DNA of 64,000 nucleotides from Campylobacterales bacterium (GCA_026390115.1 JAPLGO010000012.1:186001-250000), one strand, 5' to 3'; counted from the stretch's first letter, positions 1 through 64,000 are shown. A program made the numbers and translations. Notes: generated by a model not told the origin, from the sequence alone.

Positions 1-932
1 CTATTGAACTTGTTGGTAAACCACATAGCATTGTAAGACATCCGGATATGTCTAAAGAAGTTTTTAAAGGGTTGTGGGAGAGCTTGCACAAAACGCTCCA
101 CTGGTCTGGAGAAGTTAAAAACAGACGAAAAGATGGCAGCTTTTATTGGGTACTTAGTAAAATTGAGCCAGATTATAATGCTCGTGGTGAGCATATTGGA
201 TATTACTCGGTTCGTGAAAATATTACCTCTAAAAAAGAGGTTGAAGAGCTAAGTAAAGAGCTTGAAAACTGGAATGCACATCTTGAAGAAATGATGACTG
301 AGAGAATAAAAGATATTATTCTTTTAAACAAAGATATAAAAGAGACTCAAAAAGAGGTTATATTCACCATGGGTGCTATTGCAGAGAGCAGAAGCAAAGA
401 AACCGGAAATCATGTAAAAAGAGTTGCAGAATATACAAAAATTTTAGCTATTCATTGTGGGCTGCCTGAAGAGGAAGCAGAGATGCTAAAGCTGGCGAGC
501 CCGATGCATGACATAGGCAAAGTGGCAATTCCTGATGCAGTATTAAATAAGCCTGCTGCGTTTAACGAAGATGAGCGAAAAATCATGAATTCGCATCCGC
601 AATTAGGTTATGAGATGTTAAAACATTCTGAGAGAGAGCTTTTAAAAATGGCGGCAATAGTTGCCCATGAACACCATGAAAAGTGGGATGGTTCAGGCTA
701 TCCAAATGCTCTCAAAGGTGAAAATATTCATATTTATGGAAGAATCACTGCCCTTGCGGATGTATTTGATGCACTCGCCAGTGACAGGGTTTACAAAAAA
801 GCTTGGGATTTAGAGCATATTATGGCTCTTTTTAAAGAGGAGAGAGGCAAGCACTTTGACCCTCGACTGGTCGATATATTTTTTGAAAGAGTGGATGAGT
901 TTTTAGTAGTAAGAGATATGTTTGTGGATTAA
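1..932 (+). CDS. PAS - HD-GYP phosphodiesterase, 5' truncated by window edge
   Basis: The frame is already open at the left edge, so the N-terminus lies outside the window; the ATG at 48 is internal to a PAS domain (residues reading GKPHSIVRHPDM span the edge of the window). The order is PAS core with a C-terminal cap, a short coiled coil (about 70-105 from that ATG), then a complete HD-GYP domain. The HD pair is seen in MHDIGK, with HEHH and the DGSGYP signature following. HD-GYP proteins hydrolyse cyclic di-GMP. The intact metal ligands argue for an active phosphodiesterase driven by a redox- or ligand-sensing PAS. The PAS closely resembles the one in the small PAS protein at 37936-38460. 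No transmembrane segment is visible in the part present. Whether a receiver or a second PAS precedes it cannot be seen. Confidence 0.9.
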   Translation, partial: IELVGKPHSIVRHPDMSKEVFKGLWESLHKTLHWSGEVKNRRKDGSFYWVLSKIEPDYNARGEHIGYYSVRENITSKKEVEELSKELENWNAHLEEMMTERIKDIILLNKDIKETQKEVIFTMGAIAESRSKETGNHVKRVAEYTKILAIHCGLPEEEAEMLKLASPMHDIGKVAIPDAVLNKPAAFNEDERKIMNSHPQLGYEMLKHSERELLKMAAIVAHEHHEKWDGSGYPNALKGENIHIYGRITALADVFDALASDRVYKKAWDLEHIMALFKEERGKHFDPRLVDIFFERVDEFLVVRDMFVD

Positions 933-977
933 GATGATATTTTTTTAAGTAAAATTACCCTAATGGTTTATATGCCC

Positions 978-1000
978 TCTAATTTACAAAAAAAATTAGA
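978..1000. promoter_or_regulatory. Short inverted repeat ahead of the 1021 gene
   Basis: TCTAATTT and AAATTAGA form perfect 8-bp arms separated by seven A-rich bases, ending about 20 bp before the start codon and just before the AAAGG ribosome site. It could be an operator or a weak hairpin; AT-rich inverted repeats also arise by chance in DNA of this composition. Confidence 0.3.
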
Positions 1001-1020
1001 ACAATTAAAAGGATTTTTAT

Positions 1021-1482
1021 ATGCTTGACGAAATAATAATTAAATTAAGAAACTCCTATACAGACGAGGATTATTTAACAGTAATTGAAAATTTGTATGA
1101 AGATATTTATGATGAAGTAACAGAAAATGATATGTATGTGTTAATTTTTGAAGAGAACAGTTCTTTTGAAGTAAAAGAGTTAATTGCGCAGTATCTCAAC
1201 CACGATAATTTTCGAGAGATTGAAAAAGAGACAAAAGAGAAGATTAATAAGAAAATTATGGATGCTTTAGAACTTTTGCAGATGTATAAAACGCCTGAAT
1301 ATCAATGCTTAGTGGATAATGGATTTTGTAATCCACTGAATGAGCGTCTGCCTTATGAGGGGCACATGGACAAACAATGGCATGTTGAGCATAAACAGCG
1401 GTTTGTAGATAAAGCACAAGGACTTGGCATGGAAGAGCATTTAGCAAAAAAAATAATTATAGGATTAGAAAGTATTATCTAG
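1021..1482 (+). CDS. Unknown acidic 153-aa protein
   Basis: I do not recognise this family. The protein is soluble, acidic in its first half (many Asp/Glu, predicted helical) and has a C-terminal half with a Cys (QCLVDNGFC), several His and a helix-rich tail. No signal peptide, membrane segment or known motif is seen. The start is supported by AAAAGGA about six bases upstream. It is followed 27 bp later by another unknown gene on the same strand and then by a response regulator, so it may belong to a small regulatory group, but nothing in the sequence fixes a role. Confidence 0.75.
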   Translation: MLDEIIIKLRNSYTDEDYLTVIENLYEDIYDEVTENDMYVLIFEENSSFEVKELIAQYLNHDNFREIEKETKEKINKKIMDALELLQMYKTPEYQCLVDNGFCNPLNERLPYEGHMDKQWHVEHKQRFVDKAQGLGMEEHLAKKIIIGLESII

Positions 1483-1509
1483 TCCACCATTAATCATATG
1501 GAGCAGAAT

Positions 1510-2436
1510 ATGTATAACTTTAAAGAAATAATAAAAATCACTTCTCAAATAGAGAGTGATAAAACGGCTATTTGCAGAGAGTGGGTAAATGCCCAAACAG
1601 CATCGGAGGTTTTTAAAAGAACCGGATTAGATAAGAAAAAATTTGAAACGCTCTTTGCTCCACGCATTATAAACTATTTTTTGGATGTTGCCAACGATAA
1701 AGAGGAGATTGGCAATTGTCCTGTAATCGGCGTAATGTTGGCAGTTTTTCATAAATTAAATTTGCAAATTGATGATGTTTTTTTGATATGTGTTGCTCTG
1801 AAAAATATTTTAAATAAAAGAGCCGTAACTTCATCAAACGAAATACTCTTTGATGAAATAAACTATATTTTCGACAATAATTTAAAAGGCGTAATTCAAG
1901 AGTATATTCAGATTCATTATCCTACATTACGACCTAGAGCGAAAGTACATACAATTAAACATGAAGATTTTTATACAAATAAGATAAGCGCTGAAAGCTT
2001 TTTGGAGATGGAAATGATTGATAGTGACTTGATAGATGATTTGAATGATTTTGAAAAAGATTTTGATGCACTCATTTCTGCAACAGAAGGGATAACTGCT
2101 GAATTGATAGATGAAATTCAAAAACTGCTGAACTTATACATGTCGGTGCTCCATCAAATAATAGATTTTAAGGAACTTTACTCCCATGTAATATACTTTA
2201 AAACTATTTTGAGTCAAATAAATGTTGATAATATCACAGATAAACAAGCTAAAAAATATAATGAGATAATAAATTCAATTCTGAGTGATTTAATAACATG
2301 GAAAAATGAGATATTTATCACAAAAAGTGCTAAAGATATTCACTATCTGGATGATTCTATATTTAGCAGTATAAAGCAGATGGAAATGATAAGCGGTAAT
2401 TATAATCAAGAAGAGAATGAGATGGAGCTGTTTTAA
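1510..2436 (+). CDS. Unknown 308-aa cytoplasmic protein, possible sensor/adaptor
   Basis: The preferred start is the ATG at 1510, because GGAG sits six bases upstream; an in-frame ATG at 1498 has no ribosome site. The protein is helical and soluble, without signal peptide or transmembrane segments. The N-terminal 130 residues (CREWVNAQ near the start, then helices) look superficially like an RsbR-type or globin-like helical sensor domain, but no heme-ligand pattern is convincing. The C-terminal half is acidic and probably coiled-coil. It lies between the unknown gene at 1021 and a response regulator that starts about 80 bp downstream, which suggests a signalling role. The function is not known. 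Confidence 0.75.
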   Translation: MYNFKEIIKITSQIESDKTAICREWVNAQTASEVFKRTGLDKKKFETLFAPRIINYFLDVANDKEEIGNCPVIGVMLAVFHKLNLQIDDVFLICVALKNILNKRAVTSSNEILFDEINYIFDNNLKGVIQEYIQIHYPTLRPRAKVHTIKHEDFYTNKISAESFLEMEMIDSDLIDDLNDFEKDFDALISATEGITAELIDEIQKLLNLYMSVLHQIIDFKELYSHVIYFKTILSQINVDNITDKQAKKYNEIINSILSDLITWKNEIFITKSAKDIHYLDDSIFSSIKQMEMISGNYNQEENEMELF

Positions 2437-2514
2437 TTCATGCTAATTTGAGATGAATATTTAAAATGATAAAATTCCAAAAAAATAAAATTCCATACTA
2501 TAAAAGGACAAATT

Positions 2515-3465
2515 ATAGACTCAGTTACAACAGATTTAAAAAATGATTACAGTCAATACTGTATTCATTTGGTTGATGACAGCAAGGCGATGATTGCTAC
2601 TCTCTCCTCTGCGTTAGAAGAAAAAGGTTACAAGGTTACCTCTTCATCCAATGGAAAAGATGCAATAGATTGGATAAATAATAATAAACCGTCACTTATA
2701 ATCCTTGATGTGGAAATGCCTGTAATGGATGGTTATGAAACAATTAAACTACTAAAAGCCGACAAAGAAACAGCAAATATTCCGGTTATTTTTCATACAT
2801 CTTTAACAAAACCAGAAGCTATTGAAAAACTCTTTAAACTCGGTGCTTCGGATTACATAACCAAACCCTTCATCCCTGTAGAACTTTTCGCCAGAATTGA
2901 AAAAGAGATTAATACTATTGCATTGCAAAATAAACTTCAAGAAAAAATGTCAAAACTCGCCGAAATTCTTTCTACAGACCCATTAACGAAGAGCTCAAAT
3001 AAAATGCACATGACATCTCTTATTAGTGCAAAACTGCAAAAACTCGCAAGTGAAAATAGAGGTGTTTTTTCGTTGCTTTACATAGATATTGACAACTTTA
3101 ATAATTTTGCAAAATCACATGGGATACCTGAATCAGAAACTGCTTTAAAAAGGTGCAGAATGGTATTTAAGCGCTGTATTAGAGATAAAGATATATTGGC
3201 ACGATGGGAGGGAGATATATTTATTATTTTATTTCCTCAAATCGTCAATGAAAATTTGAACAAAATTGCAATGACAATTAAGGAGAGTCTTGAGAAAGTG
3301 CCGTTTGCTTCTCATTCTACTTTGAGTGCGACCATGAGCATGGTCGAGGTCTCCGAACCGGATACACTCAGCAATATTCTTGCAACGCTCAAAATTCAAA
3401 ATAATAAAGCAAAACAACAACATAAAGGTTCCATCATCATGGCTGATGGCAGGCTGCTCATGTAA
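2515..3465 (+). CDS. Response regulator with degenerate GGDEF domain; non-standard start codon
   Basis: The receiver domain (IHLVDDSKAM, phospho-acceptor Asp in ILDVEMP, Lys in ITKPF) is followed by a linker and a GGDEF-type domain in which the signature reads EGDIF instead of GGDEF. The catalytic Glu is lost. The RxxD inhibitory-site pattern (RDKD, five residues ahead) is retained, so it is probably a cyclic di-GMP receptor rather than a cyclase. No ATG is available: the frame opens after stops at 2467-2472, and the receiver needs residues upstream of the first TTG (2569). AAAAGGA at 2502-2508 lies six bases before ATA (2515) and three before ATT (2512), so I place the start at 2515. The TTG at 2569 would cut into the first beta strand of the receiver and has no ribosome site. 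Confidence 0.8.
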   Translation: MDSVTTDLKNDYSQYCIHLVDDSKAMIATLSSALEEKGYKVTSSSNGKDAIDWINNNKPSLIILDVEMPVMDGYETIKLLKADKETANIPVIFHTSLTKPEAIEKLFKLGASDYITKPFIPVELFARIEKEINTIALQNKLQEKMSKLAEILSTDPLTKSSNKMHMTSLISAKLQKLASENRGVFSLLYIDIDNFNNFAKSHGIPESETALKRCRMVFKRCIRDKDILARWEGDIFIILFPQIVNENLNKIAMTIKESLEKVPFASHSTLSATMSMVEVSEPDTLSNILATLKIQNNKAKQQHKGSIIMADGRLLM

Positions 3466-3552
3466 AGGGAGGAGATAAACAGCTCAGCTTTAAGTATAAG
3501 TCATATACAATGTGTCACTATATGATTAACAAATCTAAATAAAGGAGATATA

Positions 3553-3654
3553 ATGGCAAAAGGTCAAGATGCAAAAAAAACGGTTAAGAAATCACCGACA
3601 AAAACTTTGAAAGAAAAACGTAATGATAAAAAAACGAAAAAAGCTCAGGACTAA
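3553..3654 (+). CDS. Tiny lysine-rich basic protein (33 aa)
   Basis: ATG at 3553 follows a strong AAAGGAGAT ribosome site and opens a 33-codon frame beginning MAKGQDAKK and ending with a run of Lys-rich residues before TAA. About 40 percent of residues are Lys or Arg and there is no hydrophobic segment. The good ribosome site and consistent codon use argue that it is real. It could bind nucleic acid or ribosomes. I recall similar short basic proteins in related bacteria but cannot name a function. Confidence 0.65.
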   Translation: MAKGQDAKKTVKKSPTKTLKEKRNDKKTKKAQD

Positions 3655-3887
3655 AATTCTGAAATAAGTATTTTAAGCACTCTCCTTTAGCTAAAAATTT
3701 GGGTTTAAAAACTCAGTTTTTAGTCTAAAATATTTACTTTAAGTCAAAAAAAACTCTCTTACCGCACTAAAAAAATTTATTCATTTTTAAACAATAGCAT
3801 TTAAAAATAAATCTCTACTTTTTTCTTTAAGCGAAACATCATCAATATTTTCATACTCTACACAAAATTTAAAATCGAGAAATTATT
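3655..3887. other. 233-bp intergenic stretch, no gene assigned
   Basis: This very AT-rich spacer holds weak inverted repeats (CTAAAAA ... TTTTTAG at about 3694-3726) that could end transcription of the small basic gene. On the minus strand a run of 31 codons without a start, ending in TAA near 3797, reads like protein (residues CVEYENIDDVSLKEK); it may be a gene remnant or chance. No promoter stands out. Confidence 0.4.
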
Positions 3888-5822
3888 ATGTCAAACAGAT
3901 TAGCTACAGAAGATTCACCCTATTTACAGCAACACAAAAATAATCCGGTTGATTGGTATCCTTGGGGTGAAGAAGCTTTTACTAAAGCCCAAAAAGAGAA
4001 TAAAGCGATATTTATAAGCATAGGATACAGCGCATGCCACTGGTGCCATGTTATGGAAGAGAATGTTTTTGAGAATAGGGAGTGTGCAGATATTTTAAAT
4101 GAGAATTTTGTCTGCATTAAGGTTGACCGTGAAGAGAGACCCGATATCGACAAACATTATCAAGAGGTTCACATGTTGCTTAACCGTCGTGCCGGCGGAT
4201 GGCCGACCTCTATCTTCTGTACTCCGCAGAACAAACCTTTCTTCGCCGGAACATATATTCCTCCGGAGTCAAAGCAGGGAAGCATCGAGGGGATGGGCTT
4301 TAAAGAGCTTACAAAACTGATTGCTCAAAAAATAGGCGAGAACGATGCAAGATTATTTGAAAATGCCGATGAGATTGAGAAGTTTTTAAAGCACAAAGAG
4401 CATCCAAAAGAGGCGACGGTTTTGAAAGAGGAGATAGTGAAAAATTTTATGCTTCAGGCAAAAAACAATTATGAGGTCTCTTATGGCGGTTTTTCTGCTG
4501 CACCGAAATTTCCACATGCCTCAACTCTGAGTGCACTTCTGACCATAGACAGACTCTATGATGATAAAGCGGCAAAAGCGATGGTTCTTCACACACTGAA
4601 ATCTATGAAAAAAGGCGGCATGTACGACCTCATTGATGGAGGATTCTGCAGATATTCAGTAGACAACATGTGGAAAGTTCCGCACTTTGAGAAGATGCTT
4701 TATGATAATGCCATTTTGTGCGAACTTTATACACAAGCATATTTGACTTATAAAGAGGAGAATTTTTTAGAAACGGCCAAAGAGATTGCAGATTTTTGGC
4801 AAAATTTTATGAGCGAAGATAATCTCTTTTACTCAGCCAGTGACGCCGATGGTGACGGAGAAGAGGGAACCTACTTTGTTTATAGTTACAGTGAAGTAAG
4901 CAGAGCCATGAGTGAAAATGGATATCAACATATCAACGAGAGGTTGAGTGAAATAGGTGTTACTCTTGGCGGAAACTTTGAAGGCAAAAATATTATTCAT
5001 CTGGAGGGTGTAGATAAACCTGCATATTTTGAAGAGGTAAAAAGGATACTTCAAAATATCAGAAAAAAAAGAGAATACCCATTTATTGACAAAAAAATCC
5101 AAACTTCATGGTCTGCTATGATGATAAAATCGCTTTTTACGCTTGGTGCGATTGATAATAAATATAATCTGGCAGCTGTAAAAGCCCTTGATGCATTAAT
5201 GGAGTGCATGTATATAAACGGCACGCTCTATCACACAACCCTTATTCATAAAAAACCTAAAATAGGGGCTTTTTTGGAAGATTACGCCTTTTTGTCGCAG
5301 GCTTTGGTTGCAGCATATAAATTCACCCAGAATGAGCTCTACCTTATAGATGCACAAAGATTTGTAAACAGGGCTTTGGAGGAGTTTTACAATAAAGGTG
5401 AATGGAATTTCAGCATAGGCGAATTTGTTACAAAAGCTGAAATGACAGACAACACCTATACGAGTTCCGTAAGCATAATGGTGGATGTTCTTCTCTCTTT
5501 GAATACACTTTTTGAAGATGAAAAATATGCTCACTTCGCCTTTAAAACGCTGGAATACAACTCCTATGAACTGGGCAGAAAACCTATATACTCTCCATAT
5601 ATGCTGGTTCAAATGTTGAGATATTTAAAGGGTGACAGGGTAATAAAATCGAATGAGGAGAGTTTTAAATTTAACTCATATGGGTTGGCATGTTTGGAGT
5701 ATCCTTTTACTCAGTTTAAACTCACGGGAGATGAAAAATTCCTATTGTGCGGGGAGAAAAGCTGTTTTGCTACCACTGAGGATGTGAATCAATTGAATGG
5801 ACTGATAAAAAACTCTTTTTAA
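3888..5822 (+). CDS. Thioredoxin-fold / six-hairpin glycosidase-like protein (DUF255, YyaL/SPATA20 family)
   Basis: The N-terminus ([14 protein letters not shown], then [13 protein letters not shown]) and the motif SACHWCHVM near residue 50 are diagnostic of the DUF255/YyaL family: a thioredoxin-like domain of about 160 residues followed by an (alpha/alpha)6-barrel resembling N-acyl-glucosamine epimerases and glycosidases. The motif GGFCRYSVD and the [10 protein letters not shown] stretch in the barrel are also typical. The length of 644 aa is slightly short for a family of about 670. It is cytoplasmic with no signal peptide. The biochemical role is not established. It stands alone, with ppk2 50 bp downstream behind its own promoter-like sequence. 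Confidence 0.9.
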
Positions 5823-5831
5823 TATTGGATG

Positions 5832-5862
5832 GCTTATAATGAAAAAAATATAATCTATAAGC
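5832..5862 (+). promoter_or_regulatory. Promoter-like region upstream of ppk2
   Basis: Two TATAAT hexamers (5835-5840 and 5849-5854) lie between arms GCTTATA and TATAAGC (5832-5838 and 5856-5862). The ribosome site GGAG follows directly before the ppk2 ATG. If either -10 is used the leader is very short; the inverted arms could be an operator. Confidence 0.35.
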
Positions 5863-5872
5863 TGGAGTTGAT

Positions 5873-6814
5873 ATGGGACACAAAAGAGTAATGATAGACG
5901 ATGAGTTAAATAGTGCATCGATAGAAGAGATAGTCCATCCGGATAGAAGAAAAGATGAGAAGGCTCAGCAGGAAGAGTTTGAAAAAAGAAATAAAAAGGG
6001 TGTAAAAAAGAGGGTTGCCGTTTGGGTAAAAGAGGAGGTTATAGCGTATGAGAAGGAGCTGAAAACACTTCAGATTGAGCTGCTCAAAATGCAAAACCAT
6101 GTCAAAGAAACCGGCAAGAAAATTTTGATGATTTTTGAGGGTCGTGATGCCGCCGGAAAAGGTGGAACAATCAAAAGAATTAATGAGCATCTCAATCCGC
6201 GTGGTGCAAGGGTTGTAGCACTTGATAAGCCGAGTGATATAGAAAAAACACAGTGGTATTTTCAGAGATATTCGCACCATCTGCCGTCTGCGGGGGAGAT
6301 AGTTCTTTTTGACAGAAGCTGGTATAACCGTGGCGGTGTTGAGCCTGTTATGGGGTTTTGCACGCAAGAGGAGCATAAGGAGTTTTTACATGACGTTCCG
6401 GAGTTTGAGAAGATGCTTATAAATTCAGGTATCGAAATATTTAAATTTTACTTTTCTGTCTCAAAAGAGGAGCAGGAAAAAAGATTTAACACAAGAAGAG
6501 AAGACCCTCTCAAACAGTATAAGCTCTCACCGGTTGATGAGCTTTCACAGGGGCTTTGGGATAAATATACCATAGCAAAATACTCTATGCTTTTGGCTTC
6601 AAATACAGACTATTCGCCGTGGACAATTATCCGCTCGGATGATAAGAAAAAAGCCAGAATAAACTGCATCAAACATATACTCAATCATGTTGAATATCCA
6701 AATAAGATAAGTGCCAAAAAATTGGTGGCTGATGACCATATTCGCATATTCGCGAAGGATGAGGTGCATAATATGAAGTCGATGATGTCTTTAAAGAAAA
6801 ATCATAAGTCGTAG
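5873..6814 (+). CDS. ppk2: Polyphosphate kinase 2 (PPK2 family)
   Basis: PPK2 enzymes transfer phosphate between polyphosphate and nucleoside di- or monophosphates. The P-loop reads FEGRDAAGKGG at about residues 88-98, followed by the family motifs HLNPRGARVVALDKP, WYFQRY and DRSWYNRGGVEPVMGF, the Walker B/lid part. The 313-aa length and single catalytic domain fit class I PPK2 (GDP/ADP phosphorylating), with an N-terminal charged helical extension of about 70 residues. GGAG five bases before the ATG supports the start. It is monocistronic as far as can be seen; plsC follows after 59 bp with its own -10. The exact nucleotide preference cannot be read from the sequence. Confidence 0.93.
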   Translation: MGHKRVMIDDELNSASIEEIVHPDRRKDEKAQQEEFEKRNKKGVKKRVAVWVKEEVIAYEKELKTLQIELLKMQNHVKETGKKILMIFEGRDAAGKGGTIKRINEHLNPRGARVVALDKPSDIEKTQWYFQRYSHHLPSAGEIVLFDRSWYNRGGVEPVMGFCTQEEHKEFLHDVPEFEKMLINSGIEIFKFYFSVSKEEQEKRFNTRREDPLKQYKLSPVDELSQGLWDKYTIAKYSMLLASNTDYSPWTIIRSDDKKKARINCIKHILNHVEYPNKISAKKLVADDHIRIFAKDEVHNMKSMMSLKKNHKS

Positions 6815-6842
6815 GGAAGCAGTTTAATTTCAAAATTTTTGC

Positions 6843-6848
6843 TATAAT
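6843..6848 (+). promoter_or_regulatory. -10 element for plsC-pdxJ-pdxA
   Basis: A consensus TATAAT lies 26 bp before the plsC start, with T-rich DNA upstream and an AAGGGG ribosome site downstream. The three following genes overlap, so this is the likely promoter of the operon. Confidence 0.55.
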
Positions 6849-6873
6849 TTTCGCTCTTAAATAAAGGGGAACC

Positions 6874-7578
6874 ATGCTAAAAACATTGGGTAAATATATG
6901 TTCATGATAGAGCTTGGATATAAATATATTAACATTTTTAAAAAGACTTTTTTTCATCCGTTTATCTCACAAAAACCGGCTTATACACAACTTTCTCATG
7001 ACCGTCAAGCCTACTCAAACAGTGTATTGGAATTTTTAAAGATAGAGGTCAAAGTTATCGGTGAACTCCCAAAAAAAGATAAAATTCTTTACGCTATAAA
7101 CCACCGCTCGCTTCTTGACATAATAGTCATGGAACATATATTTTCACTGGGTCATAAAACGGGTGCATGGATAGCAAAAGAGGAGCTTTTTAACGCCTTT
7201 TACGGCAACTTTTTCAAATTCAGCGGTTGTATTAGTGTTGATTTGGAGAGTGGGAAAGGGCTGCTGAGTTTTTTTAAAAAAATCAAATCTACGCTTGTCA
7301 AAGTAGATAATCTAAACATCTATATTTTTCCCGAAGGAGAGCGATATGGCGGAGAGGGGCTTGGAAAATTTCAAAACGGTGCATCCAAAATAGCCAAAGC
7401 AAATCACCTTGATATTGTACCTGTATTTATAAATGAACCATTAGAAGTGGTTTTTAAAAATGCTCCTTACAAAGAGAAAAAAGTGGTGCATGTGCATATA
7501 GGAAATTTTGTAAATCCTGATAATCTTGAAAATGAGTATAGAGAGTTTATGAACAGTACAAAAGGAGCAGAGAAGTGA
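6874..7578 (+). CDS. plsC: 1-acyl-sn-glycerol-3-phosphate acyltransferase
   Basis: PlsC adds the second acyl chain to lysophosphatidic acid, making phosphatidic acid at the inner membrane. The acyltransferase motif I NHRSLLD is at residues 76-82, with the His and Asp catalytic pair intact, and motif III FPEGER is near residue 155. The 234-aa length is normal. The N-terminal 30 residues are hydrophobic and basic, in keeping with membrane association. AAAGGGG precedes the start. The stop overlaps the GTG start of pdxJ, so the genes are probably translationally coupled. A lysophospholipid acyltransferase with a different acceptor would look the same. Confidence 0.88.
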   Translation: MLKTLGKYMFMIELGYKYINIFKKTFFHPFISQKPAYTQLSHDRQAYSNSVLEFLKIEVKVIGELPKKDKILYAINHRSLLDIIVMEHIFSLGHKTGAWIAKEELFNAFYGNFFKFSGCISVDLESGKGLLSFFKKIKSTLVKVDNLNIYIFPEGERYGGEGLGKFQNGASKIAKANHLDIVPVFINEPLEVVFKNAPYKEKKVVHVHIGNFVNPDNLENEYREFMNSTKGAEK

Positions 7579-8366
7579 GCAAGATGAAATTAGGCGTAAA
7601 CATCGATCATGTGGCTGTTTTAAGAGAGGCTAGACAAGTGAACGACCCAGAGATTTTGCAGGCTCTTTTCGTGGCATGTGCCAATGGAGCCGACCAGATA
7701 ACGATTCATTTAAGAGAAGACAGAAGACATATTCAAGATACGGATGCAAAAAATATTATTCAAAACTCCGGTGTGCCTGTAAATTTGGAGTGTTCAATCA
7801 ATACAAATATCTTAGATATCGTTTGCAAACTGCGTCCGCATCGCGCTACTTTGGTACCCGAAAAAAGAGAAGAGGTAACCACCGAGGGCGGATTGGATGT
7901 TTTTGGGTACGAGGAGGAGATACGCTATAGCGTTGAGCAGTTACATGACTTCATTATTCCCGTTTCACTTTTTGTTGACCCGACACTTTTGGCTATGGAG
8001 AAATCACGCGAATTGGGTGCGGAGATGGTGGAGCTTCACACAGGAACATTTGCAAACCTTTTTGCCATGTTACACTCCTCTTTGCCTTACTCAAACCACT
8101 CGGTTAAAGAGTTGGAACTCCCCCGTTATGAGCTCTCCGAGAGACTTGAAAAATCGATAGAAGATATAAAAAATGCAGCCAAGCATGCCAAAAAAATAGG
8201 GCTGGAAGTTGCAGCAGGACATGGACTCAATTATCATAATGTGCATGAGATGATGAAGATAGAGGAGATTATAGAGCTCAACATCGGGCAGAGCATCATC
8301 GCCAGAAGCGTTTTCAGCGGTTTGGCGGATGCCGTAAAAGAGATGAAAAGATTGACTACAAGATAA
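7575..8366 (+). CDS. pdxJ: Pyridoxine 5'-phosphate synthase PdxJ
   Basis: PdxJ condenses 1-deoxyxylulose 5-phosphate with 3-amino-2-oxopropyl phosphate to form pyridoxine 5'-phosphate, the last step of DXP-dependent vitamin B6 synthesis. LGVNIDHVA at the N-terminus, HLREDRRHI, the ECS of motif NLECSIN, and AAGHGLNYHN near the C-terminus are hallmark segments. The protein has 263 aa, a usual length. The GTG at 7575 is favoured because AAAGGAG lies seven bases upstream; an ATG at 7584 is the alternative and would give the commonly annotated N-terminus MKLGVNID. It is followed without a gap by pdxA (TAATG overlap), the partner that makes its amino substrate precursor. Confidence 0.95.
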   Translation: MSKMKLGVNIDHVAVLREARQVNDPEILQALFVACANGADQITIHLREDRRHIQDTDAKNIIQNSGVPVNLECSINTNILDIVCKLRPHRATLVPEKREEVTTEGGLDVFGYEEEIRYSVEQLHDFIIPVSLFVDPTLLAMEKSRELGAEMVELHTGTFANLFAMLHSSLPYSNHSVKELELPRYELSERLEKSIEDIKNAAKHAKKIGLEVAAGHGLNYHNVHEMMKIEEIIELNIGQSIIARSVFSGLADAVKEMKRLTTR

Positions 8367-9355
8367 TGAAAAAACCCACTATTGCAGTAAGTGTCGGCGA
8401 TCTGAACGGTGTGGGCATAGAGATAGCACTCAAAGCGCATTTGGAAGTCTCAAAACTCTGTAACCCAATCTACTGCATTAACGCCCACATGTTAGAAAAA
8501 GCGGCAAAACTTCTCGGTGTTGCAGTGCCAAATGATTTTTCTCTTGTGCACCCCAAGAGTACTTCCTCGCTTTCGCTCACAGCGCACCCCAAGAGTACTT
8601 CCTCGCTTTCGCTCACAGCGTCTGTGAATGGCGAGTTTGAGATAAAAGCGGGGCAGGTGGACGCGGCAAGCGGAAAATACTCCTATGACTCTTTTACGCA
8701 TGCAATAAAACTGTGTGAGAAAAAAGAGGCGGATGCAGTTGTGACCATGCCCATCCACAAAGAGGCGTGGAAAAAAGCAGGACTTCACTTTGTGGGGCAT
8801 ACGGATTTGCTCCGAGACTACTTTAAACAAGATGCCATTATGATGCTCGGATGCGAGAAGATGTTTGTTGCACTCTATACCGAACATGTGCCGCTCAAAG
8901 ATGTTCCGTGCATGATACAAAAAGAAAAAATCACACTGTTTTTGCTCGACTTACACAAAAGCATAGGCGACAAAAAAGTAGCAGTTCTTGGATTGAATCC
9001 ACATGCCGGAGATAACGGCGTGCTGGGGAACGAAGAGAGGGAGATAGAAGCAGCGATAAAAAAAGCAAACGAGACGATAGGCAAAGAGCTTTTTTACGGT
9101 GCAATTGTTCCGGACATCGCTTTCACACCGCACTTTCGTTCAAACTTTAACTACTTTGTCGCAATGTACCATGACCAAGGTTTAGCACCGCTCAAAGCGC
9201 TTTATTTTGACGAGAGCGTCAATATTTCTCTCAACCTGCCAATCATCCGAACCTCGGTAGATCACGGAACAGCCTTTGACATTGCGTATAAAGGCGAAGC
9301 AAAAACGCTGAGCTACATGAATGCCGTGAAGAGTGCTATCGGCTTTATAAAGTAA
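8366..9355 (+). CDS. pdxA: 4-hydroxythreonine-4-phosphate dehydrogenase PdxA
   Basis: PdxA oxidises 4-phosphohydroxy-L-threonine; the product decarboxylates and feeds PdxJ. Visible family features are GDLNGVGIEI near the N-terminus, the metal-ligand segment GHTDLLRDY, GLNPHAGD, AMYHDQGLAPLKAL and the C-terminal TSVDHGTAFDIAYKG. All metal-binding His/Asp positions appear intact. The start overlaps the pdxJ stop. The oddity is a perfect 36-bp tandem duplication near residues 61-84 (STSSLSLTA repeated), placed in a surface-loop region ahead of the catalytic motifs, making this copy about 12-24 residues longer in that loop than I would expect. The frame stays open, so the enzyme may still work. 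Confidence 0.93.
   Translation: MKKPTIAVSVGDLNGVGIEIALKAHLEVSKLCNPIYCINAHMLEKAAKLLGVAVPNDFSLVHPKSTSSLSLTAHPKSTSSLSLTASVNGEFEIKAGQVDAASGKYSYDSFTHAIKLCEKKEADAVVTMPIHKEAWKKAGLHFVGHTDLLRDYFKQDAIMMLGCEKMFVALYTEHVPLKDVPCMIQKEKITLFLLDLHKSIGDKKVAVLGLNPHAGDNGVLGNEEREIEAAIKKANETIGKELFYGAIVPDIAFTPHFRSNFNYFVAMYHDQGLAPLKALYFDESVNISLNLPIIRTSVDHGTAFDIAYKGEAKTLSYMNAVKSAIGFIK
8548..8619 (+). repeat. Perfect tandem duplication, 2 x 36 bp, inside pdxA
   Basis: The unit starting GCACCCCAAGAG and ending CTCACAGC occurs twice without mismatch or spacer (8548-8583, 8584-8619). It adds 12 codons per copy and keeps the frame. The Ser-rich encoded peptide is unlike the rest of PdxA. Confidence 0.97.
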
Positions 9356-9360
9356 CAATT

Positions 9361-9370
9361 CCCCCCCCCC
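9361..9370. repeat. Homopolymeric C10 tract
   Basis: Ten consecutive C follow the pdxA stop by five bases and lie about 52 bp upstream of the -10 of the next operon. Such tracts are rare in DNA this AT-rich and are slippage-prone; in Campylobacter and Helicobacter similar tracts drive phase variation. Confidence 0.95.
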
Positions 9371-9421
9371 ATTTACCAAAAATAAAGTAAAAAAAGATAC
9401 TTTTTTTTTATTTTATGATAC

Positions 9422-9427
9422 TATAAT
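9422..9427 (+). promoter_or_regulatory. -10 element for the PstS-like / diguanylate cyclase operon
   Basis: TATAAT lies 24 bp ahead of the start at 9452, preceded by a T-rich block (nine T at about 9402-9410) typical of Campylobacterota promoters. GGAGGGA is the ribosome site. Confidence 0.55.
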
Positions 9428-9451
9428 CGGAAAAGCTACGGAGGGAATTTT

Positions 9452-10285
9452 ATGAAGACAACTCTATTTATCCTCTTATTAACTATTTCTTTACAAGCAG
9501 AGACAACATCTTCTGATATTATCCGTTTTAGCGGTGGTACGACCATTCAGCCGATTATAGAAAAAACAGCCCCTGCCTATCAGCAAACCAACAAAGAATC
9601 GCTCTATGTAGAAGGTGGAGGAAGTGAGGTGGGAATACAAAAAGTCATTAACCATAGTAGTGATATAGCCATGATTGCGCGCAATTTAAGTGAAGAAGAA
9701 AAAAGTCGTTTCGCTTATATGACAATCGCCGTTGATGCAGTGGCGGTAATCCACCATGAAAGTCAGTCTATTAATAATTTAACTAAACAAGAGCTTATTG
9801 GATTTTATGATGGTTCAAAAAAAGAGTGTAATTATGCCGGGTGTGAGCATGTAAACTTAATCATTATCTCAAGAAAAATTGATCGGGCAACTTTGGCAAC
9901 TTTTGAAGCGTACACTGGTTTAAAAAGTCCAAAACGAAAAAATTTACCACCAGATGCAAAACTCATAAAAGCAGATGCTTGGGAAGCGGAGTCTAACATA
10001 AATACTCTGCTTTGGGTTGCTGGACTTAAGGGTTCAATCGCTATTGTCTCACATGCAGAGGCGATTCGCTATGAAAAAATGGGGTATCCAATTCGTATTA
10101 CTGAAATTGAAAATGTTTATCCTTCTCTTGAGACGATTAAAAATGGAACTTATCCTATTCAAAATACTTTAAATCTTGTGTGGAACAAAGAAAATACAAA
10201 AGTTGAGCGTTTTATTGGGTGGGTTAAAAGCGGTGGTATGGATTCTGATATAACTAAACTTGGTTTTGTGGCGGTGGACAAATGA
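9452..10285 (+). CDS. PstS-like periplasmic phosphate-type binding protein
   Basis: A Sec signal peptide (MKTTLFILLLTISLQAE) precedes a phosphate/oxyanion-binding fold: RFSGGTTIQPI at the N-terminus corresponds to the PstS ligand loop, and GGGSEVGIQKVI plus DIAMIARNL follow the PBP-like domain pattern. The length is 277 aa. No pstCAB transporter genes are nearby; instead the stop codon overlaps (ATGA) the start of a membrane diguanylate cyclase. That suggests the protein serves as a periplasmic sensor input rather than a transporter component. The ligand could be phosphate or another oxyanion; the sequence does not decide. Confidence 0.82.
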   Translation: MKTTLFILLLTISLQAETTSSDIIRFSGGTTIQPIIEKTAPAYQQTNKESLYVEGGGSEVGIQKVINHSSDIAMIARNLSEEEKSRFAYMTIAVDAVAVIHHESQSINNLTKQELIGFYDGSKKECNYAGCEHVNLIIISRKIDRATLATFEAYTGLKSPKRKNLPPDAKLIKADAWEAESNINTLLWVAGLKGSIAIVSHAEAIRYEKMGYPIRITEIENVYPSLETIKNGTYPIQNTLNLVWNKENTKVERFIGWVKSGGMDSDITKLGFVAVDK

Positions 10286-11814
10286 AAATGAAACGCTCCC
10301 ATTATGCACTTTGGTTACCAACTCTGATTACAAGCGTTGTGATAATCTCTTTGTTTTGGATGATGCATGCTTTTTTGCATCACAATTTGGTGGAGATGCT
10401 TCAAACACACAAGCGTTCTCAAGAGTTAACTAAAAAAATAGAAAAAATGGTCTCTTCAACGCTCAATGCTACCTTCTTGGGAGATGAAAAAGGGTTTTTA
10501 AAAACAGTAAAACTCTCCAATCAAATCCATGACGATATATTGCTTATAAAAAAAGATAATGAGTACAATACAGACTCTTTGTTCAACAGCTATGAACAGC
10601 TCTACAAAAAGCTTATTAGTGCAGTTTCCTATACTACAGAAAACCGTCTTGGAGATGCAAAAATGGCACTTGAAGAGGTTGAAAGTTATTCTAGTGATCT
10701 TGAAAATCAGATGGATGGATTAAATAATTATTTTGATCTAAGAGAAAAAGAGGTTGAGAGAACACTTTTTATCATCATGATACTTTCAGGTGCGTTGCTG
10801 TTGTTTATCGCTCTGTTTAACGGGTTTTATCTGATTCCTCACCAAGTTATTCGTCCGCTTGAGGAGTTTGCAGAAGCACTCAAAGGGAGTGAAGAGAAGT
10901 ATCGCATTGTTGCAGACTGGACTTATGATTGGGAGTATTGGCTTGATGTCGATAAAAATATTGCCTATATTTCTCCATCCGTAGAGAGGATAACCGGATA
11001 TACGCCAAAAGAGTTTATACAAAATCCCTCTTTGCTCGTGGATATTATTTACCCTGATGATGCTATGTATTGGGATAGACATGTAAGCGAAGCGCATTTG
11101 CCTAATCGCCCGGAAGAGGATGCACAAGAAGTCGAGTTTCGTGTTGTTTGCAAGGATGGAGGTGTTATTTTTGTAGATCATATATGCAGACCGGTATATA
11201 ACCATGATGGAACTTATATGGGCGTGCGTGTAGCCAACCGAGATATAACCCAAAAAGTAGCGATTTTAGATGAGTTAAAAGAGAAAAATCGTCTTCTTGA
11301 TACTTTGGCTACTACGGATGGACTGAGTGCTCTCTATAATCGTCGTTATTTTGATGAAGCACTCACGAGAGAAGTAGAATATGCTAAACGAACCGGAAAT
11401 ACTTTAGCTCTTATCATGTGTGATATTGACTATTTTAAACTTTATAATGATGCATATGGGCACCAAAAAGGCGATAAGGTAATTCAACAAGTTGCGGATG
11501 TATTAAAAGCAACTTTTAGTCGCACCATAGATGTAGTTGCACGCTACGGGGGAGAAGAGTTTGTAATACTCCTTCAAGCAACGCCTCCGGAAGAAGCATA
11601 TAATCTTGTAGAATTGGCAAGAGAAAATATTGTAAAGCTGGGTATTGAACATCGAGAGTCAAAAGTAGCACCGCTTATTACAATGAGTTTTGGAGTAGTG
11701 AGTTGTATCCCTGATTTGCTTTCAAACGGAGATAGCTTACTTACTCAATCCGATAAAGCACTTTACCAAAGCAAAGAAAAAGGGCGTAATTGCACTACAC
11801 TTTTAGAGTGTTAA
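10282..11814 (+). CDS. Membrane diguanylate cyclase (periplasmic sensor, PAS, GGDEF)
   Basis: Two transmembrane segments (about residues 12-33 and 160-185) frame a helical periplasmic domain. Then come a PAS/PAC domain (about 205-330, ending VANRDIT) and a GGDEF domain with the active signature ARYGGEEF. RTID five residues upstream forms the product-inhibition I-site. It should synthesise cyclic di-GMP with feedback control. The start overlaps the stop of the PstS-like gene, so translational coupling and a receptor-enzyme partnership are likely. A second Met two codons downstream is an alternative start. It ends 64 bp from the converging tgt gene. Confidence 0.9.
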   Translation: MKMKRSHYALWLPTLITSVVIISLFWMMHAFLHHNLVEMLQTHKRSQELTKKIEKMVSSTLNATFLGDEKGFLKTVKLSNQIHDDILLIKKDNEYNTDSLFNSYEQLYKKLISAVSYTTENRLGDAKMALEEVESYSSDLENQMDGLNNYFDLREKEVERTLFIIMILSGALLLFIALFNGFYLIPHQVIRPLEEFAEALKGSEEKYRIVADWTYDWEYWLDVDKNIAYISPSVERITGYTPKEFIQNPSLLVDIIYPDDAMYWDRHVSEAHLPNRPEEDAQEVEFRVVCKDGGVIFVDHICRPVYNHDGTYMGVRVANRDITQKVAILDELKEKNRLLDTLATTDGLSALYNRRYFDEALTREVEYAKRTGNTLALIMCDIDYFKLYNDAYGHQKGDKVIQQVADVLKATFSRTIDVVARYGGEEFVILLQATPPEEAYNLVELARENIVKLGIEHRESKVAPLITMSFGVVSCIPDLLSNGDSLLTQSDKALYQSKEKGRNCTTLLEC

Positions 11815-11878
11815 GTAACAATTAAAAGCAAACTAAAAACTCTTAATTCTGGAAATGGAGTAAAGAGTGCGATTTCAT

Positions 11879-13063
<1,185 letters not shown>

Positions 13064-13105
13064 TTATGTAAAATTCGAAAATTATTTTCAAAAAAAGGTT
13101 TGTTT

Positions 13106-13672
13106 ATGGCAACTGTAGGCATGAGTGATATCAAAAAAAATATTCGTTTAATCGTAGGCGAAGTACCGTACAAAGTAGTAGAGTTCCAACATGTTAAACC
13201 GGGCAAGGGTGCGGCATTTGTTCGTATGAAAATGAAGAGTTTTTTAAACGGCAAAGTGGTTGAAAAAACTGTTCATGCCGGAGATAAGTTTGAAGTTCCT
13301 GAAATCACTTATACAACTATGCAGTTTCTTTATGATGACGGCGAATCGTTCCAGTTCATGGACAACGACTCGTATGAGCAGTTGGCTCTTTCGTATGAGC
13401 AGTGCGATGACGCTTCTAAATGGTTCAAAGACGGAATCAATGTGGATATTATTTTCTACAAAGGGAATGCTATTTCTGTAAGCGCACCTGAAGTTATGGA
13501 GTTGGTTATCACAGATACTCCTCCAAACTTCAAAGGCGATACTTCAAGCGGAAGCAGAAAACCTGCAACTCTTGAGACAGGTGCAGTTGTTCAAGTTCCT
13601 TACCATGTTCTTGAGGGCGACACTATCAGAGTAAATACAGTGGATTGTGAGTATTTAGAAAAAGTTAAATAA
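13106..13672 (+). CDS. efp: Elongation factor P
   Basis: EF-P relieves ribosome stalling at consecutive prolines. The start at ATG 13106 gives MATVGMSDIKK and the normal 188 residues; an earlier ATG at 13034 would add 24 unrelated residues. The modification loop KPGKGAAF places Lys34 at the tip, the residue beta-lysylated by EpmA in many bacteria. The three beta-barrel domains are complete, with the C-terminal domain ending DCEYLEKVK. No epm genes are in the window. Confidence 0.96.
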   Translation: MATVGMSDIKKNIRLIVGEVPYKVVEFQHVKPGKGAAFVRMKMKSFLNGKVVEKTVHAGDKFEVPEITYTTMQFLYDDGESFQFMDNDSYEQLALSYEQCDDASKWFKDGINVDIIFYKGNAISVSAPEVMELVITDTPPNFKGDTSSGSRKPATLETGAVVQVPYHVLEGDTIRVNTVDCEYLEKVK

Positions 13673-13675
13673 ATT

Positions 13676-13711
13676 ATTTTTGGCATGTGAAAATTCCACA
13701 TGCCAAAAAAT
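13676..13711. terminator. Perfect hairpin after efp
   Basis: TGGCATGTG (13681-13689) pairs with CACATGCCA (13697-13705) over a 7-base loop, extended by T and A runs on either side. It lies just after the efp stop. Because T precedes and A follows, the terminal U-run is part of the stem rather than a free tail, so it is either a terminator of unusual layout or a 3'-end stabiliser. Confidence 0.6.
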
Positions 13712-13761
13712 CCACTTCTACAAACTCATCAAAAATCACCTCATTCTTAAGCCTCTTTTAC

Positions 13762-13767
13762 TATAAT
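13762..13767 (+). promoter_or_regulatory. -10 element for permease-dnaE
   Basis: TATAAT lies 57 bp ahead of the permease start, within the 119-bp spacer that follows the efp hairpin. No clear -35 is seen. Confidence 0.4.
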
Positions 13768-13823
13768 ATTACCCTTTAAAATCAATATATCAAAGCAATA
13801 ATAATTTATAATAAAGGCAATAA

Positions 13824-15185
13824 ATGCGAAATATGTTTTACAAAAAAAAACTCTCGGGTAGCGACGGAAGTTTTGAGCGAAAACTCGGACTTTTGGATGT
13901 TACTTTCATCGGCGTCGGGGCGGTTATAGGCTCTGGAATTTTTGTAATAACAGGTCAGGCGGCAGCGACTATGGCAGGACCTGCGATTATTTTGTCATTT
14001 TTATTAAGCGGCGTAATGATTGCAATTGTAGCCCTTATTTATGCAGAACTCAGCTCCGCATATCCCGTTGCAGGAAGTGCATACAGCTTTACTTTTGCGA
14101 GTCTGGGTGAGATGTTTGCATGGTTTGTCGGGTGGAATCTTCTCCTTGAGTACGGCGTGGCGACGGCAGCGGTTGCGACGGGCTGGTCAGGATATTTACG
14201 ACGTTTTTTAGAAAACAGTATGGGTATAAATATACCGCATTCACTCACGGGCGCATTTAATCCGAGTAATGGCACTTATATCGACATAAGTGCATTCAGT
14301 ATCGTTTTACTTATTTTTGTCCTTTTGGCAATCGGTATCAAAGAGAGTGCAAGAGTCAATACAATAATAGTTTTCATCAAACTTATCGTACTCTCTGTAT
14401 TTGTATTCGTCGGTTTGCCTCATGTAGATTTCAACAATTTGAGCAACTTTATGCCCTTCGGCTGGGAAGGTGTCTGGCATGCTTCATCATTAATTATGTT
14501 CGCCTATTTAGGCTTTGACGCAATCAGCACGGTTGCCGAAGAGACAAAAAACCCGAAAAGAAATATTCCATGGGGACTTGTTTTATCACTCATTCTCAGC
14601 GTAGTTTTCTTTATTTTAGTAAGTTTTACTCTCACCGCGATTGTGCCCTATAGTGAACTCAATGTTCCCGATGCCTTGGCGTTTGCACTTTACAAAGTCA
14701 ACGAGCCGTTCGCCGCAAATGTCATTGCTCTTGGTGCGGTGATTACGATTACGACCGTAATGCTTGTTATGGGGATAGGGTTTACTAGAATTCTATTTGC
14801 TCTCTCACGCGATGGACTTATCACAAAGAGCCTCAGTGAGCTTCATCCAAAATATAATACACCCTTTAAAGCGACGATACTTGGTGGTCTGTTTTTGAGT
14901 ATTCTGGCAGGACTCGTACCTCTCAAAACCTTGGCAGAACTCGTAAATATAGGAACCCTTTTTGCCTATTTGATGGTAACCGTCGCGATAATCGTTTTAA
15001 GAAAACAAGAAAGTATGAAACCGGAATTTCAAATGCCGGCGTTTAAAATTCTTATTCCTCTAAGTTTTATACTCATTCTCTTCACAATGGCAGGATTGCC
15101 GTTTGAGACATGGATGCGATTTATAGGCTGGTCGGCAATAGGAATGGTGATTTACTGGTTTTATGGGAGTAAGGAAAAAGCATGA
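13824..15185 (+). CDS. APC-family amino acid permease
   Basis: About twelve transmembrane segments run through 453 residues. The first carries the APC signature GVGAVIGSGIFVITG (substrate-backbone binding in TM1), and YAELSSAYPVAGSAY follows TM2. This pattern matches cationic/neutral amino-acid exchangers of the YfnA/CAT group. The substrate cannot be deduced. Its stop overlaps the start of dnaE by four bases (ATGA), an unusual partner for the replicative polymerase but likely only a transcriptional arrangement. Confidence 0.88.
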   Translation: MRNMFYKKKLSGSDGSFERKLGLLDVTFIGVGAVIGSGIFVITGQAAATMAGPAIILSFLLSGVMIAIVALIYAELSSAYPVAGSAYSFTFASLGEMFAWFVGWNLLLEYGVATAAVATGWSGYLRRFLENSMGINIPHSLTGAFNPSNGTYIDISAFSIVLLIFVLLAIGIKESARVNTIIVFIKLIVLSVFVFVGLPHVDFNNLSNFMPFGWEGVWHASSLIMFAYLGFDAISTVAEETKNPKRNIPWGLVLSLILSVVFFILVSFTLTAIVPYSELNVPDALAFALYKVNEPFAANVIALGAVITITTVMLVMGIGFTRILFALSRDGLITKSLSELHPKYNTPFKATILGGLFLSILAGLVPLKTLAELVNIGTLFAYLMVTVAIIVLRKQESMKPEFQMPAFKILIPLSFILILFTMAGLPFETWMRFIGWSAIGMVIYWFYGSKEKA

Positions 15186-18100
15186 GCGTACAGCCCTTTA
15201 CCCACCTCCACCTTCACACCGAATACTCACTCCTAGACGGTGCAAATAAAATTTCAAACCTTGTCTCTCGTCTGCAAGAGCTTGGTATGACTTCCGTTGC
15301 TATGACGGATCATGGCAATATGTTTGGTGCGATTGACTTTTATCAGCAGATGATGAGTGCCGGGATTAAGCCTATTATCGGGATGGAGGGGTATATTCAT
15401 AACGGCGATACTTTGGATGATAAGAGTACAAAACAGAGATTTCATGTCTGTTTGTATGCCAAAAACCAGAAGGGTTATGAAAACCTTATGTACCTTTCAT
15501 CCAAGGCTTTTATAGACGGTTTTTACTACTATCCGCGCATCAATAAACATGAACTTCGCGAACATAGTGAAGGGCTTATTTGTACTTCTGCATGTCTTCA
15601 AGGCGAAGTGAGCTGGCATCTCAACACTGCAAACGAGAGAAATGTAAGAAACGGTGCTTTGGGATATGAGGGTGCAAAAGCTGTAGCACTTGAGTACAAA
15701 GAGATGTTCGGAGAGGATTTTTATCTTGAACTTATGCGTCATGGCATAGGCGACCAACTCTTCATTGATGATCAGGTTCTTCGTATCGCAAAAGAAACGG
15801 ATATAAAAGTAGTCGCCACAAACGACACTCACTACACCTATCCGGGGGATGCCCAGTACCATGAGGCTTTCATGTGTATCGGGATGAATAAACTCTATGA
15901 CGACCCAAAGAGAATGCGTCACTCTGTGCATGAGTTCTACCTTAAATCACCGGAGCAGATGGCACGTCTTTTTGCGGATATTCCTGAAGCCATAGAACAT
16001 ACTCAGGAGATAGTAGAGAAGTGCAATCTTGTTCTCAAACTAGGCAATCCGACACCGCCGAATTTTAAGTTTACCAAAGAGTACTCAAATAAAGATGGGC
16101 TTACAATAGATTTTGAAGATGATGCACCGCTTGGGGATGAGGCTTCTAAAGATGAAAAAAGAGTTTGGAAAAGTTCGGCTGACAAAAATGATGCGGAGTA
16201 TTTTATCTACCGTTGCCGCATAGGACTTGAAAACAGATTGGTGCATGTTCCATTAGAGAGACATGAAGAGTACAGAGCCAGATTAGAGTTTGAGATGGAT
16301 GTCATAAACTCTATGAAATTCCCGGGATACATGCTCATCGTTTGGGATTTCGTGAAAGTTGCTAAAGAGAGAGGCATAGCGGTTGGACCGGGGCGTGGTT
16401 CTGCGGCTGGTAGTTTGGTCGCTTATTCATTAGACATCACCGATATCGATCCCATGAAGTATGACCTGCTTTTTGAAAGATTTCTTAACCCTGAACGTAT
16501 AAGCATGCCCGATATCGATATGGATTTTATGCAGGCGCGTCGCGGCGAAATAATCGACTATGTTGTAGAGAAGTATGGACGAAATCAGGTGGCTCAGATT
16601 ATCACTTTTGGTTCACTCTTGGCAAAAGGGGTTATCCGTGATGTGGCAAGAGTGCTTGACATGCCGCTCTCTCAAGCGGATAAGTTGGCAAAACTCATTC
16701 CCGATGAACTTGGAATTACCCTCAATGGAAAGACAAAATACGGTAAGTTTGAAGAGGGTGCTTTTCAAAAAGAGCCCAAGATTGCGGAGCTGATAGCGGA
16801 TGATTCAAACGCACAGAGAGTTTGGGAGTTTGCAAAAAAGCTCGAAGGTCTCAAGCGAAATTCAGGTATCCATGCGGCGGGTGTGGTTATCTCAAATGAA
16901 GAGCTTTGGAAGAAGACACCTATCTATAAGCCCTCGGGTGAGAACACTTTTGTAACTCAATATTCACTCAATTATCTTGAAGATGTCGATTTAATCAAGT
17001 TCGACTTTTTGGGACTCAAAACGCTCGATGTAATCGACAATGCTATCAAACTTATCAAAAGAAGATACGACAAAGAAGTAGATTGGCATGCTATAGATGA
17101 GAACGATCCGAAGGTATATGAAGTCATAAGAACGGGTGAGACGGTCGGAATGTTCCAGATAGAGAGTTCGGGCATGCAGGATTTGAACAAACGGCTCAAG
17201 CCAGACAACTTCGAGGATCTGATTGCAGTTTTGGCACTCTACAGACCGGGTCCGATGGAGTCGGGAATGCTTGATGATTTTATCGAGCGTAAACATGGCA
17301 GACAAGCCATTACCTACACTTTTGACCCGATGGAACCGATTCTTGGAAAAACATACGGAGTCATCGTTTATCAGGAGCAGGTCATGCAGATAGTTCAGAC
17401 TATCGGTGGCTTTTCTCTTGGATACTCTGACATTATCCGCCGTTCGATGGGTAAGAAGAAGGACATGAGTGTTTATAACAATGAGTTTGCAACCGGGGCA
17501 AAAGATCAGGGGTATGATTATGACAAAGCCTCAAAACTTTTTGATTTGATTGAGAAATTTGCAGGATACGGTTTCAATAAATCGCACTCTGCGGCATACG
17601 CGATGGTTACATTTCAGACAGCATGGCTTAAAACCTACTATCCGAACGAGTTTATGGCGGCACTCTTAACTTCGGACAAGGACAATACAGACAAAGTCGT
17701 CCGTTACATCGATGAGGTGCGACGCATGGGGATTGAACTTGCTCCGCCCGATGTAAACGACTCCTATCTGGAGTTCTCGGCAATTACAAAAAATGAAAAA
17801 GATGTTATTCTCTTTGGTTTGGGCGCCATCAAAGGTGTGGGTGAATCGGCTGTTTTTTCTATCATCGGCACGAGAGAAGAGGGGGGAGATTTTAGTTCGA
17901 TTGAAGATTTTGTAAACAGAATAGACTCCTCAAAAGTCAATAAAAGATTTATAGAATCTACTATAAAATCGGGCGGATTTGACAGATTCGGCTACTCAAG
18001 AAAAGCTCTCTTAGACCAGATAGAACTGATAATTGAGACCGCAAAAAAAGCGAGCGATGCCAAAAAAAATGCGGCAGGAAGTCTCTTTGGGGATGATGCA

Positions 18101-18787
18101 GAGATAACAAGCGTGAAACTAAGCCTCACAAACTCCGATGAGTACGAACTGAAAGAGATTCTGGAGTTTGAGAAGGAGACTTTGGGCTTTTATGTCTCGG
18201 GTCATCCGCTTGACGGCTTCAGGGTTGCCATGGATGAGCTGGATTATACGCTCTCTTCGGAGATAGAAAACATCAAAGATGGCTCAACGGCGATTTTTAT
18301 AGGAAAAGTGGAAGAGATAACGAAAAAAACTTCCAAAAAAGGGAACCAGTTCGGCATCGTAAACCTTATGGATTTTCATGGAAATATAGAGATTATGCTT
18401 TTCTCGGACAAACTCGATGAATTAGCAGAGATGAACCTCTCCGAGCCTGTAGCATTCAAGGTGAAAATCACCCATACAGAGATGTTTACACGCATTGGTG
18501 TCATGAAAATTATGACGCTCAAAGAGGCAAGAAAAGAGACAAAAAAAACAAAACCAGAGGTAAGAGAGATACCGCAAGAGCCAATAAATTTGGCAGTGAG
18601 ATTAGATACAAACTTAGATGTGCTTGAAGATTTATATAAAATAGTGAGACAAAACCATGGCAACAGAGAGCTGAAAATTACAATTATATCCAAGTTGCAA
18701 AATGTAATAATTGACTCTGCCATCAGAGTTGATGGCAAAATTATTGCGATGTTAGAAGGCAATGCGCATGTGGATATAGTTTTTTAA
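15182..18787 (+). CDS. dnaE: DNA polymerase III alpha subunit
   Basis: DnaE is the replicative polymerase catalytic subunit. The N-terminal PHP domain begins THLHLHTEYSLLDGA. The polymerase palm shows GPGRGSAAGSLVAY and PDIDMDF with the catalytic Asp residues, followed by RNSGIHAAGVV, GMFQIESSGM and RPGPMESGM. HhH/OB-fold and beta-binding regions lie C-terminally. The length of 1201 aa is within the usual range for DnaE1 in this phylum. It is translationally coupled to the upstream permease gene. No other replisome gene is adjacent. Confidence 0.97.
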   Translation: MSVQPFTHLHLHTEYSLLDGANKISNLVSRLQELGMTSVAMTDHGNMFGAIDFYQQMMSAGIKPIIGMEGYIHNGDTLDDKSTKQRFHVCLYAKNQKGYENLMYLSSKAFIDGFYYYPRINKHELREHSEGLICTSACLQGEVSWHLNTANERNVRNGALGYEGAKAVALEYKEMFGEDFYLELMRHGIGDQLFIDDQVLRIAKETDIKVVATNDTHYTYPGDAQYHEAFMCIGMNKLYDDPKRMRHSVHEFYLKSPEQMARLFADIPEAIEHTQEIVEKCNLVLKLGNPTPPNFKFTKEYSNKDGLTIDFEDDAPLGDEASKDEKRVWKSSADKNDAEYFIYRCRIGLENRLVHVPLERHEEYRARLEFEMDVINSMKFPGYMLIVWDFVKVAKERGIAVGPGRGSAAGSLVAYSLDITDIDPMKYDLLFERFLNPERISMPDIDMDFMQARRGEIIDYVVEKYGRNQVAQIITFGSLLAKGVIRDVARVLDMPLSQADKLAKLIPDELGITLNGKTKYGKFEEGAFQKEPKIAELIADDSNAQRVWEFAKKLEGLKRNSGIHAAGVVISNEELWKKTPIYKPSGENTFVTQYSLNYLEDVDLIKFDFLGLKTLDVIDNAIKLIKRRYDKEVDWHAIDENDPKVYEVIRTGETVGMFQIESSGMQDLNKRLKPDNFEDLIAVLALYRPGPMESGMLDDFIERKHGRQAITYTFDPMEPILGKTYGVIVYQEQVMQIVQTIGGFSLGYSDIIRRSMGKKKDMSVYNNEFATGAKDQGYDYDKASKLFDLIEKFAGYGFNKSHSAAYAMVTFQTAWLKTYYPNEFMAALLTSDKDNTDKVVRYIDEVRRMGIELAPPDVNDSYLEFSAITKNEKDVILFGLGAIKGVGESAVFSIIGTREEGGDFSSIEDFVNRIDSSKVNKRFIESTIKSGGFDRFGYSRKALLDQIELIIETAKKASDAKKNAAGSLFGDDAEITSVKLSLTNSDEYELKEILEFEKETLGFYVSGHPLDGFRVAMDELDYTLSSEIENIKDGSTAIFIGKVEEITKKTSKKGNQFGIVNLMDFHGNIEIMLFSDKLDELAEMNLSEPVAFKVKITHTEMFTRIGVMKIMTLKEARKETKKTKPEVREIPQEPINLAVRLDTNLDVLEDLYKIVRQNHGNRELKITIISKLQNVIIDSAIRVDGKIIAMLEGNAHVDIVF

Positions 18788-18803
18788 TTGTCACATAATT
18801 ATC

Positions 18804-18920
18804 ATGATAAAGAATCCATTTAAGAAGGGTGTTGTACAATCTGTCAGAACAGTAGTTACAGAGAAGGTAGTAAAAACTTTTTTTGACTTCAAAAATTTGG
18901 AGTTGCTGCTATCAATATAA
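18804..18920 (+). CDS. Possible 38-aa small protein
   Basis: ATG at 18804 opens 38 codons (MIKNPFKKGVVQSV start, ending LELLLSI) that look protein-like: a basic N-terminus and an amphipathic Val/Thr/Lys stretch. There is no ribosome site, and it sits alone in the 151-bp spacer between dnaE and a GGDEF gene. It may be a remnant of a longer gene or chance. Confidence 0.3.
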   Translation: MIKNPFKKGVVQSVRTVVTEKVVKTFFDFKNLELLLSI

Positions 18921-18938
18921 TAATATGGAAATGAATAA

Positions 18939-20345
18939 ATGAAAATTGCTCCCCTTCCTCACAATGAACAAGAACGACTAGCTGAGCTTAGAAAATATGG
19001 TATTTTAGATACGGAACCTGAGGCGATATTTGAGAGTATGGTTCAATTGGCGGCCTATATCTGCAAAACTCCTATCTCTGCAATCAGTCTGATTGATGAG
19101 AATCGACAGTGGTTCAAAGCAATCGTCGGTATCGATGCCACGGAGACACCTCGGGATGTTGCGTTCTGCGCCCATGCAATTTTGCAGGATGAGCCTATGG
19201 TTATTCCGGATGCACTGCTGGATGAACGCTTTCATGACAATCCTTTGGTTGCAGGCGGTCCTGAAATTCGTTTTTATGCAGGCGTCCCATTGGTTACTCC
19301 AAGTGGCTTGCATCTGGGAACACTCTGCGTCATCGATGTTGAACCAAGAGAGTTGCCTCAAGAGCAGATAGAAGCTGTAAAAACACTTGCGAATAGCGTT
19401 ATGGCGCATCTTGATTTGAGGCTTTCGCATAAAGAAATACGCAAATATGTGGAAGATTTACAACTCTCTGTTACGATTTTTGATACGGCGAGCGAAAGTA
19501 TTGTTGTCACGGACGCAAATAATCGCTTTATTACAGTGAACCCTGCTTTTACTGCAACAACCGGTTATTCCCTTCAAGAAGTCATAGGAAAAACACCTAG
19601 CATACTTAGTTCCGGTAAACAGAGCAAAGAGTTTTATGAGAAGATGTGGAGTGATCTCAACACTTTAGGTTCTTGGGACGGAGAGCTGTGGAACAGGCGC
19701 AAGAATGGTGAGGAGTACGCCGAGTGGCTCTCCATTAAAGTGGTCTTGAACGAAGATGGCTCAAAGCGTATGTATCTCGCTATTTTTTCCGATATCACCG
19801 AGCGAAAGCAGGCAGACGAAATTATCTGGAAGCAAGCTAATTACGATTTGCTGACAAAGCTGCCAAACAGAGGGCTCTATAGTGACAGGATGGAGCATGA
19901 GATGAAAATGGCACATCGCAATGGCAGTTCGCTTGCACTTCTTTTTATAGACTTAGATTATTTTAAGCAGGTCAACGACACTCTGGGGCATGATGTTGGA
20001 GATCTGTTGCTTGTAAGGGCAAGTGAGCGTATCAGCAAATCGGTTCGTGAATCGGACACAGTGGCTCGAATGGGCGGAGATGAGTTTACGGCTATTCTTC
20101 CGCAGATTGACTCAATAGAAAACGCTTGCAAAATAGCTGAAACCATGGTAAAAAAACTTGCACAGCCATTCGATTTGAATGGGCACATTGTGACAATCTC
20201 GGCGAGTATCGGATTGGCGATATACCCAAATGATGCCCAAGATAGCAAGGAGTTATTACAAAAAGCTGATAAAGCCATGTATGAGGCAAAGAGACATGGA
20301 CGAAATCGTTTCTGTACATATCAACAACTGGATGAGTGCATATAG
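18939..20345 (+). CDS. GAF-PAS-GGDEF diguanylate cyclase
   Basis: A cytoplasmic protein of 468 aa. The GAF domain (about 20-165; QWFKAIVGIDATETPRDVAFCAHAI is typical of the ECF/phytochrome-like GAF that precedes GGDEF proteins) is followed by PAS/PAC (about 175-295) and GGDEF with intact ARMGGDEF and an I-site (RESD five residues ahead). It should make cyclic di-GMP in response to a small molecule or redox state. No transmembrane segment is present. It is monocistronic; the aminopeptidase gene follows after 65 bp. Confidence 0.92.
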   Translation: MKIAPLPHNEQERLAELRKYGILDTEPEAIFESMVQLAAYICKTPISAISLIDENRQWFKAIVGIDATETPRDVAFCAHAILQDEPMVIPDALLDERFHDNPLVAGGPEIRFYAGVPLVTPSGLHLGTLCVIDVEPRELPQEQIEAVKTLANSVMAHLDLRLSHKEIRKYVEDLQLSVTIFDTASESIVVTDANNRFITVNPAFTATTGYSLQEVIGKTPSILSSGKQSKEFYEKMWSDLNTLGSWDGELWNRRKNGEEYAEWLSIKVVLNEDGSKRMYLAIFSDITERKQADEIIWKQANYDLLTKLPNRGLYSDRMEHEMKMAHRNGSSLALLFIDLDYFKQVNDTLGHDVGDLLLVRASERISKSVRESDTVARMGGDEFTAILPQIDSIENACKIAETMVKKLAQPFDLNGHIVTISASIGLAIYPNDAQDSKELLQKADKAMYEAKRHGRNRFCTYQQLDECI

Positions 20346-20410
20346 AGCCTTTTATTTTTGAAATCACTGAAAATTTGAAATATTGATAAACTTTACAAAA
20401 GAGGACAAAC

Positions 20411-21673
20411 ATGATAAAACAAGATTTTAACGATGGACTTCTAGGCTTTTTGGATTCTTCACCGACACCCTTTCATGCGACGCAGAATATGGCTGGGATG
20501 TTTGCAAATGCAGGATTTACTCAGCTCTTTGAAGTGCAGAGGTGGGATTTGCAAGAGGGTGGGAAGTATTTTGTGACTCGTAACGACTCCTCTATTATAG
20601 CTTTTACCTATCCGCGTATTAACAAAAATTATGTGATGGTCGGTGCGCATACCGACTCTCCAAACCTCAAGCTTAAACCTAATCCGATTTTAAAGAATGA
20701 CGGGGTTGTCAAATTTGCTGTTGAGCCTTATGGCGGGATTTTGTTTAATCCTTGGTTTGATAGAGATTTGAGTCTTGCAGGACGGGTTTCGTACCTTGAT
20801 TCTAATAACATGATAAAAGATGCTTTGATAGATGTTAAAAAAGCGATTGCTATTATTCCCTCACTCGCGATTCATTTGGACAGAGAAGTGAATGAAAAAA
20901 AAAGTGTGAATGCGCAGACGGACATCTCTCCTGTTTTGGCATCTGGAGATAGTTTTAACTTCGATAAATTTTTAAAAGACGAACTCGCGGCATGTGGAGT
21001 TAAAGATATTGTTGAGCTCTACGCAAATGAGCTTAGTCTGTACGATACGCAAAAAGCCTCTTATGTCGGAATTGAGAATGATTTTATTGCGAGTGCCAGA
21101 CTCGACAATCTTCTGAGTTGTTATGTCGGCATGTTGAGCATATGCAGCGTGAGCGATGATACGCCTATGCTTTTTATTGCAAGCGACCATGAAGAGGTGG
21201 GAAGTGATTCTGCTTCCGGCGCAGGCGGGTCGTTTTTGGAGAGTACACTCAAACGGATGTTTGGCGACTTTGAAGAGCTTACTCAGATGCTCCGTTCCTC
21301 TCTCTTTATCAGTGCGGATAATGCGCATTCTATCCATCCAAACTATCCAAGCAAACATGATGCAAACCATGCTCCGCAGATAAACAGGGGCGTTGTGATA
21401 AAAGTAAATTCAAATCAGCGTTATGCCTCAAACTCAAAAACTATTTCTAGATTTATGAATGTAGCTTCCGGTCTAAATGAACCGACACAAAATTATGTAA
21501 CAAGAAGCGATATGGGCTGCGGTTCGACAATCGGTCCGATAGTCGCTGCAAAACTGGGGATTGATACTATCGATGTCGGGCTTCCGACTCTAGCCATGCA
21601 CTCGGTGCGGGAGCTTTGCGGGAGCGATGACGCATACAGTTTATATAAAATAGTAGTGGAGATGGGAGTTTAG
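20411..21673 (+). CDS. M18-family aspartyl-type aminopeptidase
   Basis: A zinc metallo-aminopeptidase of the M18 family (yeast Ape1/ApeB type), acting in the cytoplasm on peptides with acidic N-terminal residues. Metal-ligand segments VGAHTDSPNLKLKP and ASDHEEVGSDSASGAGG are intact, and LAMHSVRELCG carries the last ligand. The 420-aa length is standard. The N-terminal SSPTPFHAT is also characteristic. GAGGA precedes the start. There is no link to neighbours beyond strand. Confidence 0.93.
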   Translation: MIKQDFNDGLLGFLDSSPTPFHATQNMAGMFANAGFTQLFEVQRWDLQEGGKYFVTRNDSSIIAFTYPRINKNYVMVGAHTDSPNLKLKPNPILKNDGVVKFAVEPYGGILFNPWFDRDLSLAGRVSYLDSNNMIKDALIDVKKAIAIIPSLAIHLDREVNEKKSVNAQTDISPVLASGDSFNFDKFLKDELAACGVKDIVELYANELSLYDTQKASYVGIENDFIASARLDNLLSCYVGMLSICSVSDDTPMLFIASDHEEVGSDSASGAGGSFLESTLKRMFGDFEELTQMLRSSLFISADNAHSIHPNYPSKHDANHAPQINRGVVIKVNSNQRYASNSKTISRFMNVASGLNEPTQNYVTRSDMGCGSTIGPIVAAKLGIDTIDVGLPTLAMHSVRELCGSDDAYSLYKIVVEMGV

Positions 21674-21789
21674 GCTCATAGGGGTTGAAGTAAGCAAATA
21701 TTTTAAAAAGTTGTTTTTTAATAATTAACATGTAATAATCGTGGCAGTTTGTGTTTTTGAAAAAGTTACTTTATTAAGGGGAATGCACT

Positions 21790-23850
21790 ATGCAAAAATT
21801 AATAGATCCTCAAGAGATTGAAAAACATCTTCAAGAAGAGTTATTTGATTATTTCAGTAACGGAAGCTTGATTGTTGATAGCGATTTTAATATAGTCTAT
21901 AGAAAAGGGACTGTTCCTTATCTTAATTTTTCAGACGGGGTGATGACTCTTAATCTTTTTGATAATCTAGATAAAAATATGCAATCCCAAATGAGAGCTC
22001 TTGTAAAGCGTGTATTGGACTCTAACATGAGAGAGGTTAGCAAATTTATTCAGCTGGAGCCAAAAGATGAGGAGAAGTTTGTAAAAATAACCGCACAACC
22101 TTTTTCTCTTGCTTCACACAACTTGATGATACTAATAAATTTTCAGGAGATAGAGGCTAAAGAGCTCTTTTTTGGTGGAGCTGCTATTACGCAGGCAAAA
22201 GAAGAGATAAAAAATATTTCCGATGCATTGGCACTTTCAAAACAGAAGAAGGCACTGATGAAAGAGGAGTTGCAGGAGTCAAACGAGAAGCTTCAAACAA
22301 CGGTGGAAGAGCTTAGAACTTCCAATGAGGAGTTGCGTTCAATAAATGAGGAGCTACTGGCATCTTTAGATTCTAACGCAGAACTTCAAACAAAATATGA
22401 GCAGACTTTTAAGACAGCACAGATAGGAATTGCCCATGTCACCCTTGACGGCACTTTTATGGATGTAAATGCGTATCTTTGCGACTTGGTTGGATATAGC
22501 AAAGAGGAGCTGTTAAAACTTAGATTTCAAGATATTACATATGCTGAGGATTTGACTTTAGATTTAGAATATGTCAAGAAGCTTCTGGATAATAAACTCA
22601 ATACATACCACATGGAAAAAAGATATATTCGTAAAAACGGTGCTATAGTCTGGATTCATCTCTCTGTTGTTTTATTACGGGATACTCTTAATAAACCGTT
22701 TTACTTTATCTCAATTATTCAAGATATTTCTCAAATAAAGATGCTGATTTTAGAACTTGAATCGAAGAAGAATGAGTTTGAAAATGTTATCCGTTTTGCA
22801 CCCAATCCGATTATGCTCTATGATGAGGATGAAAAAATATTGATGGTAAACAAAACATTTGAGGAACTCACCGGATATACGCTCGAAGAGTTGCCGAGTG
22901 TTGAGATATGGAACCAAAAATCACTGGGGGGCAAAAATATAACGAACACTTTAGATATAGAAGAATTTTTTAAAAAGAGTGTCAGAGAAGATATGGGCAT
23001 AAAAAAAGTTACAACCAAAAGCGGTAAAGAACTCACATGGGTCTGTTCTTTATCGCCTCTTGGAAGTGTCCAAAACGCAAAAAGAATTTTAATAGCTTCG
23101 GCTATGGATATTACAGAGATTCAGGAAAAAGAGGAGCTGATGCTTGCTCAATCCCGTCAAGCCGCCATGGGAGATATGATTGGCATGATAGCTCACCAAT
23201 GGCGTCAGCCTCTGAGTGTAATCTCTATGGTAGGAAACAATCTTCGAGTAACTCTCGATCTTGACGGAAAGATCTCCTCCGAAGAGATATACCAACTCGC
23301 AGATTTGTTAAATGAGCAGACGCAGTACCTCAGTCATACTATTGATGATTTCAGGACATTTTTTAAACCCGAAAAGTCAAAAGAAAAAGTTGTTTTATGT
23401 AAAGTTTATGAGAAGTTAGAGAGTATGGTTCGTAAACTGCTAGAGAACAATCAGATAACCCTCAATTTTAGCGGTGATTGTAATATGGAGTTTTATACGT
23501 ACAAAAATGAGCTGGTTCAAGTTTTATTAAATCTGCTAAATAATGCCAAAGATGTCATGAAAGAGCGAAATATTAAAGATGCAAAAGTTGATATTGCGAC
23601 CTCTTTTACAGATGATTTACTAACAATCAATATCAGTGATAACGGCGGTGGAATAGATAAATCTGTTATGGGCAAGCTGGGCGAACCTTATGTTACGACA
23701 AAAAATGAAAACGGCACAGGCTTAGGGATTTACATGTCTCTTATGATTTTGAAAAAACATTTTGATGGTACTATGCGATGGAAGAACATTGATGACGGAT
23801 GCTGCTTTACAATTACACTGCCACGTAAAAAGAGCGAAGGCGCGGTATGA
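21790..23850 (+). CDS. PAS-containing sensor histidine kinase
   Basis: A cytoplasmic kinase of 686 aa. The N-terminal region (about 1-125) is PAS-like. A long coiled coil (about 140-205) contains the EELRTSNEEL pattern that CheB/CheR-PAS proteins share. Two PAS/PAC domains follow (about 210-325 and 335-445), then a HisKA-like H box (AHQWRQPLS, phospho-acceptor His) and an HATPase domain with DNGGGI and GTGLGIYMS. The HQWRQPL type of H box is frequent in Campylobacterota kinases. It is followed after 13 bp by an FlgS-like kinase. No response regulator is adjacent, so the partner is unknown. Confidence 0.9.
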   Translation: MQKLIDPQEIEKHLQEELFDYFSNGSLIVDSDFNIVYRKGTVPYLNFSDGVMTLNLFDNLDKNMQSQMRALVKRVLDSNMREVSKFIQLEPKDEEKFVKITAQPFSLASHNLMILINFQEIEAKELFFGGAAITQAKEEIKNISDALALSKQKKALMKEELQESNEKLQTTVEELRTSNEELRSINEELLASLDSNAELQTKYEQTFKTAQIGIAHVTLDGTFMDVNAYLCDLVGYSKEELLKLRFQDITYAEDLTLDLEYVKKLLDNKLNTYHMEKRYIRKNGAIVWIHLSVVLLRDTLNKPFYFISIIQDISQIKMLILELESKKNEFENVIRFAPNPIMLYDEDEKILMVNKTFEELTGYTLEELPSVEIWNQKSLGGKNITNTLDIEEFFKKSVREDMGIKKVTTKSGKELTWVCSLSPLGSVQNAKRILIASAMDITEIQEKEELMLAQSRQAAMGDMIGMIAHQWRQPLSVISMVGNNLRVTLDLDGKISSEEIYQLADLLNEQTQYLSHTIDDFRTFFKPEKSKEKVVLCKVYEKLESMVRKLLENNQITLNFSGDCNMEFYTYKNELVQVLLNLLNNAKDVMKERNIKDAKVDIATSFTDDLLTINISDNGGGIDKSVMGKLGEPYVTTKNENGTGLGIYMSLMILKKHFDGTMRWKNIDDGCCFTITLPRKKSEGAV

Positions 23851-23863
23851 GGAAAGGATTTAG

Positions 23864-24847
23864 ATGTCAAAAATAACGGCAGAAGAGTTAAATTTATTAA
23901 TTGAACAAACCTATAAAGTAGAAAGGGAGTTTACAGATTTAAAAGAGTCTTATGCACATTTGCAAAATACCATTGAACAAGTGGTTGAATTTTTGCCAAA
24001 TGCCGTATGGATATTAAATGAAGATGGAAGTGTATTTTTGCAAAATTCACAGGCTAACTCGCTTTCTGAACTTTTAGAGCTGTTGAAATCCAAAAATGAT
24101 GATTATGAGGTGAACTTTGATAAACGCTCCTTTCTTATCAAAAGTTCAACCTATCAAGATAAATATATGATTAGCGCAACAGATATAACAGAACAAAAAA
24201 GAAAAGAAAACCTCGCAACCATGGGTCAGATGGCGGCACATCTCTCTCATGAGATACGAAACCCGATTGGCTCAATTTCGCTGCTGAGCTCAACTCTTAT
24301 GAAGAGGGTCATTCCGGAGAATATCCCCATCGTTGAAGAGATACAAAAGTCGGTTTTTCGTATAGATAGAATCATTAAATCCTCATTGATGTTCGCCAAG
24401 GGGATTGAGGCAAATATCGCTCCTTTTATGTGGAGCGATCTAAAAGAGTCAATAAATACGGCTATTGAGTATTACGCTTATTCTAAAGATATCTCTTTTA
24501 TATTCCCGGAGCAAAAGTTTATACTCAATGCCGACAGAGACCTGCTGGAAATGCTTTTTTCTAACTTTATAATCAATGCAATTGATGCCATAGAACTTGA
24601 TGAGAATGAAGATGGAGTTGTTGAGGTAGTCCATAAATCGGATGAGATGCACCATTGGTTTTATATTTATGACAGTGGTGTTGCTATTGAAGATAAAAAA
24701 GAATTGTTTGAAGCCTTTAAAAGTACAAAAGTAAAAGGAAACGGCTTAGGGCTTGTTCTCTCCCGTCAGATAGCAGAAGCACATGGCGGTTCTGTACGAT
24801 TGATTGATGGAGACAAAAAAGGCTTTGAGATAAAGATAGCTCTCTGA
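23864..24847 (+). CDS. flgS: FlgS-like flagellar sensor histidine kinase
   Basis: A 327-aa soluble kinase: N-terminal coiled coil and small PAS-like domain (about 1-115), H box LSHEIRNPIGSISLLS, and an HATPase domain ending GNGLGLVLSRQIAEAHGG. In Campylobacter and Helicobacter FlgS senses the flagellar export apparatus and phosphorylates FlgR to switch on sigma-54 flagellar genes. Length, lack of membrane segments and H-box context match FlgS as I recall it. It probably shares an operon with the preceding PAS kinase. FlgR is not in the window. An orphan kinase of similar build is the alternative. Confidence 0.72.
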   Translation: MSKITAEELNLLIEQTYKVEREFTDLKESYAHLQNTIEQVVEFLPNAVWILNEDGSVFLQNSQANSLSELLELLKSKNDDYEVNFDKRSFLIKSSTYQDKYMISATDITEQKRKENLATMGQMAAHLSHEIRNPIGSISLLSSTLMKRVIPENIPIVEEIQKSVFRIDRIIKSSLMFAKGIEANIAPFMWSDLKESINTAIEYYAYSKDISFIFPEQKFILNADRDLLEMLFSNFIINAIDAIELDENEDGVVEVVHKSDEMHHWFYIYDSGVAIEDKKELFEAFKSTKVKGNGLGLVLSRQIAEAHGGSVRLIDGDKKGFEIKIAL

Positions 24848-24901
24848 AAGAGCGAATGGTATATTAATTGCTATTTTGTTTGAATAAATTTGGAGCTGCA
24901 C

Positions 24902-25222
24902 ATGTATGAAACGCAAGAAAACATCAAAAAACTTATAGATAGTATAAAGATAGATAAATTCCATGTCAGCTGCTATTTTAAGTGCAGTGTCACAAATAAA
25001 ACCGTAGTCTCAACGGTTCCTTTTGAACCATATAGCGGTAAAATAGAGTTTACATGGCAGGAAATATTACTGCATCCAATCAACTCATATAACAGATATT
25101 ATCACACTCCTATAACAATTTATGGCGATGGTTGTGATGAAACAATAATATTAAAAGCATTTGAAAAAGTTAAAAACTACTTTGTATGGAACAATGATTT
25201 GAATCGCTATGTGCACAAATAA
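24902..25222 (+). CDS. Unknown 106-aa protein
   Basis: The start at ATG 24902 is supported by GGAG six bases upstream; an in-frame TTG at 24890 lacks one. It is a soluble, mixed alpha/beta protein with two Cys (CYFKCSV) and several aromatic residues. No known motif is recognised and there is no signal peptide. It lies between flgS and another small unknown gene with a 13-bp gap, suggesting one transcript. Confidence 0.7.
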   Translation: MYETQENIKKLIDSIKIDKFHVSCYFKCSVTNKTVVSTVPFEPYSGKIEFTWQEILLHPINSYNRYYHTPITIYGDGCDETIILKAFEKVKNYFVWNNDLNRYVHK

Positions 25223-25235
25223 AGGATAAGTGAAA

Positions 25236-25520
25236 GTGAAAAAAGAGTTAGTAGAAGTCCCAAGAACAACACTGAAATTTTATAAATATGAAATGGACGG
25301 TTTGCTCTTTTATGAGTTTGATGCAACAGAGTGCAGTCCGCCCGAGCCGATGGTAAATGCAATCAACGGGTTAAGAATGTTAAAAAATGAGAATGAGAGA
25401 CTGGCGGTTACTTTTTTTCATGAACCGACACCGCTTTTTGAAAAAACGGCTAAAAGTTTTATCCATGAAATAGAAGAGTTAGAGAGCGGAGATGTGAGAG
25501 TGATTTTTAGAAAAATCTAA
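25236..25520 (+). CDS. Unknown 94-aa protein
   Basis: GTG at 25236 lies nine bases after AAAGGA; a GTG at 25230 is only three bases from it and is less likely. The protein is soluble, with a conserved-looking segment FDATECSPPEPMVNAINGL and an acidic C-terminus. The family is not recognised. It follows the 106-aa gene closely and is probably co-transcribed with it downstream of flgS. Confidence 0.7.
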   Translation: MKKELVEVPRTTLKFYKYEMDGLLFYEFDATECSPPEPMVNAINGLRMLKNENERLAVTFFHEPTPLFEKTAKSFIHEIEELESGDVRVIFRKI

Positions 25521-25583
25521 TCTACTCCCCCTTTCCAATACAGAGAGTTGAAAATCATTCTGATGTAATCTTCTTTTTACCGC

Positions 25584-25589
25584 TATAAT
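25584..25589 (+). promoter_or_regulatory. -10 element for the OpgB-like gene
   Basis: TATAAT preceded by a T-rich block (TTCTTTTTACCGC) lies 45 bp before the start at 25634. Confidence 0.5.
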
Positions 25590-25633
25590 TCCGTTTACAT
25601 AAATATTAATGTATTTTTTCGGAGTTTTTTTAT

Positions 25634-27964
25634 ATGAATATGCTTTTATTATCCTTTTTATTTTTTATTTTTGCAATTTTTACTATGAAGTACAAAGAGA
25701 AAAATAAAAAGAGAATTTTCTTTGATGCCTCTCTCTTTTTTATTTTTGGTCTGCTCAGTATTGTTTATTTTGTAGCTAGCTACTTTACCGGTCATGGGAT
25801 TAACGATACCATCATTGCTACGCTTAATTTAGGTTTGACAGATGCTGGATTTGGCGAGTATGCTCTGCTTATATTGGCTGCTTTAGCCTCTTTTGTAGTT
25901 CTGTTTGTAACTGCCTTTTTTTACTACAATCATCTTCATAGTGTTGTCATGGCGAAGCCGCAGAGATTAAAGGCATTCATTCACAATGGCTTTTTGATTT
26001 TGGCTTTTGCGGCACATCCAACACTTCTTGATTTAAAGAATCTTTATCAAACCATGACACTTGAGCAGGCGAATGATTTTTATGAGTATTACAAAAAACC
26101 GCAAAATTTAGCCCTAGGAACAAGTTCCAAAAATATAATCTATATCTATGCAGAAAGTTTAGAGAGAACCTATTTTGACAGTGCGCTTTTTCCAAATCTT
26201 ATGCCTAACCTGAATGAACTTATAAAAGAGGAACATGGGGTTGAGTTTACAAACATTGTTCAAACATCAGGCTCAAACTACACCATAGCAGGCACAACCT
26301 CTACACAGTGCGGAATTCCACTTTATACAACTTCAGACGGAAACTCTATGGATGGAGTAGGAGAAGATAAATTTTACCCGAAGGCTGTCTGCTTAGGTGA
26401 TATTTTAAAAAAAGAGAATTACTTCTTGAGTATGATGCAGGGAAGCAGCATTAAATTTTCCGGAATCGGTAAATTTTATAAAACACATGGGTTTGACACT
26501 GCTGCCGGCAAAGAGGAGTTGCAAAGTAAACTTCAAGATAAGAAATATCTTAATGGCTGGGGCTTATATGATGATTCGCTTATTGATCTTGCATATAGTG
26601 AGTTTGAATCGCTCTCTTCAACAAAAGAGAAGTTTGCTCTCTTTCTTCATACCATAGATACGCATCATCCAAACGGGCAGCTATCCAAAGCCTGTTCAAA
26701 AGATTTGTACATGGATGGATCAAATGATATTTTAAACACCGTGAAATGTTCAGATACACTGTTGTCTCAATTTATAAAAAAGGTTAAAAGCTCCAAATAT
26801 GGAAATAATACGGTTATTGTAATTACTTCTGACCACTTGGCTATGAGAAATACAGCTAGCAAACAGCTGGAAAAATCACAGAAGAATAGAAGAAATCTTT
26901 TTGTAGTTTTTGACGCAAACAGCAGTGAATATCAATCTATAGACAAAGTAGGAACTCCATTTGATGTAGCATCTACCGTTTTGTCGTTTCTCGGTATAAA
27001 AACAGATTTGGGATTAGGTAGAAACCTAAGAGAAAACAGCTCTATTTATTCTCTTTTTGAGGATTTCGATAAAAGATTAAATCAGTGGAGGAATGACATT
27101 TTAAGCTTTTGGGAATTTCCGAAAATGGCAGATACTCTCAATATAAATCTTAAAAAGATGACGATTACCCTTGGAGAAAATAGTTATAAATTCCCTATTC
27201 TGTTTAGAATTTTAGAAAACAATGTAGAGCCCTATTTTGAAGCTACCTACTCTTGGAAGTTATATGAGCAGATAGAAGCGTTTAACCAAAATGATAAGTA
27301 CCTGTGGGTGGATGAGTGTAATCTGATGAATTATGTTTATGATACGAATATATCTCATAAATATTGTGTAACAGAGGGTGTCGTCGGTGTCGGTTATAGA
27401 GTCAAAGGCGTAGACAAAATCAAAGAGTACAAGATAGACGATTTTAACGATACTGCAAGCCAAAACAGTATCACACTAGCAACTATTATAAGTCATATTG
27501 ACATGTTGAAAAATAATGGATTGAAATATAGTGCAAAATTAGAAGATGGAATGATGTTTAAAAAGAGTGGCTATCCGAGCTTTTTGGATAATATTGAGGG
27601 TGTCTCCTACCCTGATAAGCTTGGAAGATGGACAGATGCAGAGATGAATCCCAGTGCAATATTTACATTTGTTAAGCCTCTGCCTATAAAGTTTAAATTG
27701 GAACTCGTTTGTGGAGCGTACGGCGAAAATGTAGGGGCTGTGGTAAAAGTTAAAGTAGGCAATCAACAAAAAGAGTTCATACCAAATCACAAAAGCCCTA
27801 GAAAATATACACTCTCTTTTGACAATATTGACAGCGTTGCCAACCCAAATACAATCGAGATAGTTCCGCCGAAACCCTTTATTCTTGCAGAGGAGTCAGC
27901 AGCAAGCGATGAGAGACAGCTCGGATTGCATCTTGTGAGTTTAAAAGTAGTCAAAGAGCAGTGA
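25634..27964 (+). CDS. OpgB-like phosphoglycerol/phosphoethanolamine transferase (sulfatase fold)
   Basis: Four N-terminal transmembrane segments (about residues 3-20, 30-52, 73-98, 112-128) anchor a periplasmic alkaline-phosphatase-superfamily domain. Its motifs are IYAESLERTYFD (metal ligand Glu), a nucleophile Thr in SNYTIAGTTSTQCGIPL, LHTIDTHHPNG and ITSDHLAMRN. These match E. coli OpgB (MdoB), which moves phosphoglycerol from phosphatidylglycerol to periplasmic glucans, and the 776-aa length is close to OpgB. The C-terminal 280 residues include a beta-rich region. No opgG/H is nearby, so the acceptor could instead be a surface glycan. The gene ends one base from the converging gene at 27966. 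Confidence 0.8.
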   Translation: MNMLLLSFLFFIFAIFTMKYKEKNKKRIFFDASLFFIFGLLSIVYFVASYFTGHGINDTIIATLNLGLTDAGFGEYALLILAALASFVVLFVTAFFYYNHLHSVVMAKPQRLKAFIHNGFLILAFAAHPTLLDLKNLYQTMTLEQANDFYEYYKKPQNLALGTSSKNIIYIYAESLERTYFDSALFPNLMPNLNELIKEEHGVEFTNIVQTSGSNYTIAGTTSTQCGIPLYTTSDGNSMDGVGEDKFYPKAVCLGDILKKENYFLSMMQGSSIKFSGIGKFYKTHGFDTAAGKEELQSKLQDKKYLNGWGLYDDSLIDLAYSEFESLSSTKEKFALFLHTIDTHHPNGQLSKACSKDLYMDGSNDILNTVKCSDTLLSQFIKKVKSSKYGNNTVIVITSDHLAMRNTASKQLEKSQKNRRNLFVVFDANSSEYQSIDKVGTPFDVASTVLSFLGIKTDLGLGRNLRENSSIYSLFEDFDKRLNQWRNDILSFWEFPKMADTLNINLKKMTITLGENSYKFPILFRILENNVEPYFEATYSWKLYEQIEAFNQNDKYLWVDECNLMNYVYDTNISHKYCVTEGVVGVGYRVKGVDKIKEYKIDDFNDTASQNSITLATIISHIDMLKNNGLKYSAKLEDGMMFKKSGYPSFLDNIEGVSYPDKLGRWTDAEMNPSAIFTFVKPLPIKFKLELVCGAYGENVGAVVKVKVGNQQKEFIPNHKSPRKYTLSFDNIDSVANPNTIEIVPPKPFILAEESAASDERQLGLHLVSLKVVKEQ

Positions 27965-27965
27965 T

Positions 27966-28256
27966 TTACTTCCTTGTGTGCTCAGCAAAACTTTTTTTGA
28001 TGGCAAGCATTTCATATACAGAAATCTCTGGCTGAGCTTCGTTTATAAGCCGGTCAGTTTCCGTATTATTTCCTTTCATCTTTTCTATTTCCTCATATCC
28101 TTTGGGTTTTATTTCACTCATAGCAACATTTATAGCTCCTGCCCAGATGAGCATAATGGCTACCCAAACAACTTTTTTTGCACCGGCATAAACGCCTATA
28201 AAATGGAGGATAATACTAAGAATAGCTCCACTTATAAGAATAGTAGTAAGATTCAT
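27966..28256 (-). CDS. Small membrane protein, unknown (96 aa)
   Basis: Two predicted transmembrane helices (about residues 5-24 and 29-47) are followed by a charged cytoplasmic tail with MLAIKKSFAEH near the end. The ATG overlaps the stop of the preceding 57-aa gene (ATGA), so they are coupled. It is the last gene of the siroheme decarboxylase operon. The family is not recognised. The context suggests a role in nitrite reductase or heme d1 assembly, which is inference only. Confidence 0.72.
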   Translation of the reverse strand: MNLTTILISGAILSIILHFIGVYAGAKKVVWVAIMLIWAGAINVAMSEIKPKGYEEIEKMKGNNTETDRLINEAQPEISVYEMLAIKKSFAEHTRK

Positions 28257-28426
28257 AGGTTTATCTTTTCTCCTTCTGGCTTCATTTGGACACCCATCTC
28301 CTGTGACATTTTGTCTCCAAAACTTTTTACTGCGATTGTACTTATTAACATCAAAAACATAACTACTAAAAGGAATAATAAAGCCATTGAGTATCGTTTT
28401 AATATCTCAACTATAATCGCTTTCAT
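28253..28426 (-). CDS. Single-span membrane microprotein (57 aa)
   Basis: The frame from ATG 28426 encodes a basic N-terminus (MKAIIVEILKRYS), one strong transmembrane helix (about residues 14-33), and a short Met-rich, charged tail (SQEMGVQM). It begins directly after the stop of the 130-aa gene and ends overlapping the start of the 96-aa gene, so it is tightly embedded in the operon and probably real despite its size. The function is unknown; a one-helix subunit of a membrane complex would look like this. Confidence 0.72.
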   Translation of the reverse strand: MKAIIVEILKRYSMALLFLLVVMFLMLISTIAVKSFGDKMSQEMGVQMKPEGEKINL

Positions 28427-28819
28427 TTAAATTTTTACTTTTGGAATCTCTACAATATACTCAACGCATCTTGAGGTGTGAAAAGCTCTCTCATAGTTAT
28501 CTGATACAAAAAGATTTCCTTCAAGTCTCCATTCTAACTCTTTTGATATTAAAACTGATTGTGAAACAGTACGGTGCATCTTATTTTCACAGATAATAGT
28601 CCCTCCCTCGTTAAAAATCTCTTTTACCCCACTCATTCTAGCAGTTGTCGTAAAGTAATGCGCGCTAATCATAATAGAAAAAACTAATATAACACTGAGC
28701 ATACCTCTTTTGAAGGCAACTTTAGGCATAAAATCTCTTGTTGTAACAAAAGCGGTGACGCCTAAGATGAAAATTCCTATAACAACATATACAATCTCTA
28801 ATTCAAAAAAAAGTTCCAT
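28427..28819 (-). CDS. Unknown membrane protein with periplasmic Cys domain (130 aa)
   Basis: Two transmembrane helices (about residues 7-26 and 39-58) precede a periplasmic-sized domain with two Cys (IICENK and SRCVEY) that could form a disulfide, and conserved-looking residues WRLEGNLFVS. It lies 11 bp after the siroheme decarboxylase gene and abuts the next microprotein. The family is not recognised. Position in the operon suggests an accessory role in denitrification. Confidence 0.72.
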   Translation of the reverse strand: MELFFELEIVYVVIGIFILGVTAFVTTRDFMPKVAFKRGMLSVILVFSIMISAHYFTTTARMSGVKEIFNEGGTIICENKMHRTVSQSVLISKELEWRLEGNLFVSDNYERAFHTSRCVEYIVEIPKVKI

Positions 28820-28830
28820 TTTTTACCTTC

Positions 28831-29832
28831 CTAGTTGTTATAATATTGAGTTTCCCAACTTGCAAAAGCGGGTGTGAAATACTCAATTCTTACTTTTTTA
28901 AACTCTCTTGATGAATAAAGAGGCATATGAGAATTGGATTCAATCTCTTTTGCCATCTCTTCAATTATTCCATTTGTCTCTTCCACACTTTTCCCATGCA
29001 CCATAGTAAAAAGATTGTATTGCCAGTTCGGATATTTTGGGCGAAGGTAGCAGTGGCTCACAGCGCTAAATGCAGCCGCTTTCTCGCCGATTTCATTGCC
29101 ATGTTCTTCATTAACATCCCAAACAACCATCGCATTTGCGTTAAAACCCGCTTTTCTATGATTTAGAATCGATGCAAATCTACGCATAATTCCAGCCTCT
29201 TGCAACTCTTGAAGTATTTCAAAGAGTCTATTATAATCAATATTAAGCTCTTCTACAATTTTTTTAAATGGCTCTGCAATAATCTCAATATCATATTGAA
29301 TTCTTTGAATGATTTCATGATGAAGCGGAGTCAGCTCCATTTCAGAGTGTACAACCCTTTTTACCCTCTCTTTCTTTTCATCATTGCCGGTTGTGTCGAG
29401 TTTGACAGAAATTTTGAAGAGTTTGAGTGTCGGGAGCATTATATAATCTTGCGCTTGCGTCAACTTTGCAATAATTGCAACAGTTTTATCAAGCCCCAGT
29501 GTAGAATCAGGTCCAACGGCGACAGTAAACCAGATGTTAAAATCATGATTTCTCTCATAGTTGTGTGAAATACCGGGGTGAGAGTTTATTATTTTTACTG
29601 CATCATCAATCTTCTCATTCGGAATTTTAAAGGCCACTAGCGAAGAGTTGTACCCTAATCGTTTAGTGTCAAAAATGGCCGAAGTTTGACGAATTATGCC
29701 GTTCTTTTTCTCATCTTGCAAGATAGAGATAACTTCATCTTCATCCATATTTAACTCATCAGCAATCACTTTAAAGGGTCTTGCAACAAGCGGAAATTGC
29801 TTCTGTATTCTTGAGAGAATTTCTTGTTTCAT
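28831..29832 (-). CDS. Fused siroheme decarboxylase (AhbA-AhbB / NirDL type)
   Basis: Two tandem AsnC/Lrp-like units (about 1-155 and 170-333), each with an N-terminal helix-turn-helix-like part and a ligand-binding part. Segments YERNHDFNIWFTV in the first half and CYLRPKYPNWQYNLFTMVHG plus YSSREFKKVRI in the second half are those of siroheme decarboxylases, which convert siroheme to 12,18-didecarboxysiroheme for heme d1 (NirD/L/G/H) or for alternative heme synthesis (AhbA/B). The nearby precorrin-2 dehydrogenase and nos genes favour the heme d1 path. The helix-turn-helix-like fold does not make it a DNA regulator. An FNR-type site lies upstream. Confidence 0.85.
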   Translation of the reverse strand: MKQEILSRIQKQFPLVARPFKVIADELNMDEDEVISILQDEKKNGIIRQTSAIFDTKRLGYNSSLVAFKIPNEKIDDAVKIINSHPGISHNYERNHDFNIWFTVAVGPDSTLGLDKTVAIIAKLTQAQDYIMLPTLKLFKISVKLDTTGNDEKKERVKRVVHSEMELTPLHHEIIQRIQYDIEIIAEPFKKIVEELNIDYNRLFEILQELQEAGIMRRFASILNHRKAGFNANAMVVWDVNEEHGNEIGEKAAAFSAVSHCYLRPKYPNWQYNLFTMVHGKSVEETNGIIEEMAKEIESNSHMPLYSSREFKKVRIEYFTPAFASWETQYYNN

Positions 29833-29867
29833 TTACATATCTCAGTTTGTGTGTTATTTGTTAGATG

Positions 29868-29937
29868 ATTGTAATTGATTTTTTTATAAATGTAATTGAC
29901 ACACATCAATCACTTCTAAGTACTATTTATGTATTGT
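29868..29937. promoter_or_regulatory. Divergent FNR-type promoter pair
   Basis: TTGAC-ACAC-ATCAA at 29896-29909 matches the Fnr/Dnr box. A -10-like TATTGT (29932-29937, plus strand) and TACAAT (29873-29868, minus strand) lie at exactly the same distance (29.5 bp from the box centre to the near edge), the spacing of class II activated promoters with the box near -41.5. One site could therefore activate both the siroheme decarboxylase operon (left) and the precorrin-2 dehydrogenase operon (right) when oxygen is low or NO is present. Confidence 0.75.
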
Positions 29938-29964
29938 TAGAGCGTCTAAATACAAAGAGGTGAT

Positions 29965-30531
29965 ATGAGCTATTTTCCGGCTTTTTTGAAACTTGAAAAC
30001 AAGAAAATTTTGATTGTCGGGGGAGGGCATGTTGCGCATGAAAAGTTGGAACATCTGCTTGATTTTACAAAAGATATAGTCGTAATAGCGCCTGCACTCT
30101 CACAAGCGATATCTGAAAAAATTGAAAAAGAAAATTTAATTTTTCATAAAAGAGTGTATAAAATAGGTGATATAAAAGAGTATGCAATTGTAGTTGTAGC
30201 AGTGGATGATATTCCTCTTCAAGAAGAGATATTTCAGGAGTCGAAAAAGTATAACTGCTTATGTAACGCTGTGGATTCTGTAGATTACTGCGATTTTATT
30301 TTCCCCTCTTATGTAAAAAAAGATGATTTAACTATCGCTGTCTCTACCTCCGGTGCTTCTCCGGCGATGGCAAAACATTTAAGACTTTATCTGCAAAACT
30401 TAATACCTGATGGAGTAGCGGATTTTTTGAATGAGATGAAAGAGTTGCGAAAAATCCTTCCAAAGGGAAAAGATAGAATGAAAATGCTTGATAAAAAAGC
30501 TCAAGATTATATAAACACATGGAGTAGATAA
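29965..30531 (+). CDS. Precorrin-2 dehydrogenase / sirohydrochlorin ferrochelatase domain (CysG-N type)
   Basis: A Rossmann NAD-binding N-terminus (KKILIVGGGHVAHEKLEHLL) followed by the family motif FIFPSYVKKDDLTIAVSTSGASPAMAK. This stand-alone 188-aa form resembles Met8p/SirC and the N-terminal part of CysG. It oxidises precorrin-2 to sirohydrochlorin and may insert iron, yielding siroheme. Divergent from the siroheme decarboxylase and sharing its FNR-type site, it likely supplies siroheme for heme d1 as well as for sulfite or nitrite reductases. The stop overlaps the next gene (TAATG). Confidence 0.92.
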   Translation: MSYFPAFLKLENKKILIVGGGHVAHEKLEHLLDFTKDIVVIAPALSQAISEKIEKENLIFHKRVYKIGDIKEYAIVVVAVDDIPLQEEIFQESKKYNCLCNAVDSVDYCDFIFPSYVKKDDLTIAVSTSGASPAMAKHLRLYLQNLIPDGVADFLNEMKELRKILPKGKDRMKMLDKKAQDYINTWSR

Positions 30532-30908
30532 TGAGTGTTAAAAAAGGTTTAATATTTGGATTTTTCTTTGCTTTTTTGGTTTTAGGCGTACTTTCTATGA
30601 AAAGAGCGATGCCCGAGGCTAAAGAGGAGAGAATATACAAGGCGATAAAAGTTTACAGTCCCTATAAACTAGAAAAAAGAATGGGTGGACTCACTATACT
30701 CAACACTCAAGCAGAAACAAAAGAAACTCCAGCTTCTGCGGATGTAATGCATCGGTTAGATGAAGTTGAGAAAGAGTGGGGTAAATCTCATCTGCAACTG
30801 CAAGAAAATCATGTAATAGTGCTTGGAGATAATAATCAAACTGTGGTTAAAATCTTTTTAGAAAATGAAAAAGAGAGAGAATTTTTGAAAAGATTTTATG
30901 GGATTTGA
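30531..30908 (+). CDS. Unknown single-span membrane protein (125 aa)
   Basis: One N-terminal transmembrane helix (about residues 5-22) followed by a charged domain of about 100 residues with no Cys and no motif that I recognise. The start overlaps the stop of the precorrin-2 dehydrogenase gene, so it belongs to the same FNR-type operon. It could be an inner-membrane-anchored periplasmic accessory. No function is assigned. Confidence 0.75.
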   Translation: MSVKKGLIFGFFFAFLVLGVLSMKRAMPEAKEERIYKAIKVYSPYKLEKRMGGLTILNTQAETKETPASADVMHRLDEVEKEWGKSHLQLQENHVIVLGDNNQTVVKIFLENEKEREFLKRFYGI

Positions 30909-30929
30909 GGCTGTTCATTTTTTTATTAT

Positions 30930-31064
30930 ACATTCAAGCGAACTTGTTCGTTTAAAGGACAGGGGCAAATTGTCCCTTGCACCCTCTAAAGCTATAAAAC
31001 AAGCGAAGTATTTTTCGCAAAGCAAAAATGTTTCTTTAGAAAAAAATAATTTTTTTGAGATTTT
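30930..31064. repeat. Dispersed hairpin-rich repeat, copy 1
   Basis: About 130 bp that recurs in reverse orientation at 37790-37926. It contains three palindromes: CGAAC TT GTTCG, an imperfect GGGCAAATTGTCCC, and TTTTTCGC AAAGC AAAAA. It fills the space between two converging genes (ends at 30908 and 31063). The position suggests a bidirectional terminator or REP/MITE-like element. Confidence 0.85.
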
Positions 31065-32433
31065 ATGAAATTTGAGATTTTTCTTTTTCTTCTTCTGTTT
31101 TCACTATCTCGACTTCTTTCAATTCTGTTTCTAAAATTTCTATTTCTTTCAACTCTGTTTCGACTTCCTTCAACTCTTTTTTCTTATTCTCTTCCTCCGT
31201 TGCAACTTCATCCTCTTCTGCTTGATTTTTATCTTTTAGCTTCAAAGAGAAGATTAGGGCGATAGAGAGCACAAAAATAGTACTGCCGTAAAGTATCGTA
31301 TAACTAAAAAAATGTAAAATTATTCCGCCAAATAGAGAGAAAAATAGTCCGAAGGAGATTGTATTCATCTGGATTGCTACATATATCGGTCTTTTTTTGG
31401 ATGGTGCAAGTTCCAAAATAAGGTTTCCTGAGGCTATTCGATTACCGTCAATAGCAGCTCCAATGAGAAAGAATATGACCATGTACTCATACAGCGTTGT
31501 AGAAAAAAAGGCCATGACTATGGCTAAAATCTGTAAAAATATTGATATATTCGCTGTGAGTTTATTGAGCCCTCTGCCACTAAAAACACCCCATAAAAAA
31601 TTACTCAGCATGGCACCTACCATCTGTGTTGTAATTAAACTGCCGACCGCAACACCATCAAGAAATATTTTGTTTTGAGCATCTAAAATTATAAAGGGCA
31701 GGGCTATTAGATATCCATAGGCTAGCAAAAAAGTTACAAGTTGTATCTGTAAATCAGTATCACTTTTTAAAAGTTTCCATGCGTTTGCGAGAAATGTATT
31801 GAATGATTTTTCTCTTACTGAGACATTCTCTTTAATCGGTTCATTAATAGTTCCAACTGCTAAATATCCAAAAGCCATAATAAAAGAGCTGATAATAAAT
31901 AGATAGGCAAAACTCAACGGTGCATCAAAAGAGTCTATGATTATACCGGCTAAAGCTCCGCTTATGAGACCGCCGAATCCACTGAAAAATTGGCGGTATG
32001 CCATGGTTTTTCCACGAAATTTATGAGAAAAGATTTTGGCAATAATATCTTTGAAGTAGATTGCTCCAAAACCGGCACTAAAAGAGAATATAAAAAGTCC
32101 TATGCCGATGCAAAGCAGCGTTAAATTTGGATGATCATTGCCGAGAAAGAAAATAGCTACCCCTATTAAAAACCATGACAAAAATCTAATAATAAAAACA
32201 CGCCGAAGATAAACAAGCATAAGAGGATAACTTTGTGCCAGAAATGCCGCAAAAAGCTGAACAACTATAGCTCCTCCGCGAAGGAGCGAGGCAAAAAAAC
32301 CGACAAGAAGAGAACTCCCGCTAAAGTAGTTTACAATGAGCGGTAAAATAGTTGATGGCTCTGCTATGGTTGTTCCGACCGAGAGAAAAAAGCCATGCAA
32401 AACATTTCTTACATGATTAGAAAATTTATCCAT
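31063..32433 (-). CDS. Major facilitator superfamily transporter
   Basis: Twelve predicted transmembrane helices fill residues 10-400 of 456. The pattern of paired halves with a central cytoplasmic loop is that of MFS proteins. Substrate motifs are not informative. The C-terminal 50 residues form a highly charged Glu/Lys tail with near-repeats (TELKEVEI-type units), probably a coiled coil and likely species-specific. The start abuts the stop of the TrpD-like gene upstream, so the two are coupled. The gene ends inside the edge of the hairpin repeat. Confidence 0.82.
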   Translation of the reverse strand: MDKFSNHVRNVLHGFFLSVGTTIAEPSTILPLIVNYFSGSSLLVGFFASLLRGGAIVVQLFAAFLAQSYPLMLVYLRRVFIIRFLSWFLIGVAIFFLGNDHPNLTLLCIGIGLFIFSFSAGFGAIYFKDIIAKIFSHKFRGKTMAYRQFFSGFGGLISGALAGIIIDSFDAPLSFAYLFIISSFIMAFGYLAVGTINEPIKENVSVREKSFNTFLANAWKLLKSDTDLQIQLVTFLLAYGYLIALPFIILDAQNKIFLDGVAVGSLITTQMVGAMLSNFLWGVFSGRGLNKLTANISIFLQILAIVMAFFSTTLYEYMVIFFLIGAAIDGNRIASGNLILELAPSKKRPIYVAIQMNTISFGLFFSLFGGIILHFFSYTILYGSTIFVLSIALIFSLKLKDKNQAEEDEVATEEENKKKELKEVETELKEIEILETELKEVEIVKTEEEKEKSQIS

Positions 32434-33336
32434 TTATGAAATTGCTCTTAACATTTTATAACCCTCGTCAATAGTTGAAGCGCTCTCTGTTATAAATAAG
32501 AGAATAGCAGCGTTAAGGGTTGCAAGTTTTAGATACTCATCAGAGGGGTTGTTCAGCTGTTCAAGAGACTCTTTCAGGGTTATATCTTCCCATGATTTTT
32601 GATAATTAATTCCATAATACTCAGGGTCAATTATAAACTCTTCAACTCCGCCGTCTTTAGCTATCCATAAACGCCCTTTACTGAATAATTCAGGCGTTCC
32701 TTCATTCCCTTGAATAAGAGCAAATTTTTTATAACGTTCAGAAAAAATCTCTACATATTTCTTCACATAAGGTTTGTGAAACACGCCTGTAACGGCATAT
32801 TCGCTGTTAGCAACACGCGGCAACTTCTCTATTGTATTAAAGCCTGTACGAAGTCCTAAACGCATTCGAAGCTCAGTCAATTTATGTATCTCTTTAAAAA
32901 AATCGGCTCTGTCAAAATAGTGTAAATTGGAGTTTAAATCTATATTCGTGCATATCTCCTTTATGGTTATGCCGGCTTTTGCAGGCTGCATCTCATCGCC
33001 CATAACAACTAAATTAAGATTAAATTTCTCAAGCACTTTTGCGACAAGTGGGAAAATATATGGATTTTTTGCCTTGCCGTCAAACGGATACCCAAGCTCA
33101 ATAGAATTTTTTATTGTTTTTGGTGTGATGTAGGAGTCACATGCACTAATCGCACCTCTAAACTCCTCGACCGTCTCAGGTTTTAGCCTCCAGCCAAGCA
33201 AAAATGCGGCAATCTGCTCACTATAAACACTCTGATTAAGAATCTGATGCATCATGTCTTCGCTCTCTTGGAAGCTTAAATCTCTATTTCCTTTTACGCC
33301 TGTGCCTACTGCATGTATATATTTTTGAAAATTCAT
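32434..33336 (-). CDS. TrpD-like (YbiB/TrpD2) nucleoside phosphorylase-fold protein
   Basis: The sequence (HAVGTGVKGNRDLSF, then FLLGWRLKPETVEEFRGA) matches the N-terminal helical domain of anthranilate phosphoribosyltransferase relatives, but the PRPP-binding GTGGD motif of true TrpD is replaced (ELGYPFDGKAKNP). This is the pattern of YbiB/TrpD2 proteins, which bind nucleic acid and are not part of tryptophan synthesis. The length is about 300 aa. ATG 33336 is preferred; an ATG at 33348 lies upstream. It is coupled to the MFS gene. The physiological role is unknown. Confidence 0.75.
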   Translation of the reverse strand: MNFQKYIHAVGTGVKGNRDLSFQESEDMMHQILNQSVYSEQIAAFLLGWRLKPETVEEFRGAISACDSYITPKTIKNSIELGYPFDGKAKNPYIFPLVAKVLEKFNLNLVVMGDEMQPAKAGITIKEICTNIDLNSNLHYFDRADFFKEIHKLTELRMRLGLRTGFNTIEKLPRVANSEYAVTGVFHKPYVKKYVEIFSERYKKFALIQGNEGTPELFSKGRLWIAKDGGVEEFIIDPEYYGINYQKSWEDITLKESLEQLNNPSDEYLKLATLNAAILLFITESASTIDEGYKMLRAIS

Positions 33337-33535
33337 ATTTTCTCTCATTATTTTGTTTTTGGGAGTGTATCAAAATAAGTGTAAATATTTTATATAAATA
33401 ATCCATGTATAAAGAAGTAATTCTTAATTAAATAGAGAAAGCAGAATCAGGAATAATTAATTAAAATAACTCGTATTTAACGCTACTTTAACACTAATTA
33501 GATAAGATTTGAGTTATTAATTTTAAGGTATTTGC

Positions 33536-34192
33536 ATGTTTATAAAAAAAACAGTATCTCTTGTTATTTTAATCTTTTTGTTATCTACAGCTTTAAGTGC
33601 ACAGGAGAAGAGGATTTATCAAATCGGCAAAAATGTGTATGACAAAATGTGTACGCATGATATAGATTTACGAAATTACTCTACAATTGACGAACTTAAA
33701 AATTCTATCAAAAATGACAATTTATGTAAACCGCTTAAGGAAGATTTGGTAGAGGCACTAAGCACCTATTTGTGGGAAGTAAAGAGAGCTCCGGAGCATG
33801 TGGAGGCTAAAGAGGTTATAGTTGTAAACAAAGATGAAAAATGCCCAATATGTGGAATGTTTGTATATAAATATCCGAAATGGGTTGCACAAATTTTTTA
33901 TAAAGAGAGCAATCTCTCTTTTGATGGTGTGAAAGATTTGATGAAGTTCTATTTAAAAGAGAATCCGACAGCAGAAAAAATTGTAGTAACAGATTATTAC
34001 TCTCAAAAGGCTATAGATGCAAAAACAGCCTATTTTGTTTTGGGCGCTGATATTTATGGTCCTATGGGAAGTGAGTTGATTCCGTTTGAGCATGAAAATG
34101 ATGCGAAGAGTTTTTATATGGATCACCAAGGAAAAAAAATTCTTAAGTTTGAAGAGATTACGACTCAAGATATTGAAAAAATTGATGAATAA
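33536..34192 (+). CDS. NosL-family periplasmic copper-binding protein
   Basis: A signal peptide (MFIKKTVSLVILIFLLSTALSAQ) is followed by an extra N-terminal domain of about 75 residues with two Cys, then a NosL domain with CPICGMFV (CxxCxM copper motif) and the C-terminal part DAKTAYFVLGADIYGPMG. NosL proteins bind Cu(I) and deliver it to nitrous oxide reductase. At 218 aa it is longer than ordinary NosL, and it lacks a lipobox. It is the first gene of a rightward operon with an FtsX/LolD-type ABC module. The sequence upstream (33349-33535) shows no convincing FNR-type box. Confidence 0.82.
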   Translation: MFIKKTVSLVILIFLLSTALSAQEKRIYQIGKNVYDKMCTHDIDLRNYSTIDELKNSIKNDNLCKPLKEDLVEALSTYLWEVKRAPEHVEAKEVIVVNKDEKCPICGMFVYKYPKWVAQIFYKESNLSFDGVKDLMKFYLKENPTAEKIVVTDYYSQKAIDAKTAYFVLGADIYGPMGSELIPFEHENDAKSFYMDHQGKKILKFEEITTQDIEKIDE

Positions 34193-34487
34193 AAAAAGTT
34201 TTTTTCTTTTTTCTTTTTTCTCAACTCTGCTTATTTTTTTGGCTATTGAAATTACATATTTACAGGTTGCAAAAAGCATGAGCGATGAAAAAGTAGAAAA
34301 AAAAATAAGTTTTGTAAAACTTTCGGGGTTTCCTGATTTAGCATTCTATTCAGAGAATCATTATATTAGACATAGAAGTCTGAGTGATACTTTCTCAATT
34401 TATAAAGATGATGGCAGCTTGAGAGAGTATTCTATGGCTACTTACACCATTTCGCATTCACACATAAAGATAAATAATGAAAAATAA
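34185..34487 (+). CDS. Unknown small membrane-anchored protein (100 aa)
   Basis: ATG at 34185 lies inside the end of the NosL-like gene (8-base overlap) and gives a 100-aa protein with an N-terminal transmembrane helix (MNKKSFFLFSFFSTLLIFL) and a periplasmic domain rich in His, Tyr and Ser near its end (YTISHSHIKI). The same frame is open further upstream, but the real start is set by this helix. The stop overlaps the next gene. The family is not recognised; the His-rich end could bind metal, which is inference. Confidence 0.75.
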   Translation: MNKKSFFLFSFFSTLLIFLAIEITYLQVAKSMSDEKVEKKISFVKLSGFPDLAFYSENHYIRHRSLSDTFSIYKDDGSLREYSMATYTISHSHIKINNEK

Positions 34488-35661
34488 AATAAATATATAT
34501 TTGATAGAGTTCGCAATAAATGCAATACTGAGACAAAAATATAAAAGCCTGTTTGTATCTATCGTTTTTATACTTTTAACTTTTTTATTAACTTCTGTTT
34601 TTTTCATAACTAACTCAATAAAATATGAGTTAAACAGTACAGTTGACGCTCTTCCGGAAATTGTAATTCAAAAAACAGAAGCCGGAAGACAGCAAAATAT
34701 AGATGTGGCAGAAGTTGATAAGATACTTGCTGTAAAAGGTGTCAGTGACGCAATTGCAAGGGTATGGGGATATTACTATTTTGAAAATGCGGGTGTAAAC
34801 TTTTCTATTGTCGGAGTGGACAAGTTTGAAAATCAGTACAAAAGCTCTCTTGCAAAAATCGTTGATACCTTTGATCTTGGTGAAGCAGACAGCCCTTTGA
34901 TGGCAATAGGAAAAGGTGTACATGCAATAATGCAGAAAAATTATTATAAAGAGTATTTCAACTTTATAAAAAGCGACGGAACGCTCAAAAAAGTGACGAT
35001 TGCCGGAGTTTTTGACGCGGATACGCAACTTGAGTCAAACGACATGATTGTTATATCAAAAGAGACATTCAGAGAGATTTTTAACATGCCCCAGACCAAG
35101 GCAACAGACATAGTGATAAAAGTTGCAAACTCCAGTGAAATAGCAACGGTAGTTTCAAAACTAAGATTGATGTATCCAAATAGCTCTATAGTCACCAAAG
35201 AGAGTTTAAAGGTCAGTTATCAAAATATTTTCAATTATAAAAGCGGGCTCTTTTTGGCTCTTTTTATCATTTCTCTTTTTACATTTTTTATCGTAATCTA
35301 TGACAAGGTGAGTGGACTCAGCAGTGAAGAGAAGAGAGAGGTCGGCATTTTAAAAGCAATTGGATGGAGAGTCGATGATGTACTGAGGGAGAAGTTTTAT
35401 GAATCATTTATAATTTCATTTTTTTCATATATAGTTGGAGTAGGACTTGCCATGGCATTTGTTTATATATTTCAGGCACCGGTGCTCAGAGATATATTTG
35501 TAGGTTATTCAGAGCTAAAGCCATCATTTGAACTACCGTTTGTTTTTGATATCCAAACACTTTTTCTAGTCTTCTTTTTAAGCGTTCCCATCTACATAGC
35601 CGCAATAATATTCCCCTCATGGAGGGTTGCTACTCTTGAAGCGGACGAGGTAATCAGATAA
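34477..35661 (+). CDS. FtsX/MacB-type ABC permease
   Basis: Four transmembrane helices: one near residues 25-47, then a large periplasmic domain (about 50-260), and three helices at about 262-285, 310-335 and 360-380. This is the FtsX/LolC/MacB topology. EREVGILKAIGWRVDDVL-like residues (here KREVGILKAIGW) before the third helix are typical. Such permeases do not translocate small solutes but act on periplasmic lipoproteins or proteins (Lol, MacB) or by mechanotransmission. Coupled with the ATPase that follows (TAATG overlap). In this neighbourhood it may act on NosL-type lipoproteins. Confidence 0.88.
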   Translation: MKNKINIYLIEFAINAILRQKYKSLFVSIVFILLTFLLTSVFFITNSIKYELNSTVDALPEIVIQKTEAGRQQNIDVAEVDKILAVKGVSDAIARVWGYYYFENAGVNFSIVGVDKFENQYKSSLAKIVDTFDLGEADSPLMAIGKGVHAIMQKNYYKEYFNFIKSDGTLKKVTIAGVFDADTQLESNDMIVISKETFREIFNMPQTKATDIVIKVANSSEIATVVSKLRLMYPNSSIVTKESLKVSYQNIFNYKSGLFLALFIISLFTFFIVIYDKVSGLSSEEKREVGILKAIGWRVDDVLREKFYESFIISFFSYIVGVGLAMAFVYIFQAPVLRDIFVGYSELKPSFELPFVFDIQTLFLVFFLSVPIYIAAIIFPSWRVATLEADEVIR

Positions 35662-36329
35662 TGATAGAATTAAAAAACAGTACAAAAATATATGAGTTGA
35701 ATAGAGTAGATAAAGTTGTTGCCTTGAACGATATCAGTTTGAGCATAAAAGAGGGTGAAGTTGTTGTGTTAAAGGGTGCCAGCGGGAGCGGAAAGAGCAG
35801 TATCCTCTCACTTATCGCAGCTCTGAGCAAGCCTACAAGCGGTGAAGTTATAGTCGATGGCAAAAAAATATCTAAGCTATCCGATAACTTTGCTTCCGTT
35901 TATAGACGGGACAACATAGGCTTTGTATTTCAAAAGTACAATCTTATACCTAGCCTTAGTGTCAGAGATAATATATTGCTTCCTCTTGTTCCACTCAATC
36001 CGGATGCCAAAGATGCAGAGGAAAAACTAGCCCTTGTCATGGATATGTTTCATATAGCGCATAAAGCAGATGCAATAGTAAAGAATCTTTCGGGCGGAGA
36101 GCAGCAGAGAGTTGCTATTGCCAGAGCAAATATCAATAATCCAAAAATTATCTTGGCAGATGAGCCGACTGCAAACTTAGATGAAAAGCTCTCTCTTAGC
36201 TTTATAGAGATAGTTAAATCGTTGAAAGCTTTAAATAAGACTATTGTTATCGCTACACATGACCCACTCTTCTTTAATCTTGATTTTGTAGATAGCGTAG
36301 TAGAGATACACAATGGAATAATAAGTTAA
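35661..36329 (+). CDS. LolD/MacB-type ABC ATPase
   Basis: A 222-aa ATPase with Walker A GASGSGKSS, Q-loop FVFQKYNLIPSLSV, signature LSGGEQQR and Walker B IILADEPTANLD followed by the H-loop (IATHD). LADEPTANLDE is the form typical of the LolD/FtsE/MacB group. It is partner to the permease ending at 35661, whose stop overlaps its start, and its own stop overlaps the start of the following membrane protein. Confidence 0.93.
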   Translation: MIELKNSTKIYELNRVDKVVALNDISLSIKEGEVVVLKGASGSGKSSILSLIAALSKPTSGEVIVDGKKISKLSDNFASVYRRDNIGFVFQKYNLIPSLSVRDNILLPLVPLNPDAKDAEEKLALVMDMFHIAHKADAIVKNLSGGEQQRVAIARANINNPKIILADEPTANLDEKLSLSFIEIVKSLKALNKTIVIATHDPLFFNLDFVDSVVEIHNGIIS

Positions 36330-37288
36330 TGATTCTGTCTCCTGAAGTTTTGACGCTGTTTATTTTAAATGCTTTATTCTCGTTTTTTGCAACTATTGCA
36401 TTTATTTTGAGTGTTAAAATATTTTTAAAATGGGATACGGATTCTACATGTCAAGCACAGTATAGATTAGAAAAACAGAGCTTTCTGACTGCTACAATCA
36501 TAAAATATATTTTCATTATAAAAGTGCCGCTCTTCCTCTTTTTTATTTTTACGCTTGATAAAATTTCGGGACTTCTCACAGGTGCCATGTGTGCGGCAGG
36601 GGTAGTCAATGCCACAACATACGGAACATATTTGGTCCTGCTCAAAATTTTAAACCTATATCTTTTTGCTTACTGGCTTGCTCTTCATAATGAAGATATG
36701 AAGCATGAGCATCAGCCATATACTAAAATAAAGTTTGGAATTTATATAGCGCTATTTTTTCTTCTAATTTCGGAGATAATATTAGAAGGCGTGATGTTTA
36801 AGGCAATAGATATAGAGAAGGTAGTGGATTGTTGCGGAGCAATATATTCAAGCTCTGCCGGCTCATATATATCAGTAATATTTCGTGTAAAAGCATCTCT
36901 GCTTCTGACTCTGTTTTATGGCAACTTCCTGCTAATTACGATTCTTTATTTTTTAAAAAATAAATATATTTTTGCATTGAGTAATGCTTTTTTTATCATA
37001 ATTTCTCTTATAACCCTTATCTCGTTTTTTGGAACATATATTTACCAGCTTCCAACGCACCACTGCCCGTTTTGTTTTTTGCAAAAAGATTACTATTATG
37101 TGGGATATTTTATCTATGTTTTTCTTTTTATAGGTACATTCTATGGTCTGCTGACGGGTCTTTTAAGAACATCCGAAAATGAGATTTCTAAAAACTATAA
37201 AATATCACTCCTATTTAATTTTCTCTATGTTATATTTCTGACATCCTATCCTGTACTGTTTTACATAAAAAATGGTGTGTGGTTATAA
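36329..37288 (+). CDS. Unknown polytopic membrane protein with Cys-pair motifs
   Basis: About eight transmembrane helices in 319 aa. Cysteines cluster in three places near membrane surfaces: GAMCAAG (about residue 88), VDCCGAIYS (about 168) and THHCPFCFLQ (about 246), the last a His-His-Cys-x-x-Cys arrangement. The pattern suggests metal (copper) handling or thiol-disulfide exchange, loosely reminiscent of VKOR/DsbB-like membrane proteins, but I cannot assign a family. It is coupled to the ABC ATPase and followed by a NosL lipoprotein, so it is part of the same module. Confidence 0.78.
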   Translation: MILSPEVLTLFILNALFSFFATIAFILSVKIFLKWDTDSTCQAQYRLEKQSFLTATIIKYIFIIKVPLFLFFIFTLDKISGLLTGAMCAAGVVNATTYGTYLVLLKILNLYLFAYWLALHNEDMKHEHQPYTKIKFGIYIALFFLLISEIILEGVMFKAIDIEKVVDCCGAIYSSSAGSYISVIFRVKASLLLTLFYGNFLLITILYFLKNKYIFALSNAFFIIISLITLISFFGTYIYQLPTHHCPFCFLQKDYYYVGYFIYVFLFIGTFYGLLTGLLRTSENEISKNYKISLLFNFLYVIFLTSYPVLFYIKNGVWL

Positions 37289-37319
37289 AGATGATTTTTA
37301 ATTTAAACGGAGTTATATA

Positions 37320-37775
37320 ATGCTGAAATATAAACTGCTTCTCTCTACCTTTTATTCTTTACTTGTTGTTTCATTATTTGTTGGTTGCAATGAAGAATCT
37401 AAAACTAAAATGGCAGAGGTTCATTGGGACAGGGACATGTGTGCAAGATGTGTAATGGTTATAAGTGACAGAAAAAATTCGATACAAGTGAAAAATCCTG
37501 ATAATGCGAAGACATATATGTTTGATGATATAGGTTGCATGGCTCTTTGGTTTGAAGATGAAAAAATTGAGTGGAAAGATAAAGCTCTTATTTGGATAAC
37601 AGATTCTACTACCGGAGAGTGGATAGATGCAAGAAGTGCATTTTACGATACTGAGAACATTACTCCGATGGCATATGGTTTTTGTGCGCATAAAGTAAAA
37701 GGGAGTATCAAAGAAAATCAAGAAATTATTGATTTTAATGAAGTTCTAAAAAGAGTTGTCAAAATAGGTAGGTAG
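37320..37775 (+). CDS. NosL-family lipoprotein
   Basis: Lipobox VSLFVGC sets Cys23 or thereabouts as the lipid-modified residue. The NosL domain then shows MCARCVM (CxxCxM copper site), the YMFDDIGCMALWF core and ENITPMAYGF near the end. The length of 151 aa is typical. It closes the rightward ABC operon after a 31-bp gap with its own ribosome site. It probably receives or delivers Cu(I) at the inner- or outer-membrane face. It resembles the lipoprotein NosL at 39815-40276 in the opposing operon. Confidence 0.88.
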   Translation: MLKYKLLLSTFYSLLVVSLFVGCNEESKTKMAEVHWDRDMCARCVMVISDRKNSIQVKNPDNAKTYMFDDIGCMALWFEDEKIEWKDKALIWITDSTTGEWIDARSAFYDTENITPMAYGFCAHKVKGSIKENQEIIDFNEVLKRVVKIGR

Positions 37776-37789
37776 TGTAACACACTATG

Positions 37790-37926
37790 AAAATCTCGAA
37801 AAATTCATTTTTTTTAAAAAAACATTTTCGCTTTGCGAAAAGTGCTTCGCTTGTTTTGTAGCTTTAGGGGGTTGTAGGGACAATTTGTCCCTGCCACTAA
37901 AACGGACGCGTTCATTTTAGTGCATA
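37790..37926. repeat. Dispersed hairpin-rich repeat, copy 2 (inverted)
   Basis: Reverse-complement copy of 30930-31064. Conserved blocks are GCTTTGCGAAAA, CTTCGCTTGTTTT, AGCTTTAG and the palindrome GGGACAATTTGTCCC. The outer hairpin differs in sequence (CACTAAAA ... TTTTAGTG) but occupies the same place. It again lies exactly between two converging genes (ends at 37775 and 37936), here between the two nos-related operons. Confidence 0.85.
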
Positions 37927-37935
37927 ACATAAATT

Positions 37936-38460
37936 CTAATAAAACTTATGTATCTCTTCCATAATATTTTGAAATTCTATATCTTCACCTTTTGATTTTA
38001 AAAAATTAATGAGATATTTCTTACTCTCCTCAACCCCTTCACTCTTTTGTATCTCTAAAAGTTTTGCATATAAGTCGGATATGACGGCTATAACATGTTT
38101 TGAAATAGATTTTCTTGAAGCTGTATAACCTATGATTTTTCCACTGTCTGCATCTTTTCTTGATTCAAATTCAGTAAATATCCAGTAATATCTGCCATCT
38201 TTGGCTAGGTTTTTCACAACCGCATTAATGTTTTTTCCCTGAGATATGGTTTGCCATAAGAGCTTAAAGACAACCTTTGGCATATCCGGATGACGAATTA
38301 TGCTGTGGGGCTGCCCTAGCAACTCCTCTTTGGAGTATCCGCAAATCTCTACAAAATAATCGTTGCAAAAAGTGATTCTTCCTTTTTCGTCTGTTTCGCT
38401 CACTATGTATCTTTTTGGGTCTAGTTGTATCTCTTCATCTTTTGGTATTGGTTTGTTCAT
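37936..38460 (-). CDS. PAS-domain protein (Aer/CetB-like)
   Basis: The preferred start is ATG 38460, seven bases after AAAGGA; an ATG at 38484 lies within the previous gene. The PAS domain (about 20-130) carries the Aer-type pattern DYFVEICGYSKEELLG, PHSIIRHPDMPK and YYWIFTEFE, which in Aer/CetB proteins binds FAD and senses redox. No HAMP or signalling domain follows; the last 45 residues are helical. It is the last gene of the nos operon, so its expression should follow N2O respiration. It may pair with a separate chemotaxis or signalling protein, as CetB does with CetA; no such partner is adjacent. Confidence 0.85.
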   Translation of the reverse strand: MNKPIPKDEEIQLDPKRYIVSETDEKGRITFCNDYFVEICGYSKEELLGQPHSIIRHPDMPKVVFKLLWQTISQGKNINAVVKNLAKDGRYYWIFTEFESRKDADSGKIIGYTASRKSISKHVIAVISDLYAKLLEIQKSEGVEESKKYLINFLKSKGEDIEFQNIMEEIHKFY

Positions 38461-38470
38461 TTTTTTTCCT

Positions 38471-38965
38471 TTAGATATTTCCATTTAAGAGTTTTATGAG
38501 AGCATCTGATATTTCATTAAGATGAAGTATCCTTTTTCCATTGTGCTCTTTTGCAAAATCTTTAGCCGCATCATAACTTGCAAATGCGACTAAATCATCC
38601 CCCGCAGGTGAAGTTACATTGCTCCCATAGACATAAAAAGCTCCTTTTGCGTCTGTTGGTTTCATTGTTGCAAAATCTGTAACGAGTATCTCTTTAAAAT
38701 CATCTTCACTTTTTACACCGATATTATCCCATTTCCCAGGTCTAAGATAAAATTCAATCATGGATTTAGGACTAGAAAAATAAATCTCTTTACCATTACT
38801 CAAATTAACTTTTGAGACCCATTTTGGCTCTTTATAAACTTTAAATTGTCTTACTAAACATGTGGTGTTTTGGTCATAATTCATAGTGTATGAATCGCCT
38901 GCTATGGCAAGCGTAGCAAAAGTGAAAGTGGATGCCAAAAGCATGTTTGCAATAAATTTTTTCAT
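38471..38965 (-). CDS. NosL-family periplasmic protein lacking the CxxCxM motif
   Basis: A cleavable signal peptide (MKKFIANMLLASTFTFATLAIAG) and a NosL-like domain recognisable by SSPKSMIEFYLRPGKW, ILVTDFATMKPTDAKGAFYV and SPAGDDLVAFAS. Only one Cys is present (TTCLVR), and neither the CxxCxM copper motif nor a lipobox remains. It may bind copper by other ligands or serve as a partner of the lipoprotein NosL. It lies 12 bp after nosY and is followed by the PAS gene. Sequence details resemble the longer NosL-like protein at 33536. Confidence 0.78.
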   Translation of the reverse strand: MKKFIANMLLASTFTFATLAIAGDSYTMNYDQNTTCLVRQFKVYKEPKWVSKVNLSNGKEIYFSSPKSMIEFYLRPGKWDNIGVKSEDDFKEILVTDFATMKPTDAKGAFYVYGSNVTSPAGDDLVAFASYDAAKDFAKEHNGKRILHLNEISDALIKLLNGNI

Positions 38966-38977
38966 GTAAACTCCTTG

Positions 38978-39805
38978 TTAAACTAAATCTTTTTTTTCAA
39001 ATATTTTGAAACCTAAAAAGGCAAAAATCAATCCTATGGAAAATGGATAAACTACGGATAAAAGAACAAATATGCCTTGGCTCATAGAATCAAGTATATA
39101 AAATGCGACTGGACCCATAACGGTAAGTTCTGGATCAAAAAGTGAAATTGCTGCAACTCTAAAAATTTCCATCGGATTAATCATGGCTAAAAATAGGATG
39201 AGCTGTGGATTAAATCTCTGTTGCATCATGAGTGAAATAAGGGCTATATCAATAAATGCAAGTAAAAATATCCAAATAAAGAATGCAATTCCAAGAGCGA
39301 CTTCAGAAGATTTAACAAAGGAGGAGATGAAAAATGCAATTCCTAAAAATGCACTTGAGAGTGCAAAAAGAAGACCTGTGTATAAAAAGAAAATGCTCCA
39401 TGGGATAGCTGCACCTTTGATTGCACCGTAAAGAACTGCAATGACCATAGCAAAAAAAACAGGGAGATAGACTGTGATAAATCTTCCAATAATTTTCCCC
39501 CAATAGTATTGTTTAAGGGATATAGGAAAAGAGAGCATGTACTCTAAGATATGGTTGTCTCTATCTCCCGAGATAGATCTTACCGTTGTAATAAGTATGA
39601 AAATCGGAAGTATTACGATAGTAATCTGAATATACATCAGTAAAAGTCTGCTCAAACCACTAAACCCCATGACCTGCGATTCTGTAACACCAGCTATAAA
39701 AAACAGAGCTATAAGCCCTCCGAAGACAAGAGAATAGACTAAAAACCATTTAGCTCTTATAGACTCTTTTAAATCCAAATATGCGATTAAATATAAATTT
39801 TTCAA
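38978..39805 (-). CDS. nosY: NosY, ABC permease of nitrous oxide reductase maturation
   Basis: Six transmembrane helices in 275 aa, with the second preceded by the charged segment ISGDRDNHILEYMLSFP typical of ABC-2 type permeases of the NosY group. With NosF it forms the transporter that, together with periplasmic NosD, helps build the CuZ centre (sulfur or copper supply). The gene follows nosL after 9 bp. The order nosF-nosL-nosY differs from the more common nosD-F-Y order. Confidence 0.9.
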   Translation of the reverse strand: MKNLYLIAYLDLKESIRAKWFLVYSLVFGGLIALFFIAGVTESQVMGFSGLSRLLLMYIQITIVILPIFILITTVRSISGDRDNHILEYMLSFPISLKQYYWGKIIGRFITVYLPVFFAMVIAVLYGAIKGAAIPWSIFFLYTGLLFALSSAFLGIAFFISSFVKSSEVALGIAFFIWIFLLAFIDIALISLMMQQRFNPQLILFLAMINPMEIFRVAAISLFDPELTVMGPVAFYILDSMSQGIFVLLSVVYPFSIGLIFAFLGFKIFEKKDLV

Positions 39806-39814
39806 TATATTCCC

Positions 39815-40276
39815 CTAAAGTCCAAGTATCTGTTTTCTAATTTTTGGATTTGCCATATGCTCACCCCTTAACATTTTGATTGCCACTTCTCTGAAATCTA
39901 TCGTATTTTCAATTATATTTTCATTTGCAGAAAATCCGTAGGACATTGGAGTTTTTTCATTTAATTTGTAGTGAGCATCGTAAGCACTTATATATTTTTT
40001 TGAGTCATTAGTAAACACTTTTGCTTCAGCTTTTGTCAGGTCAATACTGTTTTGATGAGCCCATAAAATCATGCATCCTATATCATCGAAATAGTTTATA
40101 GTTCCATTAGTATTTAGCGTTGCCGAGAAAATTCTTGATTTATGCAACTCCATGTGGCACTTTGGACATACTTTTATATCACTGCTTAAGTTGCCTAATG
40201 ATGAATTTTCAGATGAACCACAGCCTGCTGCAATAAAAAAAAGAGAAGAAAAAAGAAAAATGTTAAATTTTTTCAT
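39815..40276 (-). CDS. nosL: NosL copper chaperone lipoprotein
   Basis: The start at ATG 40276 (MKKFNIFLFSS) lies inside the end of nosF (14-base overlap) and gives a lipoprotein signal with lipobox IAAGC. The mature protein carries CPKCHM (CxxCxM), NYFDDIGCMILWA and TPMSYGF. NosL delivers Cu(I) to apo-NosZ in the periplasm. The length of 153 aa fits. It is the canonical copy among four NosL-family proteins in the window, being embedded between nosF and nosY. Confidence 0.92.
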   Translation of the reverse strand: MKKFNIFLFSSLFFIAAGCGSSENSSLGNLSSDIKVCPKCHMELHKSRIFSATLNTNGTINYFDDIGCMILWAHQNSIDLTKAEAKVFTNDSKKYISAYDAHYKLNEKTPMSYGFSANENIIENTIDFREVAIKMLRGEHMANPKIRKQILGL

Positions 40277-40901
40277 CTGAGACAACTTTTCCAAGGTCCA
40301 TATATATCTGTCGATTGACTAACTCTTTTACCTCTTCAAGGCGGTGGGTTACGAATAACAGTACTTTTTCATCTTCATTTTGTTTTAAAAGTCTGTAAAA
40401 ATCATCTCTTGCCTGAGGGTCAAGATTTGCAGTAGGTTCATCGTAGATGATGATGTCAGATTTTTTTGCTAAGCTAATGGCAATAAGCATCTTCTGTTTC
40501 ATTCCTCCGCTGAGTTTAAAAAACGATTTATTCAAATTTGATTTAAGATCAAGTTTCATCTCGTTGGCATAATGTAAAATTAATTCTTTATCTACATCTG
40601 CACTTGTGCAAACGTAATGCATAAGTTCATCAAGACTCAGTTTGATTGGTGGAGGAAGTTGTGGTACAAAACTTATATTTTTTAAAACTTTGACGCGCTC
40701 TTTTATAGGGTTTAATCCATCTATAAGAACCTCACCGCTATCTGGATGGTAATATCCAAGAATTGAGCGAATGAGTGTCGTCTTTCCGGCACCGTTGGCG
40801 CCCATGAGCGCAATCGATTCATTTTTATGAAACTCACAACTTACACTGTCGAGTGAGAGGTGTGAACCGAATTTTTTAGTTAATTGAGATACTTTTATCA
40901 T
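40263..40901 (-). CDS. nosF: NosF, ABC ATPase
   Basis: A 212-aa ATPase with Walker A GANGAGKTT, signature LSGGMKQK and Walker B DIIIYDEPTANLDP with the H-loop VTHRLEE. It powers NosY in assembly of the copper-sulfide centre of NosZ. Slightly shorter than most NosF (about 300 aa in clade I), as in other Campylobacterota. It starts 4 bp after nosH and overlaps nosL. Confidence 0.93.
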   Translation of the reverse strand: MIKVSQLTKKFGSHLSLDSVSCEFHKNESIALMGANGAGKTTLIRSILGYYHPDSGEVLIDGLNPIKERVKVLKNISFVPQLPPPIKLSLDELMHYVCTSADVDKELILHYANEMKLDLKSNLNKSFFKLSGGMKQKMLIAISLAKKSDIIIYDEPTANLDPQARDDFYRLLKQNEDEKVLLFVTHRLEEVKELVNRQIYMDLGKVVSDEKI

Positions 40902-40905
40902 CTTT

Positions 40906-41811
40906 TTACACCAAACTTTTTAATCTAAAGTCGAAGTTCAGGGCATCCGTATGGCAAACATCTATACATCTGCCGCAGAGAGTACAGTCATTGCCTGTAA
41001 TGTACTCTCTGGTTATCCCTTTTTCTTCTCTTTGTTTATCGTATTTCGCTTTTACAATCTCTAAAACTTGATTCTCAAAACAGACATCATGACACACCAT
41101 GCAGTGGTCGCAGTTATCATTCCACTCAACTCTTAGTGCTGAGATTTTCCCAAGGTATCCATAAGTAGTTCCAATAGGGCATATATAAGTACACCAAGCA
41201 CGACGAGAAAAGAAAACTTCCATGGCAAATACAGCAACTACCCAAATAAAAGCAATACTCCAACCATATGCAATCATCCTGCTCAAAATTCCGACAACAT
41301 TGAATGTTTCAAAAACAAGGTATCCGCTTGAAAAAGATAAAATTAAAAAAACTGCCCAAAACAGATGTCTCACTCTGTGGTCAAACTTTCTGCTTTTAAT
41401 TATCTTTTTTGCTACCAATGCATTGTGCAGTTTTTCACCGATTTCACTTAAAATTCCGTAGGGACATACCCAAGCGCAATAAGTTCTTCCGCCAACAAGA
41501 AGATAGATAATTACAATTGTTATCGTACCAATAATAATATTGACAGGCATGTGGAAGGTTGCTAGAAACATCTCCATAGATGTATAAGGGTCAATGAGAT
41601 GAAATCCTAAAAACCTCGAACCATTGAGGGTTCCTTCCAACATCTGTAAATCTATAAAAAATGATAAGAAAAAGAGCAGATGGATAGAAAGGACTAAAAT
41701 CCATCTTTTCATTCTGTAACTAAATTTTGACTTTCCCTCTTTGGTTGTATCAAAAAAAGTGGACCAAAAAGTTGTTTTTTGTATGGTTTCTCTATTGTTA
41801 TACTTATCCAT
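40906..41811 (-). CDS. nosH: NosH, NapH-like membrane iron-sulfur protein
   Basis: Four to five transmembrane helices are interspersed with polyferredoxin motifs. Two membrane-loop CxxxCP motifs (YCAWVCPYG and WCTYICPIG) precede two 4Fe-4S clusters at the C-terminus (CDHCMVCHDVCF and CTLCGRCIDVCH). It is homologous to NapH and, with NosG, is thought to pass electrons from menaquinol to the cytochromes c that feed clade II NosZ. The length of 301 aa is typical. Gene order C1-C2-H-F matches the Wolinella succinogenes nos cluster. Confidence 0.9.
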   Translation of the reverse strand: MDKYNNRETIQKTTFWSTFFDTTKEGKSKFSYRMKRWILVLSIHLLFFLSFFIDLQMLEGTLNGSRFLGFHLIDPYTSMEMFLATFHMPVNIIIGTITIVIIYLLVGGRTYCAWVCPYGILSEIGEKLHNALVAKKIIKSRKFDHRVRHLFWAVFLILSFSSGYLVFETFNVVGILSRMIAYGWSIAFIWVVAVFAMEVFFSRRAWCTYICPIGTTYGYLGKISALRVEWNDNCDHCMVCHDVCFENQVLEIVKAKYDKQREEKGITREYITGNDCTLCGRCIDVCHTDALNFDFRLKSLV

Positions 41812-41837
41812 TGCGACTCCGTTTCATTTACAATAAT

Positions 41838-42350
41838 TTATTTGTTTTGTGTTTCTTTGAGTCGCTCAGGAAATGCCCCGATTTCATTGGCAAATTTTCT
41901 TAAATCAGCATCTTCCAAGTTTAGCAGTAATCCTTTCATAACAAGATTCTCTTTTCTTCCGGCTTTAAAGTCACTCAAACTTTGATAAATTTTATCTGCA
42001 CTTTGACCAAAGAGCTTAGGACCCATCATAGGTTTGCCATTTTGAAAGCCTGAGCCATCTCCGCCATGACAAGAAGAACATTTACTTTTATACTCTTGAC
42101 TTACATTAAATGCTCCGGCATTTCCTGCCTTATTTCTTAATGCACTTAGTTCATCCATCTCTTTTGCTCTGTCATCTTTTTCTACGGGAATTGATGTCGC
42201 GGATGTTGATGCTTGTTGTACAGCAGCATTTCCAAAATCTTTAATTACTTTGGAATGTTCACCACCTTGATATGCATGACCCCCCATATAAGTAACTGCC
42301 ATTAAACCGACTACAGAGAGCGTTAAAAACCCTACAATAAAATTCTTCAT
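41838..42350 (-). CDS. nosC2: NosC2, membrane-anchored monoheme cytochrome c
   Basis: An N-terminal hydrophobic anchor (residues 3-25) and a class I cytochrome c domain with one heme motif CSSCH (about residue 87) and the Met-containing PMMGPKLFG region supplying the sixth ligand. At 170 aa it corresponds to NosC2 of the clade II nos clusters, an electron carrier between NosG/H and cNosZ. A linker of about 55 residues separates anchor and heme domain. It is 2 bp from nosC1. Confidence 0.87.
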   Translation of the reverse strand: MKNFIVGFLTLSVVGLMAVTYMGGHAYQGGEHSKVIKDFGNAAVQQASTSATSIPVEKDDRAKEMDELSALRNKAGNAGAFNVSQEYKSKCSSCHGGDGSGFQNGKPMMGPKLFGQSADKIYQSLSDFKAGRKENLVMKGLLLNLEDADLRKFANEIGAFPERLKETQNK

Positions 42351-42352
42351 AT

Positions 42353-42985
42353 TTATTTCCTCATATCTTTAATTGCGATATTAAATTGATATATTTCTTC
42401 TGCTAACTCTTTAATCTCTTCATCACTCATCATTTTAATGAGGTCACGCATCAGAACATTTGTTTTTTCACCACTTTTAAATTGTGCTATTTTATTAAAA
42501 ATATAATCAGCATCTCTCCCCAAAAGCGAAGGTCCAATGATGCCGTTCGCATAATCATTGTGGCAAGCGGAACATTTCGACATATACTTTTTGCTGAGAT
42601 TGTTTACAATCATAGAAATTTGAACCTCTTCATAAGGACTTCTGACATGTAAATTTGCATCAAGTGCAGTTCTTGGTATGGTCGATACATCTTTATTCTC
42701 AGGTTCTGCATTTTCATTAGATGCACTTTTAGTATTGTAGTCGTAATAGTAAGATTTGCTTTGATTTGCATCAATCTCTTTTTCTTTTACTTTTGTTTCA
42801 TGTGAATTGTCATTTATTACAACTTCTATTTTTGGAGTAGCTGTTGTTTTTGTAACGGCAGAACTTTCATTTTTTTCATTTTGTTCTTTATGCTTATCGC
42901 TGCATCCACTTAAAAAAGTAAAAAGTAAAAGACCTACTACATACAATAAACTTTGATGCTTAAATTGTGAACTTCTCAAAAACAT
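42353..42985 (-). CDS. nosC1: NosC1, monoheme cytochrome c lipoprotein
   Basis: Lipobox FLSGC near residue 28 indicates lipid anchoring. A long low-complexity Asn/Glu/Lys-rich linker (about 30-110) leads to a cytochrome c domain with CSACH and IIGPSLLGRD. At 210 aa it corresponds to NosC1. It is probably a flexible tethered electron carrier for NosZ. It follows nosG after 2 bp and shares its C-terminal domain layout with NosC2 (YIFNKIAQFKSG against YQSLSDFKAG), implying duplication. Confidence 0.87.
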   Translation of the reverse strand: MFLRSSQFKHQSLLYVVGLLLFTFLSGCSDKHKEQNEKNESSAVTKTTATPKIEVVINDNSHETKVKEKEIDANQSKSYYYDYNTKSASNENAEPENKDVSTIPRTALDANLHVRSPYEEVQISMIVNNLSKKYMSKCSACHNDYANGIIGPSLLGRDADYIFNKIAQFKSGEKTNVLMRDLIKMMSDEEIKELAEEIYQFNIAIKDMRK

Positions 42986-42987
42986 TT

Positions 42988-43737
42988 TTAACTCCTTTCC
43001 TTTTTATTTGTGTAGAAATCTTCATAACGCATTCTCGGTTTAACAACAATAGAAGGTATATTGGTTGGGCAAACTTCCTGACATGCTCCGCAGCCAATGC
43101 ATCCGTCATAAATTTCCGGAGTCATTCCACCGTTGGTATGTGGAACCATAGCAATAGCTCCTATAGGGTTTGGAATAGGACACATGTCGGCACACAATGT
43201 ACATTGCTTACCTTCAAACTCATCCAGTTTAGTGAGTAGTTTAGTTTCCAACTCATTTATATGGCGTACAGAATTGGTAAATGTATGCATTTCGTCATTG
43301 TAACCTTTAGGTATCGCAGTTTTAGAAATAGCCAAACAAGTGTTTGGAAACTCCAATACTGCTATGCCCATGTGGATATCTTCAGGTTTTTCGCAGTGAT
43401 GGTCCAGCGCACCGCTTGGACAAGCAAGAACGCAGGGAACAGCACTGCATGCGTAGCAACCTCTCTCGTTTGCATCAATGTAGGGTGTTCCCACACCGTG
43501 ACCTTTTGCCATGTCTGACAATTTTATAGAGTGATAAGGACATACCTGCAGGCACTGACCGCATTTTATACATAGAGCCAAAAACTTTTTTTCATCTACT
43601 GCACCGGGAGGTCTTAGTCTATTTTCTGCACCGATTGCATGGGGGCTAAAAACCATTCCACCTCCAAGCACAAGACCTAATATGCCAAGTGTAGAATATT
43701 TTACAAATTCTCTTCTCTCTGTTTGTACTGTTTGCAT
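42988..43737 (-). CDS. nosG: NosG, NapG-like polyferredoxin with Tat signal
   Basis: The N-terminus ERREFVKYSTLG is a twin-arginine signal, so the protein is exported folded with its clusters. Four 4Fe-4S motifs follow: CIKCGQCLQVCP, CYACSAVPCVLACP, CTLCADMCP and CIGCGACQEVCP. It is homologous to NapG and works with NosH in quinol-linked electron delivery to NosZ. The length of 249 aa is typical. It starts 1 bp after nosD. Confidence 0.92.
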   Translation of the reverse strand: MQTVQTERREFVKYSTLGILGLVLGGGMVFSPHAIGAENRLRPPGAVDEKKFLALCIKCGQCLQVCPYHSIKLSDMAKGHGVGTPYIDANERGCYACSAVPCVLACPSGALDHHCEKPEDIHMGIAVLEFPNTCLAISKTAIPKGYNDEMHTFTNSVRHINELETKLLTKLDEFEGKQCTLCADMCPIPNPIGAIAMVPHTNGGMTPEIYDGCIGCGACQEVCPTNIPSIVVKPRMRYEDFYTNKKERS

Positions 43738-43738
43738 T

Positions 43739-44956
43739 TTATCCCTCTATCCTAACGATTGGTTTTTCATCTTCAAGTAAAAAAAGAGGTTTGCTAAATG
43801 GGGCTAATTTAGCTAAAAAATTAAGAAGTGAAATGACCGGAGAACCATAAAAAAACTTTACATCAGGGTTGTAAATCCAAAGTTGATCCGCATATTGATA
43901 AACTTTATGAGAAGTGTCCCCAATGTTGTCGCCATTTTTATCAAAGCCCTCATAATTATCCCAGTAGTTCCCTACTATCTCATTTTTTTCTGCTATATTT
44001 TTTGCACTATCATTTGCAACATCTTCAATATTTCCCATGATAACATTGTTTTTAATAATGTTATTTTCACAAAGAGAGTGAAAATGCATGGCTTCTGAAT
44101 TATAGAGAATCTTATTTCCTGTAATCCAGTTATTTGTTTCCGGCTCAAAGGGTGAATAATCAATATACATGCCTTGTGCACAATAGATGATGGTATTGTC
44201 TTTGAGTGTAAAATTTGTGACTTCCTTAAGTCCTATTCCCATGCCCGTAGTACCTAAAGAACTTTTAATAACATTCCCTTCGGCGATAGTGTCCTTGGAA
44301 TACATAAAAAATATACCGACAGAGTTAAATTCATAGTGATTGTTTTTTACTATGTTTTTGCCTGCATGCATAAAATGGAGTGAGTATCTGCAATATTCAC
44401 TACGATTTTCAACTATTTCATTTCCATAGGAATACCAGACAACTGCATCACGAGATTTTATTAAAGAGTTATTTTTTATGATATTATCATTGCTATACCA
44501 AAGTCTCAGTCCATCTCCTCTCAGACCAAGATCAAGGTCTTTAGAAGTTATTTTGTTATGAGATATGATAGAGTTGTTTATCATTTGAAGGTCAATTCCA
44601 AAAAGGCAATCCTCTATGGTGCAGTTGCTGATTTCACACTGTTTGCCTTCAACCATAGAGATAGCAGAATCCAAATTTTCATGTCTGTCGCCACTTCCTC
44701 TAATCTTCAGGTTTTTTAGGGATATAAAAGAGCCTTTTGTAGTTATAACCGTACCACTTTGCTCACCGTCAATAATGACACCGTCTTCTATTCCAATAAG
44801 AGTAAGTGGTTTATTAATAGTGATTTTTCCTTTATAAACTCCTGCAGAGAGTTTTAAAATGGAACCCTCCGGTGCATTGTTAATTGCTTCCTGCAATGTG
44901 TTTGCACCGAGTGTGGTAAAAAATAGTAGAAAAATAATAAACAAAATTCTAAACAT
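43739..44956 (-). CDS. nosD: NosD, periplasmic copper-site assembly protein
   Basis: A signal peptide (MFRILFIIFLLFFTTLGA) precedes a right-handed beta-helix of parallel repeats (CASH-domain periodicity of Asn and Ile, residues 20-330). The C-terminal part contains EIVGNYWDNYEGFDKNGDNIGD, which is diagnostic of NosD. The protein works with NosF/NosY to assemble the CuZ cluster in NosZ. The length of 405 aa is normal. It lies between nosB and nosG. Confidence 0.94.
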   Translation of the reverse strand: MFRILFIIFLLFFTTLGANTLQEAINNAPEGSILKLSAGVYKGKITINKPLTLIGIEDGVIIDGEQSGTVITTKGSFISLKNLKIRGSGDRHENLDSAISMVEGKQCEISNCTIEDCLFGIDLQMINNSIISHNKITSKDLDLGLRGDGLRLWYSNDNIIKNNSLIKSRDAVVWYSYGNEIVENRSEYCRYSLHFMHAGKNIVKNNHYEFNSVGIFFMYSKDTIAEGNVIKSSLGTTGMGIGLKEVTNFTLKDNTIIYCAQGMYIDYSPFEPETNNWITGNKILYNSEAMHFHSLCENNIIKNNVIMGNIEDVANDSAKNIAEKNEIVGNYWDNYEGFDKNGDNIGDTSHKVYQYADQLWIYNPDVKFFYGSPVISLLNFLAKLAPFSKPLFLLEDEKPIVRIEG

Positions 44957-44976
44957 TTACACCCTTGATTTATAAT

Positions 44977-45759
44977 TTATTTTTCTATCTCTTTGAATGC
45001 TTTTTGCTTCGCAAAAAAAGCAAGTAAACTTAATAAACTGATTGCAACTATCATATAAAATCCAATTGTTGGATAAGAGTGCGTTGTAAACTGAGCAATT
45101 TTGCCATCGCCAAAAACAGTTGGCATAAAAGGTTTTATTTTAAATGCTCCCCAGTCATGCAGATTGTGACCAAACCAATAGAGCCAGTAGGAGTAATCAG
45201 CTATAAACAAGAGAGGAAGAGATGCCGGAACAAGCATAACATAGTTGAATATTTTATTGTTATATGCAATAAAGTAAATCATTCCCAAAGAGAGAGCTAA
45301 AAGTGCATAAATGCCGATTTCTCTCTCCAATGTACCACCAACCCACATAGGATCCATGCCGACATAGTGATTGATTGTATTCATCTCATGAATCTCTCCG
45401 CTGAAACCATCAAAATGAAAATAGACCGGTATTCCCTCCGGAAACGCATCTTTTGGATAATTTGGAGCTTCAAGCGAAACAGCCCATATTGGTAGTGAAG
45501 CAACTCCAATTTCAGATGCAGAGCGAATCATTTCGTCTAAGTTGTTTAGTGCTTCTTTCGGGGTAGAGATACTTTTGTATCTACCAATATTATATATATT
45601 CCAAACCTTTTTAGATAAGAGTGATACTTCATCAATTTTCCCCTCATCAATTTTATTTAATGTTGAGTGAAATGAAATCATTGGAAAAGTGAAAGCGAAT
45701 GTTAAAATAATCAAAGCTAATAGAGCGAAAATTCTGGCTTTTAGAATACTTGTATGCAT
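44977..45759 (-). CDS. nosB: NosB-like membrane protein
   Basis: The start at ATG 45759 is set by AAAGGA five bases upstream; an ATG at 45834 lacks one. The 260-aa protein has an N-terminal transmembrane helix, a periplasmic domain of about 120 residues (with VYFHFDGFSGEIHEMN), and four further helices. Its position directly after nosZ and before nosD matches nosB of Wolinella succinogenes, a conserved Campylobacterota nos gene of unproven function. The periplasmic domain has several His and Met but no Cys. Confidence 0.8.
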   Translation of the reverse strand: MHTSILKARIFALLALIILTFAFTFPMISFHSTLNKIDEGKIDEVSLLSKKVWNIYNIGRYKSISTPKEALNNLDEMIRSASEIGVASLPIWAVSLEAPNYPKDAFPEGIPVYFHFDGFSGEIHEMNTINHYVGMDPMWVGGTLEREIGIYALLALSLGMIYFIAYNNKIFNYVMLVPASLPLLFIADYSYWLYWFGHNLHDWGAFKIKPFMPTVFGDGKIAQFTTHSYPTIGFYMIVAISLLSLLAFFAKQKAFKEIEK

Positions 45760-45866
45760 GGTTGTCCTTTTATAAATTAAAAATTCAAGATTATTAAAAT
45801 CTTCAACTTTGAATTTAGTAGTATTGTATGTCAATAATAATTAATATAAGCTTAGTTAATATTAAT

Positions 45867-45906
45867 TAAGAGGGAGAGCACCATAAAATGATACTCTCCT
45901 CTTTTT
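45867..45906. terminator. Hairpin between nosZ and nosB
   Basis: AAGAGGGAGAG and CTCTCCTCTT pair with one bulge across a 14-base loop, about 25 bp after the nosZ stop. On the nosZ-coding strand it is followed by an A/T-mixed tail rather than a clean U-run; on the plus strand five T follow. It may cause partial termination or stabilise the nosZ transcript, giving more NosZ than accessory proteins. The rest of the 170-bp spacer holds only AT-rich sequence. Confidence 0.55.
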
Positions 45907-45929
45907 AGAACTAAAAAGTGTACTTATTC

Positions 45930-48527
45930 TTAGAATAAGTTTGCATTTTCATCTACCCATTTGAGGTATTCAATAATGTTTTTGACTTCTTGCTCATTCA
46001 TATGTTGATTTGGCATTTTTAGATTAAAGTAATCAATCATACCTTTTACATATGGATCTGCATACATTTTTTCCGGATTCATAACGAAATCCTTAACCCA
46101 TTTATCAGCATTCTCATGTCTTTGTAATACACCTGTTAAGTCTGGACCTGAAGATACTTTACCAATAACATGGCATCCACTACAACCGCCTTCACCAAAT
46201 GTTTTTTGACCATTTTCTGCAGCAGGTGACTGTTTAGTGGCAATAATTCGAACGAGTGCATCTTTTGCTCTAATTCCAACGTCCGCCGTTTTAACCATTA
46301 ATTGCCAAATCATATTTTCATATAAAACAGCTTTCTCTAAATCACCTGCTTTCACAGCTTCATCTGAGAGTTTTTTCTGAGCAGGAATTTGTCCATATTG
46401 GTCAAAAGCATCTGTAACAAGATCTGCTACAACTTTGTGATCAGCAAATTTTTTCTCTTTTAAGAATTTAACAACACTCTGAATAACTGCATCCGTTGCA
46501 GCATTTACAGCAACAGTTTTGTCATATTCAGCTTTAAGTTGTTCCGGAGTCATCGTTTGCATTTTTAATTTTTGAGCACTAACATATTTCTTGCTAGGAT
46601 CTTTAATCATCATGTAGCCCATCATTTCTAAGTGAAGAGCAGAACAAAATTCTGTACAGTAGTATGGGAAAGTCCCTTCGATATCAGCTTTAAATTTAAT
46701 TTCAACAGTTTCACCAGGTTCAACTGAAGCATGAACATTAAAGTGATCTACAGTAAATCCATGAGTTTCATCTTGAGCTCTCTCTAGATTTGTCATATAC
46801 ATCGTAACTTCATCACCCTTGTTTACAGTGATTCTCTCAGGATTAATATGAGATCTTACTAATGTAGCATAAACAGTAACTTTATTGCCTTTTCGTTCAA
46901 TTCTCTCTTGTCCAGCTAAAGTTTTACCAACATGTTGCTCACCAGTTTTACTATTAGTTCCCATTGTATATCTAACTTCTGGGTCTAGTTTACTTGCTCT
47001 GATTGCAACAGCGTTGTGAGGCTCACCTAAAGGTAAAGGCATGTCCACAAGTAAATCCATTTTTTTACCACTAATATCAATTAACTGATGATTTTGTGGG
47101 TGAAGAGGACCAACATTTTGAAATCTATCAATAGCCAACTTGTTTAAAGCAATGATATATTTGCCCTGAGGATCTCGAGTCTCACTTTCCATTCCACATA
47201 AGTGACCAATGTTATAGTGAACATTTTCTTTATCTAAAACTTTAAGAGTTTTATAGTTCCATTTAACAACTTGACTATCAACATAGAGTGAAGTAAAAAT
47301 TTCGCCATCTATATTTGAATACTGGCTATGTAACGGCCCCAGTCCTAGTTCAACCTGTCCATGTAAAGCTGATTTCATATCAAGAATTGGAATCCCGTAT
47401 GGATCTTTTCCCGCATATTTTTTATCTTTGATAAGATTCTGAATCTTTTCAAAACTAAATACAGATGCATGCGTGTCGAGCTTACCACAAACAGTAATAT
47501 AATTACCATCAGGAGAAACATCTACACCATGTGGAGATTTTGGCTCTGGAATTAAGAAGAGTGCATCATTTTTGATAGCTACTTCCATAGGAATAATGTC
47601 ATGTCCATTGACAACTTTTACATTTTTCTTATCTTTTGCTAATTCTGCTAACTTTCTCCAGTTGTAAACATGTAAAAAGTCAGTATCATTTCTACTCATA
47701 CCGGCTTCATTTGGCGGCATTCCTACTTCAATTCCACCTGTGTACATTTCAGAGTTAAATGAGTTTGTAAAGCCCCATCCATCACTTACCCCTTTGCCTG
47801 AGTCACTTAAATCTTGCATATATGGAGGTAATTCAAGTGTAAAAGATTCTTTTTGATTGATTCTACCTTTTGTAGTATCAAATTTCCATAATGTCACACC
47901 ACCGCGATATGCTTCTTTATATTCTTCAATCGGATGATAAGTATCATCAAACGGAGTAGCATACTGCGCAGCTTCTAAGATATATTCAGAGTTTGGAGTA
48001 AAGAAAGCTCCTCCGTGCGCTGATTTAAATATAGGGTTTACAACAATTTGCTTCGTCTCAAAATCTTTTAAATCAATAATCGCAATACGAGGATTAGCTT
48101 TATCATTGATAGCTAACCATTTACCGTCATATTTGCCATCTTTTTCTGAAAGAGCAGGGTGGTGAGTGTCTCCCCAGTTAATTTCTCTTCCTCTAATATT
48201 ACCTTGTCTAAGTACAGCTAATGAATCTACATCAAAGCCATATCCTTGCCAAGGTTCTGGCGTAAATACAGCGATATATTTTAAGATTCTCATGGATGGA
48301 ACACCATAAACAATCACTTGTCCACTCTGTCCACCTGAACTAAATACTACATAATCATCTTTAACACCAGAAGGGTTATAGGTTTTTGCAGCACGAATTA
48401 CATCGTTTTCTGTTAAGCCTCTGGCTTTCATTACTTTTTCTAACTCACCGCCATCAGCAACTGCAAGCGTTGCTAAAAGTGAAGTGCCTAGAATAAGTGA
48501 AGAAAGCTTACTAAAATGCTCATTCAT
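45930..48527 (-). CDS. nosZ: Nitrous oxide reductase, clade II with C-terminal cytochrome c (cNosZ)
   Basis: Reduces N2O to N2 in the periplasm, the final step of denitrification. A Sec-type signal peptide (SSLILGTSLLATLAVA; no twin arginine) marks the clade II form. The seven-bladed propeller carries CuZ ligands in DTHHPALS, HGGAFF, SPHGVDVSPDG and GPLHSQYS. The cupredoxin CuA site is complete: THGF, then CTEFCSALHLEMMGYM at about residue 620. A class I cytochrome c domain (CSGCH near residue 780) is fused at the C-terminus, as in Wolinella. The length of 865 aa is typical. It is the first gene of the leftward operon, with an FNR-type promoter about 100 bp upstream and a hairpin downstream. 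Confidence 0.98.
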   Translation of the reverse strand: MNEHFSKLSSLILGTSLLATLAVADGGELEKVMKARGLTENDVIRAAKTYNPSGVKDDYVVFSSGGQSGQVIVYGVPSMRILKYIAVFTPEPWQGYGFDVDSLAVLRQGNIRGREINWGDTHHPALSEKDGKYDGKWLAINDKANPRIAIIDLKDFETKQIVVNPIFKSAHGGAFFTPNSEYILEAAQYATPFDDTYHPIEEYKEAYRGGVTLWKFDTTKGRINQKESFTLELPPYMQDLSDSGKGVSDGWGFTNSFNSEMYTGGIEVGMPPNEAGMSRNDTDFLHVYNWRKLAELAKDKKNVKVVNGHDIIPMEVAIKNDALFLIPEPKSPHGVDVSPDGNYITVCGKLDTHASVFSFEKIQNLIKDKKYAGKDPYGIPILDMKSALHGQVELGLGPLHSQYSNIDGEIFTSLYVDSQVVKWNYKTLKVLDKENVHYNIGHLCGMESETRDPQGKYIIALNKLAIDRFQNVGPLHPQNHQLIDISGKKMDLLVDMPLPLGEPHNAVAIRASKLDPEVRYTMGTNSKTGEQHVGKTLAGQERIERKGNKVTVYATLVRSHINPERITVNKGDEVTMYMTNLERAQDETHGFTVDHFNVHASVEPGETVEIKFKADIEGTFPYYCTEFCSALHLEMMGYMMIKDPSKKYVSAQKLKMQTMTPEQLKAEYDKTVAVNAATDAVIQSVVKFLKEKKFADHKVVADLVTDAFDQYGQIPAQKKLSDEAVKAGDLEKAVLYENMIWQLMVKTADVGIRAKDALVRIIATKQSPAAENGQKTFGEGGCSGCHVIGKVSSGPDLTGVLQRHENADKWVKDFVMNPEKMYADPYVKGMIDYFNLKMPNQHMNEQEVKNIIEYLKWVDENANLF

Positions 48528-48597
48528 TTTTTACTCCTTAATATTCTTTCAAGTATAAGGTACAAAGAAAACCTTTAAAATACTCAATTGATAGAGA

Positions 48598-48639
48598 ATA
48601 GTATTGCATTTGATGATGTGAAAGTTTGACTAAGGTCAA
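48598..48639 (-). promoter_or_regulatory. FNR-type promoter of nosZ
   Basis: The perfect palindrome TTGAC-TAAG-GTCAA (48626-48639) is an Fnr/Dnr-type box. On the minus strand a -10-like TACTAT (48603-48598) lies with its near edge 29.5 bp from the box centre, identical to the spacing at both promoters around 29902. The implied start point is near 48591, giving a leader of about 65 nt. This is the layout of a class II activated promoter. Confidence 0.78.
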
Positions 48640-48668
48640 AATAGAGAATTAATGCTGTTTTTTTATGA

Positions 48669-49637
48669 TTAATTTATTATATGGTTAGAAATAAGGTTGT
48701 CTAAATCTTTTTTTAGAGCTTTGAGTTTGTATGTTGATGTGGTTAGCTCTTCAAGCGATTGTATAACAGCATCTTCTTTTTTAGTGAGTTCTTTGTCAAA
48801 AATTTTATCTTCTTCCATAATGTTTAAGAGTTCAATTAAGTCTTCAATATTTTTTTCTAAAGTCTCTAAAGATTGGTAAGAGTGTTGTATGGAGTCACTC
48901 GAATGCTGCACTGAATTATTTATCTTATCTACAAGAAAATTAAAATTATTAGCTGCTTTTACTATATCAATATTGTTATTGTTTATTTTAATTGGTCTTA
49001 ACTGCTGGATACTGGAGTTTTTAATGATTATTTTTGAAATATCCAAAAACTTTTGCATAAATAAGATTACATCTTTTATTTGTGTAAAAAAATATATAAG
49101 GAGTGCTACTAGCAAGAAGAAAATAAGGTATTGTATATTTTTATTTATTTCCTGAATATCACTAAAATATGCCTTATGGAGCTTAATGAGTTGCTCAAAC
49201 TCAACTACTAATTGCAAGTTTGTATTATAAATATCTTTTATTGTTTGCTCTAAAATAATACTTGAATATGCTGTACTCGTTTTATTTTGGTCTCTAAAAT
49301 TTTGTACATGGAGATAAAACTTATTCCACAAGAGAGCAATTTTATCTGCTTGATTTTTTATAGAATCTGAATGAATATCAATAAATATTTTATCTTTGTT
49401 GCTCATATTAGACAGAAATTTTTTTATTGAGTCATCTAGCTGTTGTGTTGATGCATTTTTATTTTTATAGATATAAAAAATATTTTTAGATATTTCTTGA
49501 GTAAATGCTTTTTGAGCATTTATAGTATCTAATAAATCAGTGTTAATTTTATTTTCATGACTTGTATAAATAAAAAAATAAGTTAAAAGCATTAATAAGA
49601 AAAAAATCAAGATGCTGATTATTTTAATTTTTGTCAT
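48669..49637 (-). CDS. PilJ/NarX-like membrane sensor without output domain
   Basis: Two transmembrane helices (about residues 4-25 and 170-190) flank a helical periplasmic domain with the spacing of PilJ/NarX-type four-helix nitrate/nitrite sensors. The cytoplasmic part (about 190-322) is a HAMP-like and coiled-coil region only; no kinase, methyl-accepting or GGDEF domain follows. It is extremely AT-rich and Lys/Asn/Ile-rich compared with neighbours. Its start is adjacent to the stop of the Crp/Fnr gene, so they are co-transcribed, and it may pass a periplasmic signal to that regulator. Assignment to PilJ/NarX is by topology and feel, not strong motifs. Confidence 0.62.
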   Translation of the reverse strand: MTKIKIISILIFFLLMLLTYFFIYTSHENKINTDLLDTINAQKAFTQEISKNIFYIYKNKNASTQQLDDSIKKFLSNMSNKDKIFIDIHSDSIKNQADKIALLWNKFYLHVQNFRDQNKTSTAYSSIILEQTIKDIYNTNLQLVVEFEQLIKLHKAYFSDIQEINKNIQYLIFFLLVALLIYFFTQIKDVILFMQKFLDISKIIIKNSSIQQLRPIKINNNNIDIVKAANNFNFLVDKINNSVQHSSDSIQHSYQSLETLEKNIEDLIELLNIMEEDKIFDKELTKKEDAVIQSLEELTTSTYKLKALKKDLDNLISNHIIN

Positions 49638-50297
49638 TCAATTATCCTCATAAATTGCCTTTAATTCAATATAATCTAATACAAAAATTTCTCCATGTAT
49701 TATATCGATAACTTTATTTCGTTTTAATCTATTTAGAACTCGCGAAAGCGTTTCAGGCTGAATATGAAGTATCAGTGAAATATCTTGTCTTTTTAATTTA
49801 TTGAACATCTTTAAGTCTGAATGTATCATCATAGCGACCTTGGCTACCGAATCAAATATAAATTCTCTATTTACTAATGATTGCAGTTGTTGGGATCTTA
49901 AAATTATCGCATCTATAAATGCAGCATTGAGAAGATTTTTATTTAAAAATTTTTCTTGAAATTGCGCATAGTTGATACTTAAAATTTTTGACTCTTCTAC
50001 CAACTCTATATTTGAAAAGGAGAAGAGAATATTACTTTTAATATTTGATATTTCAGATAAAAGATTATTTTTATAAATATAATATAAAAATATTTCATTA
50101 TTGTGTTTATCAATTTTATATGATTTTGCTAAGCCTTCAATCAAAAAAAGAAGTTGGGTAGATTCTTTTTTTTCATAATGTAAAATATAATTCTTATTGT
50201 ATGAATTTGTAGAGGATATACTGGCTAATAAATCAATCTCTTGTACATTTAAACTAGCAAAAAAATCTAAAGATTTTATTGTATTTTTAATGGACAA
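49638..50297 (-). CDS. Crp/Fnr-family transcriptional regulator
   Basis: A cyclic-nucleotide-binding-like beta roll (about 20-115), a dimer helix, and a C-terminal helix-turn-helix (KRQDISLILHIQPETLSRVLNRLKRNKVI region; recognition helix around PETLSRVL). The Glu-xx-Ser-Arg pattern (ETLSR) is that of Fnr/Dnr proteins that read TTGA half-sites. There is no Cys at all, so it cannot carry the Fnr 4Fe-4S cluster and is more like Dnr/NssR types that sense NO or another signal. It lies next to nosZ, whose promoter has a matching box, making it the leading candidate regulator. Confidence 0.88.
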   Translation of the reverse strand: MSIKNTIKSLDFFASLNVQEIDLLASISSTNSYNKNYILHYEKKESTQLLFLIEGLAKSYKIDKHNNEIFLYYIYKNNLLSEISNIKSNILFSFSNIELVEESKILSINYAQFQEKFLNKNLLNAAFIDAIILRSQQLQSLVNREFIFDSVAKVAMMIHSDLKMFNKLKRQDISLILHIQPETLSRVLNRLKRNKVIDIIHGEIFVLDYIELKAIYEDN

Positions 50298-50305
50298 AAT
50301 AGTAC

Positions 50306-50749
50306 CTAGCTAATTGGTTTGATACAATCTTTTTGTGTGACATCAAATTGAAATAGAGGTGCTTTTGTTTTTGTACTTATGTAAATGTAAGAGGTATTGA
50401 TTCCAGCTTCTAAGAATTTACTTGAAGATTGGCAGATGCCTGTAATAACTGCTTTTTGCATTCTTGATTTATCTTCATTTTTTACTGTTTCATCACTTTT
50501 AGCACCTGTATTTATTTCAAAAGTGTAAAGCAATGTTGATTCTTTGCCCTGTATATTAACAAACTTTGTATATTTATCTATTGTTTGAGGTAAAGTTTTT
50601 GAAATTTCAGATACTACTTGTTTAACTATCTCTTTGCTTTGAGATTGCATCTCCCCTTTAGGAAAGTCACCGGTTTTTGCCACCTCTTCAGCGTATGTAA
50701 AAGAAGTAAAAGCTATTAATATATTAAACGATAAAAATAAGTTTTTCAT
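50306..50749 (-). CDS. Small periplasmic protein, unknown (147 aa)
   Basis: ATG 50749 gives a clean signal peptide (MKNLFLSFNILIAFTSFTYA) with a purine-rich ribosome site; a TTG at 50788 in the same frame would add 13 residues and is unlikely. The mature part (about 127 aa) has two Cys (GICQSS and KDCIKP) that may form a disulfide and the segment YIYISTKTKAPLFQFDV. The fold resembles small periplasmic proteins annotated as unknown in Campylobacterota. It is first in an operon with the Crp/Fnr regulator (8-bp gap) and the PilJ-like protein. No function is assigned. Confidence 0.75.
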   Translation of the reverse strand: MKNLFLSFNILIAFTSFTYAEEVAKTGDFPKGEMQSQSKEIVKQVVSEISKTLPQTIDKYTKFVNIQGKESTLLYTFEINTGAKSDETVKNEDKSRMQKAVITGICQSSSKFLEAGINTSYIYISTKTKAPLFQFDVTQKDCIKPIS

Positions 50750-50760
50750 GAAAATCTCTT

Positions 50761-50832
50761 TTTGTATTAATTGAATAACATTATACAAAAGGTAAACTTC
50801 TCTTTGTATTAATTAAGTTAGATTATACAAAA
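50761..50832. promoter_or_regulatory. Paired 30-bp repeats, each palindromic, ahead of the Crp/Fnr operon
   Basis: Two similar 30-bp units start 42 bp apart (about 50761 and 50803). Each begins TTTGTATTAATT and ends ATTATACAAAA, so each is itself an inverted repeat (TTTGTAT / ATACAAA). A further half-site (GATACAAA) follows near 50850. The units overlap the start region of the operon and probably its promoter, as expected for autoregulatory operators. Confidence 0.55.
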
Positions 50833-50907
50833 CTCTAAAGAGCAAAAATTTGATACAAATCTATAAAATTAGGTGGCTTTCAAAGGATGTTAGACTTTAT
50901 AAAAGTT

Positions 50908-50951
50908 GAAATTGCGTGAAGCCCAAGAGGAGATTTGGACTTCACAATTTC
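50908..50951 (-). terminator. Hairpin terminator of ftsZ
   Basis: Arms GAAATTG-CG-TGAAG-CCC and its partner (GGACTTCACAATTTC) pair with a 2-base bulge over a loop of about 12 bases, starting about 25 bp after the ftsZ stop. On the transcribed strand the stem is followed by AACTTTTATAA, a modest U-run. Confidence 0.65.
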
Positions 50952-50975
50952 GCAGAGGAGTGTAAAGAGATTTTA

Positions 50976-52088
50976 TTAATCTTGTTGCTGTCTCATATAG
51001 GCCGGAATATCTAAATAATCAGCATCAAAGTCTCCACCCACGACAAGTCTTGGGCGAACTTTTATCTTTTGTACAGCTGGAATTTCGCTTACAAAATCTT
51101 TATTATTTGTAATATCTTTTTCAAAACCTGTTGCAACGATAGTTATTTTAATATAATTCTCAGGAATGGTTTCATCTGTTGAAGTACCAAAAATTACTTC
51201 TGCATCTTCATGTGCACTCTCGTGAACAACATTCATTGCATCGGAAATTTCCATAAGTGGAAAATTAGGGTGCATTTTGAAATGTACTAAAACACCCATC
51301 GCTCCGTTAATCGACATGTTGTCAAGAAGAGGAGACTCTATGGCTGCCTTAATTGCTTCATAGGCAGCATTTTCACCCTCAAATTCACCAACACCCATAA
51401 GTGCCATGCCTTTGTGACTCATAACTGTTTGTAAATCGGCGAAGTCAAGATTGATGTCATTTTCTCCGCTTGAGAGAATAACGCCGGAAGTCCCGCTTAC
51501 AGCTTGTGCCAAAACACTATCTACTATTTTAAAGCTTTCTTTGAGTCCAAGTTTTTTATCAATTATAGATAAAAGCTTGTCGTTAGGAATAACAACGATA
51601 GAGTCACTCTCTTTTTTGAGTTCTTGAAGACCATCTTCTGCAAGCTTAAGTCTTTTTTTACCTTCAAAAGCAAAAGGTTTAGTTACTATGGAAATAGTTA
51701 AAGCACCTATCTCTTTTGCAATCTGAGCAATAACAGGAGCAGCACCGGTTCCGGTACCTCCACCAAGACCGGCAGAGATAAATACTATGTCGGCACCATT
51801 CAAGGCATTTTTAATCTCTTCATAACTTTCTAGTGCAGAATCTTTGCCGATAGTCGGCTTCATTCCTGCACCAAGGCCTTTTGTAAGCTTCGTACCGATT
51901 TGAATTTTTGATGCTGCCATTGTTTCTGATAAAACTTGAGCATCCGTATTAATAAGTATCATCTCTATACCCGTAACACCCTCTTTTATCATGTGACCTA
52001 TCATATTTCCACCGCCACCACCCACACCGACAGCAATTATTCTTGCTCCGTTTACGCTTTTTGTTTCTTCAATTAAAAATGGTTCCAT
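50976..52088 (-). CDS. ftsZ: Cell division protein FtsZ
   Basis: The tubulin-like GTPase that forms the division ring. VGVGGGGGNMI at the N-terminus, the tubulin signature GGGTGTGAAP and the T7-loop region (NLDFADLQTVM) are intact. The C-terminal tail ends YLDIPAYMRQQ, the conserved peptide that binds FtsA. The length of 370 aa is standard. It lies 12 bp downstream of ftsA, the usual order. Confidence 0.98.
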   Translation of the reverse strand: MEPFLIEETKSVNGARIIAVGVGGGGGNMIGHMIKEGVTGIEMILINTDAQVLSETMAASKIQIGTKLTKGLGAGMKPTIGKDSALESYEEIKNALNGADIVFISAGLGGGTGTGAAPVIAQIAKEIGALTISIVTKPFAFEGKKRLKLAEDGLQELKKESDSIVVIPNDKLLSIIDKKLGLKESFKIVDSVLAQAVSGTSGVILSSGENDINLDFADLQTVMSHKGMALMGVGEFEGENAAYEAIKAAIESPLLDNMSINGAMGVLVHFKMHPNFPLMEISDAMNVVHESAHEDAEVIFGTSTDETIPENYIKITIVATGFEKDITNNKDFVSEIPAVQKIKVRPRLVVGGDFDADYLDIPAYMRQQQD

Positions 52089-52100
52089 ACTTTTTCCTCC

Positions 52101-53459
52101 TTAAAATAACTGGGTTGCCCAGTTCCAAAATTTGCTAAATGTTCCAGCTTCATCACTCTTTTTCCCTTTTTTTGGAAGAGTAACCATTGTGCTGATACTT
52201 TCTTCAACCTGTGACGGGGCTACAGGTATTTCATCAGGATCAGAGGTGAAGTCAACATTTACATGTGCAACAGGAGTTTCGTTTGCATGACGTACTTTTT
52301 TGTTTACATCTATTTCATAGGGTGTATATGAAAAGGTACTATACATGATAAGACCGACCGCAGCAGAATATTCCGGATCGCGCAGATGCTCAAAAAGACC
52401 ATACACCTGAAAAGGACGGGCAATGCGAACAGGAATAGAACCAAATGTAGCAACGGCTAAATCTCTTAAGCCTTCCATTTTTGAAAAACCTCCAGTGAGG
52501 ATTATACCTGCCCCTATCTGATCTCTTAATCCGCTATTTTCTATAAACTGAGCTAAAATCATTAAGGTTTCTTCAACTCTGGCAAAAACTACATTATGAA
52601 CAACTTCTAAAGAGACCTCATGTGTAGTGCTTTCATCACCTATTATAGGAAGTTCAATCAAATCATTTGTAGGCGTTAAAAGAGAGCCATAGTTAAGTTT
52701 CACGGAGTCAGCAATATTAAGTGGAGTGTGAAGTGCCATAGATAAATCACTTGTAACATGGCTAGAGCCAACACCCAAAAAGTCGTTGTATTTTATAGAG
52801 TTGCCGGCACGAATAATAATATTACATGTATTTCCGCCCATATCAATTACGGCGGCACCCAGCTCTTTTTCATCACTATTTAATGTGGCGATAGAGGTGG
52901 CATAACCAGTAAGTACAACATTTTCAACTTCTATACCGGCACCGCGAACAGCTTTTTTAAGGTTGTTTAGATTTGATTTTTGAGTTGTGATGATATGTGT
53001 TTCAACTTCAAGTCTAGAGGCATTCATTCCAAGAGGATCTTCAATAAAATCTTGGTCATCCACCTTGAAGTTGAATGGAAGAGCATGGAGTATCTCATAC
53101 TCATTTGGTATATTCGCATTATATAAAGAGGTGTGCATTACCCTTTCAATCTCTTTAAAGCTTATCTCTTTATTTGGAATATTTACAATTCCATTTGAGT
53201 TTAAACTTTTTGTATAAGCACCGGAAATAGATACAATAGCACTTCTAATATCGCTTCCGGCAACTCTTTTTGCATCAGAGACAGCAGATTTAATCGATTT
53301 TGAAGCCAACTCAATATTGGTTATACTCCCTCGTCTTAGCCCCTGTGATTTTGTTACACCGGCACCAATGATTTGAATGGAGTTGTCAATATTAATTTGA
53401 GCGATTATGGCACATATCTTTGTTGAGCCAATATCAATGGCTAAAACAGTTCTACTCAA
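52101..53459 (-). CDS. ftsA: Cell division protein FtsA
   Basis: An actin-like ATPase that tethers FtsZ to the membrane. LAIDIGSTKICAII is the phosphate-1 motif; AVIDMGGNTCNI and GIILTGGFSKMEGL are the phosphate-2 and adenosine motifs. The SHS2 (1C) subdomain is present, and the C-terminus ends with the amphipathic membrane helix FSKFWNWATQLF. The 452-aa length is slightly long owing to a linker of about 50 residues before that helix. It is adjacent (1 bp) to the PpiD-like gene. Confidence 0.97.
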   Translation of the reverse strand: MSRTVLAIDIGSTKICAIIAQINIDNSIQIIGAGVTKSQGLRRGSITNIELASKSIKSAVSDAKRVAGSDIRSAIVSISGAYTKSLNSNGIVNIPNKEISFKEIERVMHTSLYNANIPNEYEILHALPFNFKVDDQDFIEDPLGMNASRLEVETHIITTQKSNLNNLKKAVRGAGIEVENVVLTGYATSIATLNSDEKELGAAVIDMGGNTCNIIIRAGNSIKYNDFLGVGSSHVTSDLSMALHTPLNIADSVKLNYGSLLTPTNDLIELPIIGDESTTHEVSLEVVHNVVFARVEETLMILAQFIENSGLRDQIGAGIILTGGFSKMEGLRDLAVATFGSIPVRIARPFQVYGLFEHLRDPEYSAAVGLIMYSTFSYTPYEIDVNKKVRHANETPVAHVNVDFTSDPDEIPVAPSQVEESISTMVTLPKKGKKSDEAGTFSKFWNWATQLF

Positions 53460-53460
53460 C

Positions 53461-54927
53461 TTAAAATCCTTGGATAAATATCTCTGTACGGTAGCTATTT
53501 TTTAGGCTATTGATTAAACCATCGTTAAACATAGCACTCTTTAATCTTGCAATAGTGTCGCTTTGACTAATATTTTCATTATTAAGCATTTTTTGTTCCA
53601 AAATATTGAATAAAACAATTTTTCCGCTTTTGAGAGCTATATATCCTTTTTTATTTTGTTGATTAAAAAGGTGAGTTAAAAACTCATTTGCTTCAGTGGC
53701 TTCCATGTCGCTTAATTTAGCTGCATCACTGCTTGTAACAAAATCTGTAACAGTTCCGCTGAATGAGTCCATTGCAGCTTTTGCAGAGTTAAGAAGCTGA
53801 CTCTTTTTTTGTTCTGCAGTATAGTGTGATAAAACTGCTTCTTTAGCCTCTTCGTAAGATTTTATTTTTGAAGGGTTTATTTTTGCAAGTTCAAATATAA
53901 AATAGTCTCCATTGATTAAAACAGGTTTTAAAAAAGGAGATGTTAAAGATAGTTTTTTTATCTTTTCCAATGTTTCAGTGTCGTAAGGGTTATTTGAATC
54001 AGAGACAGTTGATGTTTGAACACTCATTCCCTCCTCAAGCTTTCCTTTTTTATACGCTATATATGTTTTTAGCGCCAAATCTTTTGTAGTTTTATCATTA
54101 AGCCCCGCTATAACAGCTTCTTTAGCATCTTCTAAAGCTAATATTTTCCCATCTTTGTCTTTCAGATTCGCTTTGTTTTGCTCGTAAAACTCATTTATTT
54201 TTGCTTCATCATATTTTTGTGAAACTTTGTTTTGCTTGATATATTTAACATCATAAGTAACTTCACTCATAAAATTTTGTTGTACTTTTTCCCAATAAGG
54301 TTTTAAGGAGGCATCTGTTGTATCGATTTTAATTGCTTCATCCGATAAAATTTTATAGTTTACCTTGTCCGCAATATTTGCAACTATCTTTACTATAGAT
54401 AGTTCATTTTCACTTGTTTGAAGTGGAAGTAATTTTAAAGTTTTTTGAATCAATAACTGTTTCTTAACATCCGCTTCATACTCTTGCATTTTTAGGTTGT
54501 TCTTTGATAGAACATCCTTGTAAGTCTCTTTATCAAACACACCGTTTTTAAAGAAATACTCCTGTGTTTTTAGCTCATCAAATAGTTCTGAATCACTGAT
54601 TTGTAAATCGTAGCCAGCAGCAAGATTTAAAATAAGGGCTTGATCATTCAATTGCTGCAGTGCTTGTTTTTTAAGTCCAAAGCTTTTTGCTTTTTCTTCA
54701 TCAAAGTTGCCCTGAAACATTTGACTGTATTGACTGTAAAGACGGGAATATGCTTTTTGAAGCTCTCCCATAGTTATCTCAATTGTTCCAACTTTCGCAA
54801 CCGCACCTGCTTTGTCCCCATAGCTATATTGACCCCAGCCAACGAAACCGGCTCCAACAAAAGCGATAGTTGAAACCCAAATAGTAATTATGAGATATTT
54901 TTTATGTCTCTGCATCCATGTAATCAT
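53461..54927 (-). CDS. PpiD/SurA-like membrane-anchored peptidyl-prolyl isomerase
   Basis: A single N-terminal transmembrane helix (about residues 11-32, after MITWMQRHKKYLI) anchors a SurA-N-type chaperone domain (about 40-175) and a parvulin-like region (about 230-390). The order matches PpiD, a periplasmic foldase for outer-membrane proteins. The parvulin part is divergent, and its catalytic residues are not evident, so it may act as a chaperone only. At 488 aa it is shorter than E. coli PpiD (623 aa). It is upstream of and adjacent to ftsA, a pairing I recall from other Campylobacterota. Confidence 0.87.
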   Translation of the reverse strand: MITWMQRHKKYLIITIWVSTIAFVGAGFVGWGQYSYGDKAGAVAKVGTIEITMGELQKAYSRLYSQYSQMFQGNFDEEKAKSFGLKKQALQQLNDQALILNLAAGYDLQISDSELFDELKTQEYFFKNGVFDKETYKDVLSKNNLKMQEYEADVKKQLLIQKTLKLLPLQTSENELSIVKIVANIADKVNYKILSDEAIKIDTTDASLKPYWEKVQQNFMSEVTYDVKYIKQNKVSQKYDEAKINEFYEQNKANLKDKDGKILALEDAKEAVIAGLNDKTTKDLALKTYIAYKKGKLEEGMSVQTSTVSDSNNPYDTETLEKIKKLSLTSPFLKPVLINGDYFIFELAKINPSKIKSYEEAKEAVLSHYTAEQKKSQLLNSAKAAMDSFSGTVTDFVTSSDAAKLSDMEATEANEFLTHLFNQQNKKGYIALKSGKIVLFNILEQKMLNNENISQSDTIARLKSAMFNDGLINSLKNSYRTEIFIQGF

Positions 54928-55021
54928 TGATTAGTAGCCTTGAGTGTGATATTTTTGCAATTTTAGGTAAATTCTTATTAAACCTTGATAAAGAGGGGGT
55001 TTAAAGCTGCCAACTTTAAAA

Positions 55022-56947
55022 TTACTCTTTTTTGAGCAGTTCGATGAAATCCTCTTCACACATAGGTTTAGCAAAATAGTAGCCTTGAATTATATCGCAC
55101 CCCTTATCTCTAAGATAATTGAATTGATATTCCTCTTCAACACCCTCTGCTATAACGGTCAATTTAAGACTTTTTCCCATTTCAAGGATTGTATTTATCA
55201 AAAGTGATTCATTTTTGATGTTATCGCTGCTGATATCATCTACAAAACTTTTATCTATCTTGAGCGTATCTATCGGAAATTTTTTGAGATAAGAGAGAGA
55301 TGAGTAGCCGGTTCCAAAATCATCCAGATATAAAGAGACGCCCAATATTTTGATTTTTTCTAAAATTGACAAAGCACTCTCAACATACTTTATCATTATC
55401 CCCTCTGTTATCTCAATTGCGAGCTGTTTTGGATTTATTTCATTTTTGCTTATCTCATTTTCTAAATCTTTATATAAATCAGAATGCTGAAACTGTCTTG
55501 TTGAGACATTGATGGATATAACCAAATCAGTGAATCCTAAATCATTAAATCTTTTAATTGCCCGTGCACTCTCTTTTATTACAAAACTGCCCAAATTGAG
55601 TATAAAACCTGTACTCTCGGCAAGGGGAATAAATATATTCGGTCCAATTATCCCTTTGGTGTGGTGGTGCCATCTTATAAGTGCCTCTGCTCCGATTATT
55701 TTTTTACTCTTGGTATCTACTTTTGGCTGATAGTAGAGTTTAAATTCATTGTCATAAAATGCCCTTTGCATGTCGTTGATTATATCAACTTCACTATGTA
55801 TTTTTTTATTGAGCGTTTGTGTGAAAAAGCTAAAATTATCCCGTCCGTCAGCCTTTGCTTTGTACATTGCTATATCTGCATATTTCATAAGCTCTCTTAC
55901 ACTTGTCGAATCATCAGGATAGATTGAAACTCCCATGCTGGCAGAGAGCCTCAAAGAGTAGCCTTTTATAAATAGCTCTTTTCTAAACTCTTTTAACAAT
56001 TCGGTAATCACCGGCAAAAGATAATCTACATGATTAAATCCTGAGAGCACTATTATAAACTCATCACCGCCAATTCTTGTAACAAGGGCATTTTCTGTAA
56101 CATTGGTTCTTAAAATATTTGCAACTGTTTTTAAAAGTGTATCTCCGACATCATGCCCGAGTGTGTCATTTATATTTTTAAAGTGATCCAAATCCAAAAA
56201 TATAATTGCAAATTTATCGCCGTTTTTAATCGCACCCTGTTTTATCCCTTTTAGCTGCTGTCTTAAATATAATCTATTCGGAAGACCTGTAAGTGAATCA
56301 TGCAAAGAGGTATATTCAAGCTCATGATTTAACTCATTTATCTGATTTTGAGTGATATTCAGACTAATTTGATGTTCTCTCTGTATCCTTATAATATAAC
56401 CTAAAACAGCCAATTCACTCAGTACGAAAATAGCATGTAAAATAACTATATCAAAACCACAGCCGTAGTTGAATATCATCACAGGCATATCGAAGAGTGA
56501 AACTTCATAGAGTTGCAGATAGTTAAAGATGAGATGGTGCAGCAGAGTTGTGGCTGCTGCGATGAGGAGTGGAAAAATATCTTTATAAAGTGTTAATATA
56601 GCCATTACAATAAAAATATGGAAATGCATCTCAATGCGACCTAGATACTGCTGAATAAATATAATAGAAAAGAGCATCATGGCCATAGCAATGAAATATC
56701 TATAGTATTTGTCACCCTTAAAAAATGGGTATAAAAAGAGAATAGGTAGAACAATAAGTGCGCCACCAAAAAAACCGTAGAAGTAGGTGTTGTATTGTAT
56801 AGATGTAACAAAAGTAGAAATAAACCACTGCAAAATGAGCAGACCTATCATCACTTTGTCAGATTCTATATTAAAGAGTTTAAAGCTGTTTTTTGCAAAT
56901 TCCGGAATTTTAGGATAGGAAAATAGATAATTGATTATTTGTCTCAT
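55022..56947 (-). CDS. Membrane GGDEF-EAL cyclic di-GMP protein
   Basis: Five to six transmembrane helices (about residues 30-205) form a membrane sensor with an internal HFHIF/HHLIF His-rich helix pattern. A GGDEF domain (RIGGDEF intact, no RxxD I-site) and an EAL domain (GAEALIRW, with EITEG, DDFGTGYSS and EGVE motifs intact) follow. Both active sites look complete, so it could make or break cyclic di-GMP. It is the last gene of an operon with the SCO1-like and binding/PAS protein genes, 11 bp after the former. Confidence 0.92.
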   Translation of the reverse strand: MRQIINYLFSYPKIPEFAKNSFKLFNIESDKVMIGLLILQWFISTFVTSIQYNTYFYGFFGGALIVLPILFLYPFFKGDKYYRYFIAMAMMLFSIIFIQQYLGRIEMHFHIFIVMAILTLYKDIFPLLIAAATTLLHHLIFNYLQLYEVSLFDMPVMIFNYGCGFDIVILHAIFVLSELAVLGYIIRIQREHQISLNITQNQINELNHELEYTSLHDSLTGLPNRLYLRQQLKGIKQGAIKNGDKFAIIFLDLDHFKNINDTLGHDVGDTLLKTVANILRTNVTENALVTRIGGDEFIIVLSGFNHVDYLLPVITELLKEFRKELFIKGYSLRLSASMGVSIYPDDSTSVRELMKYADIAMYKAKADGRDNFSFFTQTLNKKIHSEVDIINDMQRAFYDNEFKLYYQPKVDTKSKKIIGAEALIRWHHHTKGIIGPNIFIPLAESTGFILNLGSFVIKESARAIKRFNDLGFTDLVISINVSTRQFQHSDLYKDLENEISKNEINPKQLAIEITEGIMIKYVESALSILEKIKILGVSLYLDDFGTGYSSLSYLKKFPIDTLKIDKSFVDDISSDNIKNESLLINTILEMGKSLKLTVIAEGVEEEYQFNYLRDKGCDIIQGYYFAKPMCEEDFIELLKKE

Positions 56948-56958
56948 TTAGAACGCTC

Positions 56959-57537
56959 TCATTTTTTATTGCTTGCATGTATAATATCATCTATTAGCTT
57001 TTTTGCTTTTAACGGATGTGTTAAATAGATAGTTTTAAGTATCTTTTTGTTCAAACTGTTTTCTATTAAGTAAACAGAGTCCGTGTGGTTAAGTCCTGTA
57101 TTATCACTCAAATCTTTAGAAAAAAAGACCCCGAATGCCCTCTCAATAGTGAGCGTCTCTTTTTTAGAGAGATAAACACCCTTGAACTCTCTGTTGAAAA
57201 ACTTTGCAAACAGGTCGGGTTGCAACTTCTCTGTTTCTGGTGTAAGATTGACAAATAGTATCTCAACATCCTTTTTTATAGCTTCAAACTCTTTTGATTC
57301 ATACAAACTGTTAAGCTCCTGCAACAGCGGCGTACAGACATCTTTACATCCGACATATCCAAAAAAGACCAAAACAAATCTCTTGTTGCTTTTTATAAAC
57401 TCAGCTTCAACTGTTTTCTCGACCTCAATGGCACCTTTTGTATCGGCATTAAATAAAATCGACTGTAAAAACGGCACCGCTAAAAAAAACAAAAAGAGAA
57501 ATAGGATAGCAAATAATTTATATTTACTACTTTTCAA
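56959..57537 (-). CDS. SCO1/SenC-family copper/thiol protein
   Basis: An N-terminal transmembrane anchor (about residues 8-28) leads to a periplasmic thioredoxin-fold domain with CKDVC at residues 64-68 (the Sco CxxxC copper site) and the distal His in NHTDSVYL. Sco proteins deliver copper to cytochrome oxidase CuA or act as thiol reductants; in a denitrifier they may also serve NosZ CuA. The length of 192 aa is typical. It overlaps the upstream sensor gene by 11 bp. No oxidase genes are nearby. Confidence 0.88.
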   Translation of the reverse strand: MKSSKYKLFAILFLFLFFLAVPFLQSILFNADTKGAIEVEKTVEAEFIKSNKRFVLVFFGYVGCKDVCTPLLQELNSLYESKEFEAIKKDVEILFVNLTPETEKLQPDLFAKFFNREFKGVYLSKKETLTIERAFGVFFSKDLSDNTGLNHTDSVYLIENSLNKKILKTIYLTHPLKAKKLIDDIIHASNKK

Positions 57538-59041
57538 ATTTTATTATTCCTATGAGCAAAGAGGGCTCCTGATTTAAAAATTCTGTATAAATGAGATGTG
57601 TTGCATGCAAAACTTGATTACTTGAAGTAAACATTTTATGGCTAAATTTTATGGGTGATTTTGACTCTTTTGCTATGTTTAGTTTTTCTTCAAAGAGTTG
57701 TTTGTCATCTAAATGCACAAAATAAGAGAGTAATTTTGAGTCATCTTTATATATGTCATATTTAATTTCCAATATATTTAACAGCTCCTCTGAAACAAAA
57801 AGTTTATCTGTTTTAGTATCTAATTTCCAAAAGCCAACATCTTTAAAACTAAGCAGATTATCTATAAATTGCTCTTTTAGGTGTAATGTAGATTTTATAT
57901 TCTCAAGTTGTTGCATCTTTGTTGATTGTTTTTTGCATCTTTTTCTTTGCAAGGCAAATGTTGTTACGGCTCCAAATATAGAGATAATTAGAGCAATTGT
58001 AAAAATATTCAGAAGGATAGATTGATTTTTTTCAATAAAATCTTGATGTTTACCTACAAAGGTTGCATCTCTTGCAATATATTCTGAGAGTATAATTCTT
58101 GAATTTATGAGTTCCTTGGAGTTAAACATGTAAATATTAGGGCTCTTTAACAGAGATTTTACATTTAAAAGCGATTTCGCATCTAAGTATTGTAAAACTA
58201 AATTGGCTGCCTCTTCGCCTTGTTTATTTCCGCTAGTTACATAGCCGCCTACAACTCCTTGAAGCATGTAAGCATCTTCCATACTTAAAATTATTAAATT
58301 TTTATTCTCTTTTATTTTTTCAATGGACTCTTCGACCAGAAGAGTATTCTCACTGTCATCTTTAAAGTTGCCGATAGTTGTTAAAAATACAAAACTTCTT
58401 GCTGTGCTTGGCAACATTGTTTGAACGACTGATAGATGTTCATCACTTATAAAATAGAAGTTTAAATTTTTAAAGTTCTCCTGCTGAATCTGAATCTCTT
58501 TTTTTATGCTTAAATAAGTGCTTGAGTTGTCGCCAACAAAATAGATATCTCTGGTTTGCGGAGAAAATTGTTTAATGAGTTCAATATTTGGTTTTATCTC
58601 TTTCGTCTCATAAACACCCGCAAATTGCTCACTAGGAAGAATATTTTGCATCTCTAAGTTGTTTATTCCTGAGAAAAAGAGAGGTATTTTAGCTGAGTTG
58701 GTAAATAGCTCTTTATAGTTTTTAAATATAAACTCCAGCGCGTTATCATCCGTTACATAGATTACATCGGGAGTTGACTCTTGGTATCTATTTTTTAAAT
58801 ATTTGAAAAAGTTTCTTTCATACTCCGGTGTCAGTTTTACTCTTTTTGTATCCAAATATTCGGTATAAAACTCAAATTTTTGATTCGATTTATTAAGTGC
58901 AGATACAAATCCCTCATGCTGGTTTTTTGTCCAGCCATACTCTTGCGAATAGGAGTGCAAAATAAATATTTTGATTTTCTCAGAGCCAAAGAGTGGCAGG
59001 CTTAACAATATAATAAATAATAAATTTTTTAAAAATTTCAA
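57527..59041 (-). CDS. Periplasmic-binding-domain / PAS sensor without output domain
   Basis: A signal peptide (MKFLKNLLFIILLSLPLFG) is followed by an ABC substrate-binding (type 1, PF04392-like) domain (about 22-330; FILHSYSQEYGWTKNQHEGF, YVTDDNALEF), a transmembrane helix (about 345-367) and a cytoplasmic PAS domain (about 390-500). No kinase, GGDEF or methyl-accepting domain follows the PAS, so signalling must go through another protein. The neighbouring GGDEF-EAL gene in the same operon is the obvious candidate. Confidence 0.82.
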   Translation of the reverse strand: MKFLKNLLFIILLSLPLFGSEKIKIFILHSYSQEYGWTKNQHEGFVSALNKSNQKFEFYTEYLDTKRVKLTPEYERNFFKYLKNRYQESTPDVIYVTDDNALEFIFKNYKELFTNSAKIPLFFSGINNLEMQNILPSEQFAGVYETKEIKPNIELIKQFSPQTRDIYFVGDNSSTYLSIKKEIQIQQENFKNLNFYFISDEHLSVVQTMLPSTARSFVFLTTIGNFKDDSENTLLVEESIEKIKENKNLIILSMEDAYMLQGVVGGYVTSGNKQGEEAANLVLQYLDAKSLLNVKSLLKSPNIYMFNSKELINSRIILSEYIARDATFVGKHQDFIEKNQSILLNIFTIALIISIFGAVTTFALQRKRCKKQSTKMQQLENIKSTLHLKEQFIDNLLSFKDVGFWKLDTKTDKLFVSEELLNILEIKYDIYKDDSKLLSYFVHLDDKQLFEEKLNIAKESKSPIKFSHKMFTSSNQVLHATHLIYTEFLNQEPSLLIGIIKFEK

Positions 59042-59154
59042 TAGAACTACTTTTTTTGGAATGAGAATATTTTAGAAGTTTATAATTAAAATGCTAAAAT
59101 AGTGTTTATTTCACGGGGCTTTGAGCATTTTTGCGTGTAAAATGAGGTAGGATA

Positions 59155-60453
59155 ATGGACAATTTAGAGTTGAAAAACAGAGATTTGGATGTTTTGTGGC
59201 ATCCATGCACTCAGATGAAAGAGCATGAAACACTGCCGCTCATTCCTATAAAAAAGGCACATGGTCTCTATCTTGAAGATTTTGACGGCAACTGCTATAT
59301 AGATGCTATCAGCAGCTGGTGGGTAAATCTTTTTGGACATACAAACAGCTACATAAATGAGAAGATAAAAGAGCAGTTGGATTCGCTTGAACATGTTATT
59401 TTGGCAGGATTTACCCATGAACCGGTTGTGAGACTCTCTGAGCGGCTAGTAAAGCTCTCTCCAAAAGGTCTGGAGAAATGTTTTTATGCAGATAATGGCT
59501 CAAGCGCCGTTGAAGTGGCTCTGAAGATGAGTTACCATGCGCATAAAAACAGCGCTAAAGAGAGAACCCTTTTTGTCTCTCTTACAAACTCCTACCATGG
59601 GGAAACTCTGGGTGCCTTGAGCGTTGGAGATGTCGCACTTTACAAAAAAACTTACGAGCCGCTTATTATTCGTTCTATTCAAACGTCGGTTCCAAAAGAT
59701 ATGAGCATTGAAGCTGCACAAATCGCGGCATCTGAATTTGAGGAGCTGTGCCAAAGAAGAGCAGACGAAATTAGCGCGATTATCTTAGAGCCATTAGTTC
59801 AGGGTGCAGGTTCTATGCACATGTACCACGCAGAATTTTTAAAACTGGTTCGCTCTCTCTGTGACAAATATGATATTCATCTTATAGCAGATGAGGTTAT
59901 GGTCGGATTTGGGAGAACGGGTGAGTTTTTTGCCTGTGAACATGCAAATATTACACCGGATTTTTTAGTTTTATCAAAGGGGTTGACAGGCGGCTATCTG
60001 CCACTCTCCGTTGTTTTGACAACCAACGAGATATATGCAAAATTTTATTGTGATTACAACGAACATAAAGCATTTTTACACTCCCACAGCTATACCGGAA
60101 ATGCCTTGGCATGTGCGGCTGCAAATGCAACTCTTGATATATTTGAAACAGATGATGTTATAGAAAAAAACAGAGCCACAGCTCAATACATGGGCGAAAA
60201 ACTGCAGGAGTTTTTAACTCTTGAAAATGTCAAAGAGATTAGACAGACAGGGATGATTTGTGCAGTTGAATTAAAAGGTTATGCTCCGGAACTTAGAGTA
60301 GGGCTGAAAATTTATCAATATGCACTTGAAAATGGAGTTTTGTTAAGACCGCTCGGGAGTGTAATCTATTTTATGCCACCCTATATTGTCGCAAAAGAAG
60401 AGATAGATACGATGATGGATGTAGCGAAAAGTGCTATAAGAGCGTTGGATTAA
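59155..60453 (+). CDS. bioA: Adenosylmethionine-8-amino-7-oxononanoate aminotransferase
   Basis: BioA converts KAPA to DAPA with SAM as amino donor in biotin synthesis. Class III aminotransferase features are present: YIDAISSWWVNLFGH, DNGSSAVEVALKMSY, SYHGETLGALSVGD, LIADEVMVGFGRTG and the PLP Lys in VLSKGLTGGYLPL. WHPCTQMKEH at the N-terminus and SSWWVN are specific to BioA. The 432-aa length is standard. It is a single gene, with bioB/F/D not in view. Confidence 0.96.
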   Translation: MDNLELKNRDLDVLWHPCTQMKEHETLPLIPIKKAHGLYLEDFDGNCYIDAISSWWVNLFGHTNSYINEKIKEQLDSLEHVILAGFTHEPVVRLSERLVKLSPKGLEKCFYADNGSSAVEVALKMSYHAHKNSAKERTLFVSLTNSYHGETLGALSVGDVALYKKTYEPLIIRSIQTSVPKDMSIEAAQIAASEFEELCQRRADEISAIILEPLVQGAGSMHMYHAEFLKLVRSLCDKYDIHLIADEVMVGFGRTGEFFACEHANITPDFLVLSKGLTGGYLPLSVVLTTNEIYAKFYCDYNEHKAFLHSHSYTGNALACAAANATLDIFETDDVIEKNRATAQYMGEKLQEFLTLENVKEIRQTGMICAVELKGYAPELRVGLKIYQYALENGVLLRPLGSVIYFMPPYIVAKEEIDTMMDVAKSAIRALD

Positions 60454-60515
60454 CATGAGACTTTTTTGAGACTTATATGTGTTAGAATTATGTATTGCTA
60501 CAAAGGGTTAAAGAG

Positions 60516-63350
60516 ATGAAAAAAATTATGATATTTTTGTTAATTCCTGTATTTGTATTTGCTGCACTTCAAAAAGTGTCTCTTCAGCTGGAGTGGAAAC
60601 ATCAGTTTGAATTTGCAGGTTTTTATGCTGCAGTAGAGAAGGGATACTACAAAGATATAGGCGTTAAATTAGAGATAAAAGAATTTAATGACGGCATAGC
60701 GATAACAAATGATGTTGTAGATGGAAAATCAACTTTTGGCATCTCCTCCTCCTCTCTTATTTTAGAAAAATTGCAAGACAAGCCGATAGTTTTGCTTGCT
60801 TCTTATTTTAAACAAAATGCTCTGGCTCTCCTGACAAAACCAAATATTAAAACTCCAAGCGACATGAAAGGTAAAACAATTATGGCTGTTCCTTGGGAGA
60901 TGGATCATACGGGTTTGGGGGTCATGTTAAAAGATGGAGGTGTTGAAAAAAGAGAGTACACATTAGTAAACCACGATTTTACAATAGATAAATTTGTAAA
61001 TGGCGAAGTGGATGCTATGAGTATCTTTACGACAAATCAACCCTATGAGATAAACAAATTAGGTTTAAAATACAATATTCTAAATCCTGCAAATTATGGC
61101 ATTTACTCTTATGATGTTGAACTTTTTACGAGCGAAAAAACGGTATATGAAAATCCAGAAATGGTGCAAAAATTTATAGATGCAACCAATAAAGGTTGGG
61201 AGTATGCTTTTGCAAATAAAAGTGAAATTGTTGATTTAATCTATGAAAAATATTCAAAAAAGAAGTCGAAAGATGCTCTGCTTTTTGAAGCGAATCAAAC
61301 CGAAAAAATATTTAGAACGCATATTTATAAAATAGGCTCTATCAGTCCGGAATTAGTAAAACTCAACAGTGACATGTATGTAAAATTGGGACTTATGAAA
61401 CCGAATTTTAAGATGGTTGATTTAGATGGATATTTTTTGGATTCCGTACTGAACAAAAAATCTCAAATTGGCTCAAAGGCAAAAGATGGGAACACATCAG
61501 CATCAAATATCTCCGAGAGTCAAGAGAGTTCCAATAGGCTAATTTTTACAAAAGAAGAAGAGAACTATTTAAAAGAAAAAAAGAAAATAACCATGTGTAT
61601 TGACCCCGACTGGATGCCTTATGAGAGCTTAGAAGATGGTCGGCATGTTGGATTGACCGCTGATTACTTCAGAATTTTTCAAGAGAACTTAAAGATTCCG
61701 ATAGAAGTAGTAAAAACAAAATCATGGCTGCAATCCATAGAATTTGCAAAGACAAGGAAGTGTGACATTTTTTCTTTAGCCATGGAGACACCCGAAAGAA
61801 AAAAATATATGAACTTTACTACACCCTATATAAAAGGTCCTCTTGTCCTTGCTACAAGACTTGATGCTCCATTTATAGTGGATTTTAAAAGTTTAGGGGA
61901 TGAGAAGATAGGAATTCCAAAAGGTTACTCTTCGAATGAAATTTTGCGCAAAAAGTATCTGAACTTAAATATTGTGGATGTAGAGAATACAAAAGATGGT
62001 CTGCAAAGGGTGAAAAATGGGGAGATTTTCGGCTTTGTCGGGACTCTTGCCGAAATTGGATATCTGTTTCAAAAAGAGTTTACGGGGGAACTTAAAATTG
62101 CCGGCAAATTTGATGAATTTTGGGAGCTTGGAGTCGCAGTAAGAAATGATGACAAAGTGCTTTTAGAGATTTTACAAAAAGTCGTTGATTCTATAAGTGA
62201 AGCCCAAAAGCAGACAGTTTTAAATAGGTGGATAGCCGTTAAGTATGAGAGAGGCATTGACTATACAATGGTATGGGAAGTCGTGCTCTTTGCACTTCTA
62301 CTTTTGTCATTTGTGATTTACTGGAATAGAAGACTCTCGCAAATAAACAGAGAATTGGAAGAGGCAAAGAATACGGCAGAGGCTGCTACGCAAGTGAAAT
62401 CAAATTTTTTGGCAAATATGTCCCATGAAATACGAACGCCGATGAATGCAATAGTCGGGATGAGTTATCTTGTGAAGCAAACAAAATTAAATGAAATTCA
62501 GATGAATTATATACAAAAAATAGAGACCGCTTCCAATAATTTATTGACTCTTCTCAATGATGTCTTAGATTTTTCAAAGATGGAAGCAAACAAGTTAGAG
62601 CTTAGCAAAGTAAATTTCAGTCTAACAGAACTTTTAGATAATCTTAGTAGCATTATAAATATAAAAGCCGATGAAAAGGGATTAGAATTTAGGGTGATAT
62701 ATGATAAGAGTGAGAGCATGTATCTTTATGGAGACAGTTTAAGAATAAGTCAGATTCTTATGAACCTCACATCCAATGCCGTCAAATTTACAAAGAGTGG
62801 AAAAGTAGAGTTAAAGGTTGAACAAATTTCAGATGAAAAATTTAGATTTTCTGTCTCTGATACGGGGATAGGGATAAGCAAAGAGCAGGCGGATAAGCTG
62901 TTTTCGTCATTTACACAGGGTGATGCAAGTACGACAAGAAAATATGGCGGAACCGGTTTAGGCTTGGCGATAAGTAAAGAACTTGTTCTTCTTATGAACG
63001 GAAAAATCTGGATTGAGAGTGTAGTAGATGAGGGGAGTAAGTTTATATTTGAGATAGAGTTGGTAAAAGTTGATGAACTTCCTAAAAAACATGTGAGTCA
63101 GCTTGAAATGCCCTTACAGATAAATGGCAAAGTAAAAAAAGTGTTGATAAGCAGTGACAAAAGAGAGAGTCTATTTCAAGATTTGCAATTCGCAATTATG
63201 GGAAGAAGACCTAATTTGTGTGAGCCGATTATTGAAGAGATTGATAGCTATGATTTAGAAGAGAAGGATAAACAATTGTTTGAGCAAGTAAAAAAATTAG
63301 TGAATAAATATAAATTCAGTGAGGCAAAGGAGCTGTTTGATGCGAAGTAA
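60516..63350 (+). CDS. Sensor histidine kinase with NMT1/THI5 and SBP_bac_3 periplasmic domains
   Basis: The start at ATG 60516 gives a signal peptide (MKKIMIFLLIPVFVFA); an earlier ATG at 60495 adds seven residues. A THI5/NMT1-like domain (LEWKHQFEFAGFYAAVEKGYYK, about 20-300) is followed by an amino-acid-type SBP_bac_3 domain (MCIDPDWMPYE, about 345-575), a transmembrane helix (about 585-605), HisKA with NMSHEIRTPMNA and HATPase with DTGIGIS and GTGLGLAIS. The C-terminal 85 residues are helical. No receiver is fused; the next gene, overlapping by 11 bp, supplies one. It probably senses two ligands. Confidence 0.92.
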   Translation: MKKIMIFLLIPVFVFAALQKVSLQLEWKHQFEFAGFYAAVEKGYYKDIGVKLEIKEFNDGIAITNDVVDGKSTFGISSSSLILEKLQDKPIVLLASYFKQNALALLTKPNIKTPSDMKGKTIMAVPWEMDHTGLGVMLKDGGVEKREYTLVNHDFTIDKFVNGEVDAMSIFTTNQPYEINKLGLKYNILNPANYGIYSYDVELFTSEKTVYENPEMVQKFIDATNKGWEYAFANKSEIVDLIYEKYSKKKSKDALLFEANQTEKIFRTHIYKIGSISPELVKLNSDMYVKLGLMKPNFKMVDLDGYFLDSVLNKKSQIGSKAKDGNTSASNISESQESSNRLIFTKEEENYLKEKKKITMCIDPDWMPYESLEDGRHVGLTADYFRIFQENLKIPIEVVKTKSWLQSIEFAKTRKCDIFSLAMETPERKKYMNFTTPYIKGPLVLATRLDAPFIVDFKSLGDEKIGIPKGYSSNEILRKKYLNLNIVDVENTKDGLQRVKNGEIFGFVGTLAEIGYLFQKEFTGELKIAGKFDEFWELGVAVRNDDKVLLEILQKVVDSISEAQKQTVLNRWIAVKYERGIDYTMVWEVVLFALLLLSFVIYWNRRLSQINRELEEAKNTAEAATQVKSNFLANMSHEIRTPMNAIVGMSYLVKQTKLNEIQMNYIQKIETASNNLLTLLNDVLDFSKMEANKLELSKVNFSLTELLDNLSSIINIKADEKGLEFRVIYDKSESMYLYGDSLRISQILMNLTSNAVKFTKSGKVELKVEQISDEKFRFSVSDTGIGISKEQADKLFSSFTQGDASTTRKYGGTGLGLAISKELVLLMNGKIWIESVVDEGSKFIFEIELVKVDELPKKHVSQLEMPLQINGKVKKVLISSDKRESLFQDLQFAIMGRRPNLCEPIIEEIDSYDLEEKDKQLFEQVKKLVNKYKFSEAKELFDAK

Positions 63351-64000
63351 ACAAACAATATTGATTGTAGATGACATAAAAGAGAATATTGATGTACTGG
63401 TTGAATTACTCAAAAAATTTGATGTCATAACAGCGCTTGATGGGCAGAGCGCAATTGATATAGCACTCCAAGAAGAGAATATCGACCTTGTCCTTCTTGA
63501 TATCATGATGCCGAAAATGAATGGATTTGAAGTGTGTAAAATACTAAAACAAAATCCAAAAACCACCAATATTCCTATTATATTTTTGAGTGCTAAAGAC
63601 AAACGCCAAGATATAGAAAAGGGTTTTGAAGCAGGAGGTGTGGATTATATTGTTAAGCCCTTTAACCCAAATGAACTTTTATCCAGAGTTGGGACTCACT
63701 TAGAGCTGAGAGGGTACCAAAAAGATTTGGAAGCAAGAGTTAAAGAAGAGATTAAAAAAAATTTAGATAAAGAGCAGATGATACATCAGCAGGCAAAACA
63801 GGCGGCAATCGGTGAACTTTTGATGCATATAGCACATCAATGGAAACAGCCTCTCTCTACTTTGGGCTCCATAAATATTTTAAACAAGGCAAGGGTAGAG
63901 GAGGGTGTGCTTCCAACTTTGGAGGAGTTTAAAAAATCAGTCGAGAAGTCTGAAGAGCTTATCATGTTTATGTCAGACACAATAGAGACTTTCAAAAATT
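63340..64000 (+). CDS. Response regulator - histidine kinase, 3' truncated by window edge
   Basis: It starts at ATG 63340, seven bases after AAAGGAG, inside the end of the preceding kinase gene. The receiver is complete (LIVDDIKENI, phospho-acceptor Asp in LLDIMMPKMNG, Lys in VKPFNP). A coiled coil and a HisKA-like H box (HIAHQWKQPLS) follow; the HATPase is beyond the window. The H box is of the HQWRQPL type seen in the kinase at 21790. It probably receives phosphate from the dual-sensor kinase and relays it, forming a phosphorelay. Confidence 0.9.
   Translation, partial: MRSKQTILIVDDIKENIDVLVELLKKFDVITALDGQSAIDIALQEENIDLVLLDIMMPKMNGFEVCKILKQNPKTTNIPIIFLSAKDKRQDIEKGFEAGGVDYIVKPFNPNELLSRVGTHLELRGYQKDLEARVKEEIKKNLDKEQMIHQQAKQAAIGELLMHIAHQWKQPLSTLGSINILNKARVEEGVLPTLEEFKKSVEKSEELIMFMSDTIETFKN

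Follow-up and report, generated by a model that had tools for sequence, protein, structure and literature searches.

Gene content of the locus

ORF calling in the window, that is, the whole 64,000-nucleotide stretch of DNA analysed, identified six tightly packed ORFs, designated P1 to P6, on the plus strand at positions 33536–37775. Consecutive ORFs overlap by 8 nt (P1/P2), 11 nt (P2/P3), 1 nt (P3/P4), and 1 nt (P4/P5), and P5 and P6 are separated by a gap of 31 nt. The six-gene operon with overlapping stops and starts that had been proposed for this region was recovered in full, and the arrangement goes far beyond chance, as the same gene order was found in dozens of relatives. The host, with a genome of 2.64 Mb, is a Sulfurimonas-like member of Campylobacterota, as placed by its named relatives and gene content. 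The module faces a clade II nos cluster encoded on the minus strand in the order nosZ-B-D-G-C1-C2-H-F-(NosL-like lipoprotein)-Y-L, which ends at position 38471. The features are listed below.

33536–34192, plus strand: P1, periplasmic NosL-family protein of 218 aa with CPICGM (PF05573; E value, 8.4e-34)
34185–34487, plus strand: P2, 100 aa, one N-terminal membrane anchor (read from the sequence), conserved PDLA...RHRS
34477–35661, plus strand: P3, type VII ABC permease (FtsX/LolC/LolE/MacB/HrtB fold) of 394 aa (PF02687; E value, 1.4e-13)
35661–36329, plus strand: P4, LolD/FtsE-like ATPase (ABC_tran; E value, 3e-36)
36329–37288, plus strand: P5, uncharacterized 8-TM protein of 319 aa whose Cys/Met/His set is predicted to face the periplasm
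36581–36592, plus strand: P5 motif GAMC (residues 85–88), loop TM2-3, invariant in the 111-sequence alignment
36830–36835, plus strand: P5 motif CC (residues 168–169), loop TM4-5, invariant in the 111-sequence alignment
37058–37075, plus strand: P5 motif HxCPxC (residues 244–249; here HHCPFC), loop TM6-7, invariant in the 111-sequence alignment
37320–37775, plus strand: P6, NosL-like predicted lipoprotein of 151 aa with CxxCxM (CARCVM)
38471–48527, minus strand: clade II nos cluster facing the module (ORFs, with Pfam matches for NosL and NosY), collinear with the module in relatives

Predicted properties of the encoded proteins

NosL proteins chaperone Cu(I), and those of clade II carry a CXXCXM motif (PMC6530538). 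This motif is present in both P1 (CPICGM) and P6 (CARCVM). P1 matched the NosL family PF05573 with 117 bits against a Pfam cut-off of 24, and CxxCGM was kept in all 73 of its relatives. There are longer relatives of about 365 aa, and one of 365 aa matched NosL over two stretches. The match of P6 to PF05573 was below the cut-off of 24 (18.9 bits; E value, 0.002), and CxxCxM was kept in 36 of 44 relatives. P6 also has a lipobox-like stretch, read from the sequence, whose last residue is Cys23, and the P1 sequence has no lipobox. The NosL-like character predicted for the two proteins is thus supported by a clear family match for P1 and a sub-threshold match together with CARCVM for P6. P2 showed no match in Pfam or NCBIfam. 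It had been described as a small His-rich membrane protein; it is small and anchored, but what is conserved in 57 relatives is PDLA...RHRS and not a His-rich tract.

P3 was assigned to FtsX (PF02687; E value, 1.4e-13) by Pfam, with a weak match to MacB_PCD, and has the topology of one TM, a periplasmic domain, and three TMs, corresponding to an FtsX fold. The best Foldseek folds for its AlphaFold model (mean pLDDT, 82) were LolE (E value, 6.5e-15), MacB (1.6e-13), and HrtB, and LolC was also among the closest. VIA alignments gave Z 22.3 over 370 residues with LolE (rmsd 6.5 Å), Z 19.1 over 329 residues with HrtB (6.0 Å), and Z 17.8 over 344 residues with MacB (10.3 Å). The catalytic motifs of P4 are intact, namely GASGSGKS (Walker A), LSGGE (signature), and ILADEPTANLD (Walker B). 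Against the curated LolCE equivalog, P3 scored 31.7 bits, below the cut-off of 362.45; the LolC/E-like permease of the same genome, one of several further FtsX proteins encoded there, was also below it at 238.3 bits, so the distance from the cut-off matters more than the cut-off itself. The operon has one permease gene and not a LolC and LolE pair. A single LolF is used by some bacteria. The machine was correctly predicted to be distinct from NosF/NosY, since P3 matches FtsX and NosY matches ABC2_membrane_2 in Pfam. The accompanying premise that small solutes are not handled by FtsX/LolD-type machines does not hold as a rule, because the folds closest to P3 include that of HrtBA, which exports haem.

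P5 belongs to no Pfam or NCBIfam family, and a profile search against PDB sequences returned nothing. Its AlphaFold model (mean pLDDT, 88.8) has eight long helices. A Foldseek search of the PDB yielded no match below an E value of 1; what it returned were generic bundles of helices spanning TM1-4, a result that does not in itself demonstrate a new fold. As regards a DsbB or VKOR fold, there was no significant Foldseek match, and the VIA rows covered mostly TM1-4. In a 111-sequence alignment, C88, C168, C169, H244, C246, P247, and C249 were conserved at 100%, with position 245 variable, and the invariant set comprises five Cys together with Met87 and His244. The CC and HHCPFC motifs noted originally (CC168-169 and HHCPFC244-249) are therefore real and are conserved together with GAMC85-88. 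The loops that bear GAMC, CC, and HxCPxC (2-3, 4-5, and 6-7) all lie on the same side of the membrane. By the positive-inside rule they are predicted to be periplasmic, because their content of K+R per residue is low and that of the other loops is high. No P5 was found in plasmids.

Linkage to nos and mcc genes

In several families, the module extends the nos operon at its 3′ end, with all genes on one strand in the order nosZ-B-D-G-C1-C2-H-F-(NosL-like)-Y-L-P1-P2-P3-P4-P5-(P6). This arrangement was observed in L164, L165, L166, L143, L142, and L144, with P1 absent from that position in the last two, and the later part of the array was visible in L115 and L163. The module lies between nosF and nosY in L120 and L124 and after nosF in L139. 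Elsewhere in the genus, it occupies a PrmC/M48-peptidase site (both names from sequence reading) far from nos. On a P5 tree, which was built quickly and with the search unfinished, the label for linkage to nos required 18 changes, of which well-supported branches force 15, indicating that the linkage arose or was lost on many occasions.

A divergent branch of P5, with about 31–36% identity to the P5 of the window, lies downstream of an octahaem cytochrome that has seven CXXCH and one CX15CH. NrfC/NrfD-like and CcsBA-like genes follow. We take this locus to be the mcc sulfite reductase operon and the cytochrome to be MccA. In the close mccA clade, P5 was present in 17 of 17 genomes and lay within 14 kb of mccA in 16 of them. 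A second MccA clade (47–52% identity) had the module in none of seven genomes. Two non-haem Cys of MccA (397 and 493) were considered as an explanation of which clade has the module, and this was rejected since they are also kept in three members of the module-less clade that were examined. An ‘mcc’ label on the tree for L059 was spurious, its neighbours being only 26–36% NrfC/NrfD-like matches with no MccA.

The distribution of the module was determined in 200 genomes of the order, including this one. P5 was found in 95 and P3 in 93; among the 199 other genomes, over which co-occurrence was counted, P5 occurred in 94, P3 in 92, and both together in 91. nosZ was detected in 58 of 94 genomes with P5 compared with 22 of 105 without it (odds ratio, 6; p = 5e-9, a value that overstates the evidence because related genomes are counted as independent in the association tests). 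NosL was present in 92 of 94 genomes with P5 and in 24 of 105 without it, a difference that is partly built in, as P1 itself is a NosL. Where P5 and nosZ were on one large contig, they were no more than 25 kb apart in 10 of 19 genomes, with 0.6 expected.

The expected co-occurrence with clade II nosZ was thus observed as an enrichment and not as exclusivity, since nosZ was not detected in 36 of the 94 genomes with the module, some of these assemblies being fragmented. Service to N2O reductase alone does not fit these 36 genomes, nor the 16 copies located next to MccA in the mcc operon. Neither nosZ nor mccA was detected in 27 of the 94 genomes with P5, of which 14 are near-complete. In at least one genome outside those 14 (G105), neither enzyme was detected, yet nos genes run off the contig end. 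Conversely, 22 genomes with nosZ had no P5.

Proposed copper handling and competing explanations

The operon is proposed to be an ATP-driven envelope copper-handling module that works with NosL chaperones and serves NosZ, MccA, and one or more further clients, a reading to which we assign a probability of about 0.6. The copper-handling role is supported by the linkage to two unrelated copper enzymes, the near-constant company of NosL, and the invariant Cys, Met, and His residues of P5. MccA has been listed among cuproenzymes (PMC7558416). A general copper role of the module is well supported, and it is most likely a copper-delivery accessory common to several respiratory copper enzymes. In this respect, the original idea of a NosL-linked copper-handling machine has held up: P3, P4, and P5 keep company with NosL proteins and nosZ, and many genomes have them in line with the nos operon.

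We infer copper as the cargo, the direction of its transfer, the role of P5, and the formation of a complex. Judging from their sequences, P1 and P6 would be NosL-type carriers that hold Cu(I) through CxxCxM. By analogy with LolCDE or MacB, P3 and P4 would constitute a type VII ABC machine in which ATP hydrolysis drives motion of the periplasmic domains. P5 may be the membrane partner of P3/P4, whose Cys, Met, and His on the predicted periplasmic face could pass Cu(I) on or keep it reduced, and P2 may be a small anchored adaptor. As a whole, the module would then charge NosL-type carriers with Cu(I), or free Cu(I) from them, in the service of respiratory copper enzymes of the periplasm. Candidate clients are NosZ here, MccA in the sister branch, and at least one more in genomes without both.

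Sulfide supply for CuZ was also considered as the function and rejected, as MccA clusters carry the module too. The MccA site presumably has no CuZ-like sulfide; the factor common to both enzymes is consequently expected to be copper rather than sulfide. The 27 module genomes with neither nosZ nor mccA call for a further client or a general role. The 22 nosZ genomes and the second MccA clade (7 of 7), all without P5, suggest that the module is not strictly required. A more specific and bolder version, which we put forward tentatively at somewhat less than even odds, is that of an unrecognized ATP-driven Cu(I)-transfer machine, in which a type VII motor and an 8-TM P5 relay (a new family and possibly a new fold) charge NosL for at least two unrelated enzymes, NosZ and MccA. 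There is as yet no agreed account of how copper reaches the sites of N2O reductase, the biological sink of a potent greenhouse gas. If true, the proposal would point to a common copper-supply step for clade II N2O reducers and the copper-haem sulfite reductase MccA, give the P5 membrane protein family a defined function, and help to explain enzyme metallation under copper scarcity.

The main rival to this reading is a thiol-redox role of P5, in which NosL alone would transfer copper and P5, as a DsbB-, VKOR-, or DsbD-like protein, would maintain the reduced state of the copper itself or of cysteines in NosL or the target enzymes. Invariant Cys pairs on predicted periplasmic loops, as in CC and HxCPxC, suit thiol–disulfide chemistry, and an HCxGMCGG protein, identified as DsbD_2 in two cases, follows the module in 12 loci. 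We nevertheless regard this role as unlikely, because none of the six genes encodes a thioredoxin and the ABC pair P3/P4 would be left without an obvious part. The PDB fold search of P5, with rows mostly over TM1-4, gave no significant match. A general copper tolerance or export module, placed near nos and mcc genes only incidentally, would account for the genomes that carry it without nosZ or mccA, and in G181 the module and nos are separated by a multicopper oxidase gene. The linkage to nos and to mcc is non-random, however, and multicopper oxidase genes, which were also rejected as the missing client, showed no association with the module (p = 0.42), making this explanation quite improbable.

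Slightly less probable still is the handling of lipoproteins, which was part of the original prediction and would have P3 and P4 extract or sort P6 as LolCDE does its lipoproteins. The closeness of P3 to the LolE and LolC folds and the lipobox-like signal read in P6 are in line with it. Several observations argue against it: a separate LolC/E-like permease is encoded elsewhere in the genome, the LolCE score of P3 is far below the cut-off, there is a single permease and not two, P1 has no lipobox, and in many copies of the module P5 has no neighbouring P6 on its strand. P5 and its Cys would also be left unexplained.

With respect to known systems, the closest functional analogue of the proposed copper module is NosDFY-NosL, which acts in the assembly of CuZ in N2O reductase. 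In both, an ABC ATPase and permease are combined with Cu(I) chaperones of the NosL type on behalf of an enzyme in the periplasm, but NosY is an ABC-2 type permease and P3 is of the FtsX/type VII kind. NosD, F, and Y are already encoded in the adjoining nos cluster, so the module is additional to them. The type VII systems LolCDE, MacB, and HrtBA resemble it in the fold of P3 and the ATPase P4, whereas the module has a single permease and NosL partners, includes the extra 8-TM Cys protein P5, and lacks a MacA gene in the operon.

In architecture, the module comes nearest to the Campylobacter Cj1658-1665 / FetMP-Fls iron system (P19), in which a periplasmic metal protein, a membrane protein, permeases, and an ATPase are laid out in parallel. 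Its permeases are FtsX-type. Their substrates are described as unknown (PMC6083913). The Campylobacter cluster differs in having two permeases, two thioredoxins, an Ftr1-family permease, and P19; no FTR1 permease, P19, or thioredoxin is among the six operon genes, and an FtrD-like domain (PF10080) was detected neither in P5 by Pfam nor in the host genome. In the nos clusters of Sulfurospirillum cavolei, a five-gene insertion consisting of an ABC permease, an ATP-binding protein, and hypothetical genes was described in 2016 and reported as additional predicted genes, without a function or wider context (PMC4794192). This insertion is very probably the same module.

Genes between the module and the nos cluster and within the nos cluster

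Two genes of the window were considered here:
37936-38484, - strand, PAS-domain-like protein of 182 aa (sequence reading)
38471-38965, - strand, NosL protein, last gene of the nos cluster (Pfam match)

The PAS-domain-like gene is placed between two convergent clusters, the six-gene module and the nos cluster, and its family was found again close to P5, the 8-TM protein of the module, in 14 loci. The CxxCxM motif was absent from the NosL protein and from all 31 relatives examined; this protein has the NosL fold minus the usual copper motif. In the assembly of genome G174, a TAA stop interrupts nosZ (G174:C15:18915-21492).

Other neighbourhoods of the module

Between the module and nos, genome G181 carries a Crp-like regulator along with a multihaem cytochrome and a multicopper oxidase (L113:9551-14052). 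By sequence reading, ExbB/ExbD/TonB-like genes and a two-component system precede the module in loci L116, L118 and L119, and this arrangement hints at metal uptake linked to TonB.

Divergent P5 clade and second MccA clade

A membrane protein with an HCxGMCGG motif follows P5 and its NosL-like gene in 12 loci (L093, L098, L099, L102, L105, L117, L139, L145, L146, L157, L167 and L168), which chiefly belong to the divergent P5 clade; its identity as DsbD_2 was confirmed in 2 of them. A second clade of MccA, the octahaem copper sulfite reductase, was represented by L150, L151 and L152 (47-52% identity). The CX15CH motif is missing in this clade, and its partner is a 6-haem cytochrome. It is without the ABC/NosL module, yet the non-haem Cys residues are kept.
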